Of a stretch of DNA of 64,000 bases, positions 1-64,000 are shown piece by piece. Position numbers and translations under genes: made by a program. The notes beneath the pieces were generated by a model. The model was not told the origin of the DNA and did no database searches. It saw only the letters and a program-made list of their open reading frames with translations. The stretch's first letter is position 1, and the number at the start of each line of letters is the position of its first letter. Origin of the DNA: Methanoculleus sp. 7T (GTDB lineage Archaea > Halobacteriota > Methanomicrobia > Methanomicrobiales > Methanoculleaceae); NCBI RefSeq assembly GCF_023195915.1, contig NZ_JALPRP010000001.1, positions 434,001-498,000 of the forward strand, read 5' to 3'.

Positions 1-2
1 AG

Positions 3-476
3 CCGACACCGGAGCCCTGTGAGACGTGCACCGTCCCTGAGGGATTCTGTGGGCCGCCCGCGGTCTGCCCGGGGAAGCCGGTGAATGGCACCTACGTCTT
101 CACGGACAAAAACGCCTACCGGACCGGGGAGGTGGTGGAGTTCGGCATCGTCAACTGCGGCGAGGAACGACGGGCGTTTGTCACCCCAGACCCGTGGTGG
201 ATTCAGAGATGGGTCGCGAACACATCTGGATGCACGCCGGAGAACTGCACCGGCGGCATGTGGGAGACCATCGGCCGCAGTGGGAGAGCTCATACAGGTG
301 ATATTGTATATCTCTATCCCGGAGATAACTGGACGGTGCAGTGGGATACAGCATCGTGGGATACTGCACTGGGGAAGAACGTGGAGTCGGTGGGCAACAG
401 CACTCTCACTCCCGGGACGTACCGGATATGGATATGGAACGGTATCAACATATCCAAGGAGTTCGAGTTTGTGTGA
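3..476 (+). CDS. C-terminal part of a secreted or surface protein (partial)
   Basis: The reading frame is open from the first bases of the window, so the gene begins upstream. A GTG at 81 is the first in-window start, but the frame before it has no stop and encodes a Pro/Glu/Cys-rich stretch (PTPEPCETC) of the kind that links a lipid anchor or signal peptide to a folded domain. The remaining part, from about residue 27, has alternating hydrophobic residues, several Trp and paired Cys, and ends in a short strand-rich tail (WIWNGINISKEFEFV), which looks like an immunoglobulin-like beta-sandwich. Extracytoplasmic location is inferred from the linker and cysteines. Function is unknown. It converges on polB. 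Confidence 0.6.
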   Translation, partial: PTPEPCETCTVPEGFCGPPAVCPGKPVNGTYVFTDKNAYRTGEVVEFGIVNCGEERRAFVTPDPWWIQRWVANTSGCTPENCTGGMWETIGRSGRAHTGDIVYLYPGDNWTVQWDTASWDTALGKNVESVGNSTLTPGTYRIWIWNGINISKEFEFV

Positions 477-577
477 AGAGGCGAAGCAGACAACTCCGGC
501 CCACGGAACCTGAGCACGCCATTTTCCGGGCGTAAATGGGGCCGACACAAACCGGGAGCGCAGGGGCCCCGGTCGGG

Positions 578-3025
578 TCACATCCCAAAATCAAAGAGCG
601 TCGTCCGTGTCGGGTCGACGTCATGCCAGTCCCACCCGAGCGGCTCGATGATCCTTGAAATGGGGCCCTTGAGCGTCTTCTCAAGCATCGTCTCCCAGTC
701 AACGACAAACTCGGGCGGCACCTGGTCGGCGTACTCGAAGCAGACCACGTCCGTCCTCGGGTACTTCTCCGTAACAGTCTTTATGTAGACGCGCTTCGGT
801 TTGCTGCCCCGCTTGAAGTCGGTCCCGAGGAATTCGTTCGAGTACTTGGCGCCCCGAATATGGGCGTCGTCGTTCTCGTAACTGTCCAGGTTCTTCCCGA
901 TACCACCCGGGATCCCGGTCTCGTCGAGGGAGTACTCCCCGCGGCGGTACTGCCTGATAACGTCGCGCAGGTAGGCCTGCACGTCCTCGAACGCATCTCC
1001 GCGAAGGATCATCTCGATGACTTCGCGCTGCACCTCCCGCGTGATCTGCGGCGAGTCGCTCCGCCGGATCTCGAACCCGACGACATCGACCTCGTCGACG
1101 TCCTTGCCCTCCTTCCAGACCAGGTGCCCGGCGTAGCGCTTCTTCTTGCCCGCCTGGAAGAAGCGGCGGTAGACCTTCTCGAACTTGATCGAGAAGTAGT
1201 GCGCATCGGCGTTGAGTTCACTCTTGGCGAAGTCGCCGTAACTCGCGTTCAGCCGGGCCTCGATTGCCCTCGCCCGTGCGATGGTTTCCTCAAGGTCCCC
1301 CGGCGGGACCTCGACCATGCAGGAGTCGGTATCGCCGTAGAGGACCGTGTAGCCGAGACCGGTGATGATGTCGCGGGTGTGCTTGATGATCGCCCGGCCG
1401 ACCGACGTGACGGCCGACCCGATCTCCCGGTCGTAGAGCCTGAACCGAGTGTAGCCCGAGACCCCGTAGTAGGAGTTCATGATCACCTTCAGGACGTTCT
1501 GCTGGAGGTCATAGAGGATGTACTCCGGCGACCCGAAGGGGTACTGGTTGCGGAGGCGCTTGCGGTCGTCCCGCTCCACAAGGAGTTCCGATATGATGCT
1601 CCGCGTCAGCCCGTCCGGCTCCCGAGAGAACCGGACGCCGTTTGGCGCCCGCAGTTCGCCGTTCGGGTTCTTCGTCTCGGGGGACGCGTTGATCGTCATC
1701 ATCGCCATCGGGTAGAGCGATTTCAGGTCGAGGACCACCACGTTCTCCCGCAGGCCTGTGGCCGGCTCAAAGACGGTCGCCCCCTCGAACTCGTCCCCGG
1801 CGGCGAGGCCCTTCGAGGGGAGGACGAACCTGCCCGACGCCTTCCGCAGGACGTAGATATCGATGACGTTCGAGGAGTTCAGCGTCCGGTCGAGCGGGCA
1901 CCCGACATACCGGGCGATCTCCCGGTAAAACTCGACGATGTTGTTCTTTTTGTCGATCCCGACGCAGAGCTCGACGTCCCGGCAGTTGTACTCCACAAGC
2001 CGTGCCGGGTCCGACCGCCAGAGCGACGTGATCGTGCCGGTGTAACGGACCTTCGTCTCCCCAAGTTCCTCCTCGGCGATCGCATCGAGCCGGTAGGACT
2101 CCTTCTGGGCCTGGTGCATCTTCCGGTAGGCGCCGAGGAGGTCGAATATCGACCTCCCACGGACGGCGTTGCGCTCTGTCTGTCCCGGGAGGCGCGCGAG
2201 ATCCTCACCGCGGAGGCCGAGTGCCGCCATCCGTTGCAGGATGTAGGGGATATCGAACTCCACGAAGTTCCAGCCCGAGAGGATATCCGGGTCGCGCTCC
2301 CTGACGTAGGAAACGAGACCTCGGAGCATCGAGACCTCGTCCGGGTATCGGATGACCCGGTGCTGCCCGTTGACGCAGAGGCCGGGCTCATCGACGGGTG
2401 CGTCGCCCGGGACGCCGCCGGGCAGCCAGAGGAGGGTCGTATAGTCCTCATCGAAAGAGTCCCAGCAGGTGACGCAGATGATCGGGTCCCGCTCCGGTTC
2501 CGGGAAACCCCGCTCGTCCACGCACTCGATATCCATGATGCAGGTCCGGGCGGGAGCCTTGATCTCGGCCGGCGCGAGTTTGCGGTAGTCGACCACGGAA
2601 GCGCCGGCAGGCAGTTCCACGCCCGCGGTAAGGCCGCAGTCGATCATGAACCTGGTGGAGAACGGGATGTCCGCCTCATAGTGCTGGAACTGGTTACGGG
2701 CGTCACGGACGTCGCCGGGGCGCCGGGTATAGAGCCGCCGCAACGCCTCGCCGCGGATGGAGCGGTAGGTCGCATCCGGCTCCATGTCGGCGACCTCACG
2801 CGGGAGAGGCGCGCCGTCAACCTGGTCGACGGGCGCGTAGAAATAGGGGCGGAAACCGGTCACGTCGACTTTGACGGCCTTCCCGGAGACGTCTCGGCCG
2901 AAGATATGGACGACCGGGATATCGACGCCGACGCTGTACTCCACTTGATGAATGCCGATCCTGGTCTTCCCGAAATCATCCAGAGTGGCCGAGGCGCTCA
3001 TGCGGGACTGTATCGGATCAGCCAT
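578..3025 (-). CDS. polB: DNA polymerase family B (replicative/repair, with 3'-5' exonuclease)
   Basis: 815-residue archaeal family B DNA polymerase. The proofreading exonuclease shows Exo I (MDIEC, near residue 164), Exo II (GWNFVEFDIPYI) and Exo III (YNCRDVEL). The polymerase shows motif A (DLKSLYPMA, near 433), motif B (KVIMNSYYG, near 512) and motif C (YGDTDS, near 563), the last two with the catalytic aspartates intact. No intein interrupts these motifs. The start was set at the ATG at 3025, since the open frame beyond it is the shadow of the upstream gene. That ATG overlaps the last 8 bases of the mdh-like gene, so the two are probably co-transcribed and translationally coupled. Length and motif order are normal for the family. 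Confidence 0.95.
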   Translation of the reverse strand: MADPIQSRMSASATLDDFGKTRIGIHQVEYSVGVDIPVVHIFGRDVSGKAVKVDVTGFRPYFYAPVDQVDGAPLPREVADMEPDATYRSIRGEALRRLYTRRPGDVRDARNQFQHYEADIPFSTRFMIDCGLTAGVELPAGASVVDYRKLAPAEIKAPARTCIMDIECVDERGFPEPERDPIICVTCWDSFDEDYTTLLWLPGGVPGDAPVDEPGLCVNGQHRVIRYPDEVSMLRGLVSYVRERDPDILSGWNFVEFDIPYILQRMAALGLRGEDLARLPGQTERNAVRGRSIFDLLGAYRKMHQAQKESYRLDAIAEEELGETKVRYTGTITSLWRSDPARLVEYNCRDVELCVGIDKKNNIVEFYREIARYVGCPLDRTLNSSNVIDIYVLRKASGRFVLPSKGLAAGDEFEGATVFEPATGLRENVVVLDLKSLYPMAMMTINASPETKNPNGELRAPNGVRFSREPDGLTRSIISELLVERDDRKRLRNQYPFGSPEYILYDLQQNVLKVIMNSYYGVSGYTRFRLYDREIGSAVTSVGRAIIKHTRDIITGLGYTVLYGDTDSCMVEVPPGDLEETIARARAIEARLNASYGDFAKSELNADAHYFSIKFEKVYRRFFQAGKKKRYAGHLVWKEGKDVDEVDVVGFEIRRSDSPQITREVQREVIEMILRGDAFEDVQAYLRDVIRQYRRGEYSLDETGIPGGIGKNLDSYENDDAHIRGAKYSNEFLGTDFKRGSKPKRVYIKTVTEKYPRTDVVCFEYADQVPPEFVVDWETMLEKTLKGPISRIIEPLGWDWHDVDPTRTTLFDFGM

Positions 3026-3884
3026 CGAATCTCCTGCAGAGGCTCTGTACAAACGCTCCCGCTTCCGCCATCTTCTCTTCCTCCCACGCATCGAGACGCC
3101 ACTCCTCGATGCCGAGGACCCCCTCGCGGCCGATCCGGGCAGGGACGCCGAGCGAGCAGCCGGAGAGGCCGTACTCACCGTCGAGCACGCACGAGCAGGG
3201 GAGCACCTCGCGCCGGTCGTCGAGGATCGCACGCATCAGCATCACGATGTGATACGCGGGACCGAAGACCGTTCCTCCCTTCCCGCGGATCACTTCCATG
3301 CTCGCTCCCCGCATCCGGGAGAGGATTGCTTCCCGCTCCTCGATACCGACAGCGGCGCCGGTCTTCGAGAAGAGCGGCACCTGGTGCTCGCCATGCTCGC
3401 CGAGCGCCCAGGCGGGGCCCGGGATCCCCGCCTCGCGGAGAAGGCAGGCTAAGCGGGCGCTGTCGAGTTGGCCGCCGAAACCGATGCACCGCTGCCGGTC
3501 GATGCCCATCATCTTCCAGAGGCCGTAGTTGTTTGCGTCCATGGGGTTGGTGATCGTGATGACGATCCCGGGAAACTCCTCCAGGTGTTCGCTGCAACGT
3601 TTCACTACCGGGATGTTGGCCTCAAGGAGGTCGGCCCGGGTCTTGACGTCGGGCGTTCTCGGGGTGCCTGCGGCAAAAATGAAGATATCGGCGTTCCGCA
3701 TTGCCGCGGTGTCGGTGGAGACCGTGACATCGATACCCGTGTGCTGCAGGTCAAGCACCTGTGCCCGGAGGATGGGCTCGTATGCGTCGTAGAGAATGAT
3801 CTCATCGGCGAGGCCGAGCGCGGCAGAGAGAAATGCCGTCTCGCCCCCCACCTTCCCTACACCTAATATTGCAAGCGAGGTCAT
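3018..3884 (-). CDS. mdh: Malate/lactate dehydrogenase family protein
   Basis: 288-residue NAD(P)-dependent 2-hydroxyacid dehydrogenase of the LDH/MDH family. The N terminus has the Rossmann motif GVGKVGGETA. The mobile-loop region reads GTPRTPDVKTR, with arginines in the places expected for dicarboxylate binding. TNPMDANNYG follows the central strand, and GEHGEHQVP contains the catalytic histidine. In methanogens without a full citric acid cycle this enzyme interconverts oxaloacetate and malate on the reductive branch toward 2-oxoglutarate or fumarate. The ATG at 3884 was chosen because the Rossmann strand begins directly after it. polB starts inside its last codons. Malate rather than lactate specificity is inferred. 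Confidence 0.85.
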   Translation of the reverse strand: MTSLAILGVGKVGGETAFLSAALGLADEIILYDAYEPILRAQVLDLQHTGIDVTVSTDTAAMRNADIFIFAAGTPRTPDVKTRADLLEANIPVVKRCSEHLEEFPGIVITITNPMDANNYGLWKMMGIDRQRCIGFGGQLDSARLACLLREAGIPGPAWALGEHGEHQVPLFSKTGAAVGIEEREAILSRMRGASMEVIRGKGGTVFGPAYHIVMLMRAILDDRREVLPCSCVLDGEYGLSGCSLGVPARIGREGVLGIEEWRLDAWEEEKMAEAGAFVQSLCRRFDG

Positions 3885-4056
3885 AGTATCTCGGTCCTGT
3901 GCGGATAGCGGTAAAAGACTGTGCGCGTGATTGGCCCTGCTGCACGGAGAATTACGGTCCGGCAGGAAAAAGAGGCGTCTCGCCGTCTTCCGTTCCGGTA
4001 TCCGGGCTCCGGGGAGCGGAGCACATATTTCTTCTTTATTATACTTGGCGCGAGAG

Positions 4057-4066
4057 TATAATAATA
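4057..4066 (+). promoter_or_regulatory. TATA box of pyrDK
   Basis: TATAATAATA centred about 27 bases before the pyrD ATG at 4088, with no Shine-Dalgarno sequence between them. This geometry predicts a transcript that starts at or next to the start codon (leaderless), which is common in archaea. Confidence 0.6.
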
Positions 4067-4087
4067 CCTCACTCCCACCTTTTTTCA

Positions 4088-4975
4088 ATGGTTGCGCTTT
4101 ATCCTGGCCCTATCGAGGTCGGCGGCATCCGGCTGAAGAATCACCTTCTGCTGGCGGCCGGCATCCTCGGAACCACCGGGGCGTCGCTCGCCCGTATCCT
4201 GCACAACGGTGCAGGCGGTGTGGTCACGAAGTCCATCGGCCCGAGCCCAAAAGAGGGGCACCCGGGACCCTGCCTGATCGTCGTCGACGGCGGCATCATC
4301 AACGCCATGGGGCTGCCGAACCCTTCGGCCGCGTTCACGGAGGAACTGGCCGTTCTGCAGGGGGAGCCGGTGGTCGTGAGCATCTTCGGAGGAACGCCGG
4401 AGGAGTTCCGGACGGTCGCCGGATGGTTCTCGGGCAAGGTGTCCGGGCTTGAGTTGAACCTCTCCTGCCCCCACGCGGAGGGCTACGGGGCGGCGATCGG
4501 GAGCGATCCCGATATGGTGGAGGAGTGCACGAGGGCGGTGGCCTCCCTCGGGGTCCCGACCTGGGTGAAACTCACCCCGAATGTCGCCGATATCGGGGAG
4601 ATCGGGGCGGCCGCGGAGCGCGGCGGGGCGAACGCGATCGTTGCGGTCAACACGGTGAAGGCAATGCGGATATCGACGGCTCTCCGCCGGCCGGTGCTCG
4701 GGAACCATTTCGGCGGGCTCTCCGGGAAGGCGATCTTTCCGGTCGCCGTCCGGTGCGTCTACGACCTCTACGAGGCATGCTCCATCCCGATCGTCGGGTG
4801 CGGCGGGGTCTCCACCGCAGACAACGTCGTCGAGATGATGATGGCGGGTGCGAGCGCCGTCGAGATCGGAAGCGCCGTCGTCGACGACATCGGCATCTTC
4901 GGCACGATCGCGAAGGACCTCTACAGCCACGACGGCATCGACGCACGCGAGATCGTGGGGTGTGCCCATGAATGA
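4088..4975 (+). CDS. pyrD: Dihydroorotate dehydrogenase, catalytic subunit (class 1B)
   Basis: 295-residue FMN-dependent dihydroorotate dehydrogenase, which oxidises dihydroorotate to orotate in pyrimidine synthesis. The active-site loop NLSCPH carries Cys127, the catalytic base of class 1 enzymes (class 2 uses Ser). VKLTPNVADI, AVNTVKAM and the phosphate-binding end GCGGVSTADNVVEMMMAGA / VEIGSAV support an FMN-binding TIM barrel. The start is the ATG at 4088, set by the TATA box; the open frame extending upstream is not conserved-looking sequence. The stop overlaps the pyrK start by 8 bases, as expected for the class 1B PyrD-PyrK heterotetramer that passes electrons to a pyridine nucleotide or another carrier. 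Confidence 0.95.
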   Translation: MVALYPGPIEVGGIRLKNHLLLAAGILGTTGASLARILHNGAGGVVTKSIGPSPKEGHPGPCLIVVDGGIINAMGLPNPSAAFTEELAVLQGEPVVVSIFGGTPEEFRTVAGWFSGKVSGLELNLSCPHAEGYGAAIGSDPDMVEECTRAVASLGVPTWVKLTPNVADIGEIGAAAERGGANAIVAVNTVKAMRISTALRRPVLGNHFGGLSGKAIFPVAVRCVYDLYEACSIPIVGCGGVSTADNVVEMMMAGASAVEIGSAVVDDIGIFGTIAKDLYSHDGIDAREIVGCAHE

Positions 4976-5732
4976 GCAGATGCCCATAGGGGTTACGTTA
5001 AAAGAAATAATTCAGGAGACGCCGTCGATCAGGACGTTCGTCTTCGACCGCGAGATCGAAGCCCGGCCGGGCCAGTTCGTGATGGTCTGGGTGCCGGGCG
5101 TCGACGAGATCCCGATGGCTCTCTCTTCTCCGTCGTCGATCACCGTCCTCAAGGCCGGGGATGCGACCGGCGCACTCTTCACGATGCACGAGGGCGACCG
5201 GATCGGGATCAGGGGTCCGTACGGGAACGGCTTTACGGTCACCGGGAGGACCCTTGCCGTCGCCGGCGGCGTCGGCGCATCCCCGCTGCTGCCGCTTGTC
5301 GCGGCCGGGCAGGTGGATACCTTCCTCCTCGGTGCCCGGACGGCCTCCGAACTCCTCTTCGCAGACCGGATACGGGGAGCGGCGACACTGATGGTCGCGA
5401 CCGACGACGGCACGGCCGGCCACCATGGGTTCGTGACCCAACTCTTATCGAGGGTGGACCTCGCAGACTTCAACCATATCTGCGTCTGCGGGCCTGAGGT
5501 CATGATGGCGGCGGTGCTCGCAGTCCTCGACCGGGAAGGGTGTGCGGAGCGGGGGCAGTTCTCTCTGCACCGCTACATGAAGTGCGGGGTCGGCGTCTGC
5601 GGGTCGTGCTGCACCGACCCGCACGGTCTCCGGGTCTGCAGGGACGGACCCGTCTTCTCCGGAGACGTCCTGCTCGGGAGCGAGTTCGGGCACTACGCGC
5701 GCGACGCGAGCGGGAGCAGGCACAAGGTCTAG
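4968..5732 (+). CDS. pyrK: Dihydroorotate dehydrogenase electron-transfer subunit
   Basis: 254-residue flavin- and iron-sulfur-containing partner of PyrD. The N-terminal FAD barrel contains the RPGQFVMVW motif. The NAD-binding half has AGGVGASPLLPL and the CGPEVMM signature. A C-terminal [2Fe-2S] cluster is bound by Cys206, Cys211, Cys214 and Cys224 (CGVGVCGSC plus a later Cys), the usual PyrK spacing. The start ATG at 4968 overlaps the end of pyrD, indicating translational coupling. It converges on the beta-propeller gene with only about 19 bases between stops. Confidence 0.95.
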   Translation: MNEQMPIGVTLKEIIQETPSIRTFVFDREIEARPGQFVMVWVPGVDEIPMALSSPSSITVLKAGDATGALFTMHEGDRIGIRGPYGNGFTVTGRTLAVAGGVGASPLLPLVAAGQVDTFLLGARTASELLFADRIRGAATLMVATDDGTAGHHGFVTQLLSRVDLADFNHICVCGPEVMMAAVLAVLDREGCAERGQFSLHRYMKCGVGVCGSCCTDPHGLRVCRDGPVFSGDVLLGSEFGHYARDASGSRHKV

Positions 5733-5751
5733 TGCCTTCTCCAAAGCGAGG

Positions 5752-6999
5752 TCAGGCGAGGAAGTCATCCTGCGGCTTGAAGAGGAGGGAGAGGATATTC
5801 TCCAGCCATCCGAACATCTGCGAGGTGATGGAGCCTTCTTCCCCCTCGGCTTGGGCGCTGACCTCCGCCGCCGGACCCGCGCTCCCGTTCGTAGGAGTCG
5901 GGGAGACAGTCACGGTCTCCGGGATGGCGGTCTCGTTCACCACGGCACCCGAATTATTGCTCTCGAAGAGAGTCGCGTCCCGCGTGAAGAGGTGGATGGA
6001 CCGGTCGCCGTCGCCGCCCCCGACGACGAGGAGCGAGCCGTCGGGGGTAGCGGCAATCGACTCTACGCGGCCGTCGATGGCGATCTTCTGGATCTCGGCC
6101 CCCGTGCGGTCGAGGATGAAGACCGTCTTGCCGGATGCGGCAAAGACCTCTCTCGCCTCATTTGTCAGCGCCGTCGAGAGGACGGCATCTCTGGTGGGAT
6201 ACTTCCAGAGGTGCTCGCCTTCACCCGTGGAGAGGTAGACGCACCGGTCATACGACCCTGCGGCCACGAACCGCCCGTCGGGGGTGAGGGCGATGCCCTT
6301 CACGCACTTGCCGGTCCCGTAACTCCAGGACTCACCCTGTCTGCTGTTGAGGTAGTAGACTCCCTGGTCGTCGCAGCCGACCGCAACGATGCGGCCGTTG
6401 TCGGAGATTGCGATGCCGTAACTATCGGTCCCCATATCGTAGTCCCAGAGCGTCTTCTTGTTGCGGTCGAAGAGATAGACCGCACCGTTGTCGCATCCTG
6501 CGGCGACATACGTGCCGTTCGATGAGAGAGCAACGCTATGGTAGACGAACGTCGTCTTCTCGGTCCAGAGCAGGTTTCCGTCTCTGTCAAAGAGATAGAG
6601 TTTGTCTGCAGCGACGCCGATACGCGACCCTTCCGGCGATATCCCGACACCGTTCACCTTGGAGCCGACGGCGGCCTTCCAGAGAACGTCTCCCTCCCGG
6701 TTCAGGAGGTACACAACCGGGCCCGCACCTGCGACGACCGTGGAGCCGTCTCGGGCAATGGCCACAGAACCGACGGCATCGTTGGCTCCCAGATCCCAGA
6801 CGGGCGTGTATGCTCCTTCAGTAGCAGAGGCGAACCCGCACAGGGCAGCGGCAAGACAGCAGAACAGGAGGAGCAATGCCGAGAGACGTCCTGCAGGAGC
6901 TCTGCGGCCCTTATATTCGGACCATATTCGTCGCGCTGACCCTGATTTGGATCGATAATCTACGTTAGAATTGGTTGAAGTCACTTCCCCCGATGACAT
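5752..6999 (-). CDS. Secreted beta-propeller (PQQ/WD40-like repeat) protein
   Basis: About 415 residues. The N terminus is charged (KGRRAPAGR) and followed by a hydrophobic signal sequence (LSALLLLFCCLAAALCGFASA). The body consists of about seven repeats of roughly 40 residues, each with a hydrophobic strand, a 'DG' or 'NG' turn, 'VAAG' and then an aromatic strand such as VYLFDR, which marks a PQQ-like or WD40-like propeller facing the outside. The tail is Glu/Gly-rich and ends in an amphipathic segment (MFGWLENILSLLFKP) that could hold it at the membrane. No catalytic residues are apparent, so a scaffold or sensor role is more likely than an enzyme. The ATG at 6999 fits the TATA box at 7024-7030; an open frame continues further upstream but lies before the promoter. 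Confidence 0.75.
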   Translation of the reverse strand: MSSGEVTSTNSNVDYRSKSGSARRIWSEYKGRRAPAGRLSALLLLFCCLAAALCGFASATEGAYTPVWDLGANDAVGSVAIARDGSTVVAGAGPVVYLLNREGDVLWKAAVGSKVNGVGISPEGSRIGVAADKLYLFDRDGNLLWTEKTTFVYHSVALSSNGTYVAAGCDNGAVYLFDRNKKTLWDYDMGTDSYGIAISDNGRIVAVGCDDQGVYYLNSRQGESWSYGTGKCVKGIALTPDGRFVAAGSYDRCVYLSTGEGEHLWKYPTRDAVLSTALTNEAREVFAASGKTVFILDRTGAEIQKIAIDGRVESIAATPDGSLLVVGGGDGDRSIHLFTRDATLFESNNSGAVVNETAIPETVTVSPTPTNGSAGPAAEVSAQAEGEEGSITSQMFGWLENILSLLFKPQDDFLA

Positions 7000-7023
7000 T
7001 AGGCCCTGACTACTCAGAGATCC

Positions 7024-7030
7024 TATATAT
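7024..7030 (-). promoter_or_regulatory. TATA box of the beta-propeller gene
   Basis: On the minus strand this reads ATATATA, centred 28 bases before the ATG at 6999, the spacing expected for a leaderless archaeal transcript. Confidence 0.55.
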
Positions 7031-7497
7031 GTCTTATGGGGAGACCCGCAACACCTGCTTTCCTGACGGTGCGCCGGCACCCGCCCAATCCCAGCCCGCT
7101 CGGGGTTTCGGGAAGGGCATATCATAAAACGCCGATGAGGCTATGTCCTCCGCGGGCTCGATTGATGAAGATCAGGGCGATGGCTGCAGATCCACCGGAT
7201 AGGGTTTGTCTCCGCCAATTTTCATACACTAGACCGCGGCAGACTGCGAGGAACGACGGAGCATCCGGAGTCGGAGCCCCATGGGGTGCGCAAGTCCGGT
7301 GGAGACCGGTTGATGGAGGCATGCGAGTGGATCAAGGCCGGCAAAAGCGCCCATCAATTGAGGATATCACAGGGGCTCGTTATGAGGGCGACCCAAAATT
7401 CCTCCCGGTGAAAGCAGAGGGAAGGATTCTCCAGGGCCGATCGTCGTACAAAAATTCGGTCGGGCAACAAAGGAGCGTCTAATCTTTTCCCGCCCGC
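7031..7497. other. 467-base stretch without a recognisable gene; possible structured RNA
   Basis: No convincing protein is visible; an open frame at 7036-7482 on the plus strand has no recognisable domain and an unnatural composition in its first half. The segment 7231-7476 has several local inverted repeats: a CCCC/GGGG hairpin near 7277, CCGGT-ggag-ACCGG at 7296-7309, and GGCCGA pairing with TCGGTC near 7435-7460. Its ends, AGACCGC at 7231 and GCGTCT near 7475, could pair with one bulge. It was compared by eye with RNase P and SRP RNA and lacks their conserved cores. It is either an unknown structured RNA, a decayed gene or a long 3' region of mobA. Confidence 0.3.
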
Positions 7498-8133
7498 TTA
7501 CGACGGTTCCTCTCCCGGCCCGCATGCACTGCCCCCGTCGCACTCGGCCGACGGGTCGATCGTCTTGAGGTCTTCGAGGTTGTTGATGTTCGTAAACGTC
7601 AGGAGATCCGGGTCGATCTTCCGGATCCTCTCAACACCCACATACCGGGTGTTGAGACTCCTCACCATCGCACGGAGCGAGAGGGACTCGTGCTCTTCCA
7701 AGTAGGTAAGCAGTGCGCTACGCCGATAGACCGCATGGAGCGGTTCGAGCATATCGGCGTTCCAGCAAGGAATGGCGGCATCGTAGTCATCAACGGCGTC
7801 AAAGAGCAGCCGCACCACCTCCGGATTGATACAGGGCATATCGCAGGCGGCGACAAAGATGCACTCGCCGTGCACCGCGAGCGCCCCCGCGTGCAGGCCG
7901 CCGATGGGCCCGAGACCTCTCCGGACGTCCGGTATGCACCTGATATCCCCAAGATGGCAGAACCGCTCGCACTGGCCCGGGTCTCGGGCGACCACCACAA
8001 TCTCGTCCACCACCTCTCGGAGGGTGCCGATGAGGCGGTCGATGAAGGTCTGGCCCTGAAACGTGAAGAAGTACTTCTCCCGCCCGCCGGCACGCCGTGC
8101 CGCTCCCCCGACCAGGACAATCGCCGACCGCAT
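7498..8133 (-). CDS. mobA: MobA-like molybdenum cofactor guanylyltransferase
   Basis: 211-residue NTP transferase of the MobA/GlmU fold. The nucleotide-binding loop is LVGGAARRAGGREK, a variant of the LAGGxSxRMGxxK signature in which Ser and Met are replaced but the final lysine is kept. GLGPIGGLHAGA and the metal-binding CDMPCI are present. MobA transfers GMP to molybdopterin to make the guanine dinucleotide form used by formate dehydrogenase and formylmethanofuran dehydrogenase, both central in this metabolism. It is the last gene of a minus-strand run (helicase, ogt, panE, mobA) with a 15-base gap to panE. A related nucleotidyltransferase role cannot be excluded. Confidence 0.8.
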   Translation of the reverse strand: MRSAIVLVGGAARRAGGREKYFFTFQGQTFIDRLIGTLREVVDEIVVVARDPGQCERFCHLGDIRCIPDVRRGLGPIGGLHAGALAVHGECIFVAACDMPCINPEVVRLLFDAVDDYDAAIPCWNADMLEPLHAVYRRSALLTYLEEHESLSLRAMVRSLNTRYVGVERIRKIDPDLLTFTNINNLEDLKTIDPSAECDGGSACGPGEEPS

Positions 8134-8148
8134 ATCCCTTCCCCGACC

Positions 8149-9060
8149 TCAGAGCCGCTCCCTGAAGCGAATCAGTTCGGCGATACAGGTGTTGTAGGGT
8201 GCGTCGATACCGTGTTTCCGGGCGAGGGCCGCCACCGCACCGTTCAGGAAGTCGATCTCGGTCCTCCGCCCCAGCGTGAGGTCTTGGAGCATCGAGGAGT
8301 GATGGGCGGCTGTCGCCGGGAGCTGCTCGGTCTTAAGATATTCCAGATACGCCGCTGGCGTCTCCCAGGGGAGGGTGACGCCCTCGGCCTCAACCACCCG
8401 GTAGGCTTCCCTGACGATCGCGGTGACGATCGCCCACGCGTGCGGGTCGGCGAGCGCCCCGTAGGGGACGTTCGTGACGGCACCGAGCGGATTTAATGCG
8501 CAGTTATAGAGGGTCTTCGACCAGAGGTCGCTCTTGATCCCGTCGGTCGTTTCCACCCGGATGCCGGCCTTCCGAATGAGTTCTGCGAGAGTCCCGACCG
8601 CGTCGTCCATGCCCGACGGGAACCGCCCGAGTTTCATGGGCGCCGCCTCTACCGAGACATGGACCGACGCATCGCCGCGCCACTCAAACCCGGTGATAAT
8701 CATCCCGCCGATGACCCGGTCGGTGAACCGCTCGATGATCTCCTCGTTTCCGATGCCGTTCTGGAGGCTGACCACCTCACGCCCCCGGATAGCGTCGGCG
8801 AACTGGCGACAGACCGCCTCGGTGTCAGTGGACTTTGCGGTGACGATGTAGTAGTCGGCGTCCCGCCACGCATCCGGAAGGTCCTCGGAGCAACTGAAGC
8901 GGTACGCGCCCTCTCCCCATATGCCGGTCATCAGGAGACCCCGTTCCCGCACCGCATCGGCATGCCGCCTCCTGGCGACGGCATGCACGTCCGCGACGCG
9001 GGATAACTTTGCAGCGACGGTCAGGCCGACCGCCCCCGCACCCAGGACCACGATCTTCAT
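8149..9060 (-). CDS. panE: 2-dehydropantoate 2-reductase (ketopantoate reductase)
   Basis: 303 residues. The N-terminal Rossmann motif is GAGAVGLTVAAKL, and the central part reads TAKSTDTEAV and LQNGIGNEE. The catalytic-lysine segment is SDLWSKTLYNCALNPLGAV, and the C-terminal helical part ends SSMLQDLTLGRRTEIDFLNGA, all features of the PanE/ApbA family. It reduces ketopantoate to pantoate with NAD(P)H, the archaeal route into coenzyme A. It lies 28 bases after ogt and 15 before mobA on the same strand, so probably one transcript. The cofactor preference is not determined here. Confidence 0.92.
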   Translation of the reverse strand: MKIVVLGAGAVGLTVAAKLSRVADVHAVARRRHADAVRERGLLMTGIWGEGAYRFSCSEDLPDAWRDADYYIVTAKSTDTEAVCRQFADAIRGREVVSLQNGIGNEEIIERFTDRVIGGMIITGFEWRGDASVHVSVEAAPMKLGRFPSGMDDAVGTLAELIRKAGIRVETTDGIKSDLWSKTLYNCALNPLGAVTNVPYGALADPHAWAIVTAIVREAYRVVEAEGVTLPWETPAAYLEYLKTEQLPATAAHHSSMLQDLTLGRRTEIDFLNGAVAALARKHGIDAPYNTCIAELIRFRERL

Positions 9061-9088
9061 ATCTGTTATTGTTTGGCAGGGTTACCAG

Positions 9089-9553
9089 TTAACTTCTCTC
9101 ATTTCCTGCGCGCGGACCCTTGCAGACACGCTGCTCCATGGCGAGCAACGCCTCCTTGATCGCCGGGTCAGGGGAGAACCCGCCCATACCGGTCTTCGCG
9201 ACGACCCGGTGGCAGGGGACCACGATCGGGGTCGGGTTTCTGGCCATCGCCGATCCGACCGCCCGGGGCGCGGTCCCGACCCTCCTGGCAATCTCGCCGT
9301 AGGTGGCGGTCTCCCCGCAAGGGATCTCCCGGACTGCACGGTAGATTGCAGCAAACGTCGATTCACCCTCGGTTGCTACACTCCGGAAAGAGGAGAGGTC
9401 TGCCGGCCGCCCGGCACAGTAGCGCAGGATCTCGTCCGGGACCGGGCCCGGGACCCCGACACGGGCAAAACGCACCCGGTAGACGAGGTCGTCCTGCCAG
9501 GTCACGTGGACGTGCCAGAGCCCAAACCGGCACGATCCGGTCAGGATCGCCAT
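9089..9553 (-). CDS. ogt: Methylated-DNA--protein-cysteine methyltransferase
   Basis: 154-residue DNA repair protein that takes O6-alkyl groups from guanine irreversibly onto its own cysteine. The active site PCHRVV has the acceptor Cys114; the upstream helix-turn-helix segment YGEIARRVGTAPRAVGSAM and the arginine finger are present. The N-terminal domain is short but complete. The ATG at 9553 lies inside the last codons of the helicase gene (13-base overlap), so the two repair genes are translationally linked. A longer open frame exists, but its extra residues are shadow of the helicase. Confidence 0.93.
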   Translation of the reverse strand: MAILTGSCRFGLWHVHVTWQDDLVYRVRFARVGVPGPVPDEILRYCAGRPADLSSFRSVATEGESTFAAIYRAVREIPCGETATYGEIARRVGTAPRAVGSAMARNPTPIVVPCHRVVAKTGMGGFSPDPAIKEALLAMEQRVCKGPRAGNERS

Positions 9554-11553
9554 CTGCCGGCCTCCTTTCGGAAGAGATCGATGGTGCATGTCGTCATCTC
9601 CTCCTGCATCCACGGCGGCAGCCCGGCATGGACACGGGATTCCAGGAACCGCCGCTCCCCAAGGACGAGCATCCCCCGGTCCTCGGGCGTCCGGAGGACT
9701 CTGCCCAACGCCTGCAACGCGCGGTTGATCGCCGGGAGGGTGTAACTGATGAACTCACCCTCCGCCCCGAATTTCATCCGGAAGTAGTCGATCACCATCC
9801 GGCGGACGCGGTTGAACGGCGCGAGGGGAAGGCCGATAACGAGCGCTCCTGCGAGCATCTCACCCCGATAGTCGAGGCCCTCGCTCCACTTGCCGCCGCA
9901 GACCGCAAAGAGGATACCGGACCGCCCCGATCCCGGGAGGCCCATAAACTCCCGGAGCATGGCGGCGGCGGCCGCGGTCTCTTTCGGCTCGACGTAGATC
10001 TGCTTCTTTTTGATCCTCGGGGCGCACCGATCTGCAAAGGTGTTGACGAGGTCGTAAGAGGGGAAGTAGATGGCGAGGTTCCCGGGAAGGGCGGCAAACG
10101 TGGTTATGTAGTCCTCAGTCCGTGCGAGGTTCTCTCTGTCCCGGCGCATCGAGTAGGCGGTGGTGATGTCGCCGGCGCAGAAGATGCGGCGGTTCTCGGG
10201 TGGGAAGGAGTTCGGGAGCGATATCGCGGTAACCGGGAGGTCGCCGAAGTAGTAGCGCCGGTAACTCTCGATAGGAGAGAGCGTCCCCGAGATCAGGACA
10301 CAGCAGGCGTGTGCCCGAGCGATGTCCTGGAGTTTGGTGCTCGGGTCGATGTTCCTCACCTCAAGCGCCACCGTGCCGTCGTCCTCCTTCCGGTAGACCG
10401 TCAGGTAGGCCGGGTCAGCCGCGGACCGGAAGATCCTGTAGAAGAACTCAGTCAGCCGCTCGATCGCGCTCTCCCGGAACTCACCCGCCTGCATGTTCTT
10501 CTCGCGGATCCCCTCGCTGATCTTGAGGAGGTCGTCGACGATCTCCTCCATGTTCCGATAAAGCGTTCCAGCGAGGATCATTCGCTGGAAGATTGCGGGG
10601 TCGAACCAGTCCTCGAGTTCGTGCGAAGCTTTGAGTGCTTCCATGAACCGGGTGATCTGCGGCAGGATCTGCGTGATGGCGTCCGCCTGCTGTTGCGACC
10701 GCCGCCGCCCAGCGAGTTCGTGACCAGCCTGCACGATGTCGCGTTCCTCGATCGTCACGCTCTCGATGCTTTGGACGACGTCGCCGCAGTTGTGGGCCTC
10801 GTCGATGAGCAGCAGGGCGTCGTGCCCCTCGATCCCGAGCGACTGGTAGAGCTGCTCTCTGATGATGTCGTCGAAGAGGTGGTAGAAGTTCACGAGCACC
10901 ACGTCGGCGTCCCGGGCAGCGTGCATCATCGTGTCGTAGGGGCAGATGTCGCCGCAGAACCCGGTGAGTTGGTCGGGCCAGATCAACTCGGTGCTCACCC
11001 TCTCGGCCCGGACACGCAGAGCTGCCGACGGGATCATCTTCAACCCCGCGTCCTCAGGCTCCACAAAGGATTTGCCATGGATGAAGTAGGGGCAGATGAG
11101 CGGGTGGTCCGGGTCCATCTTCCGGATCTGCTGCCGGATCTGGCGGTCGTTCGCCGGAACGAGCGACCCTTTCTGCGCCCGCTCCCGCATCAGCGCCGTC
11201 GAGAAGGCCTTGACACCCTCGCACCGCCGGTAGACGTCGCCTTCGCCGCCGAGTGGGCACATGCTGGACTTGCCGATGAGGTAGGCGAACTTCAGGCCGC
11301 CGCGTTTCTCCCGGATAAGCTGGAGCTCGCGCATGAAGGTGGAAAGCTGGCTGATGGTGCGGACGGCGACGAGCACTTTCCGTCCCCGGCTCTCTGCGAG
11401 GAGCGCGGAGACCACGCTCGACTTGCCGCTCCCGGTCGGCGCATCGATCATGGCGATACCGCCGTCGCGTGCGACAGATGCGGCTACTTCAAGCATCTCC
11501 CGCTGGTGGGGCCGGTATTCCCGGTACGGGAACCAGTCGTCGAGAGTATCCAT
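9541..11553 (-). CDS. XPD/Rad3-family (DinG-like) ATP-dependent DNA helicase
   Basis: 670-residue superfamily 2 helicase. Walker A is APTGSGKSS (residues 38-46); the Walker B/DEAH box is LLIDEAHNCGD. The C-terminal motor half includes ISGTLSPIES, CGGKWSEGLDYRGE and motif VI (NRALQALGRVLRTPEDRG). Cysteines at 99, 111 and 154 (MCP, RRC, LICPYF) plus the pair in FCGDICPYD provide ligands for the [4Fe-4S] cluster that defines this family, though which four are used is not certain. It unwinds DNA 5'-3' in excision repair. It heads the run helicase-ogt-panE-mobA. Confidence 0.88.
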   Translation of the reverse strand: MDTLDDWFPYREYRPHQREMLEVAASVARDGGIAMIDAPTGSGKSSVVSALLAESRGRKVLVAVRTISQLSTFMRELQLIREKRGGLKFAYLIGKSSMCPLGGEGDVYRRCEGVKAFSTALMRERAQKGSLVPANDRQIRQQIRKMDPDHPLICPYFIHGKSFVEPEDAGLKMIPSAALRVRAERVSTELIWPDQLTGFCGDICPYDTMMHAARDADVVLVNFYHLFDDIIREQLYQSLGIEGHDALLLIDEAHNCGDVVQSIESVTIEERDIVQAGHELAGRRRSQQQADAITQILPQITRFMEALKASHELEDWFDPAIFQRMILAGTLYRNMEEIVDDLLKISEGIREKNMQAGEFRESAIERLTEFFYRIFRSAADPAYLTVYRKEDDGTVALEVRNIDPSTKLQDIARAHACCVLISGTLSPIESYRRYYFGDLPVTAISLPNSFPPENRRIFCAGDITTAYSMRRDRENLARTEDYITTFAALPGNLAIYFPSYDLVNTFADRCAPRIKKKQIYVEPKETAAAAAMLREFMGLPGSGRSGILFAVCGGKWSEGLDYRGEMLAGALVIGLPLAPFNRVRRMVIDYFRMKFGAEGEFISYTLPAINRALQALGRVLRTPEDRGMLVLGERRFLESRVHAGLPPWMQEEMTTCTIDLFRKEAGRWRS

Positions 11554-11776
11554 TCGTGTACATATCGACGGCCGACATCAATGTAGTTTGGGTGCACGGG
11601 GTGAACGTGAAGAAGCGCCGGGAGACTCCCGTACAGCGGCGCACGCCGCCATCCACAGGACGATGCACCCCTGCCGCCTCATTGTTAGGCTGCGTCTCCG
11701 CCCTCCCAGCCGCCTGCCGTCCGCCCTGCAGGAGGGGTTGCTCAATTACGAGTCCATGAGGGCATTTTGGAAACAA

Positions 11777-11784
11777 TTATATAT
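11777..11784 (+). promoter_or_regulatory. TATA box of the DUF5654-like gene
   Basis: TTATATAT about 36 bases before the ATG at 11817, giving a short leader that carries a GGTGA ribosome-binding element at about 11803. Confidence 0.5.
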
Positions 11785-11816
11785 CCCCCAACATACCGCT
11801 CACCGGTGAATACCGT

Positions 11817-12065
11817 ATGTCCTTTAAGACAGAAGTCATCGAGAAGATAGCAGCCCTCATTACGGCCGCATTCGGCCTGGTCGCCGCTCTCGCGTGGAAC
11901 GGCGCCATCCAAGAACTCTTCAAACTCGTCTTCGGGGATCAGAGCACACTCGTTGCGATGTTTGTGTATGCCGTCGTCGTGACGATCATCGCAGTGATCG
12001 CGGTCATCCTGATCGGCCGCGCCGCAGCGAAGGCGAAAGGCGAGGAAGAAGCGGCAGCGAAGTGA
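11817..12065 (+). CDS. Small two-helix membrane protein (DUF5654-like)
   Basis: 82 residues. An amphipathic N terminus (MSFKTEVIEKIAALITAAFGLVAALAWN) is followed by a second long hydrophobic segment (VAMFVYAVVVTIIAVIAVILIG) and a charged Lys/Glu/Ala tail. The pattern matches the small DUF5654 family of archaeal membrane proteins, whose role is unknown. It has its own TATA box. The 62-base gap to the following corA gene contains a T-run at 12083-12088, so they may be separate transcripts. The high-quality promoter and good composition make this a real gene. Confidence 0.75.
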   Translation: MSFKTEVIEKIAALITAAFGLVAALAWNGAIQELFKLVFGDQSTLVAMFVYAVVVTIIAVIAVILIGRAAAKAKGEEEAAAK

Positions 12066-12127
12066 GCCCCACCACCCTCCAGTTTTTAGCAGACGATTAT
12101 GAGCCGTGGCTTGCGGTCTGATGCCCG

Positions 12128-13213
12128 ATGGACCGATATCAACCAGATCCAACCCAGGCAGGGGAGAGGAACCTGATGACGGGCGGACAGCATACCGATC
12201 TTGGTGCGTCCGTTTACACCGGCGATGCCCCCGCACGGCCGGTCACCGTCACGGTCATCGACTACGACGAGTCACGCTTCGACGAGCGAGCCGGTACCCT
12301 GCCCGGGGATCTCCGGAGACTCATCCTCAGCCCGACAGTCACCTGGATCAACGTCGACGGCGTCCATGACGCCGAGGTCATCCAGTCGATCGGGGACGCC
12401 GTCGGGATCCACCCGCTGACCCGAGAAGACATCACGAACACCCGTCAGCGCCCGAAGATCGAGGATTACGGCGACTACCTCTACGTAGCAATCCGGATGC
12501 TCTCCCCCGACGGCGAAGGCGGGTTCCGGAGCGAGCAAGTGAGCCTTGTACTCGGGACCGGCTACGTCGTATCGTTCCAAGAGCAGCCGGGCGACGTCTT
12601 CGAGCGCATCCGGGAACGCATCCGTGCAGGGGGGCGGCTCCGAGCCGAAGGGGCGGACTATCTCTTCTATTCCCTGCTGGACGCGGTCGTCGACGGTTAC
12701 TTCACCGTTATCGAGGTGCTCGGGGAGCGTATCGAGGGGGTCGAGGAGGAGGTGGTGACGGAGCCCGACCGCGAGACCCTGCAAGCCATCTACGCTCTAA
12801 AACGGTCCCTGATCACGCTCCGACGAGCGGCTTGGCCGCTCCGCGACGTTGTGGCGGAACTTGAGCGGGGGGACTCGCCCCTGATCCGTGAGCCGACGCT
12901 CATCTATCTCCGGGACGTCTACGATCACACCGTCCAAGTCGCCGAGACCATGGAGACCTACCGGGAGATGATGTCTGAGATGCTCGACGTCTACCTCTCG
13001 AGCCAGAGCAGCCGGATGAACGAGGTCATGAAGGTGCTCACCGTCATCGCCACCATATTCATCCCGCTCACCTTCATCGCCGGTGTCTACGGCATGAACT
13101 TCGCAGATATGCCCGAACTCAGGCATCCCTGGGGTTATCCGGCAGCCCTCGCCTCGATGATCGCCGTAGCGGGAGTGATGCTCCTCTACTTCAAAAAGAA
13201 GGGGTGGATTTGA
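12128..13213 (+). CDS. corA: CorA-family divalent metal ion transporter
   Basis: Up to 361 residues; an in-frame ATG at 12176 is an alternative start. The large cytoplasmic N-terminal funnel includes IHPLTREDITNTRQRPKIEDY and a long central helix. Two C-terminal membrane helices follow, the first ending in the signature YGMNF, the selectivity filter of CorA pentamers; the protein ends in KKKGW. CorA proteins pass Mg2+ and often Co2+ or Ni2+ inward along their gradient. A paralogue closes the acs operon at 25063. The two share the same architecture and similar segments, but are clearly diverged. Confidence 0.9.
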   Translation: MDRYQPDPTQAGERNLMTGGQHTDLGASVYTGDAPARPVTVTVIDYDESRFDERAGTLPGDLRRLILSPTVTWINVDGVHDAEVIQSIGDAVGIHPLTREDITNTRQRPKIEDYGDYLYVAIRMLSPDGEGGFRSEQVSLVLGTGYVVSFQEQPGDVFERIRERIRAGGRLRAEGADYLFYSLLDAVVDGYFTVIEVLGERIEGVEEEVVTEPDRETLQAIYALKRSLITLRRAAWPLRDVVAELERGDSPLIREPTLIYLRDVYDHTVQVAETMETYREMMSEMLDVYLSSQSSRMNEVMKVLTVIATIFIPLTFIAGVYGMNFADMPELRHPWGYPAALASMIAVAGVMLLYFKKKGWI

Positions 13214-13298
13214 TCGGCGGCCTCTAGGCACGCTCCATCGGCCGGAGGTGGAGAATCAGGTTTCCGACGGAGATGGTGTATGATGACGGAGAGGAGAC

Positions 13299-13323
13299 CC
13301 GCACCCGGGTGTCCCGGGTGCGG
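13299..13323. terminator. Perfect 11-bp stem-loop between convergent genes
   Basis: CCGCACCCGGG, a TGT loop, then CCCGGGTGCGG. It lies between corA (ending 13213) and the cupin gene (ending 13365), which converge, so a bidirectional transcription stop or RNA-processing site is plausible. No T-run follows on either side. Confidence 0.5.
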
Positions 13324-13364
13324 AACTGCGGTACCGGGAAGAATGAGGCGGGGATCCCCGGCCG

Positions 13365-13754
13365 TCACTTCGGGCCGGGAACGAAGACTGCCAGCAGAGC
13401 GATATCCTCCTCATCGGCGACGACGGTGTGACGGACGCCGGGCGGGGTGGTGAACGTATCGCCGGGCTTGAAGGGGATCTCCCTCCCGCCGAGGAGGATC
13501 TTCCCATGCCCGCCGAGGATGGCGTTCCACTCCCACTGGCTTTCATGGAGGTGGCTTGGGACCTCACAGCCCTTCTGCACCCTGACGAGATGGGAAGAGA
13601 ACGCTTCTTTCGTATCGGCCCCCGATGCAAGGTCCGCCAAGGAGACGCCGGTCCACTCGGGGTTCGAGTGCCACGCCGGCAGTCTGCGCGCTCCCCGTGC
13701 AGGGGAGAAGATGACGCCGTCTTCGATGAACCCGGCAAAGTTCTGATCTTTCAT
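13365..13754 (-). CDS. Cupin domain protein
   Basis: 129 residues with a single conserved beta-barrel. Metal-binding motif 1 is present as PSHLHESQWEWNAILGG and motif 2 as PPGVRHTVV, giving three histidines and one glutamate as probable ligands. The ATG at 13754 follows a 41-base gap after adf on the same strand, so it is likely co-transcribed with the alcohol dehydrogenase. Cupins of this size are often binding or sensing proteins, or small isomerases and dioxygenases; the substrate cannot be told from sequence. The pairing suggests a link to alcohol or ketone metabolism, which is inference. Confidence 0.8.
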   Translation of the reverse strand: MKDQNFAGFIEDGVIFSPARGARRLPAWHSNPEWTGVSLADLASGADTKEAFSSHLVRVQKGCEVPSHLHESQWEWNAILGGHGKILLGGREIPFKPGDTFTTPPGVRHTVVADEEDIALLAVFVPGPK

Positions 13755-13795
13755 CGGTTTTCCACTAAAATGGGGACGTCCCGGGCGAACCCGGT

Positions 13796-14788
13796 TCAGT
13801 CCTTGACGGCAGGGATAACCTCCTTGAAGATATCGATGCCGAGGTTCACGTCGGGGCTGGAGTTTCCGAGACAGAAGTGGTTGATACCCGCCTCCTTGAA
13901 CCGCTCGATCTCCTTGATCATCTCTTCGGCGTCCGTGGCGCACATGTAGTTCTCCTTGATGGTGTCGCAGTGGACGAGGTTCGCGTGGAGCTGGACCTCC
14001 TTGGGGTCGTAGACCTTGTACTTGAACATCGAGGGAACAAGACACCCTGCCCAGAATCTATTGCCCTCGACCGCCTTGTCGTAGTCCGGGTCGACCGAGT
14101 ACCAGATGAGCATGGCGCGCTCCATCTTGCTCGGGTCCTTCCCGGCCTCCTTCGCGCCTTCCTCAAACTTCGGGATGGTGACGCTCTTGAGGGTGGACGG
14201 GGCGGCCGCGACCGTCATGAGGTGGTCGCCGTGCATGCCGGCGATTTTTGCACCCTTGGGCCCTAGGCCGCTGAAGTAGAGCGGAACCTCGTCGTCGGGT
14301 TTGGTGTACATGAACGCCTTGTCGAGGGTGAAGTACTTGCCCTTGAAGGTGACGGGCTCATTGCTCTCCCAGAGCTTCCGCATCACTTCAACCGCTTCAA
14401 CGGTCATGTCCTGCCGCTCGGCAACGCTCGGCCATACGCCGGTCACCGGCACCTCGTTCATCGCCTCGCCGGCGCCCACGGCAACGCCGACCCTCTTCGG
14501 GTACATCTGCCGGAGGGTGGCGAACGTCTGTGCGACGATGGCCGGGTTGTATCTGAGGATCGGACAGGTGATGCAAGTAGATATGAACACCTTCTTGGTA
14601 GCCTGGAGCGCCGCACCCATCCAGGCCCAGGCCTGCGCCGACTGCGCGTTGTCGTGGTACCAGGGGTGGAAGTGGTCGTCTGCCCAGACTGAGTCGAAAC
14701 CGACTTTCTCTGCTCTGATTGTCTGTTCGAGTGCATCCATGGGGCGGTACTGCTCCAGGGATGCAAAATAACCGATCTGTGTCTTCAT
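13796..14788 (-). CDS. adf: F420-dependent secondary alcohol dehydrogenase (Adf)
   Basis: 330-residue luciferase-like monooxygenase-fold enzyme that binds coenzyme F420. It oxidises secondary alcohols such as 2-propanol to ketones and hands the hydride to F420, supplying electrons for CO2 reduction to methane. The N terminus (MKTQIGYFASLEQYRP), the WADDHFHPW segment and VGAGEAMNEVPVTG match, as I recall it, the structurally characterised Adf from Methanoculleus thermophilus almost residue for residue, and the length is identical. Methylene-H4MPT reductase (Mer) shares the fold but has a different N terminus. A GGAG ribosome site lies 8 bases before the ATG. The cupin gene follows. Confidence 0.92.
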   Translation of the reverse strand: MKTQIGYFASLEQYRPMDALEQTIRAEKVGFDSVWADDHFHPWYHDNAQSAQAWAWMGAALQATKKVFISTCITCPILRYNPAIVAQTFATLRQMYPKRVGVAVGAGEAMNEVPVTGVWPSVAERQDMTVEAVEVMRKLWESNEPVTFKGKYFTLDKAFMYTKPDDEVPLYFSGLGPKGAKIAGMHGDHLMTVAAAPSTLKSVTIPKFEEGAKEAGKDPSKMERAMLIWYSVDPDYDKAVEGNRFWAGCLVPSMFKYKVYDPKEVQLHANLVHCDTIKENYMCATDAEEMIKEIERFKEAGINHFCLGNSSPDVNLGIDIFKEVIPAVKD

Positions 14789-15302
14789 GGTTACTGGTCT
14801 CCTGACGATCGGCAGAGTTGCCTATTCTAGGGCAGGTCTACCCAAATCTTGATACGTCACCAGCGCCAATGAAAACACTGGTACGGCAGCTGGGGTCCAA
14901 CCATCCAATTCCGCTTATCGTGTGGTGGGCCGCAGCCGTCCTACCCCATTGAAGGCCTCTCTTCCGATCCTTTCTGTGTGGACTAACTATCCACAGATGA
15001 AATAATATCCGTGTCTCCAAATATAGGTATCGGTTATTGATTAACAATGGCAGAAGCAACCATAGAGGATATCGGGCGGCACTGCACCCACACCTACAGC
15101 CCAACTAAAGAATACCTCTTGATTATTAGAAAAGGACCATTATTTCCGCTGCTTCGACATTGAGTGCCGCAGAGCGTTCAGGCAGGTGAGGGGCACCGCC
15201 GCGACGCAATGACAATCAATAAAAGATAGGTTTTTATTCCAATAACAATAGTTAACGTTTTCGGGTTGTATAGCGTGAGCGGAGATGGCAGAGCGGGAGG
15301 GA
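14789..15302. other. AT-rich gap of about 514 bases upstream of adf
   Basis: No gene is visible. The region contains an inverted repeat TGTGGA/TCCACA at 14977-14995 and an AATAAAA/TTTTATT inverted repeat at 15218-15238 inside an AT-rich tract reaching to about 15260. These could be operator or transcription-start elements for adf, but the long distance makes that unsure. Confidence 0.35.
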
Positions 15303-15322
15303 GGGCGGACAAGAGTCCGCCC
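15303..15322 (-). terminator. Stem-loop after the HTH-PAS regulator gene
   Basis: GGGCGGAC, loop AAGA, GTCCGCCC: a perfect 8-bp stem 32 bases beyond the regulator stop on the minus strand. No T-run follows, so its role as a terminator is tentative. Confidence 0.4.
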
Positions 15323-15353
15323 CCGGACTCATGCGCGATTCGATCTCCCTCGG

Positions 15354-16769
15354 TTAATCATCGTGACACACCGAGGCCGGTTGCTCCCAAGAGCGCTTCC
15401 TGTGCGCATCGCACGCCCGGAGCGGCGCTTTGGCATCCTCACGGACAGCGTCCGATACATCGATCATGAACGACGCTATCTCACCGGAAGGCAGCTTGAA
15501 TATATAGTGCCAGACCCAGGGGGAGTCCTTCCCTTTCCTGTACTGGAGGGGGAGCAGGAACTCAGGTTTTTCGGTCTTCAGGACACGGATCAGAGCGTCG
15601 CGAACGTCAGGGTCGGGGAGGTCGGGAAAGACCTCGAAGAGTTTTCTCCCGATTAGGTCTCCCTTCTTCATCCGGAGGATCTTCTCGGTCGCACGGTTGA
15701 TATCCTTGAAGATGTACTCGCTGCCGCCGTCGATCGGCTCGTAGATCAGAACGCCGTTGCAGGTATTCTCGAAGAACAACCGGTAACGCGTCTCTTTAAA
15801 GGCCAGTTCCTTCCGGGCCAGCCGCTCCGTCGTGACGTCCCGGAAGAGGATGGCGAATTCGTGCGGGACGCCCCCGCCGTCGCGGGTGATCGGGGTGAAG
15901 ACGACTTCAAAGTAGGCGATTCCCGACCGGGTGCTCGGGATCCGCTGCTCCCGCTTCAGGCGGTCGAAGTCGCAGGCGAGTTCCGTCTCGGCGACGATCC
16001 CCTGTCGGATCAGTTCGAGAACCTTTCCCTTATAGCAGGATATATCAAAGATATTCCCGTTCATCAGTTCTTGGAAACTCCTCAGGCCGAGGATCTCCAG
16101 AGACGAACGGTTTGCGTTGAGGATAACGCCTTCGGCCGTGAAGAGGATGATCCCGCTCGGGACGGTCTCAAAGATCGTCCGGATCTTCTTCTCCGAGTTC
16201 TTCAGGGCTACTTCGGCATTCTTCCATGCCGTGATGTCCCGCAGGCTGACCATGATCCCCGGCCTCCCCACGTGAGAGACGGTCGGGGCGAACTCGAGGA
16301 GGTAGATATGGTTCGTGCTGTCCTCGATATGCTGCATCTCGGCAAGGTATGGGCCAGACTGCTGGATCCGCTCTATGTTCCGCCTGATGGCCGGATCCGA
16401 GAAGATACGGAGGTTCAGATCGAAGAGGGAAGCGCCGATGATGTTTCTCTCCCGGTGGATGCCGAGGGCCTTGATGAAACTCGTATTCACCATGAGGATG
16501 TGAAGATCCGCATCCAGAATGACGATCGCATTTGAGAGGCGGTCAAAGAGTTCCGAGAGGGGGACCCGTTGCGCCGGGGTGTATAACTTCGATTTTCCAA
16601 ACCGCTGCATGCTCACATCCCCGCTGGATTGGAGCATCTCGAGGTATTTGGAGACGGAGGCTCGGTTCATCCCGAGTTCCCGAGAGATCGCGGAGATCGA
16701 GAGACCTTGTGGCGCCCGGTCTTCAAGGAGGTCGATGATCCTGCTGAATTTATCCTGGTACTCGCTCAT
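15354..16769 (-). CDS. HTH and triple-PAS domain transcriptional regulator
   Basis: 471 residues. The first about 65 residues form a winged helix-turn-helix (ISAISRELGMNRASVSKYLEML). Three PAS domains follow: one from about 75 to 190 (FDRLSNAIVILDADLHILMVN), one from about 195 to 315 (FETVPSGIILFTAEGVILNAN, ending in a PAC-like LFRDVT) and one from about 330 to 450 (FFENTCNGVLIYEPIDG). There is no histidine kinase or receiver domain, so it is a one-component sensor-regulator, a common design in Methanomicrobiales. It is divergent from the acs operon, with a palindromic element between them, which makes acs a candidate target. Ligands of the PAS domains are unknown. Confidence 0.85.
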   Translation of the reverse strand: MSEYQDKFSRIIDLLEDRAPQGLSISAISRELGMNRASVSKYLEMLQSSGDVSMQRFGKSKLYTPAQRVPLSELFDRLSNAIVILDADLHILMVNTSFIKALGIHRERNIIGASLFDLNLRIFSDPAIRRNIERIQQSGPYLAEMQHIEDSTNHIYLLEFAPTVSHVGRPGIMVSLRDITAWKNAEVALKNSEKKIRTIFETVPSGIILFTAEGVILNANRSSLEILGLRSFQELMNGNIFDISCYKGKVLELIRQGIVAETELACDFDRLKREQRIPSTRSGIAYFEVVFTPITRDGGGVPHEFAILFRDVTTERLARKELAFKETRYRLFFENTCNGVLIYEPIDGGSEYIFKDINRATEKILRMKKGDLIGRKLFEVFPDLPDPDVRDALIRVLKTEKPEFLLPLQYRKGKDSPWVWHYIFKLPSGEIASFMIDVSDAVREDAKAPLRACDAHRKRSWEQPASVCHDD

Positions 16770-16831
16770 GGGTGCTGTCCTCCGGGTCCGCCGAGATCCT
16801 CTTAGATCGGACTCGGCGTGGGATCTACACT

Positions 16832-16860
16832 GGTAATTAGGCAGGAACGGTAATATTACC
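16832..16860. promoter_or_regulatory. Candidate operator: GGTAAT half-site and GGTAATATTACC palindrome
   Basis: A perfect 12-base palindrome GGTAATATTACC at 16849-16860, preceded by a further GGTAAT at 16832-16837 in the 299-base region between the divergent PAS regulator and acsB. The 17-base spacing between GGTAAT starts is near 1.5 helical turns. Binding by the neighbouring HTH-PAS protein is inference. Confidence 0.45.
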
Positions 16861-17020
16861 TTTCGGAGGTTTGAGGGATCCCCGCCCGCTCGCTCTAGGA
16901 CGCGATTCGTCGGTCGGATTCCGCAGCGGTCAAGAGGGGAGACGGCATCGTCACGGCAGCGCCGCTCATGCCGGGATCGTCGCCGGAACTTTGCCGTATT
17001 ACGGCCCGGTCCGGCAGCGA

Positions 17021-17061
17021 TATTTTATACCCCATGCGATGGATCCCACCTACCGAAGGTG
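17021..17061 (+). promoter_or_regulatory. acs operon promoter and ribosome-binding site
   Basis: TATTTTATA at 17021-17029 predicts transcription starting near 17050. GAAGGTG at 17055-17061 is a ribosome-binding site 7 bases before the ATG at 17069. Together they decide that start over the ATG at 17039, which would lie ahead of the transcript. Confidence 0.6.
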
Positions 17062-17068
17062 CCATACC

Positions 17069-19090
17069 ATGGATACTGTTGACGCGGCGATAGAGCGCGG
17101 ACGCACCGCCCTTGACGCGAGGATGCGAGCGCTTGCCGGGCGGCTCGCCTACGCGGATACGGCATACGCCCTTCCCGTGACCTACGCCGTCACCGGGGTT
17201 GCCGTGCGGGATGCGGACGGGGCGCGGGAGGCATACGGGCAGTCCGGCAACAACCTCCTCGTCGCCTCGGAGTGCCTGATGGCCGGAGAGAGCGGTGTCG
17301 CAAGCCCATACACCGGCTTCATTCCCGACGCGGTCCTCCGGAGGCTCGGCTACACTCTGGTCGACGGGAGCGTCACCGGTCTCGGTCTCCTCGTCGGGAC
17401 GCCGGAGAACCCCGGCGCCGCGGCGGCCGTCTGCCGAGAGATGCAGGAGAATTACCTGCTCACGTTCCTCGCCGGCGGGGTCGTGGAGGCGCTCTCCGGC
17501 GCCGGCATCCGCTTGGGGCTGGACTACCGCTTGGTGCCGCTCGGGCCGCGCGCCGCCCACGGCATCCACTTTGCCGACATCATCGCCCGGGTCGCCATGA
17601 TGTTTGGGGGAGTTCAGCCGGGAGACGTCCAGTCCCTGCTTGGGTACGCCGCGGAGCGGGCAAAGGCATTTGTGGTCGCGTTCCCGGGTCTTACGGACGA
17701 AGAAGTTGCGTTCGTCGACGGCCTGCGGGTGCTCGGGATACCGGTCCTCGCGGTCGGCGGCACCTACGAGGGGGGAACGTGGGTCCCGGTCCCACCCGCC
17801 GACGCGGTCCGGACGGGGATGGCCCTGCGGGGCATCCGGGTCACGGTCACGGCGATCCCGATACCCATGGCCTGTTCGCCCGCGTTTGAGGGGAAGAGTA
17901 TCCGCAAGGAGGAGATGTACGTGGAGTTCGGCGGCGGCCGGACCCCCGCCTTCGAACTTCTCAGGATGCGGCCCCCCGAGGAGGTCGAGGACGGTTCGGT
18001 CACCGTTGTCGGGCCGGAGGTGACCGATGTCCCCGCGAGTGCCGCACTCCCGCTCGCGATCCTGGTGGACGTCGCCGGCGCGAGGATGAAGAGAGATTAC
18101 GAGCCGGTGCTTGAGCGGCGGATCCACACCTTCATCAACTACGGCGAGGGGTCCTGGCACGTCGCCCAAAGGGACCTCATCTGGGTCAGGCTCTCGAAGG
18201 ATGCCGTCGCAAAAGGCGTCAAGATCCGGGATATCGGGACGCTGCTCGCCCACAAGTTCAAGCTGGAGTTCCCGGAGCACGTCGATGCGGTCCAGGTGAC
18301 GCTGGTCACCGACGGGCGGAGAGTCCAGGAGATGCTCCCCGAGGCACGGGAGGTCTATGCCGAGCGGGACGCGCGGATCGCCGGGATGAAGGACGAGGAC
18401 GTGGAGACCTTCTACTCCTGCACCCTCTGCCAGACGTTCGCCCCAAGCCACGTCTGCGTCATCACGCCGGAACGGCCGGCGCTCTGCGGGGCGATCACGT
18501 GGCTCGACGCCCGGATCGCCCACGAGATCGCTCCTGCCGGTGCGAACCAGCCGGTCGAGAAGGGGGAAGCGGTCGACGCGGTCCTCGGGGAGTTCGCGGG
18601 GGTGAACCGGTTCGTGAAGAAGGCGTCCCACGGCGAGACCGACCGGATATCCCTCTACAGCATGCTCGAGAACCCGATGACCGCCTGCGGGTGTTTCGAG
18701 TGCATCGCTGCCGTCGTCCCGGAGGTGAACGGCATCCTGATCGTCAGCCGGGACTTTTCAGGGGAGACGCCGCTTGGGATGACCTTCTCGACGCTCGCAG
18801 GGACGATCGGAGGTGGTGCGCAGACGCCGGGATTTGTCGGGATATCGAAGAACTACATCTTGAGCGACCGGTTCTTGACGGTCGAGAACGGCATCGCCCG
18901 GGTGGTCTGGATGCCGTCCTCCTTAAAAGAAGAGCTTGGGGACCGGCTGCGGGCAAAACTCGTCGAGCGGGGAATGCCCGACCTCTTCGAGAAGATAGCG
19001 GACGAGGTCTCGGCACCGACGATCGAGGACCTGATCGAGTATCTTGAGCGCGTCGGCCACCCTGCGCTTGGTATGAGGCCGCTGATCTAG
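17069..19090 (+). CDS. acsB: Acetyl-CoA synthase, bacterial-type long form (AcsB/CdhC)
   Basis: 673-residue nickel enzyme that joins a methyl group, CO and CoA into acetyl-CoA at the A-cluster. Cluster ligands are Cys451, Cys454, Cys463 and Cys473 for the [4Fe-4S] unit and Cys540-Gly-Cys542 for the nickel site (ENPMTACGCFE); the spacing 3-9-10-67-2 is identical to that of the Moorella enzyme. Residues 1-260 match the bacterial N-terminal domain (YADTAYALPVTY, PYTGFIPDAVLRRLG, MMFGGVQPGD), which contacts CO dehydrogenase and is absent from the roughly 470-residue CdhC of most archaea. It is first in a six- to seven-gene operon. No CO dehydrogenase gene lies in the window. A bacterial origin by transfer is likely. 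Confidence 0.95.
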   Translation: MDTVDAAIERGRTALDARMRALAGRLAYADTAYALPVTYAVTGVAVRDADGAREAYGQSGNNLLVASECLMAGESGVASPYTGFIPDAVLRRLGYTLVDGSVTGLGLLVGTPENPGAAAAVCREMQENYLLTFLAGGVVEALSGAGIRLGLDYRLVPLGPRAAHGIHFADIIARVAMMFGGVQPGDVQSLLGYAAERAKAFVVAFPGLTDEEVAFVDGLRVLGIPVLAVGGTYEGGTWVPVPPADAVRTGMALRGIRVTVTAIPIPMACSPAFEGKSIRKEEMYVEFGGGRTPAFELLRMRPPEEVEDGSVTVVGPEVTDVPASAALPLAILVDVAGARMKRDYEPVLERRIHTFINYGEGSWHVAQRDLIWVRLSKDAVAKGVKIRDIGTLLAHKFKLEFPEHVDAVQVTLVTDGRRVQEMLPEAREVYAERDARIAGMKDEDVETFYSCTLCQTFAPSHVCVITPERPALCGAITWLDARIAHEIAPAGANQPVEKGEAVDAVLGEFAGVNRFVKKASHGETDRISLYSMLENPMTACGCFECIAAVVPEVNGILIVSRDFSGETPLGMTFSTLAGTIGGGAQTPGFVGISKNYILSDRFLTVENGIARVVWMPSSLKEELGDRLRAKLVERGMPDLFEKIADEVSAPTIEDLIEYLERVGHPALGMRPLI

Positions 19091-19101
19091 AGGGAGGGAA
19101 C

Positions 19102-20013
19102 ATGACCGACAGCAACGAACCGGGATCGGCGGTTCCGGAAGTCAGGCTCGGCGCCACCCGGGCCGAAGGAGGAACCCGAGAGGTCTCCTACGTGATCGGG
19201 GGCGAGCGGGATCTCCCGTTCTCCGGGAACAGGCCGGGCCGGCTCCTTGTGGCGCTTGAGGTCTGCGACGACCCCCGGTTCTCGCCGCCCGTGGTCCGCG
19301 ACTACGTGGGCGACCTTGCGAACAACCCGGATGAGTGGGCACGGGCTGCGGAGCGCACCTACGGCGCGGACCTCGTGCGGCTGAACTTCACGAGCACGAA
19401 ACAGCGGGGATTTGATGCGTTCGGGGAGATTGCCGCGACGACGGAGCGGGTGCTTGCGGCGACGACCCGGCCCCTGATCGTCGAGGGGAGCAGCGAGCCG
19501 GAACTCGACAGCGAGGTCTTCCGGAGTTGCGGGGAAGCGGGAGAGGGCGAGCGGCTCCTCCTCGGGACCGCAGAGGCCGACCGCTACCGGAGCGTCGCCG
19601 CTGCGGCGCTGGCCTACGATCATGCGGTGATCGCCCAGTCGCCCATCGATATCAACCTCGCCAAGCAGTTGAACATCCTCCTCCGGGAGACCGGCATACC
19701 AAGGGACCGGATCGTGATCGACCCCTACACGGGAGCGCTCGGCTACGGGTTCGAGTACTCCTACTCGGTGATGGAGCGGATACGCTTGGCCGCTCTTGCG
19801 GGGGATGCGGACCTCGCGATGCCGATGATCAGCGCCCCCGCCGACACCCTCTCGGTCCGGGAGGTGCGGGAGGCCGCACCGGCGGAGCGGGATGCGATGG
19901 CGGTCGCCTGGGAGTTCTACACCGCCTACTCCGCCATCGTCGCCGGCGCAGCGATCATCTGCGTCCGTCATCCTCTGACCGTGAAGAAACTCCAGGAGGC
20001 TCTGGAGGTCTGA
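19102..20013 (+). CDS. acsD: Corrinoid iron-sulfur protein, small subunit
   Basis: 303-residue TIM-barrel subunit of the corrinoid iron-sulfur protein, which shuttles the methyl group to acetyl-CoA synthase. Recognisable parts are PRLLVALEVCDDPRF-like beginnings, LVRLNFTSTKQRGFD, IVEGSSEPELDSEV, SPIDINLAKQLNILL and the loop DPYTGALGYGFEYSYSVMERIR. The length is near the roughly 320 residues of bacterial AcsD and well below the roughly 430 of archaeal CdhD, again pointing to the bacterial type. A GGGAGGGA ribosome site precedes the ATG, 11 bases after the acsB stop. It should pair with AcsC, encoded next. Confidence 0.93.
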   Translation: MTDSNEPGSAVPEVRLGATRAEGGTREVSYVIGGERDLPFSGNRPGRLLVALEVCDDPRFSPPVVRDYVGDLANNPDEWARAAERTYGADLVRLNFTSTKQRGFDAFGEIAATTERVLAATTRPLIVEGSSEPELDSEVFRSCGEAGEGERLLLGTAEADRYRSVAAAALAYDHAVIAQSPIDINLAKQLNILLRETGIPRDRIVIDPYTGALGYGFEYSYSVMERIRLAALAGDADLAMPMISAPADTLSVREVREAAPAERDAMAVAWEFYTAYSAIVAGAAIICVRHPLTVKKLQEALEV

Positions 20014-20016
20014 ACC

Positions 20017-21351
20017 ATGGCGATGAAGGCGCTCGATGTCTACAAGCTCCTCCCAAAGACGAACTGCAAGAAGTGCGGGCACCCTACATGTCTTGCCTTC
20101 GCGATGAAACTCGCCGCTGGGAAGGCGGAGGTCGAAGCCTGTCCTGACCTCGATTCCGGGACGAAGGCTCTGCTCGGCGGGGCGACCAGGCCGCCGGTCC
20201 GGCTTGTCGAGGTCGGCGTGGGCGAGCGGTCGGTCGCTGTCGGGGATGAGTTCGTCCTCTTCCGGCACGAGAAGACCTTCTACCACCCGCCCGGGATCAT
20301 GGTTCAGGTCTCCGACACCTGGCCCGAGGAGCGGGTGCGCTCCGTCGTGGAGACGGTCCGGGAGACGGTCGTCCACCGGGTGGGGATGGACCTCGTCCTC
20401 ACCGGAGTAGCGGTCAGAAACGAGAGCGGATCTCCCGACCGGTTCGCCGAGACCGTGACGCTCGCCGGGGGCGGGAGCGACCTCCCCTTGGTACTGATCG
20501 CCGGCGACCCCGCAGCCCACGAGGCGGCCCTTGCGGTCGCCGGACACTATCGGCCGCTGGTCCATGCCGCGACCGAAGAGAACCGACAGGACCTCGCCCG
20601 CCTCGCGAAACGCTACGGCTGCCCGCTCGCGGTGCGGGCCGACGGACCCAAACCGCTCGCCGCCCTCGCCGGGGAGTGCGCGGACGCCGGGGTCCCGGAT
20701 CTCATGCTCGACCCCGCCCCGCGGTCGCTCCGAGACTATATCGCCACGGCGACCGGGATCCGGAAGGCCGCCATCGGGCGGACCGAACCCGCGCTCGGCT
20801 ACCCCATCTTCCTCGACACAACACCCTTCAGGGAGACCGACGCGGCCCTCGCGGCCGGGATCCTGAAGTACGCAGGGATTATCATTGTCCCCCCGCTCCC
20901 GCCGGCAACCGTCGCGGCGGCGCTCACCCTGCGGCAGAACATCTACACCGACCCACAGAAACCCATCCAGGTGACACCCGGCATCTACCCGGTCAACGAG
21001 CCCGGGCCGAGCGCACCGGTCCTCCTCACGGTGAACTTCTCGCTCACCTACTTCACGCTGCTCGGCTACCTCGAGGCGTCCCGGATACCCTGTTATCTCC
21101 TCATCGTTGATACGGAAGGACTCTCGGTCCTGACGGCCGTCGCCGGCGGAAAACTGACGGAGACCCTCGTCGCCGACTCACTCCGGAAGTTCGGCGTCGG
21201 GGAGTTAGTGGACCACAGCCTGCTCATCATCCCCGGCTACGCCGCCCCCCTCTCCGGGAAGATCGAGGACGCAACCGGCTGGAAGGTGATGGTCGGCCCC
21301 CGGGATGCGGCCGAACTCCCCGGGTATCTGGAGAAGGAGTGGGTGGCCTGA
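20017..21351 (+). CDS. acsC: Corrinoid iron-sulfur protein, large subunit
   Basis: 444 residues. The N-terminal [4Fe-4S] domain has Cys17, Cys20, Cys25 and Cys42 (NCKKCGHPTC plus EACPD); this low-potential cluster reduces the cobalt when it is accidentally oxidised. A TIM barrel follows, with the C-terminal corrinoid-binding domain from about residue 320 (LTVNFSLTYFTLLGYLEASRI ... LLIIPGYAAPLSGKIEDATGW). The protein carries methyl-cob(III)amide to AcsB. It starts 3 bases after acsD with a GGAGG site, and its stop overlaps the acsV start (TGATG). The large subunit alone does not separate bacterial AcsC from archaeal CdhE as clearly as its partner does. Confidence 0.93.
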   Translation: MAMKALDVYKLLPKTNCKKCGHPTCLAFAMKLAAGKAEVEACPDLDSGTKALLGGATRPPVRLVEVGVGERSVAVGDEFVLFRHEKTFYHPPGIMVQVSDTWPEERVRSVVETVRETVVHRVGMDLVLTGVAVRNESGSPDRFAETVTLAGGGSDLPLVLIAGDPAAHEAALAVAGHYRPLVHAATEENRQDLARLAKRYGCPLAVRADGPKPLAALAGECADAGVPDLMLDPAPRSLRDYIATATGIRKAAIGRTEPALGYPIFLDTTPFRETDAALAAGILKYAGIIIVPPLPPATVAAALTLRQNIYTDPQKPIQVTPGIYPVNEPGPSAPVLLTVNFSLTYFTLLGYLEASRIPCYLLIVDTEGLSVLTAVAGGKLTETLVADSLRKFGVGELVDHSLLIIPGYAAPLSGKIEDATGWKVMVGPRDAAELPGYLEKEWVA

Positions 21352-23255
21352 TGCCGACCGTGACGTTCCTCCCGGGCTACCGGAAAGCAGTCGTGCCCCA
21401 GGGGACGACCATCCTTGACGCGGCGCGTGCGGCCGGTCTCCCCATGAACGTGGTCTGCGGCGGGCAGGGGAAGTGCGGGAAATGCCTCGTCTTCATCAAA
21501 GACGGCACGACATCGTTCGATCCTGAGGATTACCGCAGGTTCCTCGCCGAAGAGGAGGTCGGCCGCGGGGCGTGCCTTGCCTGCCGGGCGGCCGTCGTCG
21601 GCGACGTCCGGGTGGAAGTCCCGGCCGGGTCGCTCATCCAGGAACAGAGGATCCTCGTAGAGATCCCGGGCATGGAGGAGGTCCCGCTCAAACCCGCCGC
21701 CTGGAAGTACGAGGTCCATCTCACGCCGCCGTCTCTCGACGATACGACCCCAGACCTCGCACGCCTGCTCGAGGGGATCGAAGGCCGGGGCGGCCCGCCC
21801 CCCAACCGAATCTACGCACCGCTCGAAGTCCTCCGCTACCTCCCGCAGGTGCTCCGCCGGAGCGGGTGGCACGCGACCGGCACGGTCGCCCTGGTGCCCG
21901 GCGGCTACCGCCTGCTCAACGTGGACGAAGGCGACACCACGGCAAGGCTCTACGGGGCGGCCGTGGATCTCGGGACCACCACGATCGTGGTCTACATCCG
22001 GAGCCTGACCGACGGCCGGATCCTTGCTACGGCGTCAAACTACAACCGCCAGATCTCCTGCGGCGAGGATATCCTCTCCCGGGTGAACTTCTCCAGGCGG
22101 AGCGGTCTTTCCCGCCTGCAGCAACTTGCGGCGGAGAGCATCAACGAGGCCCTGACATCAGCCTCCGATGCCGCGGGGATTGATCGAGAGGAGATCTTCG
22201 AGGTGGTGATCGCCGGGAACACGGTGATGACTCACCTCCTCCTCGGGATCGACCCCTCCTACATGATCGCCGAACCCTACGTCCCGGTCGTGCGGCGGAT
22301 GCTCTCGACAGCCGCAGGGCGGATCGGGATCGCGGCCCACCGGAACGCCGGGGTCTACACCTTCCCGGCGGTCTCGAACTTCATCGGCGGCGACATCATC
22401 GCCGATATTCTGGCGGCAGGGATGGCGGAACGCGAGGAGGTCTCGCTCATGGTGGACATCGGCACAAACTTCGAGGCTGTGCTCGGCAACTGCGACTGGA
22501 TGCTCTCTTGCGCGGGGGCGGCCGGGCCGGCCCTCGAAGGCGGGGAGGTGCTCTTCGGGATGCGGGCAAACCCAGGCGCGATCGAACGGGTCAGGATCGA
22601 TGCCGCAACGCTCACGCCGTCCTACTCTACGATCAACGGCACCAAGCCGCGGGGTATCTGCGGCTCGGGCCTCATCGACCTGCTCGCGGAACTGATCCGT
22701 GCCTGCATCATCGACCGGACGGGACAGATCAACCTGGAGATCGACCATCCACGGGTCAGGAAGGGGCCGTACTACCCGGAGTTCGTGGTGGCTTGGAAGG
22801 AGGAAACATCAATAGGGAAGGACGTCGTCATCACCGAGAACGATATCAGAAACCTGATCATGAGCAAGGCGGCGATCCACGGGGCCTGTATGACCCTCCT
22901 CGATGCGGCGGGTCTTACGCGGGGGGAGATCGGCAGGGTCTACTTCTCGGGTGCGTTCGGGAACTATCTCAATAAAGAGAACGCCATCACCATCGGGCTG
23001 ATACCGGAGGTTCCCCTGGACCGGATAGAAAACATCGGGAACGGGGCGATCACCGGCGCGAACATCGCCCTCGTCAACCGGGAGCGGCGGAAGGCTCTCG
23101 ACGGGATCGCCCGGAGGATCACCTATATCGAACTGAACGCGGAGCCGTCCTTCATGGACCGCTACACATCGAGTTGCTTCCTGCCGCACACCGATCTCGC
23201 ACTCTTCCCGCACGTGCAACAGATGCTTGAGGCCTGTCGGGCGAGGCAGGGGTGA
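21351..23255 (+). CDS. acsV: Reductive activator of the corrinoid iron-sulfur protein (AcsV/RACo type)
   Basis: 634 residues. The N-terminal [2Fe-2S] ferredoxin domain has Cys36, Cys42, Cys45 and a fourth ligand from Cys75 or Cys78 (CGGQGKCGKC, CLACR). A linker leads to an ASKHA-type ATPase from about residue 205: AVDLGTTTIVVYI is phosphate loop 1, SLMVDIGTNFEAVL phosphate loop 2, and GAFGNYLNKENAITIGLIP lies near the end. In acetogens this protein uses ATP to drive an electron onto inactive Co(II) of the corrinoid protein. It overlaps acsC by one base and the next gene by four. Many archaea use unrelated or shorter (RamA) activators, so this form is another bacterial-type part. Confidence 0.93.
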   Translation: MPTVTFLPGYRKAVVPQGTTILDAARAAGLPMNVVCGGQGKCGKCLVFIKDGTTSFDPEDYRRFLAEEEVGRGACLACRAAVVGDVRVEVPAGSLIQEQRILVEIPGMEEVPLKPAAWKYEVHLTPPSLDDTTPDLARLLEGIEGRGGPPPNRIYAPLEVLRYLPQVLRRSGWHATGTVALVPGGYRLLNVDEGDTTARLYGAAVDLGTTTIVVYIRSLTDGRILATASNYNRQISCGEDILSRVNFSRRSGLSRLQQLAAESINEALTSASDAAGIDREEIFEVVIAGNTVMTHLLLGIDPSYMIAEPYVPVVRRMLSTAAGRIGIAAHRNAGVYTFPAVSNFIGGDIIADILAAGMAEREEVSLMVDIGTNFEAVLGNCDWMLSCAGAAGPALEGGEVLFGMRANPGAIERVRIDAATLTPSYSTINGTKPRGICGSGLIDLLAELIRACIIDRTGQINLEIDHPRVRKGPYYPEFVVAWKEETSIGKDVVITENDIRNLIMSKAAIHGACMTLLDAAGLTRGEIGRVYFSGAFGNYLNKENAITIGLIPEVPLDRIENIGNGAITGANIALVNRERRKALDGIARRITYIELNAEPSFMDRYTSSCFLPHTDLALFPHVQQMLEACRARQG

Positions 23256-24295
23256 GGGGCGTGGCAGGCATGATCCCGTCCCCGGAACTCCGCGCAACCG
23301 GGGTGGGGGCGCTCCCCCACCGCGACCCCGACGAGGCGTGCCGGGCGGTGCTCGCAGCCTTTCCGGAGATCCCCTTCATCCCCACCCTCCCGAACCGGGG
23401 CCTCCTTGAGACGATCGTCTTTGCCGATTCCGAGCACCTCCCGGGCGGGGTTATCCGGGAGGGCAGGCTCATGGTCGACCGGAGCGCCGATCCCTCGGAG
23501 GCGATGGAGCGGGTTCTCCTCGACTACCTTGAGGGAAACGCTGAGCCCTACCGGGTCGACGAGGCCTACGGGTCGGGGTTCCACGCCATGATGGGCCGCG
23601 ACCTCTCGGACGCCCTTCTCGTCAAGTGTCAGGTGACCGGCCCGGTGACCTTCGGGATGCAGGTGGTTGACGAGACGCGCCGGCCTATCCTCTACGACCC
23701 GGAGTACGCCGACCTCCTCGGGAAACTTCTCGCGCTACGGGCCCGGTGGTGCGAGGAGGCGATGCGGGAGCGGATGGGCGCACGCGCGACGTTGGTCGTG
23801 TTGAGCGACCCCTACCTCGCGTCGCTCGGGTCAGCAGTCGTTCCGGTGGATCCCGGGGTCGCGGCGTCCGCCTTTGGGGATATCGCCAACTTCCTCGACG
23901 GAGGGCTCGGCATTCACTGCTGCGCCAACACCGACTGGGGGTTCGTCCTCGGACTTGCGCCCGCCGTGGTCTCGATCGACGCCTGGACCTACGCCCGGGA
24001 GTTCCTGCTCTACGCCGACGACGTCACTCGCTACATGGAGGGCGGGGGCGTCGTGGCGTGGGGGGTCGTTCCCGCCGACTACGCAGTCTTTGCGGCCGAG
24101 ACTCCGGATTCGCTCTTCAACCGGTTCCGGGAGATCCGTGCCCGGGCGACAGAGACCATCGACCCCGACCTCTTCGACCGCCGGTCCCTGATCACGCCGA
24201 CCTGCGGGATCCGGAACGCCGGCGAGCAGGAGGCCGTCGAGATCATGGAAGCGACCGCGTCGCTCTCCCGTCGCCTTCGGGGTGAGGAGCCGTGA
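23252..24295 (+). CDS. MetE-core/UROD-like zinc methyltransferase (candidate corrinoid-dependent methionine synthase)
   Basis: 347 residues from the GTG that overlaps the acsV stop; an ATG at 23270 is the alternative. It has the TIM barrel of the UROD/MetE superfamily, beginning ATGVGALPHRDPDEAC. A zinc site like that of cobalamin-independent methionine synthase is visible: His222-x-Cys224 in GIHCCANTDW, Asp243 in VVSIDAW in the place of the usual Glu, and Cys318 in TPTCGIRN. The N-terminal half of full MetE, which helps bind folate, is missing. Such core-MetE enzymes are reported to take methyl groups from methylated corrinoid proteins. Its place between acsV and acsF suggests the donor is AcsCD. 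A non-methionine acceptor remains possible. Confidence 0.75.
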   Translation: MRGVAGMIPSPELRATGVGALPHRDPDEACRAVLAAFPEIPFIPTLPNRGLLETIVFADSEHLPGGVIREGRLMVDRSADPSEAMERVLLDYLEGNAEPYRVDEAYGSGFHAMMGRDLSDALLVKCQVTGPVTFGMQVVDETRRPILYDPEYADLLGKLLALRARWCEEAMRERMGARATLVVLSDPYLASLGSAVVPVDPGVAASAFGDIANFLDGGLGIHCCANTDWGFVLGLAPAVVSIDAWTYAREFLLYADDVTRYMEGGGVVAWGVVPADYAVFAAETPDSLFNRFREIRARATETIDPDLFDRRSLITPTCGIRNAGEQEAVEIMEATASLSRRLRGEEP

Positions 24296-25044
24296 CCCGG
24301 CCCTGCACCGTCGTTATATCGGGTAAGGGCGGGACCGGGAAGACGACGATAGCGGCGCTCTTAATCGACGCGCTGGTCGCGGCCGGCGAGCGGCCGGTCC
24401 TCGCCGTGGACGCCGATCCAAACGCAAACCTCCATGAGGCCCTGGGGGTCTCGATCACGGAGACGCTCGGGAGCATGCGGGAGGAAGCCTTCACCCGGTC
24501 CATCCCCCCCGGAATGGACCGGACCGGCTATATCAGGTACCGGTTCCAGCGGGCGCTCGCGGAGGCGGAGGGCTACGACCTTCTCGCCATGGGGCGCCCC
24601 GAGGGGTCGGGGTGCTACTGCTTCCCAAACGCCCTCCTCACCGAGTGCATCGGGACGCTTGAGCGCGGCTACCGGTTCGTCATCGTGGACTCGGAGGCCG
24701 GGATGGAGCATATCGCCCGGGGGACCATCAGGAGTCCTGATATCCTCCTGATCACGAGCGACCCGGGCGCACGGGGGATGCGGACCGCCGGCCGCATCAG
24801 GGACCTCGCGGAGGCGCTCGGGCTCTCGAGGGACCGGATCTACCTTATCGTCAACAGGGACCGGAACGATGCCGCCGCCGGCGATACCCCCCTCATCGCC
24901 CGGATTCCGGAAGACCCGGCGATCGGTGCCGCCGACCTCGCGGGGACGCCGGTCGTCGGGATCCCGGAGGATAGCCCGTCACGGGTGGCGGCGCAAGCGC
25001 TCGCCGGACGCCTCGTCGGGGAATGTGCGCGGCGGAGGGAGTGA
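24292..25044 (+). CDS. acsF: Nickel-insertion ATPase for ACS/CODH (AcsF/CooC)
   Basis: 250-residue MinD/NifH-like P-loop ATPase. The deviant Walker A is GKGGTGKTT (11-19) after a short strand, and DADPNANLHEALG follows. The metal-handling pair is in GSGCYCFPNALL, and a VDSEAGMEHIARGT segment is typical of CooC and AcsF. It delivers nickel to the A-cluster or C-cluster in an ATP-driven cycle. It starts at a GTG that overlaps the previous stop (GTGA), so translation is coupled. As no CO dehydrogenase is encoded here, AcsF with AcsB as client is the better reading than CooC. Confidence 0.9.
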   Translation: MTRPCTVVISGKGGTGKTTIAALLIDALVAAGERPVLAVDADPNANLHEALGVSITETLGSMREEAFTRSIPPGMDRTGYIRYRFQRALAEAEGYDLLAMGRPEGSGCYCFPNALLTECIGTLERGYRFVIVDSEAGMEHIARGTIRSPDILLITSDPGARGMRTAGRIRDLAEALGLSRDRIYLIVNRDRNDAAAGDTPLIARIPEDPAIGAADLAGTPVVGIPEDSPSRVAAQALAGRLVGECARRRE

Positions 25045-25062
25045 TTGCGCCCGGGGGATGGA

Positions 25063-26061
25063 ATGCGGCCAGAAAAATCCTGTGAGAAACTCTCAATCCG
25101 GGTGATCGACTACACCAAAGACCGCCTTGAGGAGAGTGAATGCATCGATCTCACCGAGGCCTGGTCGTGGATCAGCCGGCAGACGGTCACCTGGATCGAC
25201 GTCGTCGGGGTGCCGGAGCACGACGAACTCGTGGTGCTGGCCGGGCAGGCAGGGATCCACCCGCTCACGATGGAGGATATCGTGGCCCCTGACCAGCGGC
25301 CGAAGGTGGAGGAGTTCGGGAGTTATCTTGCCGTCATCGTGAGGATGCTCTCGGTCGAGGGCGGCGGCATCGCAAGCGAGCAGGTCGGCATAGTCTTCGG
25401 GGAGAACTACGTTATAACGTTCCGAGAGAAGCCCTTCCATGTCTTCGAAACGGTCAGGGGGAGACTCAAAAACGAGCAGAGCGCTCTTCGGAACGCGGGG
25501 CCGGACATCCTCGTCTACATGCTCCTCGATGCCATCGTGAGCGTGTACCTCGCCATTCTCGACCAGGTCGACGACAAGGTGGAAGACCTCCAGAGCGAGG
25601 TCTTGGCGTTCGCTCACCCGCAGGCCGTAAAACCGATCTACGCGCTCAAGGAAGACCTAGTGACCGCCCGGAGAGCGGTCGTGCCGGCACGCGAGGTTCT
25701 CGGCTCGCTTGCGAGCCGGGAGTCGGCTCTCATCAGGAAGGAGACGATTCCCTACTTCCGCGATACGTACGACCGGTGCATCCAGGCCGCCGAGATCGCC
25801 GAGTTCTCTCGTGATACGCTGGCCGGCGTGATGGACCTCTATGCCTCGAACCAGAGCAACAGACTCGCCGAGATCACGACGTTCCTCACCATCGTCGCGA
25901 CCACCTTTATCCCTCTGAGTTTTATCGCCGGGTTCTACGGGATGAACTTCACGGATATGCCGGTCATGAACTCGCCCCGGGGCTACCTGCTGGTCCTCCT
26001 CCTCATGGTGAGCGTCGCGTCCGCGATGCTCCTCTACTTCCGGAAGAAGAGGTGGATATGA
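25063..26061 (+). CDS. corA: CorA-family divalent metal transporter at the end of the acs operon
   Basis: 332 residues from the ATG at 25063, which has a GGGGGA element just upstream; a TTG at 25045 directly after the acsF stop is the alternative. It has the same plan as the gene at 12128: IHPLTMEDIVAPDQRPKVEEF, a long helix, two C-terminal membrane segments with YGMNF between them, and the end RKKRW. CorA proteins can admit Mg2+, Co2+ or Ni2+. The 18-base gap after acsF suggests it belongs to the acs transcript, where nickel or cobalt supply would serve AcsB and the corrinoid protein. Which ion it carries is not shown by the sequence. Confidence 0.88.
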   Translation: MRPEKSCEKLSIRVIDYTKDRLEESECIDLTEAWSWISRQTVTWIDVVGVPEHDELVVLAGQAGIHPLTMEDIVAPDQRPKVEEFGSYLAVIVRMLSVEGGGIASEQVGIVFGENYVITFREKPFHVFETVRGRLKNEQSALRNAGPDILVYMLLDAIVSVYLAILDQVDDKVEDLQSEVLAFAHPQAVKPIYALKEDLVTARRAVVPAREVLGSLASRESALIRKETIPYFRDTYDRCIQAAEIAEFSRDTLAGVMDLYASNQSNRLAEITTFLTIVATTFIPLSFIAGFYGMNFTDMPVMNSPRGYLLVLLLMVSVASAMLLYFRKKRWI

Positions 26062-26468
26062 TCGGGGGTGAGGGGCTGCCGGATCCGGATTGTTTCTCGG
26101 GAGCGGCCTTCCTGATGCAGGGATAGCCCGGACCTCGTCCTTTCCCGGGCATGTCCCCATGCAGTGGACCGTGGCGGTTAATCGCGCCAGGGGTGGGGGC
26201 CGGGGAGTGCTCGCTACGCTCGGCGACTCGCAGCCTCGCGGTGCTCAAACTCCGCTCCTACCGGGTCGTCGTTCCCCGCCCCTCGGGCAGGGGTTGTGCG
26301 GTGCGATAAACGACGGGCCGGGAGCTCGAGACCGCTAGGTTCGAGACGCGAAGACCCCGCGGTTATCGGGATCCGCCCCGCACAACAGGCCTCTCGAAAG
26401 AAGATGCCCTCGAGCACTCTGCCGCCACGACCCCTTTTTTACGCGGGAACGCCAACAGGTATCTCACT
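26062..26468. other. Gap between corA and purB holding a dispersed repeat
   Basis: No gene is visible. It contains repeat copy 1 (separate entry), a CCCCT/AGGGG hairpin at 26279-26294, and a T-rich stretch at 26433-26440 that may serve as the purB promoter about 30 bases before its ATG. Confidence 0.4.
26152..26260 (-). repeat. Dispersed repeat, copy 1
   Basis: On the minus strand this holds GAGCACCGCGAGG-type hairpin sequence (26233-26250), a second palindromic run (GCCGAGCGTAGCGAGC, about 26208-26224) and a 23-base end block (26152-26174) matching the block at 60458-60480 at 21 of 23 positions in opposite orientation. The end block itself has GTCC/GGAC arms. No coding sense. It is probably a member of a REP-like family. 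Confidence 0.5.
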
Positions 26469-27809
26469 ATGGCAATTCATCCCATCGACTACCGGTACGG
26501 CACCCCGGAGATGCGTGCCGTCTGGAGCGAGGAGAACCGGTTCCGGGCGATCGTCATGGCGGAAGTGGCGCTTGCCCGGGCCGAAGCGGTGCACGGGATG
26601 ATCCCCCGTGAGGATGCGGAGACCATCGCTGCCTGCGCACCGAACGCCCGCCTCGAACGGGCGAAGGAGATCGAGGCGGAGATCAACCACGACATGATGG
26701 CGGTCGTCAAGGCCGTCACTGAGGTCTGCGGCGACGCCGGACGGTGGATCCACTACGGAGCGACCTCAAACGATATCCTGGACACGGCGACGGCCCTGCA
26801 ACTCCGCGACAGCCTCGCGCTCATCGAGGAGAAACTCGGAAAACTCCTCTGCGTGCTCCTCACCCGGAGCGCCGAGACCAAGACCCTCGTCTGTGCCGGC
26901 CGCACCCACGGCCAGATCGGCGTCCCGACCACCTATGGTCTTCGGTTCGCCATCTGGGCGAGCGAAGTCGCCCGCCACATCGAGCGGCTTCGCCAGATGC
27001 GCCCACGGGTCGTCGTCGGGCACCTCACGGGAGCAGTGGGAACCCAGGCGGCGCTCGGGGATGCGGGCATCGAGATCCAGGAGACGATGGTGGAGTTCCT
27101 CGGGATCCGGTCCGTGGACGTCTCAAACCAGATCATAGCGCGGGACCGCTACGCGGAATATTTCATGTTCCTCGCAAACGTCGCAACGACGCTCGATAAG
27201 ATCGGGCTTGAGATCCGGCTGATGCAACGCTCCGAGATCGGAGAACTTGCGGAGGCATTCGGGAAGAAGCAGGTGGGCTCAAGCACCATGCCCCACAAGA
27301 GAAACCCCATCAAGAGCGAGCAGGTCTGCGGCCTCTCAAGGATCGTGCGGTCCGCGGTCGAACCGGCCCTGTTAAACAACGTCCTCTGGGACGAGCGCGA
27401 CCTGACGAACTCATCGCCCGAGCGGGTGCTCTTCCCGGAGGCCTCGGTGCTTGCCGACCATATCCTGAAGGTGATGACCAGCGTGCTTGAAGGATTAGAG
27501 ATTAATAAGGCAAACATCAGGAAGAACCTGATGATGCTTCGGGGCGTGAATCTCGCCGAGTCGGTGATGATCGAGCTGACGAAGCGGGGCATGAACCGGC
27601 AGGAGGCCCACGAAGTGATGCGGACGGCGAGCATGCAGGCTCTCGCCGAAGACCGGGACCTCGCAGAGGTGCTGGCCGGGCGCCCGGAGGTCGTCCGGTT
27701 CGTCACCCGCGACGACCTTGACCGGCTCCTCGACCCGGATGCCTATATCGGGACGGCGGTCAGGCAGGTGGACCGCCTGATCGAGAAACTCGCGCCGCTC
27801 TGCCGGTGA
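26469..27809 (+). CDS. purB: Adenylosuccinate lyase
   Basis: 446-residue member of the fumarase/aspartase superfamily. It acts twice in purine synthesis, splitting fumarate from SAICAR and from adenylosuccinate. Conserved blocks are HYGATSNDILDTAT (region 1), AGRTHGQIGVPTTYGLRFA (region 2, catalytic His) and the signature GSSTMPHKRNPIKSEQ (region 3, mobile serine loop). Length and order are normal. The ATG at 26469 follows a T-rich promoter-like stretch. The last codons and stop are duplicated 1.35 kb downstream, see the repeat entries. Confidence 0.96.
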   Translation: MAIHPIDYRYGTPEMRAVWSEENRFRAIVMAEVALARAEAVHGMIPREDAETIAACAPNARLERAKEIEAEINHDMMAVVKAVTEVCGDAGRWIHYGATSNDILDTATALQLRDSLALIEEKLGKLLCVLLTRSAETKTLVCAGRTHGQIGVPTTYGLRFAIWASEVARHIERLRQMRPRVVVGHLTGAVGTQAALGDAGIEIQETMVEFLGIRSVDVSNQIIARDRYAEYFMFLANVATTLDKIGLEIRLMQRSEIGELAEAFGKKQVGSSTMPHKRNPIKSEQVCGLSRIVRSAVEPALLNNVLWDERDLTNSSPERVLFPEASVLADHILKVMTSVLEGLEINKANIRKNLMMLRGVNLAESVMIELTKRGMNRQEAHEVMRTASMQALAEDRDLAEVLAGRPEVVRFVTRDDLDRLLDPDAYIGTAVRQVDRLIEKLAPLCR

Positions 27810-27876
27810 AGGGGGGATATCAGGCAGCCGTTCTAGCGGGGTGCACCATCGCATCCCACTCGGCGGCCATCATAAT
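27781..27876. repeat. Duplicated purB/chelatase junction, copy A
   Basis: Bases 27781-27812 are the true purB end. Bases 27840-27876 read on the minus strand as IMMAAEWDAMVHP, a remnant of the chelatase C terminus (ITTAERDAMVHLA), whose real copy ends at 29168. Copy B at 29131-29209 holds the reverse: a remnant of purB and the true chelatase end. Identity is 28 of 32 bases in the first block and about 22 of 25 in the second. Confidence 0.75.
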
Positions 27877-28145
27877 TTGAACCTTGGGGCGGTATCGAAG
27901 AGTTTCCGGTACAGCGAGTTGAAGAGTGCGATGTACTCTCCGGCCCGCTCGGTGGAGACGTACCGGATCTTATCCCCATCAGCCACTTCGACGAGATACT
28001 CTTTCACTACGAGAAACCCAAGATACTCCTGGCCGGTTTTTGAGTTCAGATTGCACCGGTTGACGATGCCGGTAAACGACTGCGACGTTCTGCAGAAGAC
28101 CAGAATCTCCCAGTAGATCTCAAACGCCGTCCTGCGCTCGCTCAT
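27870..28145 (-). CDS. Small winged-helix DNA-binding protein
   Basis: 91 residues. YWEILVFCRTSQSFTGIVNRCNLNSKTGQEYLGFLVVKEYLVEV is a helix-turn-helix followed by a beta wing, of the archaeal HTH_45-like type. YVSTERAGEYIALFNSLYRKLFD forms a final helix that may dimerise. Its ATG overlaps the stop of the membrane-protein gene (ATGA), so the two are one unit. The last codons (FKL and stop) fall inside the duplicated chelatase remnant, meaning that the present C terminus was set by the insertion event. It is probably a regulator responding to or controlling the membrane partner; target unknown. Confidence 0.8.
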   Translation of the reverse strand: MSERRTAFEIYWEILVFCRTSQSFTGIVNRCNLNSKTGQEYLGFLVVKEYLVEVADGDKIRYVSTERAGEYIALFNSLYRKLFDTAPRFKL

Positions 28146-28804
28146 TCCCGATACAACTCCAGCGTTTCTTTCAAGAGAACCTCAGACACCTCGATCTCGC
28201 CGAGCCGCTCGTCCCAGACCTTTGCAAACCGGGAGAAGTAGAACGAGGAGGCAAGGCTGACAACGGCGACCCCGAGCGTGAGAAGCATGAACGGGACGAC
28301 GAGGTAGGTGTTCAGGGTGAAGACAATGCCGCCCGCTGAGATGGATAGGTATTCAAGACTGCCGACGATCCCGAGAGCAAATAAGCAGATGCCGCCGAGT
28401 GTGCAGACCAGGATCATGGTACGGATGATTGTGCGGTTGTCGCGGTAATGGGAGAGCATCCGTACGATGAGACGGGTGAAAGCCTCGTCTGGGACCTCTC
28501 CTCCCTTCCAATCAATATCATCCTTGATCGCTTTGATTCCTTCAAATATCCTGATGCTGGAGAGGATCCAGCCCAATCCCGCAAGGGCGGCGACCAGTGC
28601 GATGCACAGAATCACCGGAGAGTGGGTCGTGTACAATGCGATAGAGGAGGTCTCGTAGATTAAGACCGCCTGTTGGACGGATACGCTGATGCCAAGTGCC
28701 ATCACAAGTCCAGCGAAGATGATGTTTGCGACCATAATTAGATAGAAACGCCGGATCTCGTTTCTGAACCGAAGGAAGGCTGATTCGTGCATGACGATAT
28801 TCAC
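28142..28804 (-). CDS. Four-helix integral membrane protein of unknown function
   Basis: 220 residues from a GTG at 28804; an ATG at 28792 is also possible. Four membrane segments are clear: about 22-44 (YLIMVANIIFAGLVMALGIS), 65-85 (VILCIALVAALAGLGWILSS), 128-150 (MILVCTLGGICLFALGIVG) and 165-190 (LVVPFMLLTLGVAVVSLASS). A charged loop of about 40 residues separates helices 2 and 3, and a charged tail follows helix 4. No known family is recognised. It is followed with a 4-base overlap by the winged-helix gene. A TATA box lies at 28831-28839. The pair is framed by duplicated sequence, see findings. Confidence 0.8.
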   Translation of the reverse strand: MNIVMHESAFLRFRNEIRRFYLIMVANIIFAGLVMALGISVSVQQAVLIYETSSIALYTTHSPVILCIALVAALAGLGWILSSIRIFEGIKAIKDDIDWKGGEVPDEAFTRLIVRMLSHYRDNRTIIRTMILVCTLGGICLFALGIVGSLEYLSISAGGIVFTLNTYLVVPFMLLTLGVAVVSLASSFYFSRFAKVWDERLGEIEVSEVLLKETLELYRE

Positions 28805-28830
28805 CGGTCTATCTATCTATTTGCGTTATC

Positions 28831-28839
28831 CAAATAAAG
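28831..28839 (-). promoter_or_regulatory. TATA box of the membrane/wHTH pair
   Basis: CTTTATTTG on the minus strand, centred 31 bases before the GTG at 28804, giving a very short leader. Confidence 0.45.
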
Positions 28840-29118
28840 AGCATGAAACTAAGATATGTATCGGCGTTTTGCAGGTGTATTCAGCGCAGGTAGCGATTGA
28901 CCGACCCCTCGCTCACAATGGCATAAAAGAGACAGAAGTCCGGTTAGAGCAGAACGTGACACCCTGCCGGCAGCCGCCTCCCACCGGGTGAAAGTGTGCA
29001 TGCAACCAGACTCAAATACCAAAATGGCCTGAATTCGAGCTGGAATGAGCTCATACACTTATAGTTCAATAGTGCAAGCACCGACATCAATCCGTTTTTA
29101 AGCGGCCGGAGTCTCCGG
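28840..29118. other. Gap without gene inside the inserted cassette
   Basis: No coding sequence is evident. It ends in a CCGGAG-T-CTCCGG hairpin at 29106-29118, directly beside the purB remnant, which may be a transcription stop for the chelatase gene on the minus strand. Confidence 0.35.
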
Positions 29119-29124
29119 CGGAAC

Positions 29125-29209
29125 GCCCAGTCGAGAAACTCCTCCTGCTCTGCCGGTGAAGGATTGTTCAGGCGAGATGCACCATAGCATCCCGCTCGGC
29201 CGTTGTAAT
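29125..29209. repeat. Duplicated purB/chelatase junction, copy B
   Basis: Bases 29131-29162 encode VEKLLLLCR and a stop in the purB frame, matching IEKLAPLCR at the true purB end. Bases 29168-29209 are the real C-terminal codons of the chelatase gene on the minus strand. The purB remnant has no upstream coding sequence, so it is a pseudogene fragment of about 13 codons. Confidence 0.75.
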
Positions 29210-31189
29210 GTCGTGCAGAAGCCCGGCAGAGAGGTCGGCGATGGAGTAGTAGCCGCCGCCGGCATGCTCTGCGACGGCCCTGCAGTAACCGAGGCGGAAC
29301 TCAAGGAATGAATCTCCTGTCTCCTCCGTATCGATGACCACCGTGCGGATGCCCTGCGACCGGATCTCTTCTGCAATGCCGACGACCTCATGACGTACGT
29401 CTCCCGAGAGAGGGACGTTCGCTCGCCCGTCGGATATGACGACCATCATCGGGATAATCTCACCGTTCTTCCGCCGTTCCTGTAGGAGAACCTCCATGCC
29501 TTTCGCGAGACCGGCGGCAAGCGGCGTCTTTCCGCCGGTGGGGAGGTCCTCCAGCCGCTTCTGCGCGAGATCGACGCTTGAGCAGAGCGGGAGAAGGAGA
29601 TCGGCGCTGCTCCCCCGAAACGCCACAAGGCCGACGCGGTCGCGGTGCCGGTAGGAGTCCAGCAGCATCGAGAGGACCGCGCCCTTGGCCGACTCCATCC
29701 GCGTTAAGGCCCCCATCGAACCGCTGGCATCGACCACGAAGACGCACGCGACTGAGACCTTTCCCACACGGACCCGCTCGCGGATATCCTCTTTTTGGAC
29801 GGCGACCGCCATCCCGTTGTGGTCACGCGCCGTCTGGTGCGGGGCGGCGGCCCGGAGCGTGGCATCGAATGCGACATCGCCGTTGCCGGTCGGGTATCGG
29901 GTAGAGGCGTATCTGCCCATGTTTCCCGCCGAGAAGGTCTCTAGACGCCTACCCGAGGCCCGTTGCCGCTCCAGCGTGTCCCGCCGCTCCGGGAGGCTCA
30001 CCTTTCTGACGTCGACCGGGCTCCCGACAGGAAAAACAGTCTCGTGTGCGCCGCCACCGCCGGAGGGGGGCGGCTCACCCCCGCTTCCGTCGGGGCGCTC
30101 ATCGCCAGCCGTGTCGCCCTCACCGTCTCGGGGAGAGTGGTCGTGCCCGCTTCCCGAGTTTTTCAGCGCCTCGTCGAGTTGCTCCGGGTCGACCTTCGGC
30201 TCCTCAAACGGTTTTCGACGCATCCGGTGCGGGAGCGCGAGTTCCATGGCTTCCCGGACATCGTCCCGGGTGACTGCAGTCCGCCCGTCAAGCGCGGCGA
30301 TCGTCTTTGCTGTACGGACGACGGCGATATCGGCGCGGTGGGTCATGACCCCGAGCCGGATGCACGCCTCCGCCACCGCGTTCAGGATGGCATCTTCGGC
30401 CGTGACCGACGGCAGCAACGCCCGAGCAGCGGCGATCCCTCTGCGCAGTTCCTCCTGTACCGCCCCGTACGCCTCTCGGCACCCGTCGGGGTCGCGCTCG
30501 AACGCCTCGGCGGCCCTGACGATCGCCACACGCTCGGCAGGGTCCGCTATCCCCTCCACGGTCACCTGCAACCCGAACCGGTCCAGGAGTTGCGGCCGCA
30601 GTTCCCCCTCCTCCGGGTTCATGGTGCCGACCAGAATGAACCGGGCGGGATGGGAGAACGATATGCCCTCCCGTTCGACCACGTTGACGCCCATAGCTGC
30701 GGCATCGAGGAGGACGTCGGCCACGTGGTCGTCCAGCAGGTTGGCCTCGTCAATATAGAGGATACCGCGGTTGACCGCAGCGAGGATGCCGGGATCGATC
30801 GTCACCTTCCCCTCGCGGATCGCCCGCTCAACGTCGACGGTGCCTACCACCCGGTCTTCGGTCACCCCGAGCGGGAGGTCGACGACGCGGACCCGCCGCC
30901 GTTCCGTCTCTAGGCTGTCGCCTGTAGCCTTCTTCTCGGCACAGGCGCTGCAGACGCCACCGTCGCCGGTGGGATCGCAACTGTACGGGCAGCCACGGAC
31001 CACGTCGATCTCAGGGAGCACGTCGGCAAGCGCCCTGACCGCAGTGGATTTGGCCGTCCCTTTCTCACCACGGATGAGTACACCGCCGATTCCCGGGTTG
31101 ACGGCGTTGAGGATGAGCGCACGTTTCATTGTCTCTTGCCCGACGATTGCGGTGAACGGAAGGACGTTCCTCCGTGCCTGATATGACAT
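29168..31189 (-). CDS. Magnesium/cobalt chelatase ATPase subunit, ChlI-ChlD fusion
   Basis: 673 residues joining two chelatase subunits. The N-terminal AAA+ ATPase (about 1-340) has Walker A GEKGTAKST (41-49), four cysteines at 67, 71, 80 and 83 that may bind zinc, and Walker B GILYIDEANLLDD. A Gly/Pro/Asp-rich linker (about 345-400) leads to a von Willebrand factor A domain with the MIDAS motif DASGSMG near residue 487. With CobN it would form an ATP-driven metal chelatase that inserts Co2+ into a corrin precursor, or another metal into a tetrapyrrole. It has its own TATA box, separate from the cobN operon. Its last codons are duplicated at 27840-27876. Confidence 0.92.
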   Translation of the reverse strand: MSYQARRNVLPFTAIVGQETMKRALILNAVNPGIGGVLIRGEKGTAKSTAVRALADVLPEIDVVRGCPYSCDPTGDGGVCSACAEKKATGDSLETERRRVRVVDLPLGVTEDRVVGTVDVERAIREGKVTIDPGILAAVNRGILYIDEANLLDDHVADVLLDAAAMGVNVVEREGISFSHPARFILVGTMNPEEGELRPQLLDRFGLQVTVEGIADPAERVAIVRAAEAFERDPDGCREAYGAVQEELRRGIAAARALLPSVTAEDAILNAVAEACIRLGVMTHRADIAVVRTAKTIAALDGRTAVTRDDVREAMELALPHRMRRKPFEEPKVDPEQLDEALKNSGSGHDHSPRDGEGDTAGDERPDGSGGEPPPSGGGGAHETVFPVGSPVDVRKVSLPERRDTLERQRASGRRLETFSAGNMGRYASTRYPTGNGDVAFDATLRAAAPHQTARDHNGMAVAVQKEDIRERVRVGKVSVACVFVVDASGSMGALTRMESAKGAVLSMLLDSYRHRDRVGLVAFRGSSADLLLPLCSSVDLAQKRLEDLPTGGKTPLAAGLAKGMEVLLQERRKNGEIIPMMVVISDGRANVPLSGDVRHEVVGIAEEIRSQGIRTVVIDTEETGDSFLEFRLGYCRAVAEHAGGGYYSIADLSAGLLHDITTAERDAMVHLA

Positions 31190-31214
31190 AATTTAGAATA
31201 TAGCACAAATGATG

Positions 31215-31236
31215 TTAAATAATTTACATTTTGTAA
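31215..31236 (-). promoter_or_regulatory. Promoter of the chelatase gene with adjoining palindrome
   Basis: TTAAATAATTT at 31215-31225 sits about 31 bases before the ATG at 31189. It abuts TTACA-TTT-TGTAA (31224-31236), an inverted repeat that would place a bound repressor or activator at the TATA/BRE region. Confidence 0.4.
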
Positions 31237-31286
31237 TAACTAGCGCCGGACGAGGGCAGCCTCGCCCCCGCCCGGGACCGTGAGTC

Positions 31287-31616
31287 TCAGAACTCTTCCG
31301 CGATGCCGTAACCGTACGAACGTAGCGCCAGACTCCCCCTCTGCTCCGGGTACGCAACAAGCATGAGCCCCCGTATCTCCAGGAATTCTTCGGCGGAAAC
31401 GATGGATACAGGCTGGAGCAGTTCGTCCTCGCCCGGCTCCATCGACCAGGAGTGGATGTAGTAGATATCCGGCAGTCCGTCCTGCTCGTGCAGGTAGAGA
31501 TCCTTTCCGCGCGCGAACGCCCCGTCGGTGCTGCTCCGCGGTGCGGAGTATACGCAGACGTCGCGGTCGGTGTCGAGGAGAACCTCGCCCCATTTAGAGA
31601 AAATACACTTTTTCAT
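31287..31616 (-). CDS. Conserved-looking hypothetical protein (109 aa)
   Basis: 109 residues, no signal peptide or membrane segment. It alternates strands and charged turns (KWGEVLLDTDRDVCVYSAP, DLYLHEQDGLPDIYYIHSW, LRGLMLVAYPEQ-like strands), a small beta-rich soluble fold. The family is not recognised. It lies 97 bases upstream of the chelatase gene on the same strand, so it may share its transcript, although the chelatase also has a TATA box. Its ATG is preceded by a strong stem-loop rather than a ribosome site. The position between a lipoprotein/cobN operon and chlID suggests some link to tetrapyrrole metal insertion, but nothing in the residues proves it. Confidence 0.6.
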   Translation of the reverse strand: MKKCIFSKWGEVLLDTDRDVCVYSAPRSSTDGAFARGKDLYLHEQDGLPDIYYIHSWSMEPGEDELLQPVSIVSAEEFLEIRGLMLVAYPEQRGSLALRSYGYGIAEEF

Positions 31617-31625
31617 GGCCGATCA

Positions 31626-31651
31626 CCGCCACCCCGCCACCGGCGGGGCGG
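31626..31651 (-). promoter_or_regulatory. Stem-loop directly upstream of the 109-aa gene
   Basis: CCCCGCC, loop ACC, GGCGGGG (31632-31648), with further pairing outside. It ends 10 bases before the ATG at 31616. The nearest good TATA box on this strand is at 31772-31785, which would give a leader of about 140 bases containing this fold. Confidence 0.4.
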
Positions 31652-31961
31652 TTTGGCAGGCGGTAGAGATGGACTCCGGAAGCCCGGTGAGGTGGCCATG
31701 GCCGTTCTGCGGCCCGGGTCTGGGCACCGGCGATCCCTCGCCGCCCGCCAGGCAGAGATACAACAATGATTATAATATATTTTTCCATTAGTAACATTAA
31801 GTGACACTCAAATAGTTTATTGTAATACACCGTGCCCGGAGGGGCCTTCTCCGGGCTCTTCGGTGTCCGATCAATCCCGGTGCCCCCGTCACTGTCCCAG
31901 GACTGCAACGGGGATACCTTATAGCGCTGGCTTCTCGTCGTGCAAGAGTAGAAGCGGAACT
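31652..31961. other. Leader region and AT-rich promoter zone
   Basis: Contains an AT-rich run (31767-31795) with the candidate TATA box for the 109-aa gene, and a GCCCGGAG/CTCCGGGC stem-loop at 31834-31856 (8-bp stem, 7-base loop) of unknown role. No gene is visible. Confidence 0.4.
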
Positions 31962-32000
31962 GCTGAAAAATAAGGGGAGAGTTCCTGCATGTGCAGGAAC
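31962..32000 (-). terminator. Terminator of the btuF-cobN-lipoprotein operon
   Basis: A perfect 9-bp stem GTTCCTGCA/TGCAGGAAC (31981-32000) about 24 bases beyond the lipoprotein stop, followed on the minus strand by TTATTTTT at 31964-31971. This hairpin plus T-run is the classical intrinsic form. Confidence 0.65.
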
Positions 32001-32023
32001 ACAAAGGAAGACCCGAAATTCGG

Positions 32024-32668
32024 CTATCCTGAGCCGCTCGTCTGTTCGGTCGCCATCGTCACTTTCACGTCGACGAAATGCCCGTCCAGGGTCACGATGT
32101 AGCGCCCCGGCCGGTAGAGGGTTATCGACTTCTCCTTGGCGCTCCCGTATGTCCCGTTGTAACCTTCGTCTGTGACGAGCTTGAGAGTCTCCGCGTCGCG
32201 GACGGTTACGACGAGCCGGGAGTACGCGCCCGGTTCGGGATGCCGAGCGTTCACGGAGAAGGTGATGATGAACGGCACGTCGACGACGTCCGCCTGCAAC
32301 CCTACGGCCGAATAGGTGAGGGAGTACCGGTCCTCAAAGACCTTCGCCTTCGTGACGAGAGGCTTCGCGGCATCCACCCGGGTCAACGGCACCGACGTGA
32401 CGTTGCAGGGGTTCGAGTTCGGGAGCAACTCGCCGGGCTGCACCGGCACCGGGTCGACCGGAACCACTACGTTCGCGTTCTCCGCTGCAGGGGGCGTCGG
32501 GATAGGGGCCGTCCCGCCATGGGGGGACTCCGGTACTCCCGACCACGGCGGTTCGGCGGCACCCGGGTCGGCGGGTTCGGGGTCGTCGACCTTCTCAAGA
32601 GCGATACAGCCGGAGCACGCAGTGACAAGAACAGCGATCAGGAGGAGAGCGGCGGTTCGGGCAGTCAT
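32024..32668 (-). CDS. Lipoprotein with Pro-rich linker, downstream of cobN
   Basis: 214 residues from the ATG at 32668. The N terminus MTARTAALLLIAVLVTACSGC is a lipoprotein signal with candidate acylation at Cys18 or Cys21. About 75 residues rich in Pro, Ala, Glu and Asp follow, and then a globular part of about 110 residues rich in beta strands (SLTYSAVGLQADVVDVPFII, YSRLVVTVRDAETLKLV, RYIVTLDGHFVDVKVTM), probably an immunoglobulin-like sandwich. It lies 71 bases after cobN and is closed by a terminator, so it is the last gene of that operon. An exposed binding or tethering role for corrinoid or metal capture is possible, but function is not known. Confidence 0.7.
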   Translation of the reverse strand: MTARTAALLLIAVLVTACSGCIALEKVDDPEPADPGAAEPPWSGVPESPHGGTAPIPTPPAAENANVVVPVDPVPVQPGELLPNSNPCNVTSVPLTRVDAAKPLVTKAKVFEDRYSLTYSAVGLQADVVDVPFIITFSVNARHPEPGAYSRLVVTVRDAETLKLVTDEGYNGTYGSAKEKSITLYRPGRYIVTLDGHFVDVKVTMATEQTSGSG

Positions 32669-32739
32669 AATACCACTATACTCTCTGCCGCGCGGTGGCA
32701 TATCCGCCTTTCCATTGCTTCGTCGAACTCTCATACCCC

Positions 32740-35700
32740 TCATTCCCTCCCCCGCAATGCATTCATGTTCTCTGGGGTCACCACGCGGACCGCGCCGCCC
32801 TGAACGTCGCCGCCGGCATCGCCCATCTGGTCCTCGATCCAGCCCTCCATCTCAAGATACGCCGCCCGCAGTCCCTCGAGGACATCCGGGTCGGCGTCCC
32901 AGAGACCACGTTCGTGCGCCTCAAGCAGCCGTCTCCCGATCTCCTCCAGCGCCCAGGGGTTCTCGTCCGCAAAGAACTGCCGCATCTCCGCATCGAGGAT
33001 GAACGTGCGGGTAATGTCGTCGAAGATCCGGTCGTCCACCTCCTGCGTCGTCGCCTCCCAGCCGTAGACGGTGCCCACCTGCCGGGAGATGTCCCCAGCA
33101 CCCTTGTAGCCGTGCCGTTTCATCCCCTCGATCCATTTGGGATTGAGGAGTTTCGCCCTGACGACCCGCCGCACCTCCTCGGCGAGCGTCCTGACCTCCA
33201 CGCGGTCCCGGTCGCGTGTATCGCCATAATAGGCGGGAACGTCCTGCTTCGAGAGAGCCCTCGCCGCTCCGGTCAGCCCGCCGTGCGCCCCGAAGTAGCA
33301 GCAGCACCCGAGGAGGTCATACTCGTCGGTCACCGTCTTGTTGAAGGTGAGGTCGACGGTGGCAAGCTGCGCGGAGAAGGCCTCCCGGGATTCACCGCCG
33401 AAGTTCTCCCGTCCGTAGGCATAACTGTTCCACCTGACGAAGACCTCCGCAAGGTCCGCCTCCTCCTTCCACGCCGATGCATAGACCGCCAGGCTGACGC
33501 CGTTACCGTAGGTGCCGGGCCTGCTCCCGAAGATGCGGGCCGTTCCGCTCCCTTGGAGGGCGTGCTTCCGTATGAAGTTCATCTCAGGCGGCTCGCCCAG
33601 CGCGGCGACCTCACAGATAGCGTCGTCCAGAAGTTCGATGGAGGTGTAGAAGCAGTCCCGGAGGATCCCGCTCATCCTGACGGTGACGTCGATCCTCGGC
33701 CGTCCGAGTTCCTCAAGCGGGATCACGCGGTAGGACCTGACCCTGCCGTCGGTCCAGACCGGCTCGACCCCGATGAGGGAGAAGATCTGCGCGAGCTGCT
33801 CGCCGTCGGCCCACATAACATCGGACGCCATCCAGTACATGCCGATATTCTCCGGGATCCGCCCGTGCTCATCGACGTACTTCGCAACGACGCTCTCTGC
33901 AAGCCGCGTCCCGATCCGCCACGCGGCACGGGTGGGGATGCGGAAGGGGTCGAGCGAGTAGAAGTTCCGCCCGGTGGGGAGCACCTCGGGCTTGCCCCGC
34001 GTGATCAGACCTGAGGGGCCCGGCGGGATGTATCCTCCGGCGAAGCCCGAGAGGAGGCTCCCGATCTCATCGGAGTCATCGATCCGCGCCGCGAGGTCAA
34101 GGACGCCGGCCCGGATCCTCTCGAGTGTTTCCGGGTCGTGCCAGCGCAGGCGATCGACGAGCGCCCGCTCCGGCGGCTCCCCTGCAAGGAACGCGGCTAT
34201 GAGCGCCTTTGCCGCGGCTTCGGCATCCCGTAGCAGGGCATCGTCAGCCGTCGAAGCGTCGTAGCCCATCATCCGGAGCACCGCGCCCCGTACCTCGCCG
34301 CCGTAACGCATGACCGCATGGATGAACTCCACCCGGCGCTCCCCCTCCGGCACCTCCCCGAAGATGTGCATCCCGTCAGGGATCTGGGTGTCGGCGATCC
34401 GGGTCACGGCGGTATGAGCGGCGGCGACCACCTCCTCAAACGGGGTTCCGCCTTCGTGAAGAGCGCGAAACCCGATATCGTCGGCGATGCCGGTCTGCTC
34501 CAGCAGGTCGGCGATGGTGTGTTCGAGCGCGTGCGCCCTCGCCCGGTCGACGTCCTTCGCCCGGTTATAATCCGCGATCTGCTCTTCGAGTTCCTTTAAC
34601 TCTGCATAGAGGTCGCTTGAGGTCATCACCGTCTGCATGTGGTCGACCAGGGTCGCGTAACTCCGTCGCTTGGCGATCGTCCCCTCCGGCGGGTTGTCGG
34701 CGTTGTAGATGTAGAGATGAGGGACGGTCCCGATGGCGATATCCGGGATGCAGGCATCCGAGAGGGCGACCGATTTGCCGGGGAGGAACTCGAAGTTCCC
34801 GTGCGTGCCGACATGGACGATCACGTCCGCACCGAACGTCTCCTCGATGTAGCGGTAAGTCGCAAGGTACTGGTGAGTCGGCGGAACGCCCGGGTCGTGG
34901 AGGATACGGCAGACCTCGCCATCGCACCGCGGGCCGGCGCACCCCCGTTTCGGCTGGACGCAGACAATCGCGTTTTCAAAGCGCACCCCGGTGACGACGA
35001 TCTTCCCCTCGTGGACCATCGCTTCGCCCGGCGGCCGCCCCCACGCCTCACAGATCTTGTCCCGGACCTCTGAGGGGAGCGTCTCAAACCAAGCGGCATA
35101 CTCCTCCGGCTCCACCAGCGCAAGGGCGCCCCCGCGCCTGACAATCTCGGCAACCGACGTCCACCGGAAGTCGCTGATCGCTTTTCTCTCCATGATGGTC
35201 TCGATCAGGTCTTTCCCGCTCTTTGGGCACTCGACAGCATACCCGCTGTCGCGCATCACCCCGAGGATCCGGGCGACGCTCTCCAGCGTATCGAGGTGCG
35301 CCCCGGCCCCGACCGTCGCCTCGACCGAAGCGCAGGGCTTGTTGTGGAGGATGAAGGCCACGCGCCTCTCTGCGGCGGGTTTTACCGCAAGATCGACCCA
35401 CCTCCTGACCCGGCCCACGAACTTCTCCACACGCTCGGCGATGGGGGCGTGCCGCTCGCCCTCGGTGCCGGCCAGGTCACGGCTCTCCGCCGCACCGATC
35501 GGCACCATCTCGATCGCGCCCAGAAACTCGGGCAGCGCAACGTACCAAGAGACGTCGCTCCCCCGCATCCCGTCGATATCGGCCCTCCACTCGGCCTCGG
35601 TCCGGTGATAGAGGATCAGGGGGTGGAAGACCGGCACGCCGAGGTTCTCGAGTGTCTTGGTGCAGGCATTGCCGTCACGGGGCGGCGTGAACGTCCGTGC

Positions 35701-36399
35701 ATCGATGAGCGCAGAGACACGGCCCGCAAAGAAGGCATCGATCACCTCACCGTCCGACCGTGCTCCGATATCCTGATCCGAGACCCCGAAGCAGAAGACC
35801 GGGAGAACATCATAGTAATTCTCAAGTTCCCGGATCAGAGCATCCTCGACGGCAAGATCCCCGTTCACCCAGTGCGTCCGGGAGAAGAGGAGTCCGACGC
35901 GGACGGGGTGCCGAGAGGGATACCACGCGAGGTAAGCGTCGGGGTCGTCGAAGATGCACCCGGCATCCGGATGGTAGATCCCCTCCCAGCGGGTCTCCTG
36001 CGGGGGGTCGTAGGCGACGTCCATCCCGACCACCTCGGCCTGGACGTAGCGGATCAGGTTCCCGATGTTCTCGGGCCCGCCATAGAGGAAGTAGGTGCTC
36101 ACCGTGGAGACGACGGCGAGCGGGACGGTCGAGGCCGACCAGTAGGCATCGGTGTAGCCGAACGCTATGACCGGAACGCCCCCGTCAAGACCGCCGAGGA
36201 TATCGTCCCAGACCGGGTCGTGCGAGGGATGGAGCAGAACGACGTCCGATCCCCTGCACGACTCAATGCACCGCTTGCGCTTCTCCAGATCGTTCGTCAG
36301 TTCATGCACCTGCCACGCGGAGAGTTCGACTCCTGCCTCCCGCGCTGCGCCGGAAAACTGCAGCAGTTCGCTGCCCCAAGCCACGATAGTTATCTTCAT
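32740..36399 (-). CDS. cobN: Cobaltochelatase large subunit CobN-like
   Basis: 1219 residues, the usual size of the CobN/BchH chelatase family. It begins with a flavodoxin-like ITIVAWGSELLQFSG strand. The central signature block reads VHVGTHGNFEFLPGKSVALS ... LYIYNADNPPEGTIAKRRSYATLVDH, and the C-terminal part includes GMYWMASDVMWADGEQLAQIFSLIG and the YGWEATTQEVDDRIFDDI end. CobN inserts Co2+ into hydrogenobyrinate diamide with an AAA+/VWA partner, here plausibly the fused protein at 29168. Methanogens make cobalamin by the anaerobic CbiX/CbiK route, so the exact substrate and metal are open. Its ATG overlaps the ABC ATPase stop (ATGA), linking it to corrinoid uptake. Confidence 0.92.
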   Translation of the reverse strand: MKITIVAWGSELLQFSGAAREAGVELSAWQVHELTNDLEKRKRCIESCRGSDVVLLHPSHDPVWDDILGGLDGGVPVIAFGYTDAYWSASTVPLAVVSTVSTYFLYGGPENIGNLIRYVQAEVVGMDVAYDPPQETRWEGIYHPDAGCIFDDPDAYLAWYPSRHPVRVGLLFSRTHWVNGDLAVEDALIRELENYYDVLPVFCFGVSDQDIGARSDGEVIDAFFAGRVSALIDARTFTPPRDGNACTKTLENLGVPVFHPLILYHRTEAEWRADIDGMRGSDVSWYVALPEFLGAIEMVPIGAAESRDLAGTEGERHAPIAERVEKFVGRVRRWVDLAVKPAAERRVAFILHNKPCASVEATVGAGAHLDTLESVARILGVMRDSGYAVECPKSGKDLIETIMERKAISDFRWTSVAEIVRRGGALALVEPEEYAAWFETLPSEVRDKICEAWGRPPGEAMVHEGKIVVTGVRFENAIVCVQPKRGCAGPRCDGEVCRILHDPGVPPTHQYLATYRYIEETFGADVIVHVGTHGNFEFLPGKSVALSDACIPDIAIGTVPHLYIYNADNPPEGTIAKRRSYATLVDHMQTVMTSSDLYAELKELEEQIADYNRAKDVDRARAHALEHTIADLLEQTGIADDIGFRALHEGGTPFEEVVAAAHTAVTRIADTQIPDGMHIFGEVPEGERRVEFIHAVMRYGGEVRGAVLRMMGYDASTADDALLRDAEAAAKALIAAFLAGEPPERALVDRLRWHDPETLERIRAGVLDLAARIDDSDEIGSLLSGFAGGYIPPGPSGLITRGKPEVLPTGRNFYSLDPFRIPTRAAWRIGTRLAESVVAKYVDEHGRIPENIGMYWMASDVMWADGEQLAQIFSLIGVEPVWTDGRVRSYRVIPLEELGRPRIDVTVRMSGILRDCFYTSIELLDDAICEVAALGEPPEMNFIRKHALQGSGTARIFGSRPGTYGNGVSLAVYASAWKEEADLAEVFVRWNSYAYGRENFGGESREAFSAQLATVDLTFNKTVTDEYDLLGCCCYFGAHGGLTGAARALSKQDVPAYYGDTRDRDRVEVRTLAEEVRRVVRAKLLNPKWIEGMKRHGYKGAGDISRQVGTVYGWEATTQEVDDRIFDDITRTFILDAEMRQFFADENPWALEEIGRRLLEAHERGLWDADPDVLEGLRAAYLEMEGWIEDQMGDAGGDVQGGAVRVVTPENMNALRGRE

Positions 36400-37187
36400 A
36401 CGATCTCCACCATCTCGTCGTTTGACGGACTGAGAGGGACCACGTACGGCACCCCCATCTCGTCTTTTACAGCCGCCTCGATACCATAGGCCGCGCGCAC
36501 CATTCCCCGGGTTAGGAGAGAGGACGGCGTCCCCCGCCCGAGCACCCGCCCGTCCTTCAAGATCAGGAGCCGGTGGCAGTAGCGGGCGGCAAGGTTCAGG
36601 TCGTGGATCGCCGTCACCACCGCAAGCCGGCGCTCTTCCGCGAGCCGGCGCAGGAGGTCCATGACCTCGATCCGGTTGCGCATATCGAGCGCGCTCGTCG
36701 GCTCGTCGAGGAGAAGGAGCCGGGCATCCTGTACGAGCGCTCGTGCGATCAGCACCCGCTGTCGCTCCCCTCCCGAGAGCCGGTCGGCCCTGCGGGATGC
36801 AAAGCCGCCGATGCCGAGGAGGGAGAGCGCTTCCGAGACCTTCCGTTTATCTTCGTCAGAGACGCTCCAGCGGAGGTGCGGCCGCCTGCCCATCAGGACG
36901 GCCTCAAAGACCGTCGCGGAACCGGCAACGCCGCCGTTCTGCGGGACGTAGGCGACCATCCGCGCGATCTCCGGCCGGCTCATCGAGCGAAGGTCGCGCC
37001 CGTCAAGGCGGATGTCTCCCTCGGGATCGAGGATCCGGTCGAGACACCGGAGGAGCGTCGTCTTCCCGGAACCATTCGGCCCGACGAGTCCGAGAACCTC
37101 ACCCTCGTCGAGAGGGAACGAGACGTCCTCAAGCACCCATCGGTCTCGGTAGGCAAACGAGACCCCTCGCGCACAGAGCAGGGGCAT
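36396..37187 (-). CDS. btuD: ABC transporter ATP-binding protein, cobalamin/iron-siderophore type
   Basis: 263 residues. Walker A is GPNGSGKTT; the Q-loop lies in VAYVPQNGG; the ABC signature is LSGGERQR; Walker B is LLLLDEPTSALD; and the switch histidine is in TAIHDLNLAARY. It is most like the FecE/BtuD family that powers uptake of corrinoids or iron chelates. It starts one base before the permease stop (TGATG) and is overlapped by cobN, so the group is one translated unit. The company of cobN and the substrate-binding protein favours corrinoid or cobalt-chelate transport over iron. Confidence 0.93.
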   Translation of the reverse strand: MPLLCARGVSFAYRDRWVLEDVSFPLDEGEVLGLVGPNGSGKTTLLRCLDRILDPEGDIRLDGRDLRSMSRPEIARMVAYVPQNGGVAGSATVFEAVLMGRRPHLRWSVSDEDKRKVSEALSLLGIGGFASRRADRLSGGERQRVLIARALVQDARLLLLDEPTSALDMRNRIEVMDLLRRLAEERRLAVVTAIHDLNLAARYCHRLLILKDGRVLGRGTPSSLLTRGMVRAAYGIEAAVKDEMGVPYVVPLSPSNDEMVEIV

Positions 37188-38251
37188 CAGGCATCCTTCC
37201 TGCGCATGAAGAGGTAGAGGAAGAACGGGATGCCGAGGAACGCCGTCATGATCCCGACCGGGATGATCGTCCCCGGGATCAGGGTTCGTGCGAGGCAGTC
37301 GGCGCCGAGGAGGAGGACGGCGCCCACGAGTCCGGATGCGGGGAGGAGGGCGCGGTGGTCGGTCCCGATCGCCATCCGGGTGATATGGGGTGCCACGAGG
37401 CCGATGAATCCGATGGTGCCGGTGAAACAGATGATCACCGCTGTTACGAGCGATGCGGCGAGCATGAACCCGGCCATGGACCGCTCCACCGGGACGCCGA
37501 GGCTCTTCGCCGTCTCGTCGCCTTCGGCAAGTGCGTTGAGGTCCCACGCACGCCAGAGGAGAAGCGGGACGAATGCGGCGACGACGGCCGTCACGATCCC
37601 AAGTTTCGGCCACGAGGACTTGTCCATGGACCCGAACATCCAGAAGACGACCTCCTGCACCTTGTCGGAGGTCCCCAGATACTGGAGGAGCGAGGTGACG
37701 GCCGAGAAGAGGTACATGAGCGCGATCCCGGCAAGGATCATCGTCTCGCTCCCCATACCCCGCATACGAGCCATGGCGTAGATGGCGGCCGCGGCGAGCA
37801 TGGCAAAGAGAAACGCGTTCCCGATGATGAGGAGCCCGCCGGAGAGGAGGCCGGCACCGAGGACGATGGCGACCGATGCGCCGCACGAGGCGGCGGAAGC
37901 TATACCGAGCGTGAAGGGGCTTGCAAGCGGGTTTCGGAGGACGCCCTGCATCACCGTGCCGGCGATCGCAAGTCCGAACCCGGCTACGACCGCGAAGAGC
38001 ACGCGGTGCAGCCGCCAGCCCCAGACAATCCCGACAGCGTTGGACTCGACCATCCGCTCCGGCAGGTCGACCGCATCGGGGAAGAGCCCGGCGAGGACCG
38101 CAAGGTAGGAGTCGGCGACCGACAGGTCGGCCGACCCGATCGTCACGGCGATCCCGACAAGGCTTGCGAGGATCAGGATGAGGCCCAAGATAAAGAGCGC
38201 CCTCTTTTCCGTGAGCTGTGCATACTCCTGCCTGCCGAAGTCGATCATCAT
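37187..38251 (-). CDS. btuC: ABC transporter permease, BtuC/FecCD type
   Basis: 354 residues with about ten membrane helices, typical of BtuC homodimers. FecCD-family markers are WGWRLHRVLFAVVAGFGLAIAGTVMQGVLRNPLASPFTLGIASAA near the second and third helices and the coupling segment FTGTIGFIGLVAPHITRMAIG, with DHRALLPASGL after it. The start is the ATG at 38251, which overlaps the stop of the binding-protein gene by four bases; a neighbouring ATG at 38248 is equally possible. The ligand is inferred from the operon. Confidence 0.93.
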   Translation of the reverse strand: MMIDFGRQEYAQLTEKRALFILGLILILASLVGIAVTIGSADLSVADSYLAVLAGLFPDAVDLPERMVESNAVGIVWGWRLHRVLFAVVAGFGLAIAGTVMQGVLRNPLASPFTLGIASAASCGASVAIVLGAGLLSGGLLIIGNAFLFAMLAAAAIYAMARMRGMGSETMILAGIALMYLFSAVTSLLQYLGTSDKVQEVVFWMFGSMDKSSWPKLGIVTAVVAAFVPLLLWRAWDLNALAEGDETAKSLGVPVERSMAGFMLAASLVTAVIICFTGTIGFIGLVAPHITRMAIGTDHRALLPASGLVGAVLLLGADCLARTLIPGTIIPVGIMTAFLGIPFFLYLFMRRKDA

Positions 38252-39462
38252 GCCGGGTACGTGAATGTTCCGTGTTCGTCGAGGTCGTAGTCGAGCCGCT
38301 GGAACTCGTCCAGATACTGCTGGTGGACGGCACGGGGGTCGAGGTCGGCGAAGCGATCCGGGTAGAACCACTTCGCGAGGTATGCGGTGCCGATGAAGTA
38401 TTCGGGGCCCCCGATGACGTCTGAGTGGATGATATGCACCCGGCCGTCCCTGACCGCGCCGATCTTGTCCCAGACGGGGCGGCCCTCGATCGCGCGGTGG
38501 ACCTCCGCGAAGGGTTTCGGATCGTCGTCGCCGTAGCCGCCGAACGCCAGTTCGCCGGCGCCCACGATCTTGACGATGACGTCAGGGTTCCTGCTTATGA
38601 CCGCCTCGGGGTCGACCACCGGGTACTCGACCGGGTTCTCGGCGAAGATGTTCCTCCCGCCGGCAAGTTTGATCTTCTCGTCGTAGCCGGAGCCCTTCCC
38701 GGCGCTCTTGTAGTCGTGCCAGTTCTCCAGGTAGACCGATACCCGGTCCTCGGCCGGGACTGCGTCGACCACCTCCGCCACGGCATCGGTGACGTTCCGG
38801 TGGAACGCAAGGAACCGCTCCGCCTCTTCTTCCTTGCCAAGGAGGAGCCCGAGCGTCCGGACCTCGTCGGCGTATATCGCCGGCCGGTAACTGTCGAACC
38901 GGAAGAAGCGGATCTCGGGGTCGATGGACCGGAGGGTCTTCTCGATATCAGCGCACGAACTCTCGGAGAGGGTGGCGTAGAGGAAGACCGCATCGGGGCG
39001 GACCCCGGCCACTCGCTCGTAGTCGGGAGACCAGGTCGAGCCCAGGTTTGCTGTTCCCTGGTACTCAGGGTAGAAGACCGGGTCCTCGAGGACATACTTG
39101 CTTACACCAACGACCCGGCCCGGCTCCATACCGAGCGACCGCATCATCTCGAGGGTATCGCTGTTGAAGAGCGCGATCCTCCGGAGCGGGCGGGTAAGCG
39201 TCGTCGTCCGCCCGGACGAATCGGTGATCGTGAGCGCCCGGCCGTCCCAGTGTTCATAGACGAACGCGGCGTCTCGGAGGTCGCCTGCCGAGGGGGCGAC
39301 CGCGGTTCCGCCCATGTACCGGGTGTCCAAGGAGTCGAGGATTGCCGTCGCGAGTTCTGACGATGCCAGCGTGCCGTCGCCGTCACGGTCGCACGGGACA
39401 GCCTGCGCCATCCCTGCCGTGAGGCAGATGCAGCATATAAGCAGGAGCAGACGCCGGGTCAC
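38248..39462 (-). CDS. btuF: ABC transporter substrate-binding protein with EF-hand-like N terminus
   Basis: 404 residues from a GTG at 39462 that overlaps the preceding stop as GTGA. A signal peptide (RRLLLLICCICLTAGMAQA) comes first. The mature protein then begins with CDRDGDGTLASSELATAIL, an EF-hand or dockerin-like calcium loop not usual in BtuF. The TroA-type binding fold follows: RRIALFNSDTLEMMRSLG, RVVGVSKYVLED, GVRPDAVFLYA, LLLGKEEEAERFLAFHR, AGGRNIFAE, ISRNPDVIVKIVG and AVRDGRVHII. The family binds corrinoids, siderophores or metal chelates. Lacking a lipobox, it may be held by the EF-hand segment or by the permease. Confidence 0.87.
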   Translation of the reverse strand: MTRRLLLLICCICLTAGMAQAVPCDRDGDGTLASSELATAILDSLDTRYMGGTAVAPSAGDLRDAAFVYEHWDGRALTITDSSGRTTTLTRPLRRIALFNSDTLEMMRSLGMEPGRVVGVSKYVLEDPVFYPEYQGTANLGSTWSPDYERVAGVRPDAVFLYATLSESSCADIEKTLRSIDPEIRFFRFDSYRPAIYADEVRTLGLLLGKEEEAERFLAFHRNVTDAVAEVVDAVPAEDRVSVYLENWHDYKSAGKGSGYDEKIKLAGGRNIFAENPVEYPVVDPEAVISRNPDVIVKIVGAGELAFGGYGDDDPKPFAEVHRAIEGRPVWDKIGAVRDGRVHIIHSDVIGGPEYFIGTAYLAKWFYPDRFADLDPRAVHQQYLDEFQRLDYDLDEHGTFTYPA

Positions 39463-39941
39463 CGGCCGCACCTCCACCGGTAGCCCGCGGCAAGCGCCGC
39501 AAGCGCGACAGCACACCCGAAACCGGATGTGCTTGGCGCAGTCGTAGTCTCTGGTCCGGGGCTTCGGGGTTCGCCGGCGCCCACGATGCCCGAGGTGTCG
39601 GCCAGCAGGTCTTCCCACGTGCCGGTGAAGGCCTCTCCGGCCTCCGACGGCCCTTGGACCCGGTAGCGGATCGTATCCTCGCCGATGACGGCGAAGGCGA
39701 CCTTCTCTCCGGAGACCCGGGTGCTGTTCTCGGGGTGGTCGCACCCGGCCCACGTGCAACCGTCGGGGATTGTCTCGACGATGCCTCCGATGGGGATGCC
39801 CGTCACCGTGAGCGTCACCTCAAAATCGCTCCCGGAGCCTTCCGGCAACGGCATGACGGTTCTTGCGACGCTCCCGGCCGCTACGGGGACCACAAGCACG
39901 AAGACCAGGACGTATAGGAGTACTGCTCTGTTCGGTGTCAC
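39459..39941 (-). CDS. Secreted protein with PGF-CTERM-like sorting tail
   Basis: 160 residues. An N-terminal signal (LLYVLVFVLVVPVAAGSVA) precedes one domain of about 95 residues containing FEVTLTVTGIPIGGIVETIPDG and VAFAVIGEDTIRYRV. A Thr/Pro/Ser-rich stretch is followed by TSGFGCAVALAALAAGYRWRC, a hydrophobic helix and a basic end. This copies the layout of archaeosortase substrates (PGF-CTERM), but with Ser in place of the Pro of PGF. It is first in the btuF-cobN operon with its own TATA box. Similar small domains often sit beside metal-uptake systems in methanogens; the ligand is unknown. Confidence 0.72.
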   Translation of the reverse strand: MTPNRAVLLYVLVFVLVVPVAAGSVARTVMPLPEGSGSDFEVTLTVTGIPIGGIVETIPDGCTWAGCDHPENSTRVSGEKVAFAVIGEDTIRYRVQGPSEAGEAFTGTWEDLLADTSGIVGAGEPRSPGPETTTAPSTSGFGCAVALAALAAGYRWRCGR

Positions 39942-39966
39942 TGCTGGGAGATTCTGCTGCTGGATA

Positions 39967-39976
39967 GTAAATATTT
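39967..39976 (-). promoter_or_regulatory. TATA box of the btuFCD-cobN operon
   Basis: AAATATTTAC on the minus strand, about 30 bases before the ATG at 39941, inside an AT-rich tract that extends to about 40050. Confidence 0.5.
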
Positions 39977-40271
39977 TTCTATTTGTGTTACATATTAGAC
40001 CACATACAGAGAACTAGCCAATTTAGTATTAATAAAATTGAGATTTTTCAGAAACATGTAGCGTTACAGCCTTGCGGCACTCGGCAGCGCTTGAGTGACC
40101 GCCCTACGAACAATTGACGATCCGGCTCTTGCAGATACGCACTTAAACCGGAGGGGGCGACCCCGCCCACGCCGCAAAACGTCCTTCATAACCACCTTGC
40201 CGGAACGCACTACAACAGACACGGGATGTTCGGGAACACCCTCTTCCCCAGAGCAGTACTCGGGGCGCTTT
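39977..40271. other. Divergent intergenic region
   Basis: AT-rich to about 40050 and GC-rich afterwards. No gene is visible; a short open frame at 40095-40277 has no recognisable features. Confidence 0.35.
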
Positions 40272-40329
40272 TGCTAAATAGCAACCCATATATGACACCC
40301 AGTGTTATTTATTTATGGATCTGTAACAC
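40272..40329 (+). promoter_or_regulatory. Pilin operon promoter with inverted repeats
   Basis: TGCTA-AA-TAGCA at 40272-40283, CATATATG at 40287-40294, TTATTTATTTAT at 40305-40316, and GTGTTA/TAACAC arms at 40302-40307 and 40324-40329 embracing the second AT-rich box. The second box would direct a start near 40337. The flanking repeats could be operator sites. Confidence 0.45.
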
Positions 40330-40362
40330 CAGATCACACTAAATGGAATGGAGTTAGAACTT

Positions 40363-41073
40363 ATGATAGAACAGCATGTAGCCGAAGACGCCGTTTCCCC
40401 GGTGATAGGGGTGATGCTGATGCTTGTCGTCACCATCATCATCGCCGCTGTCGTCTCCGCATTTTCAGGCGGCATGATGAAAAGCGAGCAGACAGCGCCG
40501 CAGGCTTCTTTTGAGTGCGTCATTTCGAATGACGGTACTTGGGGCGGGAGCAGTTTCAGCCTGACGTGCCTTGCCGCAAGCGAAGGCATCCCTACAAAAG
40601 ATCTGAAATTGGTGACCAACTGGAAAGCATCAGACGGCACCACAGGAGGGGCAACGATCACCGGGCCTTCGACAGAGCCGAACACACACTACAAGAATGC
40701 TACCGGCACCCCAGAGAACACATACCACTCACCGCTGGGATTCGGTCCCGGTGTTAGAGACTGGGTAGCATCCGGTAATTACAACCTATCACAGCATTTC
40801 GGGAATTATACCATCATGGCCGGGACAGCGATGCACAACAGTGCATACGGATGGAACGAGGCTTACGGCGGCTACGGGGTCACGCCAGGCTCCCGATACC
40901 AGTACACGGAGGGTTCGGCGTTCAGTCTCGCAAACCAGGATGTTGATGGGATAACAGCGATCCTCGGCAAGGACTGGTACCATCTCCAGCCAGGGGATGT
41001 TGTTACCGTGAAACTTGCACACATCCCAAGCGGGAAGGTCATCTTCGAGAAAAATGTCGTGGTGGAGGGATAG
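40363..41073 (+). CDS. Type IV pilin-like protein (Pilin_N/DUF1628)
   Basis: 236 residues from the ATG at 40363, which has a GGAG site 9 bases upstream; an ATG at 40348 adds five residues. The class III signal EDAVSPVIGVMLMLVVTIIIAAVVSAFSGGM combines a short charged leader, a prepilin peptidase cut close to AVSPVIG and the hydrophobic helix that packs in the filament core. The rest is a secreted domain rich in Gly, Thr, Ser, Asn and Tyr, with several N-x-S/T sites. The next gene, 3 bases on, encodes a second pilin with nearly the same N terminus. Probably a structural or tip subunit. Confidence 0.85.
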   Translation: MIEQHVAEDAVSPVIGVMLMLVVTIIIAAVVSAFSGGMMKSEQTAPQASFECVISNDGTWGGSSFSLTCLAASEGIPTKDLKLVTNWKASDGTTGGATITGPSTEPNTHYKNATGTPENTYHSPLGFGPGVRDWVASGNYNLSQHFGNYTIMAGTAMHNSAYGWNEAYGGYGVTPGSRYQYTEGSAFSLANQDVDGITAILGKDWYHLQPGDVVTVKLAHIPSGKVIFEKNVVVEG

Positions 41074-41076
41074 GCA

Positions 41077-41619
41077 ATGAGAAAACAACGTGAAGATGCA
41101 GTATCGCCGGTGGTGGGCGTGATGCTGATGCTCGTGGTGACGATCATCATCGCAGCGGTAGTGAGTACTTTCGCCGGCGGCCTTGGCGGGGGCCAGGAGA
41201 AACTCCAACAGGTACAGATCCGGGCGACATATAGCCAGGCGGACGGCATGGCCATCGAACATCTCGGCGGAGATGCCATCGCAACGATATCGACCAATGT
41301 GATCGTCCGGCCCTCAAAGACCTTCGGTAACGCCGAGCACATGAGATGGATTGTGAACAAAACCAGCATCATCGATAAAAATGACGAAAATGGTGTTCCT
41401 TGGGTAAAGGGAACCGGCGTGACCGGCACGAAAGCCTTCCGGCCCGGGGAGACGCACTACATCCTCCCACCCAACCACAACGCTACTTTCCTGCAGCCCG
41501 GAGCCAGCAAAACCTACCAGTTCGACAATCCCGATAATATTGGACGGACCTTCTTTGTGGAATTTGTCGATGACACAGGGCGTGTCTTTGCACGAACAGA
41601 AGGGGTCATCAAGCCCTGA
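41077..41619 (+). CDS. Type IV pilin-like protein (Pilin_N/DUF1628)
   Basis: 180 residues. The start MRKQREDAVSPVVGVMLMLVVTIIIAAVVSTFAGG is almost identical to its neighbour, marking a tandem pilin pair. The mature part has several beta strands and ends FFVEFVDDTGRVFARTEGV, a common C terminus of this family in Methanomicrobia. The gap to the first pilin is only 3 bases. A T-run (ATTTTTCC, 41629-41636) 10 bases after the stop may end the transcript. The two pilins share little beyond the signal region. Confidence 0.85.
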   Translation: MRKQREDAVSPVVGVMLMLVVTIIIAAVVSTFAGGLGGGQEKLQQVQIRATYSQADGMAIEHLGGDAIATISTNVIVRPSKTFGNAEHMRWIVNKTSIIDKNDENGVPWVKGTGVTGTKAFRPGETHYILPPNHNATFLQPGASKTYQFDNPDNIGRTFFVEFVDDTGRVFARTEGVIKP

Positions 41620-42008
41620 ACACCCCCATTTTTCCACATCATCAGAGTAAAACACATGCTTGCCCCGGCAGATACCGCGGGAGCATCTCTTCTCATCTAA
41701 CCGATGAGATTTTAAGGAGGATTGCGGGGAGAGTAACGTGTCGTGTACTGGGCAATCCGGCACCGGCGATCTCTTGCTTGCCAGCGCAACAACCCCCAGA
41801 ATAACACCACTCCCGATCGACCACGATCTCTCATAATCACAGTCCCATACCATACAGCGGGGACCTCTACAAGCCGGTGCGGTTCGGGCAGATGAAGCCG
41901 GATCCCTCCTTGCTCGCGGTTGCCGCCCCCATCCTCCTCCCAGTTTTTGGGTAGACCACTCACCAGCAACCCTATCGACGGATCCTATTCCAGCAAGGAA
42001 TCGTATGG
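41620..42008. other. Gap between pilins and ABC exporter
   Basis: Beyond the T-run next to the pilin stop I see no gene. Short open frames on both strands have no recognisable features. The ABC permease ends at 42009 from the other side. Confidence 0.35.
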
Positions 42009-42734
42009 TCAGATCGTCGCCTTCCGGAAGACGGCGACACTCACCAGAAGTATCAGGACCGCACCGACAAGAAGCCCAAGGAGAGTAACCGCCGGAAATA
42101 CTCCCGCTTGGAGATCCCTGATCGCGTCGATGGCATAGGAGACCGGATTTAACCGCGCAAGCGCCGCAAGCCAGCCCGGCATCTGGTCGTAGGGCATCAA
42201 CGCACTGCTCGTGAAGAATAGCGGCATCGAGATCATCGCGTTGAATGCCGCGTAGGAGTCATGGTCTTCGAGTTTAAGGGCGACGGTCGTCATCAGCGAC
42301 GAGAGGAGGATGCCGAAGACGAAGAGGATGAGATAGGTCTGGATGAGGAGGGCCGGGTCGAGGAAGTGCGCCCCGAGCAGAATGGCGATGATCAGGATGA
42401 CCGTCGTCTGGATCAGGCCCCGGAGGGTGATGAAGAGGATCTTGCCGAAGAGGATGCTCTCCCTCGGTGCTGGCATCGCAAGGAACTTCTGGAGATAGCC
42501 GAGGATCTTGTCGAACATCAGGAGCGCTCCGCCCTGGAGGGAGGCGCCAAGCATCGTCAGGACCAGAATGCCGGGGGCGATGAAGTCAAGGTAGTTGTCG
42601 GTGAACCGTATCGGGAGAGCAAGGCCGACGAAGATGAGCCATGCGGCAGGCAGGATCAACGTCGATATGACATTGACCCTGCCCCGGAGCCAGCGACGGA
42701 AGTCCCGTTCCATGTAATAAAACATCCGCCTCAT
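42009..42734 (-). CDS. ABC-2 type transporter permease
   Basis: 241 residues with six membrane helices. The pattern is that of ABC-2 exporters: a basic N terminus (ERDFRRWLRGR), LILPAAWLIFVGLALPIRF, the segment PGILVLTMLGASLQGGALLMFDK, LAMPAPRESILFGKIL, and the C-terminal SSALMPYDQMPGWLAALARLNPVSYAIDAIRDL, which is the typical ABC-2 signature. It exports drugs, lipids or polysaccharides with the ATPase encoded just before it (4-base overlap). The substrate is not identifiable. Confidence 0.9.
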   Translation of the reverse strand: MRRMFYYMERDFRRWLRGRVNVISTLILPAAWLIFVGLALPIRFTDNYLDFIAPGILVLTMLGASLQGGALLMFDKILGYLQKFLAMPAPRESILFGKILFITLRGLIQTTVILIIAILLGAHFLDPALLIQTYLILFVFGILLSSLMTTVALKLEDHDSYAAFNAMISMPLFFTSSALMPYDQMPGWLAALARLNPVSYAIDAIRDLQAGVFPAVTLLGLLVGAVLILLVSVAVFRKATI

Positions 42735-43687
42735 GTCCGCCTCCTGAGGATGCTCCGAAACCGCCGGGCATCAAACGCCTCCGTCTCGTCCTGATCTCCG
42801 ACTAGGGCGAGGAAGACGTCGTCGAGGGTCGGCTGCCGGACCGAGACCGACCAGACCGTCATCCCGCCTTTCGTGAGCGCGCGGGAGAGGGCAAGGCCAG
42901 CCTCTTCACCCTTATCCACCTCAAACCTGAGTTCGTCATCGGTCCTGCCGAGAAAGGCGACGCCCTCCGGGAGTTCGCCCTGAAAGGCTCCGTCGGCCCG
43001 GATCGAGACGATATCCCGACAGACCGTCGCCTTCAGCGCCGCCGGGGTGTCGGTCGCCACCACCCGGCCTCTATCGATGATCCCGACACGGTCGCAGGCA
43101 TGGTCCGCTTCATCCATGTAGTGCGTCGTGACAAAGACTGTCATTCCACGGTTTTTCAGGGCGATGATATGCTCCCAGATCCGCTTTCTGCCTGCTACAT
43201 CAAGTCCGATTGTCGGTTCGTCGAGGAAGAGCACTTCCGGGTCGTGGACAAGCGCCTGTGCCAGTTCAAGCCTTCTGCGCATTCCACCCGAGTAGGTCCG
43301 CACAAGGTCGTCCGCACGGGACGCAAGGTCCATCATCGCGAGCGCCTCGTCTGCGGTCTCCCGAGGATGAGGGACGCCGTAGACCTTTGCAAAGAAGATG
43401 ACGTTCTCCCGTCCGGTGAGTTTCGGGTCGACCGCCATATCCTGCGGGACATAGCTGATCTGCTCCCTGACTGCGAGCGGGTTCCCCGTCACCGAGTGGC
43501 CGCAGATCGTTGCGTCCCCTTCCGTCGGGGCGAGGAGCGTCGTCAGCATCTTCACGGTCGTCGTCTTCCCTGAGCCGTTCGGTCCGAGGAGGCCGAAGAT
43601 CTCACGGTCGATCGCAAGATCCATCCGGTCGACGGCAACAAGGCTGCCGAAGCGCTTTGTTAATCCCAAGACCTCTATTGCCGCCAA
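42731..43687 (-). CDS. ABC transporter ATP-binding protein (DrrA-like)
   Basis: 318 residues. Walker A is GPNGSGKTTT, the Q-loop is ISYVPQDMAVD, the signature is YSGGMRRRLELAQ, Walker B is VLFLDEPTIGLD and the switch is VTTHYMDEAD. The C-terminal extension of about 90 residues with a final RQPTLDDVFLALVG is the DrrA hallmark. I chose the TTG at 43687 because it has AGGAG upstream and the TATA-like TTAAAGAATAT (43730-43740) sits about 48 bases before it; the ATG at 43729 would fall on the promoter. It pairs with the permease at 42009. Confidence 0.88.
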   Translation of the reverse strand: MAAIEVLGLTKRFGSLVAVDRMDLAIDREIFGLLGPNGSGKTTTVKMLTTLLAPTEGDATICGHSVTGNPLAVREQISYVPQDMAVDPKLTGRENVIFFAKVYGVPHPRETADEALAMMDLASRADDLVRTYSGGMRRRLELAQALVHDPEVLFLDEPTIGLDVAGRKRIWEHIIALKNRGMTVFVTTHYMDEADHACDRVGIIDRGRVVATDTPAALKATVCRDIVSIRADGAFQGELPEGVAFLGRTDDELRFEVDKGEEAGLALSRALTKGGMTVWSVSVRQPTLDDVFLALVGDQDETEAFDARRFRSILRRRT

Positions 43688-43740
43688 GGTATCGCTCCTG
43701 CTACTCTCTCCACGTCTCTGAGACCACAATATTCTTTAAG

Positions 43741-43949
43741 TCGCTCCTCTGTCTCCGGCTATGCCGCCCCGTTCCCTCGGTCCAAGCCGGGTGAGCCGTG
43801 AGACTATGTGCGGCGGCGGTCGGCCTATCGTGAGCCCCAGAGTAACAATAAGTTGATTTGTAGCAAGATATATGATTTATTATTTTAATTTTATGTTTGA
43901 CCTCCCCTTTTGCGTTGAGGCGAGCCGGAAAAGCCGGAATACTGTTCTA
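43741..43949. other. Gap between exporter and decayed gene
   Basis: Contains a GC-rich part and an AT-rich run near 43865-43890. No gene seen. Confidence 0.3.
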
Positions 43950-44228
43950 TCACCCCCCGCTCAAAACACAACCGTGATCACCTTCGCGGCCATGCTCGTC
44001 GCTTACGTAACCTGCGCAACCCTGGCACCGAACCGGCCGAAGAGCGAGAGGTAGATTGGCACGAAACATCAAGAAGACAAACGTGTCGGAGAGGCCGGAA
44101 GCCCTGTAGAACAGCCCAGCGAACGAAGAAAGCCGGGAAAAGATCCCGGTCTCGGCGAGGATGTTTGCAAGAACGATACCGAGCGTGACCAACAGGACGG
44201 CGCTCACTGCGGAAGAGATTACCGGCAT
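43950..44228 (-). pseudogene. Remnant of a nucleoside-recognition (Gate) domain membrane protein
   Basis: The first about 50 codons read MPVISSAVSAVLLVTLGIVLANILAETG... and LSSFAGLFYRASGLSD, which match the start of the Gate-domain (SpmA/SpmB-like) membrane proteins common in methanogens. After that the frame turns into Arg/Gly/His-rich sequence, while another frame of the same strand briefly reads IYLSLFGRFGARVAQVT and MAAKVITVV, like a membrane-protein C terminus. The conserved middle part is missing. A perfect ribosome site (AAGGAGGG) remains before the ATG, with an AT-rich promoter region further upstream. I read this as a gene that lost its middle and then its frame. Confidence 0.5.
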
Positions 44229-44509
44229 GACGAACCCCTCCTTTACCCCTGCCGGCCATTCTCAGCACTCCCGGAATCTCCCGTTCAGTAACACGATTCT
44301 ATACAATTAATATAATAAGTATTATCATTCTGACCATCGATAGAACATACGGGAAGCACTCGTTCCGCCCGGGACCGCGCCGGTGCCGCGAATGCAGGGA
44401 TCGACCGCCGTTCGCTGCTCCGGAGAGGATTGTGCCCCGGGAGAACCTACGGACAGTCTAATTAAAATAGTTAACACTCGATTAAAGTAAAAGTAATATC
44501 ATAAACAGC
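44229..44509. other. Divergent region before the pilus ATPase
   Basis: AT-rich boxes at 44300-44325 (probably the old promoter of the decayed gene on the minus strand) and at 44461-44500 (ATTAAAGTAAAAGTAATATC, promoter of the ATPase gene). No gene. Confidence 0.4.
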
Positions 44510-46126
44510 GTGATACCCTTGTTGCATCGCCGGGAGCAGGATTCGACAGAAAAAGGTGGGAATACCCTGACCGTAGGGTCCCCGTTCAAGATATTCGAGA
44601 GATTCGGAGCGCTGGCAGCACGCGTCAGGGCACAACGGGACGCACGGGCGACGGAACTCTCCCCTGACGGCCCGGTCCTTCCTCCCGTCGGCAACGGCGT
44701 GGTCGCATCCTACTGGCTGAACCCCGGGTTCACGTATACCGTCATCACAAGAGACGAAGCCTCAAACCTCAGGTACGGAGTGGTCGAACCGGAACTGACC
44801 CCGTCCGAGTACATCATCCTCGACGAGGCCCACGAGTACATACGTGACGTCGTCCTCTTCGACTCGCCCAGGGAGAAGAATGAGATCGACCTCACCTACG
44901 ATGAAACGGTGCCGATCATACGGCGGTTCTCGCCGAAACTGGCCGACGACCGGGTCGATGTCCTCTACTACTACCTAAGGCGCAGTTTCCAGGGTTACGG
45001 CAGGATCGACCCCCTCATGTACGACGACCATATCGAAGACATCAGCTGCAACGGCGTCGGCATCCCGATCTACATCTACCACCGGCGCTACGGGAGCATG
45101 CCGACGAACATCATCTTCAAGGGCGATGAACTGAACCGTTTCGTCCTCAAGGTCGCCCAGAAAGCAGACCGGCAGATCTCGCTCACGACGCCGCTTGTCG
45201 ACGCGGCGCTCCCCGACGGCTCCCGTGTCCAGCTGACGTTCTCAGACATCGTCTCCACAAAAGGGAGCTCGTTCACGGTCCGGAAGTTCAGGAAGGACCC
45301 GATGACACCCGTCTCCCTCATCGAGTACGGGACCTACAGCCCCGAGGTGCTCGCGTGCATCTGGCTCGCCGTCGAGAACCGCAGGAGCATGATCGTCGTC
45401 GGCGGGACGGCGAGCGGCAAGACCTCGACGATGAATGCGATCTCGTTCTTCATACCCTACTACTCAAAGATCGTCTCCATCGAGGATACCCGCGAGATCC
45501 AGATCCCGCACGAGAACTGGCTGCCGACGCAGACCCGCGACATCAACGTCAGGGGCTCGAAGGGGGACGTCGATATGTTCGCCCTTCTCAAAGCGGCGCT
45601 TCGCCAGCGCCCCGAGTACATCATCGTCGGTGAGGTCCGCGGCCGCGAGGCGCAGACCCTCTTTCAGGCGATGAACACCGGGCATACGACGTTCTCGACC
45701 CTGCACGCCGGCAGCATCGACGAGGCGATCAACCGCTTGGTGAGCGACCCGATCAACGTGCCGGTCGCGATGCTCGGGGCGCTGAACCTGATGGTCATCC
45801 AGTCCCTCCACCATATGGAAGGCGGGGCCGTCAGGCGGTGCGACTCACTCCACGAGCTCAGGGTCGAGCGGGGGCGGGAGGTTGTCCACGACTGCCTCTA
45901 CCGCTGGGACCCAAAAACCGACCGGTTCTGCCGTGAAAGTGAGCGGTCGGGACTCTTTGACGAGATCGCCAGGGTGCATGGCTGGTCCGGTGCCGAACTG
46001 GAGGCGGAGATCGCGCGCCGTGCGGAGTTCCTCGCACGAATGCGCGCAGACGGGCATACGAGCGTGGACGACCTGATCCGCCATATGTCCGCGTTCAGGG
46101 GTGATGGAGATGGCGACCTGGACTGA
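44510..46126 (+). CDS. Type IV pilus/archaellum-type secretion ATPase (PilB/FlaI/TadA family)
   Basis: 538 residues from a GTG at 44510. The N-terminal half contains the all-strand sensor domain (YYYLRRSFQGYGRIDPLMYDDHIEDISCNG). The motor half has Walker A GGTASGKTS (298-306), the Asp box IVSIEDTREIQIPHEN, Walker B RPEYIIVGEVRG and the His box MNTGHTTFSTLHAG. It is a hexameric ATPase that drives subunit extrusion from the inner face of the membrane. The platform gene overlaps its end, and two pilin-like genes follow. No archaellum genes (flaH, flaG, flaF) are nearby, so an adhesion or secretion pilus is more likely. Confidence 0.92.
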   Translation: MIPLLHRREQDSTEKGGNTLTVGSPFKIFERFGALAARVRAQRDARATELSPDGPVLPPVGNGVVASYWLNPGFTYTVITRDEASNLRYGVVEPELTPSEYIILDEAHEYIRDVVLFDSPREKNEIDLTYDETVPIIRRFSPKLADDRVDVLYYYLRRSFQGYGRIDPLMYDDHIEDISCNGVGIPIYIYHRRYGSMPTNIIFKGDELNRFVLKVAQKADRQISLTTPLVDAALPDGSRVQLTFSDIVSTKGSSFTVRKFRKDPMTPVSLIEYGTYSPEVLACIWLAVENRRSMIVVGGTASGKTSTMNAISFFIPYYSKIVSIEDTREIQIPHENWLPTQTRDINVRGSKGDVDMFALLKAALRQRPEYIIVGEVRGREAQTLFQAMNTGHTTFSTLHAGSIDEAINRLVSDPINVPVAMLGALNLMVIQSLHHMEGGAVRRCDSLHELRVERGREVVHDCLYRWDPKTDRFCRESERSGLFDEIARVHGWSGAELEAEIARRAEFLARMRADGHTSVDDLIRHMSAFRGDGDGDLD

Positions 46127-47912
46127 CTCCCTCCTCCCGAAGAGCGGCCCGCTCCGGACGGCGCTGCGGATGGCGCATATCCCCACCCCATACAGCGCCT
46201 ACATGCGGCAGATCACCCTTGCCACCGCAGTTGCGGCGGCCGCGTACCTCGTCGGCATCGCCTACCTCACCCACGCCGGCTACAGGATCCTTCTCTTCTC
46301 GGTCGTTCCCGACGCCATCACGAAGGTCCTCCTCTTTCTCGTACTGATAGCCGGGGTTTCAGGCACACTTTACAGCTACCCCTTCCTCGTCGCACAGGGA
46401 AGGAAAACGAAGATCGACCTCGACCTCCCCTATGCGATAACCTATATGCAAGCCCTCTCCACCACCATGACCGTCTACGAGGTCATCAGGAAGGTCTATG
46501 AGGAGATGGACCTCTTCGGGGAGGTCTCAAAAGAGTTCGGCATGATCGTGCGCGACGTGGAACTCTTCGGGGAAGACCTTCATACGGCGATGAAGAACCT
46601 CCAGCACATCACACCCTCGCCGAACCTCGCCGACTTCTTCAACGATCTCGCCCTCCTCTCCGACAGCGGGGGAGACATCACCGCGTTCCTCGCGGCACGC
46701 TCGGGGTTCTTCAGGGAGGTTGCAGAGCGTGAACAGGAGATGGCGCTCCAGACCATTGAGATCATGGCCGAGGTCTACGTCACGGCGTTCGTGGCGGGCC
46801 CGATCGTCATCATGATCATGATCCTCTCCCAGAACCTTGCCGGACAGGGCGACCTCGCGGCCTGGATGCCGCTGATCACCCTCGGCATCCCTGCCGGGGC
46901 GTTGCTGATGATAGGGATCCTGCATATCCTCCTCCCCACGGAAAACCTCGATGTCAGCCGGCGGGAAGACTGGGATCGCGAGCGCCCCGACGTCCCGCAA
47001 CCCACGGGAGAGGTCGATCAAAACCTGCTCCAGACCGTGAAGCGCCGGAACCGCGCCTCCAGCATGCTAAAAGTGCTGAAACAGCCGTTCCGCCACTACA
47101 TATCAAACTACGACTGGAGTCTTATTCTCTCGATGCTCTTCGGGGGCGCCGCCACCGCTCTCTTCATGCTCGGTCGCTTCGATGAGTGGTTCCCGACGTT
47201 CACCACAGAAGTCAGCATCTGCATCATCATCTGCGTCGCCCTCTTCCCGGTGATGATCGCCTACGAGGGGAGGCGGTGGTACGTCAACAGCGTCGAGCGC
47301 CAGATGCCTGAGTTCCTGCGGGAGCTCGCCGACATGAAGGATATCGGCATGACGCTCCAGTCGGCGATACACCGGATCGCGAACACAAAACTCGGTCTTT
47401 TGAGCTCGGAACTGCAGATCACCTCAGAAGAGATCCGGCGGGGCGTCAGCATCACCAACGCCCTCGTCCGGATGGAAGAGCGTATCGGGCTTGTCTCGGT
47501 GAAACGCGCGATATCGCTCGTGGTGAAGGCGAGCGAGATCACCGATCACCTCAGGGAGACCCTCATGGTCGCCATCAGCGACTTCGAGCACTACCTCAAG
47601 ATGAAGAGAGAGCGGTTCAACTCTGCCTTCACCTACGTCGCCGTGGTATACCTCTCGTTCGGCGTCTACCTCTACACCGCCCTCGAACTCAACACCAGGT
47701 TCATATCGAGTTTCACCAAGTTCGACGTCGCTCTGGACGTCGCCGGGAACGTGACCGATATGTTCCATGTCGCCATCGTCCTCGGGGCGTTCTCGGGGAT
47801 CATGGCCGGCCAGCTCAGCGCAAACAGCATCATGTCCGGGTTCAAGCACAGCATCGTCTTCCTCATCGCGACGGTCGTGGTCTTTGTCGTGCTTATCGGG
47901 GGTGCTCTATGA
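46101..47912 (+). CDS. Pilus membrane platform protein (TadC/FlaJ-like, duplicated T2SF domain)
   Basis: 603 residues; the start may be the GTG at 46101 or the ATG at 46104 or 46110. Two type II secretion F domains are present, about residues 105-250 (IDLDLPYAITYMQALSTTMTVYEVIR) and 395-535 (QMPEFLRELADMKDIGMTLQSAIHRI). Each is followed by pairs of membrane helices, giving about nine in all. This duplicated layout is typical of archaeal FlaJ and PilC relatives. It anchors the ATPase and passes pilins into the filament. It overlaps the ATPase gene by 26 bases and the next pilin by four. Confidence 0.9.
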   Translation: MMEMATWTDSLLPKSGPLRTALRMAHIPTPYSAYMRQITLATAVAAAAYLVGIAYLTHAGYRILLFSVVPDAITKVLLFLVLIAGVSGTLYSYPFLVAQGRKTKIDLDLPYAITYMQALSTTMTVYEVIRKVYEEMDLFGEVSKEFGMIVRDVELFGEDLHTAMKNLQHITPSPNLADFFNDLALLSDSGGDITAFLAARSGFFREVAEREQEMALQTIEIMAEVYVTAFVAGPIVIMIMILSQNLAGQGDLAAWMPLITLGIPAGALLMIGILHILLPTENLDVSRREDWDRERPDVPQPTGEVDQNLLQTVKRRNRASSMLKVLKQPFRHYISNYDWSLILSMLFGGAATALFMLGRFDEWFPTFTTEVSICIIICVALFPVMIAYEGRRWYVNSVERQMPEFLRELADMKDIGMTLQSAIHRIANTKLGLLSSELQITSEEIRRGVSITNALVRMEERIGLVSVKRAISLVVKASEITDHLRETLMVAISDFEHYLKMKRERFNSAFTYVAVVYLSFGVYLYTALELNTRFISSFTKFDVALDVAGNVTDMFHVAIVLGAFSGIMAGQLSANSIMSGFKHSIVFLIATVVVFVVLIGGAL

Positions 47913-48313
47913 ACAATGAAGCAGTATCCGAGGTCGTCGGGGAGATGCTCATGATCTCGCTTGTCCTCCTCCTCGTCGCCGTCTTCGCGGCATCGCTCGG
48001 CAACTGCCTCCCCACCGAGCGGGCGCCGACGGTCACCGTCATGATGACCAGCACGACCGACACTATCACGCTCTATCATAAGGGCGGCGACTGGATGCAG
48101 GCAAGCGACCTCGAGGTCATCGTCTCGAACTTCTCAAGTACCAACAGCGCAACCCGGAAGTACCGCCCCGGGGATAGTAACTTCAACCTCTCACCTCAAA
48201 AACAGGTCTTCGACATCGGGAGCAGCATCACCGTGGAGTGCGAGGTCACCGGCGACGAGAAGGTATCTCTCGTAACACCGCGTGCGGTCCTCTTCACCGC
48301 GGAGGTGCGGTGA
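47909..48313 (+). CDS. Pilin-like protein, small
   Basis: 134 residues. MNNEAVSEVVGEMLMISLVLLLVAVFAASLGN is a class III signal and filament helix with the same -VSxVVG- core as the large pilins. About 100 residues of beta-rich sequence follow (PTVTVMMTSTTDTITLYHKGG ... DIGSSITVECEV), like other minor pilins. It starts inside the stop of the platform gene (ATGA) and its stop abuts the next start, so it is fully coupled. Minor pilins of this type prime assembly or sit at the tip. Confidence 0.82.
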   Translation: MNNEAVSEVVGEMLMISLVLLLVAVFAASLGNCLPTERAPTVTVMMTSTTDTITLYHKGGDWMQASDLEVIVSNFSSTNSATRKYRPGDSNFNLSPQKQVFDIGSSITVECEVTGDEKVSLVTPRAVLFTAEVR

Positions 48314-49264
48314 ATGGACGAGCGCGCCGTCGCCCCGGTCGTTGCGGCGATGCTCCTCCTCGCCGTCCTGGTTATGTTCCTCTCCGTCTACAACGCCGTC
48401 GTTGTCCCCTCGTTCAAGGAGCAGGCCGAGGTGGAGCACCTGTATGCGGTCGAGGAGTCGTTCCTCACCTTCGGGTCGGATATGACCGCCGCTGCGGCGC
48501 TTAAGCAGGACCTGCACCTCTCGAAACGCATCCCCCTCGGCGGGGGCGAGACGATCTTCGACCCGGTCAGGTCGGGGGGAACGCTCCGGGTCTCTGAGGA
48601 CCCGGAGGGGCCGCTTGCCGGCGTGATCCTGAACGGGACGACCTACTACTGTAACCTGACGAACTTCTCCTACACCCCCATCGGCAACTTCTGGCGCGAC
48701 CAAGGGTACATCTGGCAGTACGGCTACACCAACGTCACCGGAGCAGGAGGGCTCCAGACGCCGCTCGATTACGCGGATATGGACGAGGTTCTCAAGGCGG
48801 CAAAGACTTCGGGGTTTGCCGGGTCGCTCATCAAGATCGAGCATGAGGGGAGGAGCGAGAACACCTACTACAACTGCACCGACATCCGGATATCGCTCGT
48901 GAAGTTCGAGCCCCATGAGAAACACTACTTTACGAGCGGGAACGGCATCGGGACACTCTCCCTGAATGCGTCGGTGAAGGATATACCGATCAACCTGACC
49001 ACCGCCGAGTCCCCAAAAATAGAGATCGCGGTCAACACGACCCTCTCGGTCCCGCTGAATACATCACTGTGGACGAAGTGCAACGAGACGCTCCATGCGA
49101 TGAATGAGACAAACCCGGGTGAAAAATACTACAATAACGTCCAAAACTGCACATTCTTCTCCCAAGACGGTTGGGACCGGGTGACGCTCACCTTCACCGA
49201 CAGAGAACACGCGCCCGAGCGCGTAACCCTACGCTTGGTCCGGGTCGTCGTCTCAGCCCGTTGA
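48314..49264 (+). CDS. Pilin-like protein, large, N-glycosylation-rich
   Basis: 316 residues. The N terminus MDERAVAPVVAAMLLLAVLVMFLSVYNAVVVP again fits a class III signal with the long filament helix; the leader before AVAPVV is only four residues. The exported part has about nine N-x-S/T sites (for example NGTTYYCNLTNFS, NVT, NCT, NTT) and ends with strands VTLTFTDREHAPERVTLRLVRVV. It is the last gene of the pilus operon and probably a surface-exposed adhesin-like subunit. Confidence 0.8.
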   Translation: MDERAVAPVVAAMLLLAVLVMFLSVYNAVVVPSFKEQAEVEHLYAVEESFLTFGSDMTAAAALKQDLHLSKRIPLGGGETIFDPVRSGGTLRVSEDPEGPLAGVILNGTTYYCNLTNFSYTPIGNFWRDQGYIWQYGYTNVTGAGGLQTPLDYADMDEVLKAAKTSGFAGSLIKIEHEGRSENTYYNCTDIRISLVKFEPHEKHYFTSGNGIGTLSLNASVKDIPINLTTAESPKIEIAVNTTLSVPLNTSLWTKCNETLHAMNETNPGEKYYNNVQNCTFFSQDGWDRVTLTFTDREHAPERVTLRLVRVVVSAR

Positions 49265-49323
49265 GGGCTTACATCCGGCCGAAATCGCTGGAATGCAGCG
49301 TATTCGGCGCCGGACGTTGTGCA

Positions 49324-49333
49324 TATATTTATA
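49324..49333 (+). promoter_or_regulatory. TATA box of the asnB-like/gatCAB operon
   Basis: TATATTTATA, predicting transcription from about 49354. The genes from 49394 to 58186 are tightly packed on this strand and could share it. Confidence 0.55.
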
Positions 49334-49393
49334 GACGACCAGTGCAAACACAGACGGTGATCCGTTTTTGGGTGGCGGTACTGCGGCCGCCTC

Positions 49394-50428
49394 ATGGCAA
49401 CCAACTGCCGGATTCGAGAAAGACTGGACATGAACCTCAAGGGCTGGATAGAACGTGACGGAGTGCGGCTCTCCCCCGCAGATCTGGAGCGGATGCTCAA
49501 CAAGGAACCGGAGGCCATCGCCCGGTGCGGCGGCGAGTTTCTGCTCGCCTGGGACGACTGCACCTCACGCGACGCCTTCGGGATCATGCCCGGCCCGGTC
49601 CCCCCCGGGACCGTCTGTTGCGGCGGGCGAGAGATAGCCAGGATAGCCCCCGACCCGCCCCCCTGCACCCTTGAGGAGGCGATCGTCACCGCGGTCGACC
49701 TCCGGAGCGACGAAGGGGTGGTAGCGTTCTCCGGAGGGGTGGACTCGGCCCTCATCGCCGGGCTTGCCCGCCTCCCCTGCATAGCGGTGGGAATCGAGGG
49801 ATCGCACGACGCCGTGTGGGCTGCGAAGGCCGCCCGGCTGATGGGGCTTGACCTAAAGGTCGTCACCCCGACCGAAGAGGAGGTTCTGGAGGCTCTTTTC
49901 CGGGTGGTTCGGGTTATCCCCGACCCGACAAACCCGGTCGAGGCCTCGATCGCGACGACCCTCTTCTTCGCCGCCGCCGGGGCCCGCGAACTCGGACATA
50001 CCCGGATCCTCGCCGGGCAGGGAGCCGACGAACTCTTCGGCGGCTACGCCCGCTACCTCTCCTCGCCGGACCTCGCGGCGGAACTCGAACGGGACCTTGC
50101 AGACCACGAGCGCCAGAGGACGCGGGACCAGGCGGTGGCGGCGCTCCACGGGGCATACTTCTCGATGCCCTACCTCGACATCCGCGTAGTCCGCGCCGCA
50201 AGGGCGATCCCGGCCGAGGAGAAGGTGCGCGGCGGGGTGAGAAAACGTCCCCTGCGAGTGGTCGCAGAACGCCGCATTCCCGTTGAAATTGCCCGAGCCG
50301 AGAAGAAAGCGATGCAATACGGGAGCGGAATCTGGCGGACGATACAACGGCTCGCACGTACAAATGGTTATAAAAAGTCGGTACAAGGGTACTTAACGGA
50401 GATCAGTAGGGCGGAACATGATATCTGA
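49394..50428 (+). CDS. Asparagine synthetase-like PP-loop protein with reduced N-terminal domain
   Basis: 344 residues from 49394; an ATG at 49430 gives 332. The C-terminal two thirds are an AsnB synthetase domain with the PP-loop FSGGVDSALIAG (Ser113-Ser118), GIEGSHD, GQGADELFGGYARY and MPYLDIRVVRAA. The N-terminal about 100 residues resemble only the second half of a class II amidotransferase (RCGGEFLLAWDD ... RDAFGIMPG). The essential N-terminal Cys2 is missing, so glutamine hydrolysis is not expected. It may use free ammonia or ammonia from a partner. The gene overlaps gatC by 11 bases, tying it to the tRNA amidotransferase. Product and role remain open. Confidence 0.78.
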   Translation: MATNCRIRERLDMNLKGWIERDGVRLSPADLERMLNKEPEAIARCGGEFLLAWDDCTSRDAFGIMPGPVPPGTVCCGGREIARIAPDPPPCTLEEAIVTAVDLRSDEGVVAFSGGVDSALIAGLARLPCIAVGIEGSHDAVWAAKAARLMGLDLKVVTPTEEEVLEALFRVVRVIPDPTNPVEASIATTLFFAAAGARELGHTRILAGQGADELFGGYARYLSSPDLAAELERDLADHERQRTRDQAVAALHGAYFSMPYLDIRVVRAARAIPAEEKVRGGVRKRPLRVVAERRIPVEIARAEKKAMQYGSGIWRTIQRLARTNGYKKSVQGYLTEISRAEHDI

Positions 50429-50687
50429 ACACGATATTGAACATATAGCAGAACTTGCGGATATCGGCATATCGAAAGACGAGGTGCCGGAATTCACCAA
50501 ACAGTTCAACGCGATCATCGAGTACTTCGAGGTTCTCGACACCGTGCAGGGCGAGAGCGCCCCGGCCGTCGGGATCACCAATGTCTTCCGGGAGGACGAG
50601 CCACGGCCAAGCCTCTCGCAGGAAGAAGCCCTCGTAAACGCGGGGTCGACCGAGGACGGATTTATTAAGGCGCCGAGGGTGATGTGA
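50418..50687 (+). CDS. gatC: Aspartyl/glutamyl-tRNA amidotransferase subunit C
   Basis: 89 residues, the normal size of GatC. HDIEHIAELADIGISKDEVPEFTKQFNAIIEYFEVLDTV is the first conserved part, and NVFREDEPRPSLSQEEALVNAGSTEDGFIKAPRVM the wrap-around tail that embraces GatA and GatB. It starts inside the AsnB-like gene and its stop abuts gatA. It stabilises the complex that converts Asp-tRNA(Asn) to Asn-tRNA(Asn) (and Glu-tRNA(Gln) where GatDE is absent). Confidence 0.94.
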   Translation: MISEHDIEHIAELADIGISKDEVPEFTKQFNAIIEYFEVLDTVQGESAPAVGITNVFREDEPRPSLSQEEALVNAGSTEDGFIKAPRVM

Positions 50688-51989
50688 GTGGCGGGAACCC
50701 TGAGTTTCTCAACCGACGACCGCTGCAACGCCTTCATCACCACCTGCCCCGAAGCGTCGTTCGGCGACGGCCCGCTCGCCGGCGTCGCCGTAGCGGTCAA
50801 GGACAACATCTCCACGGCAGGCATCCGGACCACCTGCGGATCCCGGATCCTCGAGGGCTACGTACCGCCGTACGATGCCCACGCCGTGGAACTCCTCCAG
50901 CAAGCGGGGGCTGCAATCGTCGGCAAGACTAACATGGACGAGTTCGGGATGGGCTCCACCACCGAGACGAGCGCGTTCGGCCCCACCAGAAACCCAGTGG
51001 ACCCGTCAAGGGTGCCCGGCGGGTCGTCCGGCGGGAGCGCCGCCGCGGTTGCCGCCGGCCTCGTCCCGATGGCCCTCGGCACCGATACCGGCGGCTCGAT
51101 CCGCTGTCCCGCGGCGTTCTGCGGGATCGTGGGGCTCAAACCCACCTACGGCCGGGTCTCCCGCTACGGCCTCATCGCTTACGCAAACTCCCTTGAGCAG
51201 ATCGGGCCGATGGCACGGACCGTGACGGATGTATCGAGGCTGATGGCGGCGATCGCGCACTACGACCCCCGCGACTCGACGATGCTTGACCGGCCGTATA
51301 ACCACCGGCCTTCGGCCGATATCAAGGGCCTCCGGGTCGGGATACCCGAAGAGTACTTCGGCGAAGGCGTGGACCCCCGCGTCACAGAGACGGTCAGGGA
51401 TGCAATCGGCGTCCTCGAGGGGCTCGGAGCCGAGACGGTGCCGGTGAGCATTCCCGGCATGCGGCACGCTCTTGCGGCCTACTATGTCATCTGCACGAGC
51501 GAAGCCTCCTCGAACCTCGCACGGTTCGACGGCGTCCGTTACGGCCCCGCGGTCGATACCCACAAGACCTGGCACGAGGCCTACCAAGAACTGCGGCAGG
51601 CAAACTTCGGTGCCGAGGTCAGGCGCCGGATCATGCTCGGCACCTTCGCGCTCTCGGCAGGATACGCCGGCAGGTACTACGCAAAAGCCCAGTTTGCGCG
51701 GAGGAACATCAAGGAGGACTTCGAACGGGCGTTCCGCGACGCAGACATCATCGCCGGGCCGACGATGCCGACCGTGGCCTTCCGACTCGGCGAGAAGACC
51801 GACCCGCTCTCGATGTACCTCTCCGATATCCTCACGGTTCCGGCGAACCTCGCCGGGATCCCGGCGATATCGGTCCCGTGCGGCAGGGTGGACGGCCTCC
51901 CCGTGGGCCTCCAGTTGATGGGCAGGCAGTTTGAGGACGAACGCGTCATCGACGCCGCCTTCGCCTACGAGCAGGAGGTGCGGGCATGA
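50688..51989 (+). CDS. gatA: Aspartyl/glutamyl-tRNA amidotransferase subunit A
   Basis: 433 residues from a GTG directly after the gatC stop. It is the amidase of the complex and carries the Ser-cisSer-Lys triad: Lys38 (AVAVKDN), Ser113 ([11 protein letters not shown]) and Ser137 ([12 protein letters not shown]). It frees ammonia from glutamine and channels it to GatB. Length is somewhat under the bacterial 480 residues, as usual for archaeal GatA. The stop overlaps the gatB ATG. Confidence 0.96.
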
Positions 51990-53401
51990 AGACGATCATC
52001 GGGCTTGAGATCCACGTCCAACTCTCGACCGCGACGAAACTCTTCTGCGGGTGCTCGACAGACTACCGCGACGACGAACCCAACACCCACTGCTGTCCGG
52101 TCTGTCTCGGGCTTCCAGGAGCGCTCCCGCGGCTGAATCGGAAGGCGGTGGAGTACGGCCTCCGGGTGGCGAAAGCCCTCGACATGGAGGTGCCGGAGGA
52201 GTCGGAGTTCGCCCGGAAGAACTACTTCTACCCCGACCTCCCGAAGGCCTACCAGATCACCCAGTACGACAAGCCCCTTGCGGTCGCCGGCACGGTCGAG
52301 ATCGAGGACGACGAAGGGCACGAGAAGATCGTCCGGATCACCCGGGTGCACCTCGAAGAAGACCCGGGAAGGCTCGTCCACATCAGCGGCGGGTCGAAGT
52401 ACTCGCTCGTCGACTATAACAGATCGGGCATCCCGCTCCTTGAGATCGTCACCGAGCCGGACATGCGCTCCCCGCAGGAGGCGCGCCGGTTCCTCAACAA
52501 ACTCCGGACGATCCTCGAGTACCTCAGAGTCTTCGACGGCGACCGGGAAGGCGCCCTCCGTGTGGACGCAAACATCTCACTCGAGGGCTCCGAACGGGTC
52601 GAGGTCAAGAACATCTCCTCCTACAAGGGCGTCGAGAAGGCCCTCACCTTCGAGGTGACCCGGCAGAAGAACCTGCTCCGGCGCGGACAGACGGTGACGA
52701 GAGAGACCCGGCACTTCATGGAGGGGCGCGGGATCACCACATCCGCCCGCGGCAAGGAGGAGGAGCACGACTACCGCTACTTCCCGGAGCCGGACCTCCG
52801 ACCGCTCCGCGTTGCGGGGTGGGTTGCAGGAATCGACCTCCCCGAACTTCCTACCGCGCGGAAGAACCGGTTCATGGAGCAGTACGGCATATCGCTCAAC
52901 CACGCACGGACCCTGACCGGCGACCCGAAGCTTGCCGACTTTTACGAGCGCATTGCGTCCGTGGACCCGATCCTCGCCGCCACCTGGGTAGCCGATACCC
53001 TCCTCGGCGAGCTCAACTACCGCGACATGAGCATCGCCGCCGTCCTGCCCGGCCACATCACGGAACTCCTCGAACTCCTTAAAGCGGGGACCATCACTGA
53101 TGCGGCCGGCGTCCAGGTCCTGCGGGAGATGCTCGACGCCTGCGCCGCAGGCAAGCCCTGCGAGAAGCCCACAGCGATCGTGAAGCGCGAGAACCTCGGC
53201 AAGGCCACGGGAGGCGAGTTTGTCGGCATCGTGCAGGCGGTGATCGCCGCAAACCCACAGGCGGTGGAAGACTACCGAGCCGGCAAGAAGGGAGCCCTGA
53301 ACTTCCTTGTCGGGCAGGTGATGAAGGAGACCCGCGGCCGGGCCGACCCGCGGGAACTCGGGCGGATCGTATCCGAATGTATTGAGACAAGCGGGGTGTA
53401 A
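51986..53401 (+). CDS. gatB: Aspartyl/glutamyl-tRNA amidotransferase subunit B
   Basis: 471 residues. [19 protein letters not shown] starts the kinase-like domain and includes the first zinc cysteines, with [10 protein letters not shown] giving the others; [30 protein letters not shown] and [17 protein letters not shown] follow. The YqeY-like tail domain from about residue 325 binds the tRNA elbow. GatB phosphorylates the misacylated tRNA and then amidates it. It starts with a 4-base overlap with gatA and ends 6 bases before topA. Confidence 0.96.
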
Positions 53402-53407
53402 TCCGCA

Positions 53408-56203
53408 GTGCACCTGATCATCGCAGAAAAGAATATCTCGGCAAACCGAATCGCGCAGATCCTCGCCGGCAACGAGAAGGTGAGGGCGGTAAAAGAGGGG
53501 AGCGTATCCACCTACTCCTTCTCGAACAAGACCGTGGTGGGCCTCAAAGGGCATGTGGTGGAGGTGGACTTCGAACCCGGCTACACGAACTGGAGAAGCG
53601 AGGTCCACACCCCGCGAAGCCTCATCGATGCCGGCACGGTCAAGAAACCGACCGAGAAGAAGATCGTCAACCTCATCCAGAAGTTGGCGAAGAAGGCTGA
53701 CCTCGTCACCATCGCCACCGACTACGATACCGAGGGAGAACTGATAGGAAAAGAGGCCTATGAACTCGTCCGCGCGGTGAACCCCACGGTCAAGATCAAC
53801 CGGGCCAGGTTCTCCGCGATAACCCCGGCCGAGATACGGTCCGCCTTTGAGAACCTGACCGACCTCGACTTCGCGCTCGCGGCCGCCGGCGAGGCCCGCC
53901 AGACGGTCGATCTGATGTGGGGAGCGTCGCTGACCCGGTTCATCAGCCTCGCGGCCAGGCGGGGCGGCAAGAACATCCTCTCCGTCGGCAGGGTCCAGAG
54001 CCCGACGCTTGCCATGATCGTGAACCGCGAGCGCGAGATCGAGAGCTTCGTCCCCCAGACCTACTGGATGCTCTCGCTTCTGACCGAGAAGGACGGCGTG
54101 CAGGTTGAGGCGCGGCATACCGCCGGGCGGTTCACCGACCACGACGCGGCCCTCGCCGCCGAGGCGGGGACAAAGGAGCCGCTCGTGGTCACGGACGTAA
54201 AAGAGGGGCAGAAGAACGACCGGGCGCCGACCCCGTTCGATACCACGACCTACATCGTCGCGGCGAGCCGTCTTGGCCTCTCGGCGGCGAACGCAATGCG
54301 GATCGCCGAAGACCTCTACATGAACGGGTACATCTCCTACCCGAGGACCGACAACACGGTCTACCCGAAGTCCCTGAACCTGAACGGCATCCTCGAGACG
54401 CTCCGGGGCGGGGTCTTCGATGCCGACGTCGCCTGGGTGCAGCAGCACCGGCGTCCGGTCCCGACCCGGGGCAAGAAGGAGAGCACCGACCACCCGCCGA
54501 TCCATCCGACAGGGGCGGCGACCCGCGAGGCCCTCGGCCAGGACCGGTGGAAAGTCTACGAACTCATTGTCCGGCGTTTCCTTGCGACCCTCTCCCCCGA
54601 CGCGACGTGGGCGACCACCAAATGCACCTTTGACGCCTCCGGCGAGCCCTACACAGCCACCGGCGGCCGGCTCCTCTCCGCAGGATGGCGCCGGGTCTAC
54701 CCCTACTCGGAGGCAAAGGAGAACATCCTCCCAGTCTTCTCCCCAAGCGAACGCCTGCCGATCAAGAGAGTGAACCTCGAAGAGAAGCAGACGCAGCCGC
54801 CGGCGCGCTACTCGCAGAGCCGGCTCATCCAGGTGATGGAGGAACTCGGCCTCGGCACAAAGAGCACCCGGCACGAGGTGATCGGCAAACTCATCTCCCG
54901 CCGCTACGTGGAGGGGAACCCGCTCCGCCCGACGCTCGTCGGAAGAGCAGTCACAGATGCGCTCGACAACCACGCAGAGACGATCACCGAGCCCGAGATG
55001 ACCCGGACGCTTGAGGAGCATATGCAACTCATCAAGCAGCGCGAGCGCACCCGAGACGACGTCGTCACCGAGTCCCGGGAGATGCTTCATAGGGTCTTTG
55101 ACAAACTCGAAGCGCACGAGGAGGAGATCGGCAGCGAGATCATGGACCAGACCGCAGAGGAGCACACCGTCGGCCCCTGCCCCGTCTGCGGCCACGACCT
55201 CCGGATCCGGCACCTCGGCGTCTCCCAGTTCATCGGGTGTACCAGTTACCCCGAGTGCCGGTTCAACATCAGCCTGCCCGGCAGCACTTGGGGGCGAGCG
55301 ATCCGGATCGAGGAGACCTGCCCCGAGCACGGGCTCTCCCATGTCCGCCTGATCCGAAAAGGCTCCCCTCCATGGACGATAGGTTGCCCGCTCTGCAGCC
55401 ATATTCAGTCAAATGTCGAGGCGCTCAGGATGATGCCCTCGATGACCGACGACCTCCTGCAACGCCTGCATGCGCGCCATATCTACACAGTCTCCGAGAT
55501 CTCGGGCATGCAGCCTGGGGAGCTCGCGGAGACCATCGGCGTCGGCGGGGAAGAGGCCGTGCAACTTGTTTCAGAGGCAGAAGACGCGCTCGATATCCTC
55601 CGGCGCCGCTCGGAACTCAGAAAGTTTGTCAGGAAGATCGTCCCGCCCCGCAAAGGACGGAGCCACGCGAAGATCACGAGGAGTCTTATCGAGCAGGGGA
55701 TCGGGGATATCCGCGCGCTCTCCCGGGCAGACCCTGCAGCCCTGAAGAAGGCGGGCATCGGAGATGCCGGGGCAACGGAACTCCTCGCAGCAGCCCGCGA
55801 ACTCTGCAACGAGCGCGTCCTCAGGGAAGCCGGGGTTCCCGCAGTCAGCCTGAAGAAGTACCAGGCCGGAGGCGTCGCAAGCCCCGACGATCTCTGCTAC
55901 CTCCCCATACCTTACCTCTCAAGCAAAACCGGCATTAATCCGGAAACCGTACATAAGCATGTGGACATGGTCTGCAGGCACCTCGGCCGCCCCACACCGG
56001 AAAAAATCTCAAAGACAATGTTCGAACGTGGGCGAAAGGAACTCCTGAGCGTCCCCGGCATCGGGGAGGCGACCGTGGATAAACTCTACCTTGCAGGCAT
56101 CTATGACGCCGCGACGCTTGCGCGGGCCGATCTAAAGGAGGTCTCCTCCATCACCGGCATTCCGAAGGCCAGACTCCACGACTACATCAGCCATCTGAAG
56201 TGA
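53408..56203 (+). CDS. topA: DNA topoisomerase I (type IA) with long C-terminal HhH region
   Basis: 931 residues from a GTG at 53408. The Toprim domain starts HLIIAEKNISANRIAQIL and has TDYDTEGELIG near residue 104. The active tyrosine is Tyr311 in GYISYPRTDN. A central EARQTVDLMWGASLTRFIS block and a late TRHEVIGKLISRRYVEG block are type IA markers. Two zinc-finger-like groups follow at about 594-660 (CPVCGHDL ... CTSYPECRF; CPEHG ... CPLCSH). The last about 250 residues hold four or so helix-hairpin-helix units (GIGDAGATELLAAA, VPGIGEATVDKLYLAG). It relaxes negative supercoils. Only 4 bases separate it from the GGGP synthase gene. Confidence 0.95.
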   Translation: MHLIIAEKNISANRIAQILAGNEKVRAVKEGSVSTYSFSNKTVVGLKGHVVEVDFEPGYTNWRSEVHTPRSLIDAGTVKKPTEKKIVNLIQKLAKKADLVTIATDYDTEGELIGKEAYELVRAVNPTVKINRARFSAITPAEIRSAFENLTDLDFALAAAGEARQTVDLMWGASLTRFISLAARRGGKNILSVGRVQSPTLAMIVNREREIESFVPQTYWMLSLLTEKDGVQVEARHTAGRFTDHDAALAAEAGTKEPLVVTDVKEGQKNDRAPTPFDTTTYIVAASRLGLSAANAMRIAEDLYMNGYISYPRTDNTVYPKSLNLNGILETLRGGVFDADVAWVQQHRRPVPTRGKKESTDHPPIHPTGAATREALGQDRWKVYELIVRRFLATLSPDATWATTKCTFDASGEPYTATGGRLLSAGWRRVYPYSEAKENILPVFSPSERLPIKRVNLEEKQTQPPARYSQSRLIQVMEELGLGTKSTRHEVIGKLISRRYVEGNPLRPTLVGRAVTDALDNHAETITEPEMTRTLEEHMQLIKQRERTRDDVVTESREMLHRVFDKLEAHEEEIGSEIMDQTAEEHTVGPCPVCGHDLRIRHLGVSQFIGCTSYPECRFNISLPGSTWGRAIRIEETCPEHGLSHVRLIRKGSPPWTIGCPLCSHIQSNVEALRMMPSMTDDLLQRLHARHIYTVSEISGMQPGELAETIGVGGEEAVQLVSEAEDALDILRRRSELRKFVRKIVPPRKGRSHAKITRSLIEQGIGDIRALSRADPAALKKAGIGDAGATELLAAARELCNERVLREAGVPAVSLKKYQAGGVASPDDLCYLPIPYLSSKTGINPETVHKHVDMVCRHLGRPTPEKISKTMFERGRKELLSVPGIGEATVDKLYLAGIYDAATLARADLKEVSSITGIPKARLHDYISHLK

Positions 56204-56207
56204 CACT

Positions 56208-56900
56208 ATGCACGCGAACTGGAAGACCTGGGCACACGTGACGAAACTAGACCCCGACAAACACCTCCCGCCCGGCGCCGTCGAGGAGATCGTGACGAGC
56301 GGGACCGACGCCCTGATGCTCTCGGGCACCCTGAACGTGACGCGGGAGAACCTCCGCGAACTCCTGGATGCGGTCTCGGCCTACGGGCTGCCGCTGGTGG
56401 TGGAACCGGCGAGCCCCGATTGCGCCATATTTGACGGGGAGATCGACCACCTCTTTGTCCCGAGCGTGATGAACACAAACGACGTCCGCTGGATCGTCGG
56501 GAAACATCACGCTTGGCTGCGCCGCGCAAGCAATATCGACTGGGAGAAGGTGGTGCCCGAGGCCTACATCGTCCTCAACCCGAACTCCGCCGTCGGGCGG
56601 GTGACGGGGGCGGACTGCACCCTCTCGAGCGAGGATGTGGCCGCGTTCGTGGGGGTGGCGGACCGCTACTTCCGGTTCCCAATCGTCTACATCGAGTACA
56701 GCGGGACCTACGGGGATCCGGCAATCGTGCGGGCGGCGTCCGAAGCGATCGAGCACGCCACCCTCTACTACGGCGGCGGGATCCGCTCGGCGGAGCAGGC
56801 GGCGGAGATGGGCCGCATCGCCGACACGATCGTCGTAGGGAACGCCGTCTACGACGAAGGGGTCGATGTGCTCCGGGCGACGGTTCGGGCGGTACAGTGA
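56208..56900 (+). CDS. Geranylgeranylglyceryl phosphate synthase
   Basis: 230-residue PcrB-family TIM barrel that makes the first ether bond of archaeal lipids from glycerol 1-phosphate and geranylgeranyl diphosphate. Visible motifs are WAHVTKLDPDKHLPP, ALMLSGTLNVTRENL, VEPASPDCAIFDG, YIVLNPNSAVGRVTGA, VYIEYSGTYGDP and the phosphate-binding YYGGGIRSAEQAAEM. It marks the organism as archaeal. Of the two families, the group I type common in Methanomicrobia fits the sequence, but this was judged by eye. Confidence 0.92.
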   Translation: MHANWKTWAHVTKLDPDKHLPPGAVEEIVTSGTDALMLSGTLNVTRENLRELLDAVSAYGLPLVVEPASPDCAIFDGEIDHLFVPSVMNTNDVRWIVGKHHAWLRRASNIDWEKVVPEAYIVLNPNSAVGRVTGADCTLSSEDVAAFVGVADRYFRFPIVYIEYSGTYGDPAIVRAASEAIEHATLYYGGGIRSAEQAAEMGRIADTIVVGNAVYDEGVDVLRATVRAVQ

Positions 56901-56903
56901 GGC

Positions 56904-57602
56904 ATGCCTGAGGTCTCAATCGTCCTGGTCGAACCCCTCTACGAGGGGAACGTCGGGTTTGCCGCCCGAGTGATGAAGAACTTCGGGTTTACCCGGCTCG
57001 TGCTGGTCAACCCCTGCCCGCTCGGCGACGACGCCGTCATGCGGGCCTCCCACGCCCGCGACGTTCTGGATGAGGCCCGCCGGATGACAACCGCCGAAGT
57101 CTACCGTGAGTTCGATTTCGTGGTCGCGACCACCGGCGAGGTGAGCAAGTCGGTCTGCACCCCGATGCGGATGCCCTACTACGCGCCGGCGGAGGTCAGG
57201 GAGATCGTCGCCGATATCGACGGGAAGGTCGCGGTCCTCTTCGGGCGGGAGAACTGGGGCCTCGCAAACGAGGAACTGAAGCGGGCGAACCTCATCTGCA
57301 CCATCCCGACCTCGGAGGCGTACCCCATCCTGAACCTCTCCCACGCGGTAGGCATCCTCTGCTACGAACTTGCAAACCTGCCCCGCGGGACCTACCCCCT
57401 GGCCGGGCAGGTCGAGATGGATTCGCTCTACCGGCACTTCGACGCGTTTCTCGACCGGATCGACCACCCGGACTTCAAGCGGGAGAACATGATGATCCTC
57501 CTTCGCCGGGTCTTCGGTCGGACGAAACTGACCATCCGAGAGGTGAGCACGCTTCACGGTCTGATGCGCCGAGCGGAGTGGCATATGGAAAAGAAAGACT
57601 AA
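56904..57602 (+). CDS. TrmJ-like tRNA/rRNA 2'-O-methyltransferase (SPOUT)
   Basis: 232 residues with the trefoil-knot SpoU fold. The N terminus [25 protein letters not shown] carries the catalytic Asn-Arg region; [11 protein letters not shown] and [17 protein letters not shown] are motif 2; [23 protein letters not shown] is motif 3, which binds AdoMet. The C-terminal helical tail fits the TrmJ group, which 2'-O-methylates position 32 of tRNA. It is 3 bases downstream of the GGGP synthase gene and 26 upstream of dcd. Confidence 0.9.
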
Positions 57603-57628
57603 CTGGTTTTGAGGAGAGATCTAGAGGA

Positions 57629-58186
57629 ATGATTCTTGTCGACTGGCAGATAGAAGACCGCATCAGGCACGGGTACATCAAGGTAGACCCCTACGATCCC
57701 AACCTGATCCAGCCCAACTCCCTTGATATCAGGCTCGGTTCCCACTTTGTCTGGTACGTTCCGGGGGATACCGTGATCGACCCCTACGAGAGGGAGAGCG
57801 TCTGCTCAAACACCGAGGAGACGGTTGCCGACTCGATCGTCCTTCGCCCCGGGCAGTTCCTCCTTGCCGAGACCTTGGAAGCAATCGAACTCCCCGACGA
57901 CGTCGTGGCAAGCATCGAAGGGAAGAGCAGCATCGCGCGCCTCGGGATCGAACTCCACCAGACCGGGGGCTGGATCGACGCGGGGTTCCGGGGGACGATA
58001 ACACTTGAGATGTGCAACGTGAACTCCCGCCCGGTCCGGGTCTACGCGGGGATGCCGATCGGGCAATTGGTCTTCTACCGTACGGACCGCGCCGCGCGCC
58101 CGTACAACATGAAGCAGGACGCAAAGTACATGGACCAGCGGCAGGCGACGCTCTCCCGCTACCACGAGAATGCGCGCCGCGCGTGA
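57629..58186 (+). CDS. dcd: dCTP deaminase
   Basis: 185 residues. The fold and active site are marked by [30 protein letters not shown], the catalytic-phosphate motif [31 protein letters not shown] (read in two parts around residues 108-140), and the C-terminal swivel [12 protein letters not shown]. It converts dCTP to dUTP for thymidylate synthesis; archaeal relatives may also hydrolyse dUTP, which cannot be decided here. The start ATG at 57629 follows a GAGGAG site at 57611-57616. Confidence 0.93.
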
Positions 58187-58289
58187 CACAGGCCGCCGGC
58201 GATCCGGCAAACACAACGCATTCTGCCGCCCGAAGCGGAAGGGGGCGGACGGGACACCATGTGCCCCCGCCCCTGTAGCGTTATGCACT

Positions 58290-58295
58290 ATATAG
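58290..58295 (+). promoter_or_regulatory. TATA box of thrS
   Basis: TATATA 40 bases before the ATG at 58335, giving a leader of about 17 bases. It indicates that thrS has its own start separate from the gat-dcd run. Confidence 0.5.
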
Positions 58296-58334
58296 CAGGA
58301 AAACAGATATTGAACGGTTCAACTGGGGATAACA

Positions 58335-60170
58335 ATGCGACTTCTTCTGATCCACTCTGATCATATCGAATACGAGGCCCGGAAGAAGACGAAGGTCGCC
58401 GAAGAGGATGCGGTCCAAAAGGACGCCCTCGACGAGGCGCTCGCCGTCTTCTGCGCGGTCGAGTCTGTCGACGAGGAGAACATCGAGGATGCCGTCAGGC
58501 AGGCGGCGGACGAGATCGTTGCCACAGCCCGGCAGCTCGGCACTACCAATATCATGATCTACCCCTATGCCCACCTCTCCTCCGACCTTGCATCGCCGGA
58601 TGCGGCGGTGAGCGCTCTCCGGGGTCTTGAGGATGCCCTTACCGGGGAGGACGGCTTCGTTGTGAAGCGGGCGCCGTTCGGCTGGTACAAGGCATTCTCG
58701 CTCTCCTGTAAGGGCCACCCGCTCTCGGAACTCTCCCGGACGATTGTGCCCGGGGAAGGAGCGGCCGCCCCGAAGAAGGAGATCGAGCACGAGTTCTTTG
58801 TCTTCACTCCCGAAGGGGAGCGCAAGGATACGGCCGACTACGTGAAGGAGAAGACGCCCTTCGCCTCCTTGATCCGGAAGGAACTCGGGTACCCGGGGCC
58901 GGAGGGGGTCGAGCCGGCACACGTCGACCTGATGCGGGCCAAGGAACTCGTGGAGTACGAGCCGCGCTCCGACGTCGGGCACCACCGCTGGATGCCCCGG
59001 GGCAAGCTGGTCCGCGACCTCCTTGCCGATTACGTCCTTGCACGGGTGCTTGAGTACGGCGGGATGCCGGTGGAGACCCCGGTGATGTACGACCTCGGCG
59101 ATAAGGCGATCGCAGAGCACGCCGCCAAGTTCGGGGAACGGCAGTACCGGTTCAAGAGCGGCAACCGCGACATGATGCTCCGGTTTGCGGCGTGTTTCGG
59201 CATGTTCTCGATCATGCACGACATGCACATCTCGCCGAACACCCTCCCGATGAAACTCTACGAGCTCTCGACCTACTCGTTCCGGCACGAGCAGAAGGGC
59301 GAAGTGATCGGACTGAAGCGGCTCCGCGCCTTCACGATGCCCGACATGCACACCCTCTGCCGGGACGTTGACGGTGCGCTTGCGGCCTTCGAGGAACAAC
59401 TCGCGATAGGCTGGAAGAGTGGCGAGGACATCGAGACACCCCTGGTGGGGGTCTTCCGGTGCACCCGGGACTTCTTCGACCAGTACGAACTCTGGATTAA
59501 GGGAATCGTCGCGAAGTCGGGCGTCCCGATGTTGATTGAGGTCCTCTCGGAACGGACGCACTACTGGATCGCAAAGGTCGACCTCGCGGCGATCGATGCA
59601 CAGGGGAGGCCCATCGAGAACCCGACGGTCCAGATCGATGTGGAGAGCGCAGACCGGTTCGATATCAAGTATTACACCCCGGAGGGGACGGAGGTTCACC
59701 CGCCGATCCTCCACTGCTCGCCGACGGGCTCGATCGAGCGGGTGATCTGTGCGCTGCTCGAGAACACCGCAACCCAGGAGGTTCCCTCGTTCCCGACCTG
59801 GCTCGCACCGACCCAGGTCAGGCTGGTGCCGGTGGCGGAGCGGCATGTCTGCTTTGCGGAGGAGATCGGCGCACGGCTGAACGCCGCCTGCATCCGGGCG
59901 GATGTCGACGACCGGGACGAGAGCGTGAACAAGAAGGTCCGCGAGGCAGGGATGGACTGGGTGCCCTACGTCGCGGTGATCGGCGATCAGGAGGCCGAGA
60001 CCGGCCGGCTCACGGTCACCATCAGGAAACTCTCGGAGAAGAAGAAGCCCTACAAGGAGACGATGAGTGAGGACGAGCTCGTCCAAGCGGTGAAGATGGA
60101 GACCGCCGGAAAGCCCTTCCGCCCGCTCTACACCCCAAGGCTCCTCTCTCAAAAACCCCGGTTCATCTAA
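58335..60170 (+). CDS. thrS: Threonyl-tRNA synthetase, archaeal type
   Basis: 611 residues. The N-terminal about 145 residues are the archaeal editing domain, related to D-aminoacyl-tRNA deacylase ([34 protein letters not shown]), instead of the bacterial TGS/SAD pair. The class II catalytic core includes [18 protein letters not shown] (motif 1 area), the zinc-binding Cys in LRFAACFG, motif 2 as [25 protein letters not shown] and motif 3 as [16 protein letters not shown]. The anticodon domain follows ([17 protein letters not shown]). It charges tRNA(Thr). A T-run follows the stop. Confidence 0.95.
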
Positions 60171-60176
60171 TCAATC

Positions 60177-60184
60177 TTTTTTTC
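60177..60184 (+). terminator. T-run terminator after thrS
   Basis: CTTTTTTT seven bases after the stop, the minimal archaeal termination signal. No hairpin is needed for this type. Confidence 0.5.
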
Positions 60185-60368
60185 GCGGGATGGGTTCAGG
60201 GCATTCTGGTGTTCTGGCCCTCCGGCCTGTGCATTACGGTATTGGCCTCTTTTGAAACCCTGCCTGTTGGCTCTCGATAGTCGCACTCATGGGGCACACC
60301 GGTACACGGCTTTCCACCGGACATCTCCATGACTGCCCCCGCCCCTCCCCCAACTGCGATAAACGCCC

Positions 60369-60480
60369 GGTGGCACAGTGGGCGTTCGAGCACCGAAGGT
60401 GCGCAGTACGGCGCTCCCGAAGGAGCGTCGTTCGAGCATCGTCAGATGCGCTGGCCACCACGGTCCACTGTACGGGGACA
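60369..60480 (+). repeat. Dispersed repeat, copy 2, with cloverleaf-like fold
   Basis: An outer stem of nine pairs with one bulged A (60369-60378 with 60451-60459) encloses three short hairpins: GCACC-GAA-GGTGC (60390-60402), GCTCC-CGAA-GGAGC (60413-60426) and GCATC-GTCA-GATGC (60436-60449). It overlaps a 23-base end block (60458-60480) shared with copy 1 at 26152-26174 in the opposite orientation. The rest of 60185-60614 holds no gene; TTTAAG near 60569 is the promoter of the next gene. Confidence 0.55.
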
Positions 60481-60614
60481 GGTCCGGGGAAAACCGGGCT
60501 CCGGGGGTAACCTGCATTCCACCTGCCCCCCTCGTTGATACACGCGATACCGGACCCCGGGCCAACAAGGTTTAAGAGTCACCGGATACTACTTGCCCGC
60601 CGGTGCATGAAGTC

Positions 60615-61070
60615 ATGGATATCGAAGAGTACCGTTCCATCATATCGAGCGCCATCGATAGAGAGATTGAGGCCTACACCTTCTACCGCACGGTCAGGGA
60701 GAAGGTCAAGGATGAGAACCTAAAAAGCCTCTTCAACGAACTCGCTGGAGAGGAGAGCAAACACAGAAAGACCCTTGAAGCCCTTCTCCTGAGAGAACCG
60801 GCAAAACTCGGGTTCGACACGAAGCGGGATTACAAGGTTGCAGAGGCCCTGGAGACCCCGCCGCTCTCTGCCGACCTAAAGCCGCTCGACGGCTTGGTCA
60901 TCGCGATCAGAAAGGAACTCGACGCGATGCAGATGTACACACAACTCGCAAGTCTCAGTGTGGATCCGGCGCAGATAGAGTTGTTCGAGAGCCTCGCCTC
61001 GATGGAGCGGGGCCACAAGGCGCGTCTTGAGGACATCTACACCAACATGGCGTTTCCGGAAGTTTGGTGA
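60615..61070 (+). CDS. Rubrerythrin-like ferritin-fold protein
   Basis: 151 residues from the ATG at 60615; a GTG at 60603 is the alternative, right at the predicted transcript start. It is a four-helix bundle with di-iron ligands in two repeats: EIEAYTFYRTV and LAGEESKHRKTLE in the first half, KELDAMQMYTQLA and ASMERGHKARLE in the second. The C-terminal rubredoxin domain of true rubrerythrin is absent, as in many methanogen paralogues. It likely reduces peroxide or stores iron, with electrons from a separate donor. It converges on the antiporter gene. Confidence 0.85.
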   Translation: MDIEEYRSIISSAIDREIEAYTFYRTVREKVKDENLKSLFNELAGEESKHRKTLEALLLREPAKLGFDTKRDYKVAEALETPPLSADLKPLDGLVIAIRKELDAMQMYTQLASLSVDPAQIELFESLASMERGHKARLEDIYTNMAFPEVW

Positions 61071-61153
61071 GGCAGGAGCGCGGCCCCGCCTCCACCCCCG
61101 CCGGGAACGGGGGTGAGGAGGTGGTGGAAGCGATGCCACTTTTTTCCCTGCAT

Positions 61154-62335
61154 TCATTCCACGGCGCAGTATGCCCCTTTGAAGAACCAGTTCCGGTAGA
61201 CGATCGGGGTAATGAGAGTGGTCAACAGGCTCATGAGGACGATCACCACGAAGACGCCCTGGCCGACAAGCCCCGAGTCCAAACCGATCAGCGCGACGAT
61301 CATCGCCACCTCGCCCCGCGGCGCCATCCCGAACCCGATGATGAGTGAGTCCTCCCGACACATGCCCATTAGCCGGGCGGGCAGGCCGCACCCGACAACT
61401 TTGGTGATGATGGCGACAAGGGTCAGCACCGCAAGGAAGAGGACCATGTCGGACGTGAGTGCATGGACATCCGCAAGGATCCCGAGCGACACGAAGAAGA
61501 TCGAGGCAAAGACGATCTGGAAGTACTCTGCACCCTCCTTGACGCCTTTGCTCTGCCGGAGCTCGACGCCGGCAAAGGCGACCCCGGCGAGGAACGCACC
61601 GATGATTCCCGACAAGCCCACGAGGCTCGCGAGCATTGCGTAGAGGAACGCCATCATCATAGCGAAGATGAAGACGAACTCGGGATACTTCCGCGCCAGA
61701 GGGGTTGCGTCCATCCGCTGGATGAACTTCCGTATGCCGAAGTAGCCGACGGCACCGGCGACGACGATGAACCCCACGGCTTTCGCGAGCATCATGACGG
61801 TCGAGACAACCGAGACGCCGCCGCCCACCGCGAGGTCGGTGGCGACTGCAAGCACGAGAAGGGAGAGGACGTCGTCGATGACCGCGGCGCCGATGATTGC
61901 CTTTGCAGCCCCGGTCTGGAGCACGCCGATCTCTTTTAGGATGTTTGCGGTGATGGCGATACTCGTCGCTGTCAGCGCCGTGCCGATGAAGACTGCGCTC
62001 GCGAAGTCGAACCCGAAGAGGACGGCGGTGGCGTAGCCGCCTATCCACGGGATAATGACGCCGAGCAGCCCGATGACGCCGTAACGCAGATCGAGGATAT
62101 CCCTGATATCGAACTCAAAACCGATGACGAAGAGGAGAATGATCGCCCCGAGGTGCGCCAGACTCTGTACGAAGTCCGTGTAGGTGATCAGGCCGAGCAC
62201 GCTCGGTCCGACCAAGACCCCCACGAGAATGGCCCCGATCGTCGCCGACTGGTTGATTCTGGAGGCCACCAGGTAACCGGCGAGAGCGAGGAAGAGGAGG
62301 AGGCTCATCTGGATCTCAATTGCTAGGGCTTCCAT
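61154..62335 (-). CDS. Cation:proton antiporter (CPA2, NapA/KefB family)
   Basis: 393 residues with about 12 membrane helices. It starts with the helix LLLFLALAGYLVASRI. Characteristic are GPSVLGLI, the unwound crossing helix around FIGTALTATSIAITANILKEIG and AAVIDDVLSLLVLA, which carries the ion-binding aspartates, and GSGMAPRGEVAMIVA-type sequence (FGMAPRGEVAMIVALIG) near the end. There is no C-terminal TrkA/RCK domain, so it is of the simple Na+(K+)/H+ exchanger type. It keeps cytoplasmic pH and Na+ balance, important for Na+-coupled methanogenesis. Confidence 0.9.
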   Translation of the reverse strand: MEALAIEIQMSLLLFLALAGYLVASRINQSATIGAILVGVLVGPSVLGLITYTDFVQSLAHLGAIILLFVIGFEFDIRDILDLRYGVIGLLGVIIPWIGGYATAVLFGFDFASAVFIGTALTATSIAITANILKEIGVLQTGAAKAIIGAAVIDDVLSLLVLAVATDLAVGGGVSVVSTVMMLAKAVGFIVVAGAVGYFGIRKFIQRMDATPLARKYPEFVFIFAMMMAFLYAMLASLVGLSGIIGAFLAGVAFAGVELRQSKGVKEGAEYFQIVFASIFFVSLGILADVHALTSDMVLFLAVLTLVAIITKVVGCGLPARLMGMCREDSLIIGFGMAPRGEVAMIVALIGLDSGLVGQGVFVVIVLMSLLTTLITPIVYRNWFFKGAYCAVE

Positions 62336-62531
62336 AACTTCTCGGGATTACTGGTAATCGAGGCCTTAAGAATCGTACGGAACTTTGGGTAGTTGCAGGG
62401 CGGGGCTCTCGGCGATGGCATTTCGGAGCGGGATATCCGAGAGGCCGCACCTACATCTCCCGGCTCCGATGAACACGAACTCACGGAGGGTATGGGAAGC
62501 AGGGCGAGTCGCCTAACTGGCGTTAATTCGG

Positions 62532-63578
62532 TTAATGTCGGCCAAGCTCGTCGATCAGCATGCGATAAACCTCGAACGCAGGCTTCGGGGAGTAATCGTC
62601 GCGTAAGATGCCGAACTGACGGAAGAGATCCGGGTTGGAACTGTCTGCATCCCGGAGATCGAACAACTCGTAGCGAGTGACGTTATAATTGCCCCGATAC
62701 TCGTAAACCGTGCGTATGATCGTTTCAAGAACTTCAGCCTGCTGCTCGTACGAGCGGTCCGGGCCGGTCGGCCACCCGTTCTCCGCCACATGTATCGGGA
62801 CCGTTGCAGGTATGCCTGCCGAAGGTAGGGATGTTTCACAGAACGAACGCAGAGCGAACTCAACAAAGTGGCGTATGTCGCCCGGCAGACCCGATGGAGC
62901 CAGCGGGAAGAAGACATCCGGATAAATGTCGAGGCCGACGTAGTCCAGAGACTTCACGAACGTATCCCCGCCGAGCGCGCCGATATCCGTCCAGAAATCG
63001 TGCGCATCCGTCTCGAAGAAGGGTACGGCGCTAAAACCGATCTGCAACGTGTCGAACCCGCACCGTCGGGCTTCTTCTTTCGCCGCAACGACGCCCCGTA
63101 CGAGCGCCTCCCGAACGTTCGGAAAACTGCCGTCGATGATAGGCACATGCGTGAGGTTAGGTTCCTCGGTCACCTGGAGCGACGCAATTTCCGACCCGTA
63201 ACGCCGAACTACGGTTCTGACAAACTCAACCCACCCAGCGACGTTTCCACTCTCCGACATATATGAGAGCACCAGATCCAGTTCCCTGCCGTCGCCGCCG
63301 TACTGTAAAAAGTCCTTGGGTTGGCTGCTGTCCGCCTTCGGGTCGGGAGATGAATCCGTGTAATGGAGATAGCACCGTACGGCGAACGATTTCGCGTCGC
63401 CCTCCAGTCTGCCGACCATCTCCCTGATGCACGCAGGATCATCGGGTTTACCGGACGCCATACCGACATCGGTCCCCAGGATTCCACCCGGATAGATCCC
63501 AAACACCAATTTAGGCGCCCCTGCAGAACGTGCAGGAGGCATCCAACCCTCTATTGCTTGGGGTTGTTCGTTACTCAT
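62532..63578 (-). CDS. Clan GH-A-like glycoside hydrolase, apparently cytoplasmic
   Basis: 348 residues. A TIM barrel of the clan GH-A kind is suggested by the catalytic acid/base motif VTEEPNLT (Glu138 or Glu139) at the end of strand 4 and the nucleophile motif HVAENGWPTG (Glu266) at strand 7, about 128 residues apart as usual. YVGLDIYPDVFFPLAPSGLP lies between them. It has similarity to GH17/GH39/GH5-like enzymes but I cannot assign a family. No signal peptide or membrane helix is visible. A TATA box gives a leaderless transcript. Glycosidases are rare in hydrogenotrophic methanogens, so internal polysaccharide or glycoconjugate turnover, or gene transfer, should be considered. Confidence 0.7.
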   Translation of the reverse strand: MSNEQPQAIEGWMPPARSAGAPKLVFGIYPGGILGTDVGMASGKPDDPACIREMVGRLEGDAKSFAVRCYLHYTDSSPDPKADSSQPKDFLQYGGDGRELDLVLSYMSESGNVAGWVEFVRTVVRRYGSEIASLQVTEEPNLTHVPIIDGSFPNVREALVRGVVAAKEEARRCGFDTLQIGFSAVPFFETDAHDFWTDIGALGGDTFVKSLDYVGLDIYPDVFFPLAPSGLPGDIRHFVEFALRSFCETSLPSAGIPATVPIHVAENGWPTGPDRSYEQQAEVLETIIRTVYEYRGNYNVTRYELFDLRDADSSNPDLFRQFGILRDDYSPKPAFEVYRMLIDELGRH

Positions 63579-63602
63579 CCCTCAGTATTGGGATGTCGGT
63601 CG

Positions 63603-63608
63603 TATAAA
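63603..63608 (-). promoter_or_regulatory. TATA box of the glycosidase gene
   Basis: TTTATA on the minus strand centred about 28 bases before the ATG at 63578. Spacing predicts a leaderless transcript. Confidence 0.5.
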
Positions 63609-63612
63609 TTCG

Positions 63613-64000
63613 CTAAGACCGGAGAACAGCCCGACTGTCGAAGCGGCCGGAACATTGATCTCGGGTACTCCGGAAACCGAACCGATACAAGAGATATCCG
63701 CCATGCCTCGGCCGTTCCCAAGCGGGGCGCACCACCGATGACTGCGGCTCGTACCTGCCCGGCAGTAGGTGTACGGAAGATCTGATACGTTGGTCTTGGT
63801 GCGGCTACGCTAACCCGACGTAGGGTGGAAGAAGGAGAGATTGTCCCAAAACGCTATTACCGGGAGGGGGACCCCCGCGGCGATACCCAATGAGAAGCCG
63901 TTTCACCCGCCTAGCCCAGAATATGGTTCAGATGGTGGATGTCCCGGATAAGTATCTTCGGAGGACGTGAAACCGTCACTCATACCCCCGGGCAATATCA
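63613..64000. other. Window end without recognised gene
   Basis: Nearly 390 bases with only short unrecognisable open frames; base composition is less GC-rich than the neighbouring genes. A gene entering from the right cannot be excluded. Confidence 0.3.

Follow-up and report, generated by a model that had tools for sequence, protein, structure and literature searches.

What does a bacterial-type acetyl-CoA synthase (ACS) operon do in a methanogen when no CO dehydrogenase (CODH) is encoded beside it? The question is raised by a 64,000-nucleotide stretch of Methanoculleus sp. 7T DNA (the window), in which six plus-strand genes at 17069-25044 form a compact operon, acsB-acsD-acsC-acsV-mesB-acsF (Table 1). 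The first genes are set apart by gaps of 11 (acsB/acsD) and 3 (acsD/acsC) bases, and the later ones overlap by 13 (acsC/acsV), 4 (acsV/mesB) and 4 (mesB/acsF). The coordinates thus bear out the six-gene order, the gaps of 11 or less and the several overlaps reported in the initial annotation of this DNA. As that annotation also stated, neither cooS (acsA) nor acsE lies within the operon; cdhA is likewise absent from it.

Table 1. The acs operon and the divergent gene upstream of it (window positions).
Feature	Position	Strand	Size and evidence
acsB, bacterial-type acetyl-CoA synthase	17069..19090	+	673 aa; NCBIfam NF040764, cysteines, tree, fold
acsD, small CoFeSP subunit	19102..20013	+	303 aa; NF003376, 344 bits (cut-off 280)
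acsC, large CoFeSP subunit, N-terminal Fe-S motif	20017..21351	+	444 aa; NF003195, 532 bits (cut-off 306); PF04060 FeS
acsV, probable corrinoid-protein reductive activator	21339..23255	+	638 aa; 2Fe-2S and RACo domains (PF14574, PF17651, PF17650, PF00111)
mesB, predicted MesB-type core methionine synthase	23252..24295	+	347 aa; predicted fold, Zn residues, co-occurrence with AcsB
acsF, putative AcsF/CooC-type P-loop nickel-insertion ATPase	24292..25044	+	250 aa; CbiA/ParA P-loop domains; place after mesB
HTH-PAS protein, candidate regulator by position only	15354..16769	-	Divergent, upstream of operon; IclR-type HTH and PAS domains

The product of acsB is a full-length match to the bifunctional bacterial-type model of NCBIfam (CODH_ACS_al_bet, NF040764; 892 bits, cut-off 800). 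Its A-cluster cysteines, at positions 451, 454, 463, 473, 540 and 542, have the 3-9-10-67-2 spacing of the Moorella enzyme. The bacterial type and length claimed for AcsB, its cysteine spacing and the shortness of AcsD are all confirmed, and the bacterial affinity for which a phylogenetic check had been proposed is supported. In our trees, AcsB, AcsC and AcsD of the order (Methanomicrobiales) group with bacterial Acs proteins and are separated from CdhC, CdhE and CdhD by branches with support of 100, within a narrow bacterial sampling (mostly Thermodesulfobacteriota and one Acetothermia, with Carboxydothermus hydrogenoformans for AcsB). Each of the three proteins forms a separate long-branched clade of its own in the order, and for this reason the donor is not resolved. 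In the predicted model of AcsB the C-terminal half is poor (mean pLDDT 63), so the model was used for the N-terminal fold only. AcsV scores below the cut-off of its NCBIfam model (559 bits, cut-off 800), with the 2Fe-2S and RACo domains present. AcsF matches only general P-loop models in Pfam and NCBIfam; it has a CxC at 108/110 and follows mesB in every intact locus examined.

The fifth gene was called MetE-like in the initial annotation, which missed MesB as a constant member of the operon and the likely exit of the methyl group. No match to it was found in Pfam, NCBIfam or PDB sequence searches. Its AlphaFold model (mean pLDDT 84) aligns with the MetE catalytic domain over 280-289 residues (Z 22), the MesD structure 3rpd being among the matches, and the best Foldseek E value is 5e-8. 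A set of 18 homologues shows no variation at the putative Zn ligands, His222, Cys224, Asp243 and Cys318. The spacing of these ligands is nearly that of Dehalococcoides mccartyi MesB, for which Price et al. 2021 (PMC7857596) gives ligands 214, 216, 235 and 311. The modeled fold and the conserved ligands mark the gene product as a predicted MesB-type core methionine synthase. According to the same paper, MesB is predicted to receive its methyl group from CoFeSP, and mesB is linked with acsC/acsD in some methanogens.

The whole genome (2.6 Mb, 46 contigs, 99.88% complete) was searched for the proteins that the operon lacks. AcsB is present as a single copy, in agreement with the expectation of no second cdhC. 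CdhA was not found in the genome, where the best matches reached 22 bits. Two proteins belong to the Prismane family, one Hcp-like and the other a CooS homologue of 636 aa on another contig (C2:317333-319243). The best solved relative of this homologue is 7b7q (660 bits; the next, 390), which we take to be the C. hydrogenoformans enzyme CooS-V. At Cys295, CooS-V of that organism has Glu instead, and the protein neither oxidizes CO nor reduces CO2 (PMC9311411). The CooS homologue of our genome likewise has Glu at the Cys295 ligand site, the other ligands being kept; judged by these residues, the only CooS of the genome is of the CO-inactive CooS-V type. A CO-active CODH was not detected in this search of the genome for CdhA and CooS (Mo-type CODH lay outside it), and the genome holds no AcsE-sized protein of the PF00809 pterin-binding family. 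The claimed lack of CODH and AcsE in the operon is matched genome-wide by the failure to detect a CO-active CODH or an AcsE. The Mtr genes, consistent with the H4MPT-type archaeal host described initially, include the one copy of MtrH. With no AcsE and with the sole MtrH in mtr, no route was found for the methyl group from CH3-H4MPT to CoFeSP. For this genome, so far as these searches reach, the idea that the operon works with partners encoded elsewhere does not hold, the sole CooS being of the type predicted to be inactive with CO. What the genome contains is a conserved ACS module with no detected CO-active CODH. MesA is also encoded, together with two strong full-length matches to AMP-forming acetyl-CoA synthetases, one of which has an in-frame TAA in the match.

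The operon was surveyed in 232 genomes of the order, using sets compiled by hand from tables. Bacterial-type AcsB is present in 112 genomes (106 of them long and 6 truncated at the end of a contig), MesB in 112, and CdhA, whole or as a strong partial match, in 70. Both AcsB and MesB occur in 109 genomes and neither in 117, with three genomes having AcsB only and three MesB only; among Cdh-only genomes, 16 of 17 are without MesB, and the one genome with it also carries fragments of AcsB. The order acsB-D-C-V-mesB-acsF is identical in all intact loci examined. The arrangement, first taken for an acetogen-like oddity of a single strain, is standard in the order (112/232), and about half of its carriers (53 of 112) own Cdh. 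The initial annotation had named, as evidence against its reading, an arrangement that is standard in the order and has CODH encoded next to it in relatives. The arrangement is standard, and in three genomes (G156, G211 and G219) acsF is followed, about 2 kb downstream, by a Cys295 cooS; in G156, one other gene separates acsF from cooS, and cooS is followed by its own CooC-like gene. Among the 59 AcsB genomes without Cdh, a Cys295 CooS is present in 24, the Glu295 type only in 10 and no CooS in 24, and one is unclassified. In 34 of these 59, the search for Cdh and CooS detected no CO-active CODH; the 34 include 13 with a completeness of 95% or more and four single-contig genomes (G046, G048, G056 and G087). 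All 14 sampled operon-bearing members of the window's genus, the window genome included, are without a detected CO-active CODH.

The residues around the CO site of AcsB add a further observation. The CO alcove of Moorella ACS is lined by G145, I146, V149, F229 and F512 (PMC11321310). By alignment column, Tyr95 of the window AcsB corresponds to Moorella I146, and Ile172 to Moorella A222 (A225 in C. hydrogenoformans). Counted as loci, with some genomes repeated and with Dehalococcoides AcsB outside the comparison set, position 146 is Tyr in 102 of the 102 AcsBs of the order covering the site and Ile or Val in all 30 other loci (25 bacterial and 5 archaeal AcsA-AcsB fusions). At position 222, in the tunnel, these 102 AcsBs comprise 55 with Ile, 35 with Leu and 12 with Val, and each of the 30 others has Ala. 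The ACS enzymes of Clostridium autoethanogenum and of wild-type C. hydrogenoformans side with these 30 loci, both having Ala at position 222. The C. hydrogenoformans row of our alignment is an engineered variant; engineered complexes in the PDB (A225L and A225L/F231A) have Leu at the equivalent site, where the wild type carries Ala. A title cited in PMC12289521 describes the gas channel of C. autoethanogenum as rerouted. The order's AcsB matches four of the five conserved alcove residues, the exception being I146 to Tyr; F229 and F512 are thus retained, and so is an intact A-cluster. In the predicted structure the fold of the N-terminal domain is preserved, and in the alignment this domain is about 23 residues shorter. 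These bulky residues may narrow or close the tunnel from CODH to ACS in the order's AcsB. Position A265 of the tunnel was rejected as a diagnostic, as Asn or Thr occurs there in other bacteria, and Ile in the archaeal fusions. Within the order the changes could not be correlated with the presence of a CODH, since they are constant; they do not track CODH loss, because relatives owning CooS or Cdh carry them too. New here is the occurrence of Tyr at 146 and Ile, Leu or Val at 222 throughout the AcsBs of the order (102/102). We found no report of a CODH-free ACS in this order in the literature searched, which covered few subscription papers, and neither CODH absence nor the altered alcove and tunnel was found in the available part of Price et al. 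2021 (PMC7857596).

A precedent exists in D. mccartyi, where acetyl-CoA is proposed to give methyl-CoFeSP, CO and CoA, and then methionine (PMC7005905). According to that paper and PMC7857596, D. mccartyi has AcsB, CoFeSP and a core-MetE, lacks CODH, AcsE and MetF, and directs the methyl group of acetate into methionine. Each part of its route is present in the window genome. By analogy, acetate would be converted to acetyl-CoA by the AMP-forming synthetases, and AcsB would split acetyl-CoA into a methyl group, handed on to the corrinoid protein AcsCD, and free CO and CoA. MesB would then transfer the methyl group from AcsCD to homocysteine, giving methionine, while AcsV would re-reduce the corrinoid and AcsF would load AcsB with nickel. 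Because there is no tethered CODH, the CO would pass through solution and exit to the medium or, in relatives, reach a separate CooS or Cdh. The initial annotation did not take into account that cleavage of acetyl-CoA would release CO. We judge the chances to be about even that an untethered ACS cleaves acetyl-CoA in this way and that CoFeSP hands the methyl group to MesB; the direction of flux, methionine as the product, the release of CO and the closure of the tunnel by the residue changes are all parts that we infer.

The co-occurrence of MesB with AcsB, the fold and Zn site of MesB, the failure to detect a CO-active CODH, an AcsE or a second MtrH, the synthetases, the changes at 146 and 222 and the D. 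mccartyi precedent argue for acetyl-CoA cleavage. Against it counts the presence of MesA, with which methionine could be made without MesB. A supply of CO may also matter in relatives, 24 of which have a true CooS in the absence of Cdh and 53 of which have Cdh, and the changes at 146 and 222 are found in all of these as well. Methanogens have ample CH3-H4MPT, and archaeal CoFeSP (CdhDE) accepts a methyl group from CH3-H4MPT or H4SPT directly, without AcsE; the methyl group may therefore come from this source. If so, CoFeSP and MesB could form a second methionine synthase that draws on CH3-H4MPT, with AcsB serving occasional or regulatory exchange. The direct uptake by CdhDE favors this account, and so does the link of MesB to CoFeSP (PMC7857596), which the present survey also shows. 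It is, however, quite unlikely, as the operon constantly includes AcsB, with an intact A-cluster, together with the maturase AcsF, and MesA already covers the route.

As in the second option of the initial annotation, free CO could also be the substrate, AcsB building acetyl-CoA from it and from methyl-CoFeSP charged by CH3-H4MPT, with MesB as a side branch. Free CO is scarce, though, neither AcsE nor an extra MtrH was found to charge CoFeSP, the changed alcove residue lines the CO site, and the constancy of MesB is left unexplained. These points make CO scavenging unlikely in spite of the intact A-cluster, F229 and F512, the CooS of some relatives and the high-affinity binding of free CO by ACS even with a blocked tunnel (PMC12289521). 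An ordinary CODH/ACS, its CODH being the CooS homologue encoded elsewhere or one lost in assembly gaps, would accord with the true CooS of 24 relatives and the Cdh of 53, with the three true cooS genes a short way downstream of acsF and with the presence of a CooS homologue in the genome itself. The latter has Glu295, as in the type without CO activity (PMC9311411), four single-contig relatives are without a detected CO-active CODH, and the tunnel residue is altered; we consider this explanation improbable. Acetyl-CoA cleavage toward methionine may extend to the whole order, with a closed-tunnel, CODH-free ACS that serves to form methionine out of acetate and gives off CO, but we hold this broader claim tentatively, at somewhat less than an even chance. 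Annotated acs/cdh genes serve to call methanogens autotrophic, and here they would mark the opposite, the use of acetate. If the reading of the residues is true, the order offers a natural ACS without a CODH tunnel and a test of the dependence of ACS on that tunnel. The Dehalococcoides route from acetate to methionine would likewise be extended to a common methanogen group, with CO release predicted for its members.

The three-domain AcsB, A-cluster cysteines, CoFeSP and the putative AcsV and AcsF correspond to those of the bacterial CODH/ACS of Moorella, Carboxydothermus and C. autoethanogenum, from which the present system differs in being without a detected CO-active CODH or AcsE, in having Tyr at 146 and Ile, Leu or Val at 222, and in an N-terminal domain shorter by about 23 residues. 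With the archaeal CdhABCDE (ACDS) it has the reaction family and the host domain in common, whereas CdhC is without the N-terminal domain, CdhC, CdhD and CdhE form separate clades, and CdhA was not found here. The link of mesB and CoFeSP in an operon resembles that of mesB with acsC/acsD noted for some methanogens by Price et al. 2021 (PMC7857596). Like the incomplete Wood-Ljungdahl pathway of D. mccartyi, it combines ACS, CoFeSP and a MesB-type synthase with the lack of CODH and AcsE, and both have an acetate-activating synthetase. In contrast to D. mccartyi, the host is an H4MPT archaeon that has the complete methyl branch of methanogenesis and, in MesA, a second synthase, and its genes stand in an operon of six in fixed order, which includes acsV and acsF.

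The CooS gene of the window's own genome (G000) lies isolated on another contig (C2), which also carries an AMP-forming acetyl-CoA synthetase match; across Methanomicrobiales, CooS occurs with Glu295 and with Cys295. The divergent gene just upstream of acsB possibly encodes a regulator. In many Methanoculleus loci a CorA-family transporter gene immediately adjoins the operon, upstream of acsB in L011-L019, L125 and L133 and downstream of the operon in the window, and we would guess that these neighbours supply cobalt or nickel.

Coordinates of features in the window and in compared loci (L numbers)
Feature	Location	Remarks
HTH-PAS protein gene	window 15354-16769	HTH and PAS domains
CorA-family transporter gene	window 25045-26061	directly downstream of operon
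CooS-V-type gene	G000:C2:317333-319243 (= L002:1339-3249)	Glu295
AMP-forming acetyl-CoA synthetase match	G000:C2:87462-89279 (L175)	one in-frame TAA inside match
CooS/AcsA-AcsB fusion frame, genome G250	L231:6591-10778	

In four genomes of a different archaeal genus, within the phylum of the window's host (G250, G232, G267, G241), CooS/AcsA with Cys295 and a full-length AcsB are joined in a single frame of 1375-1407 aa; in G250, acsD, acsC, acsF, acsV and acsE lie close by.
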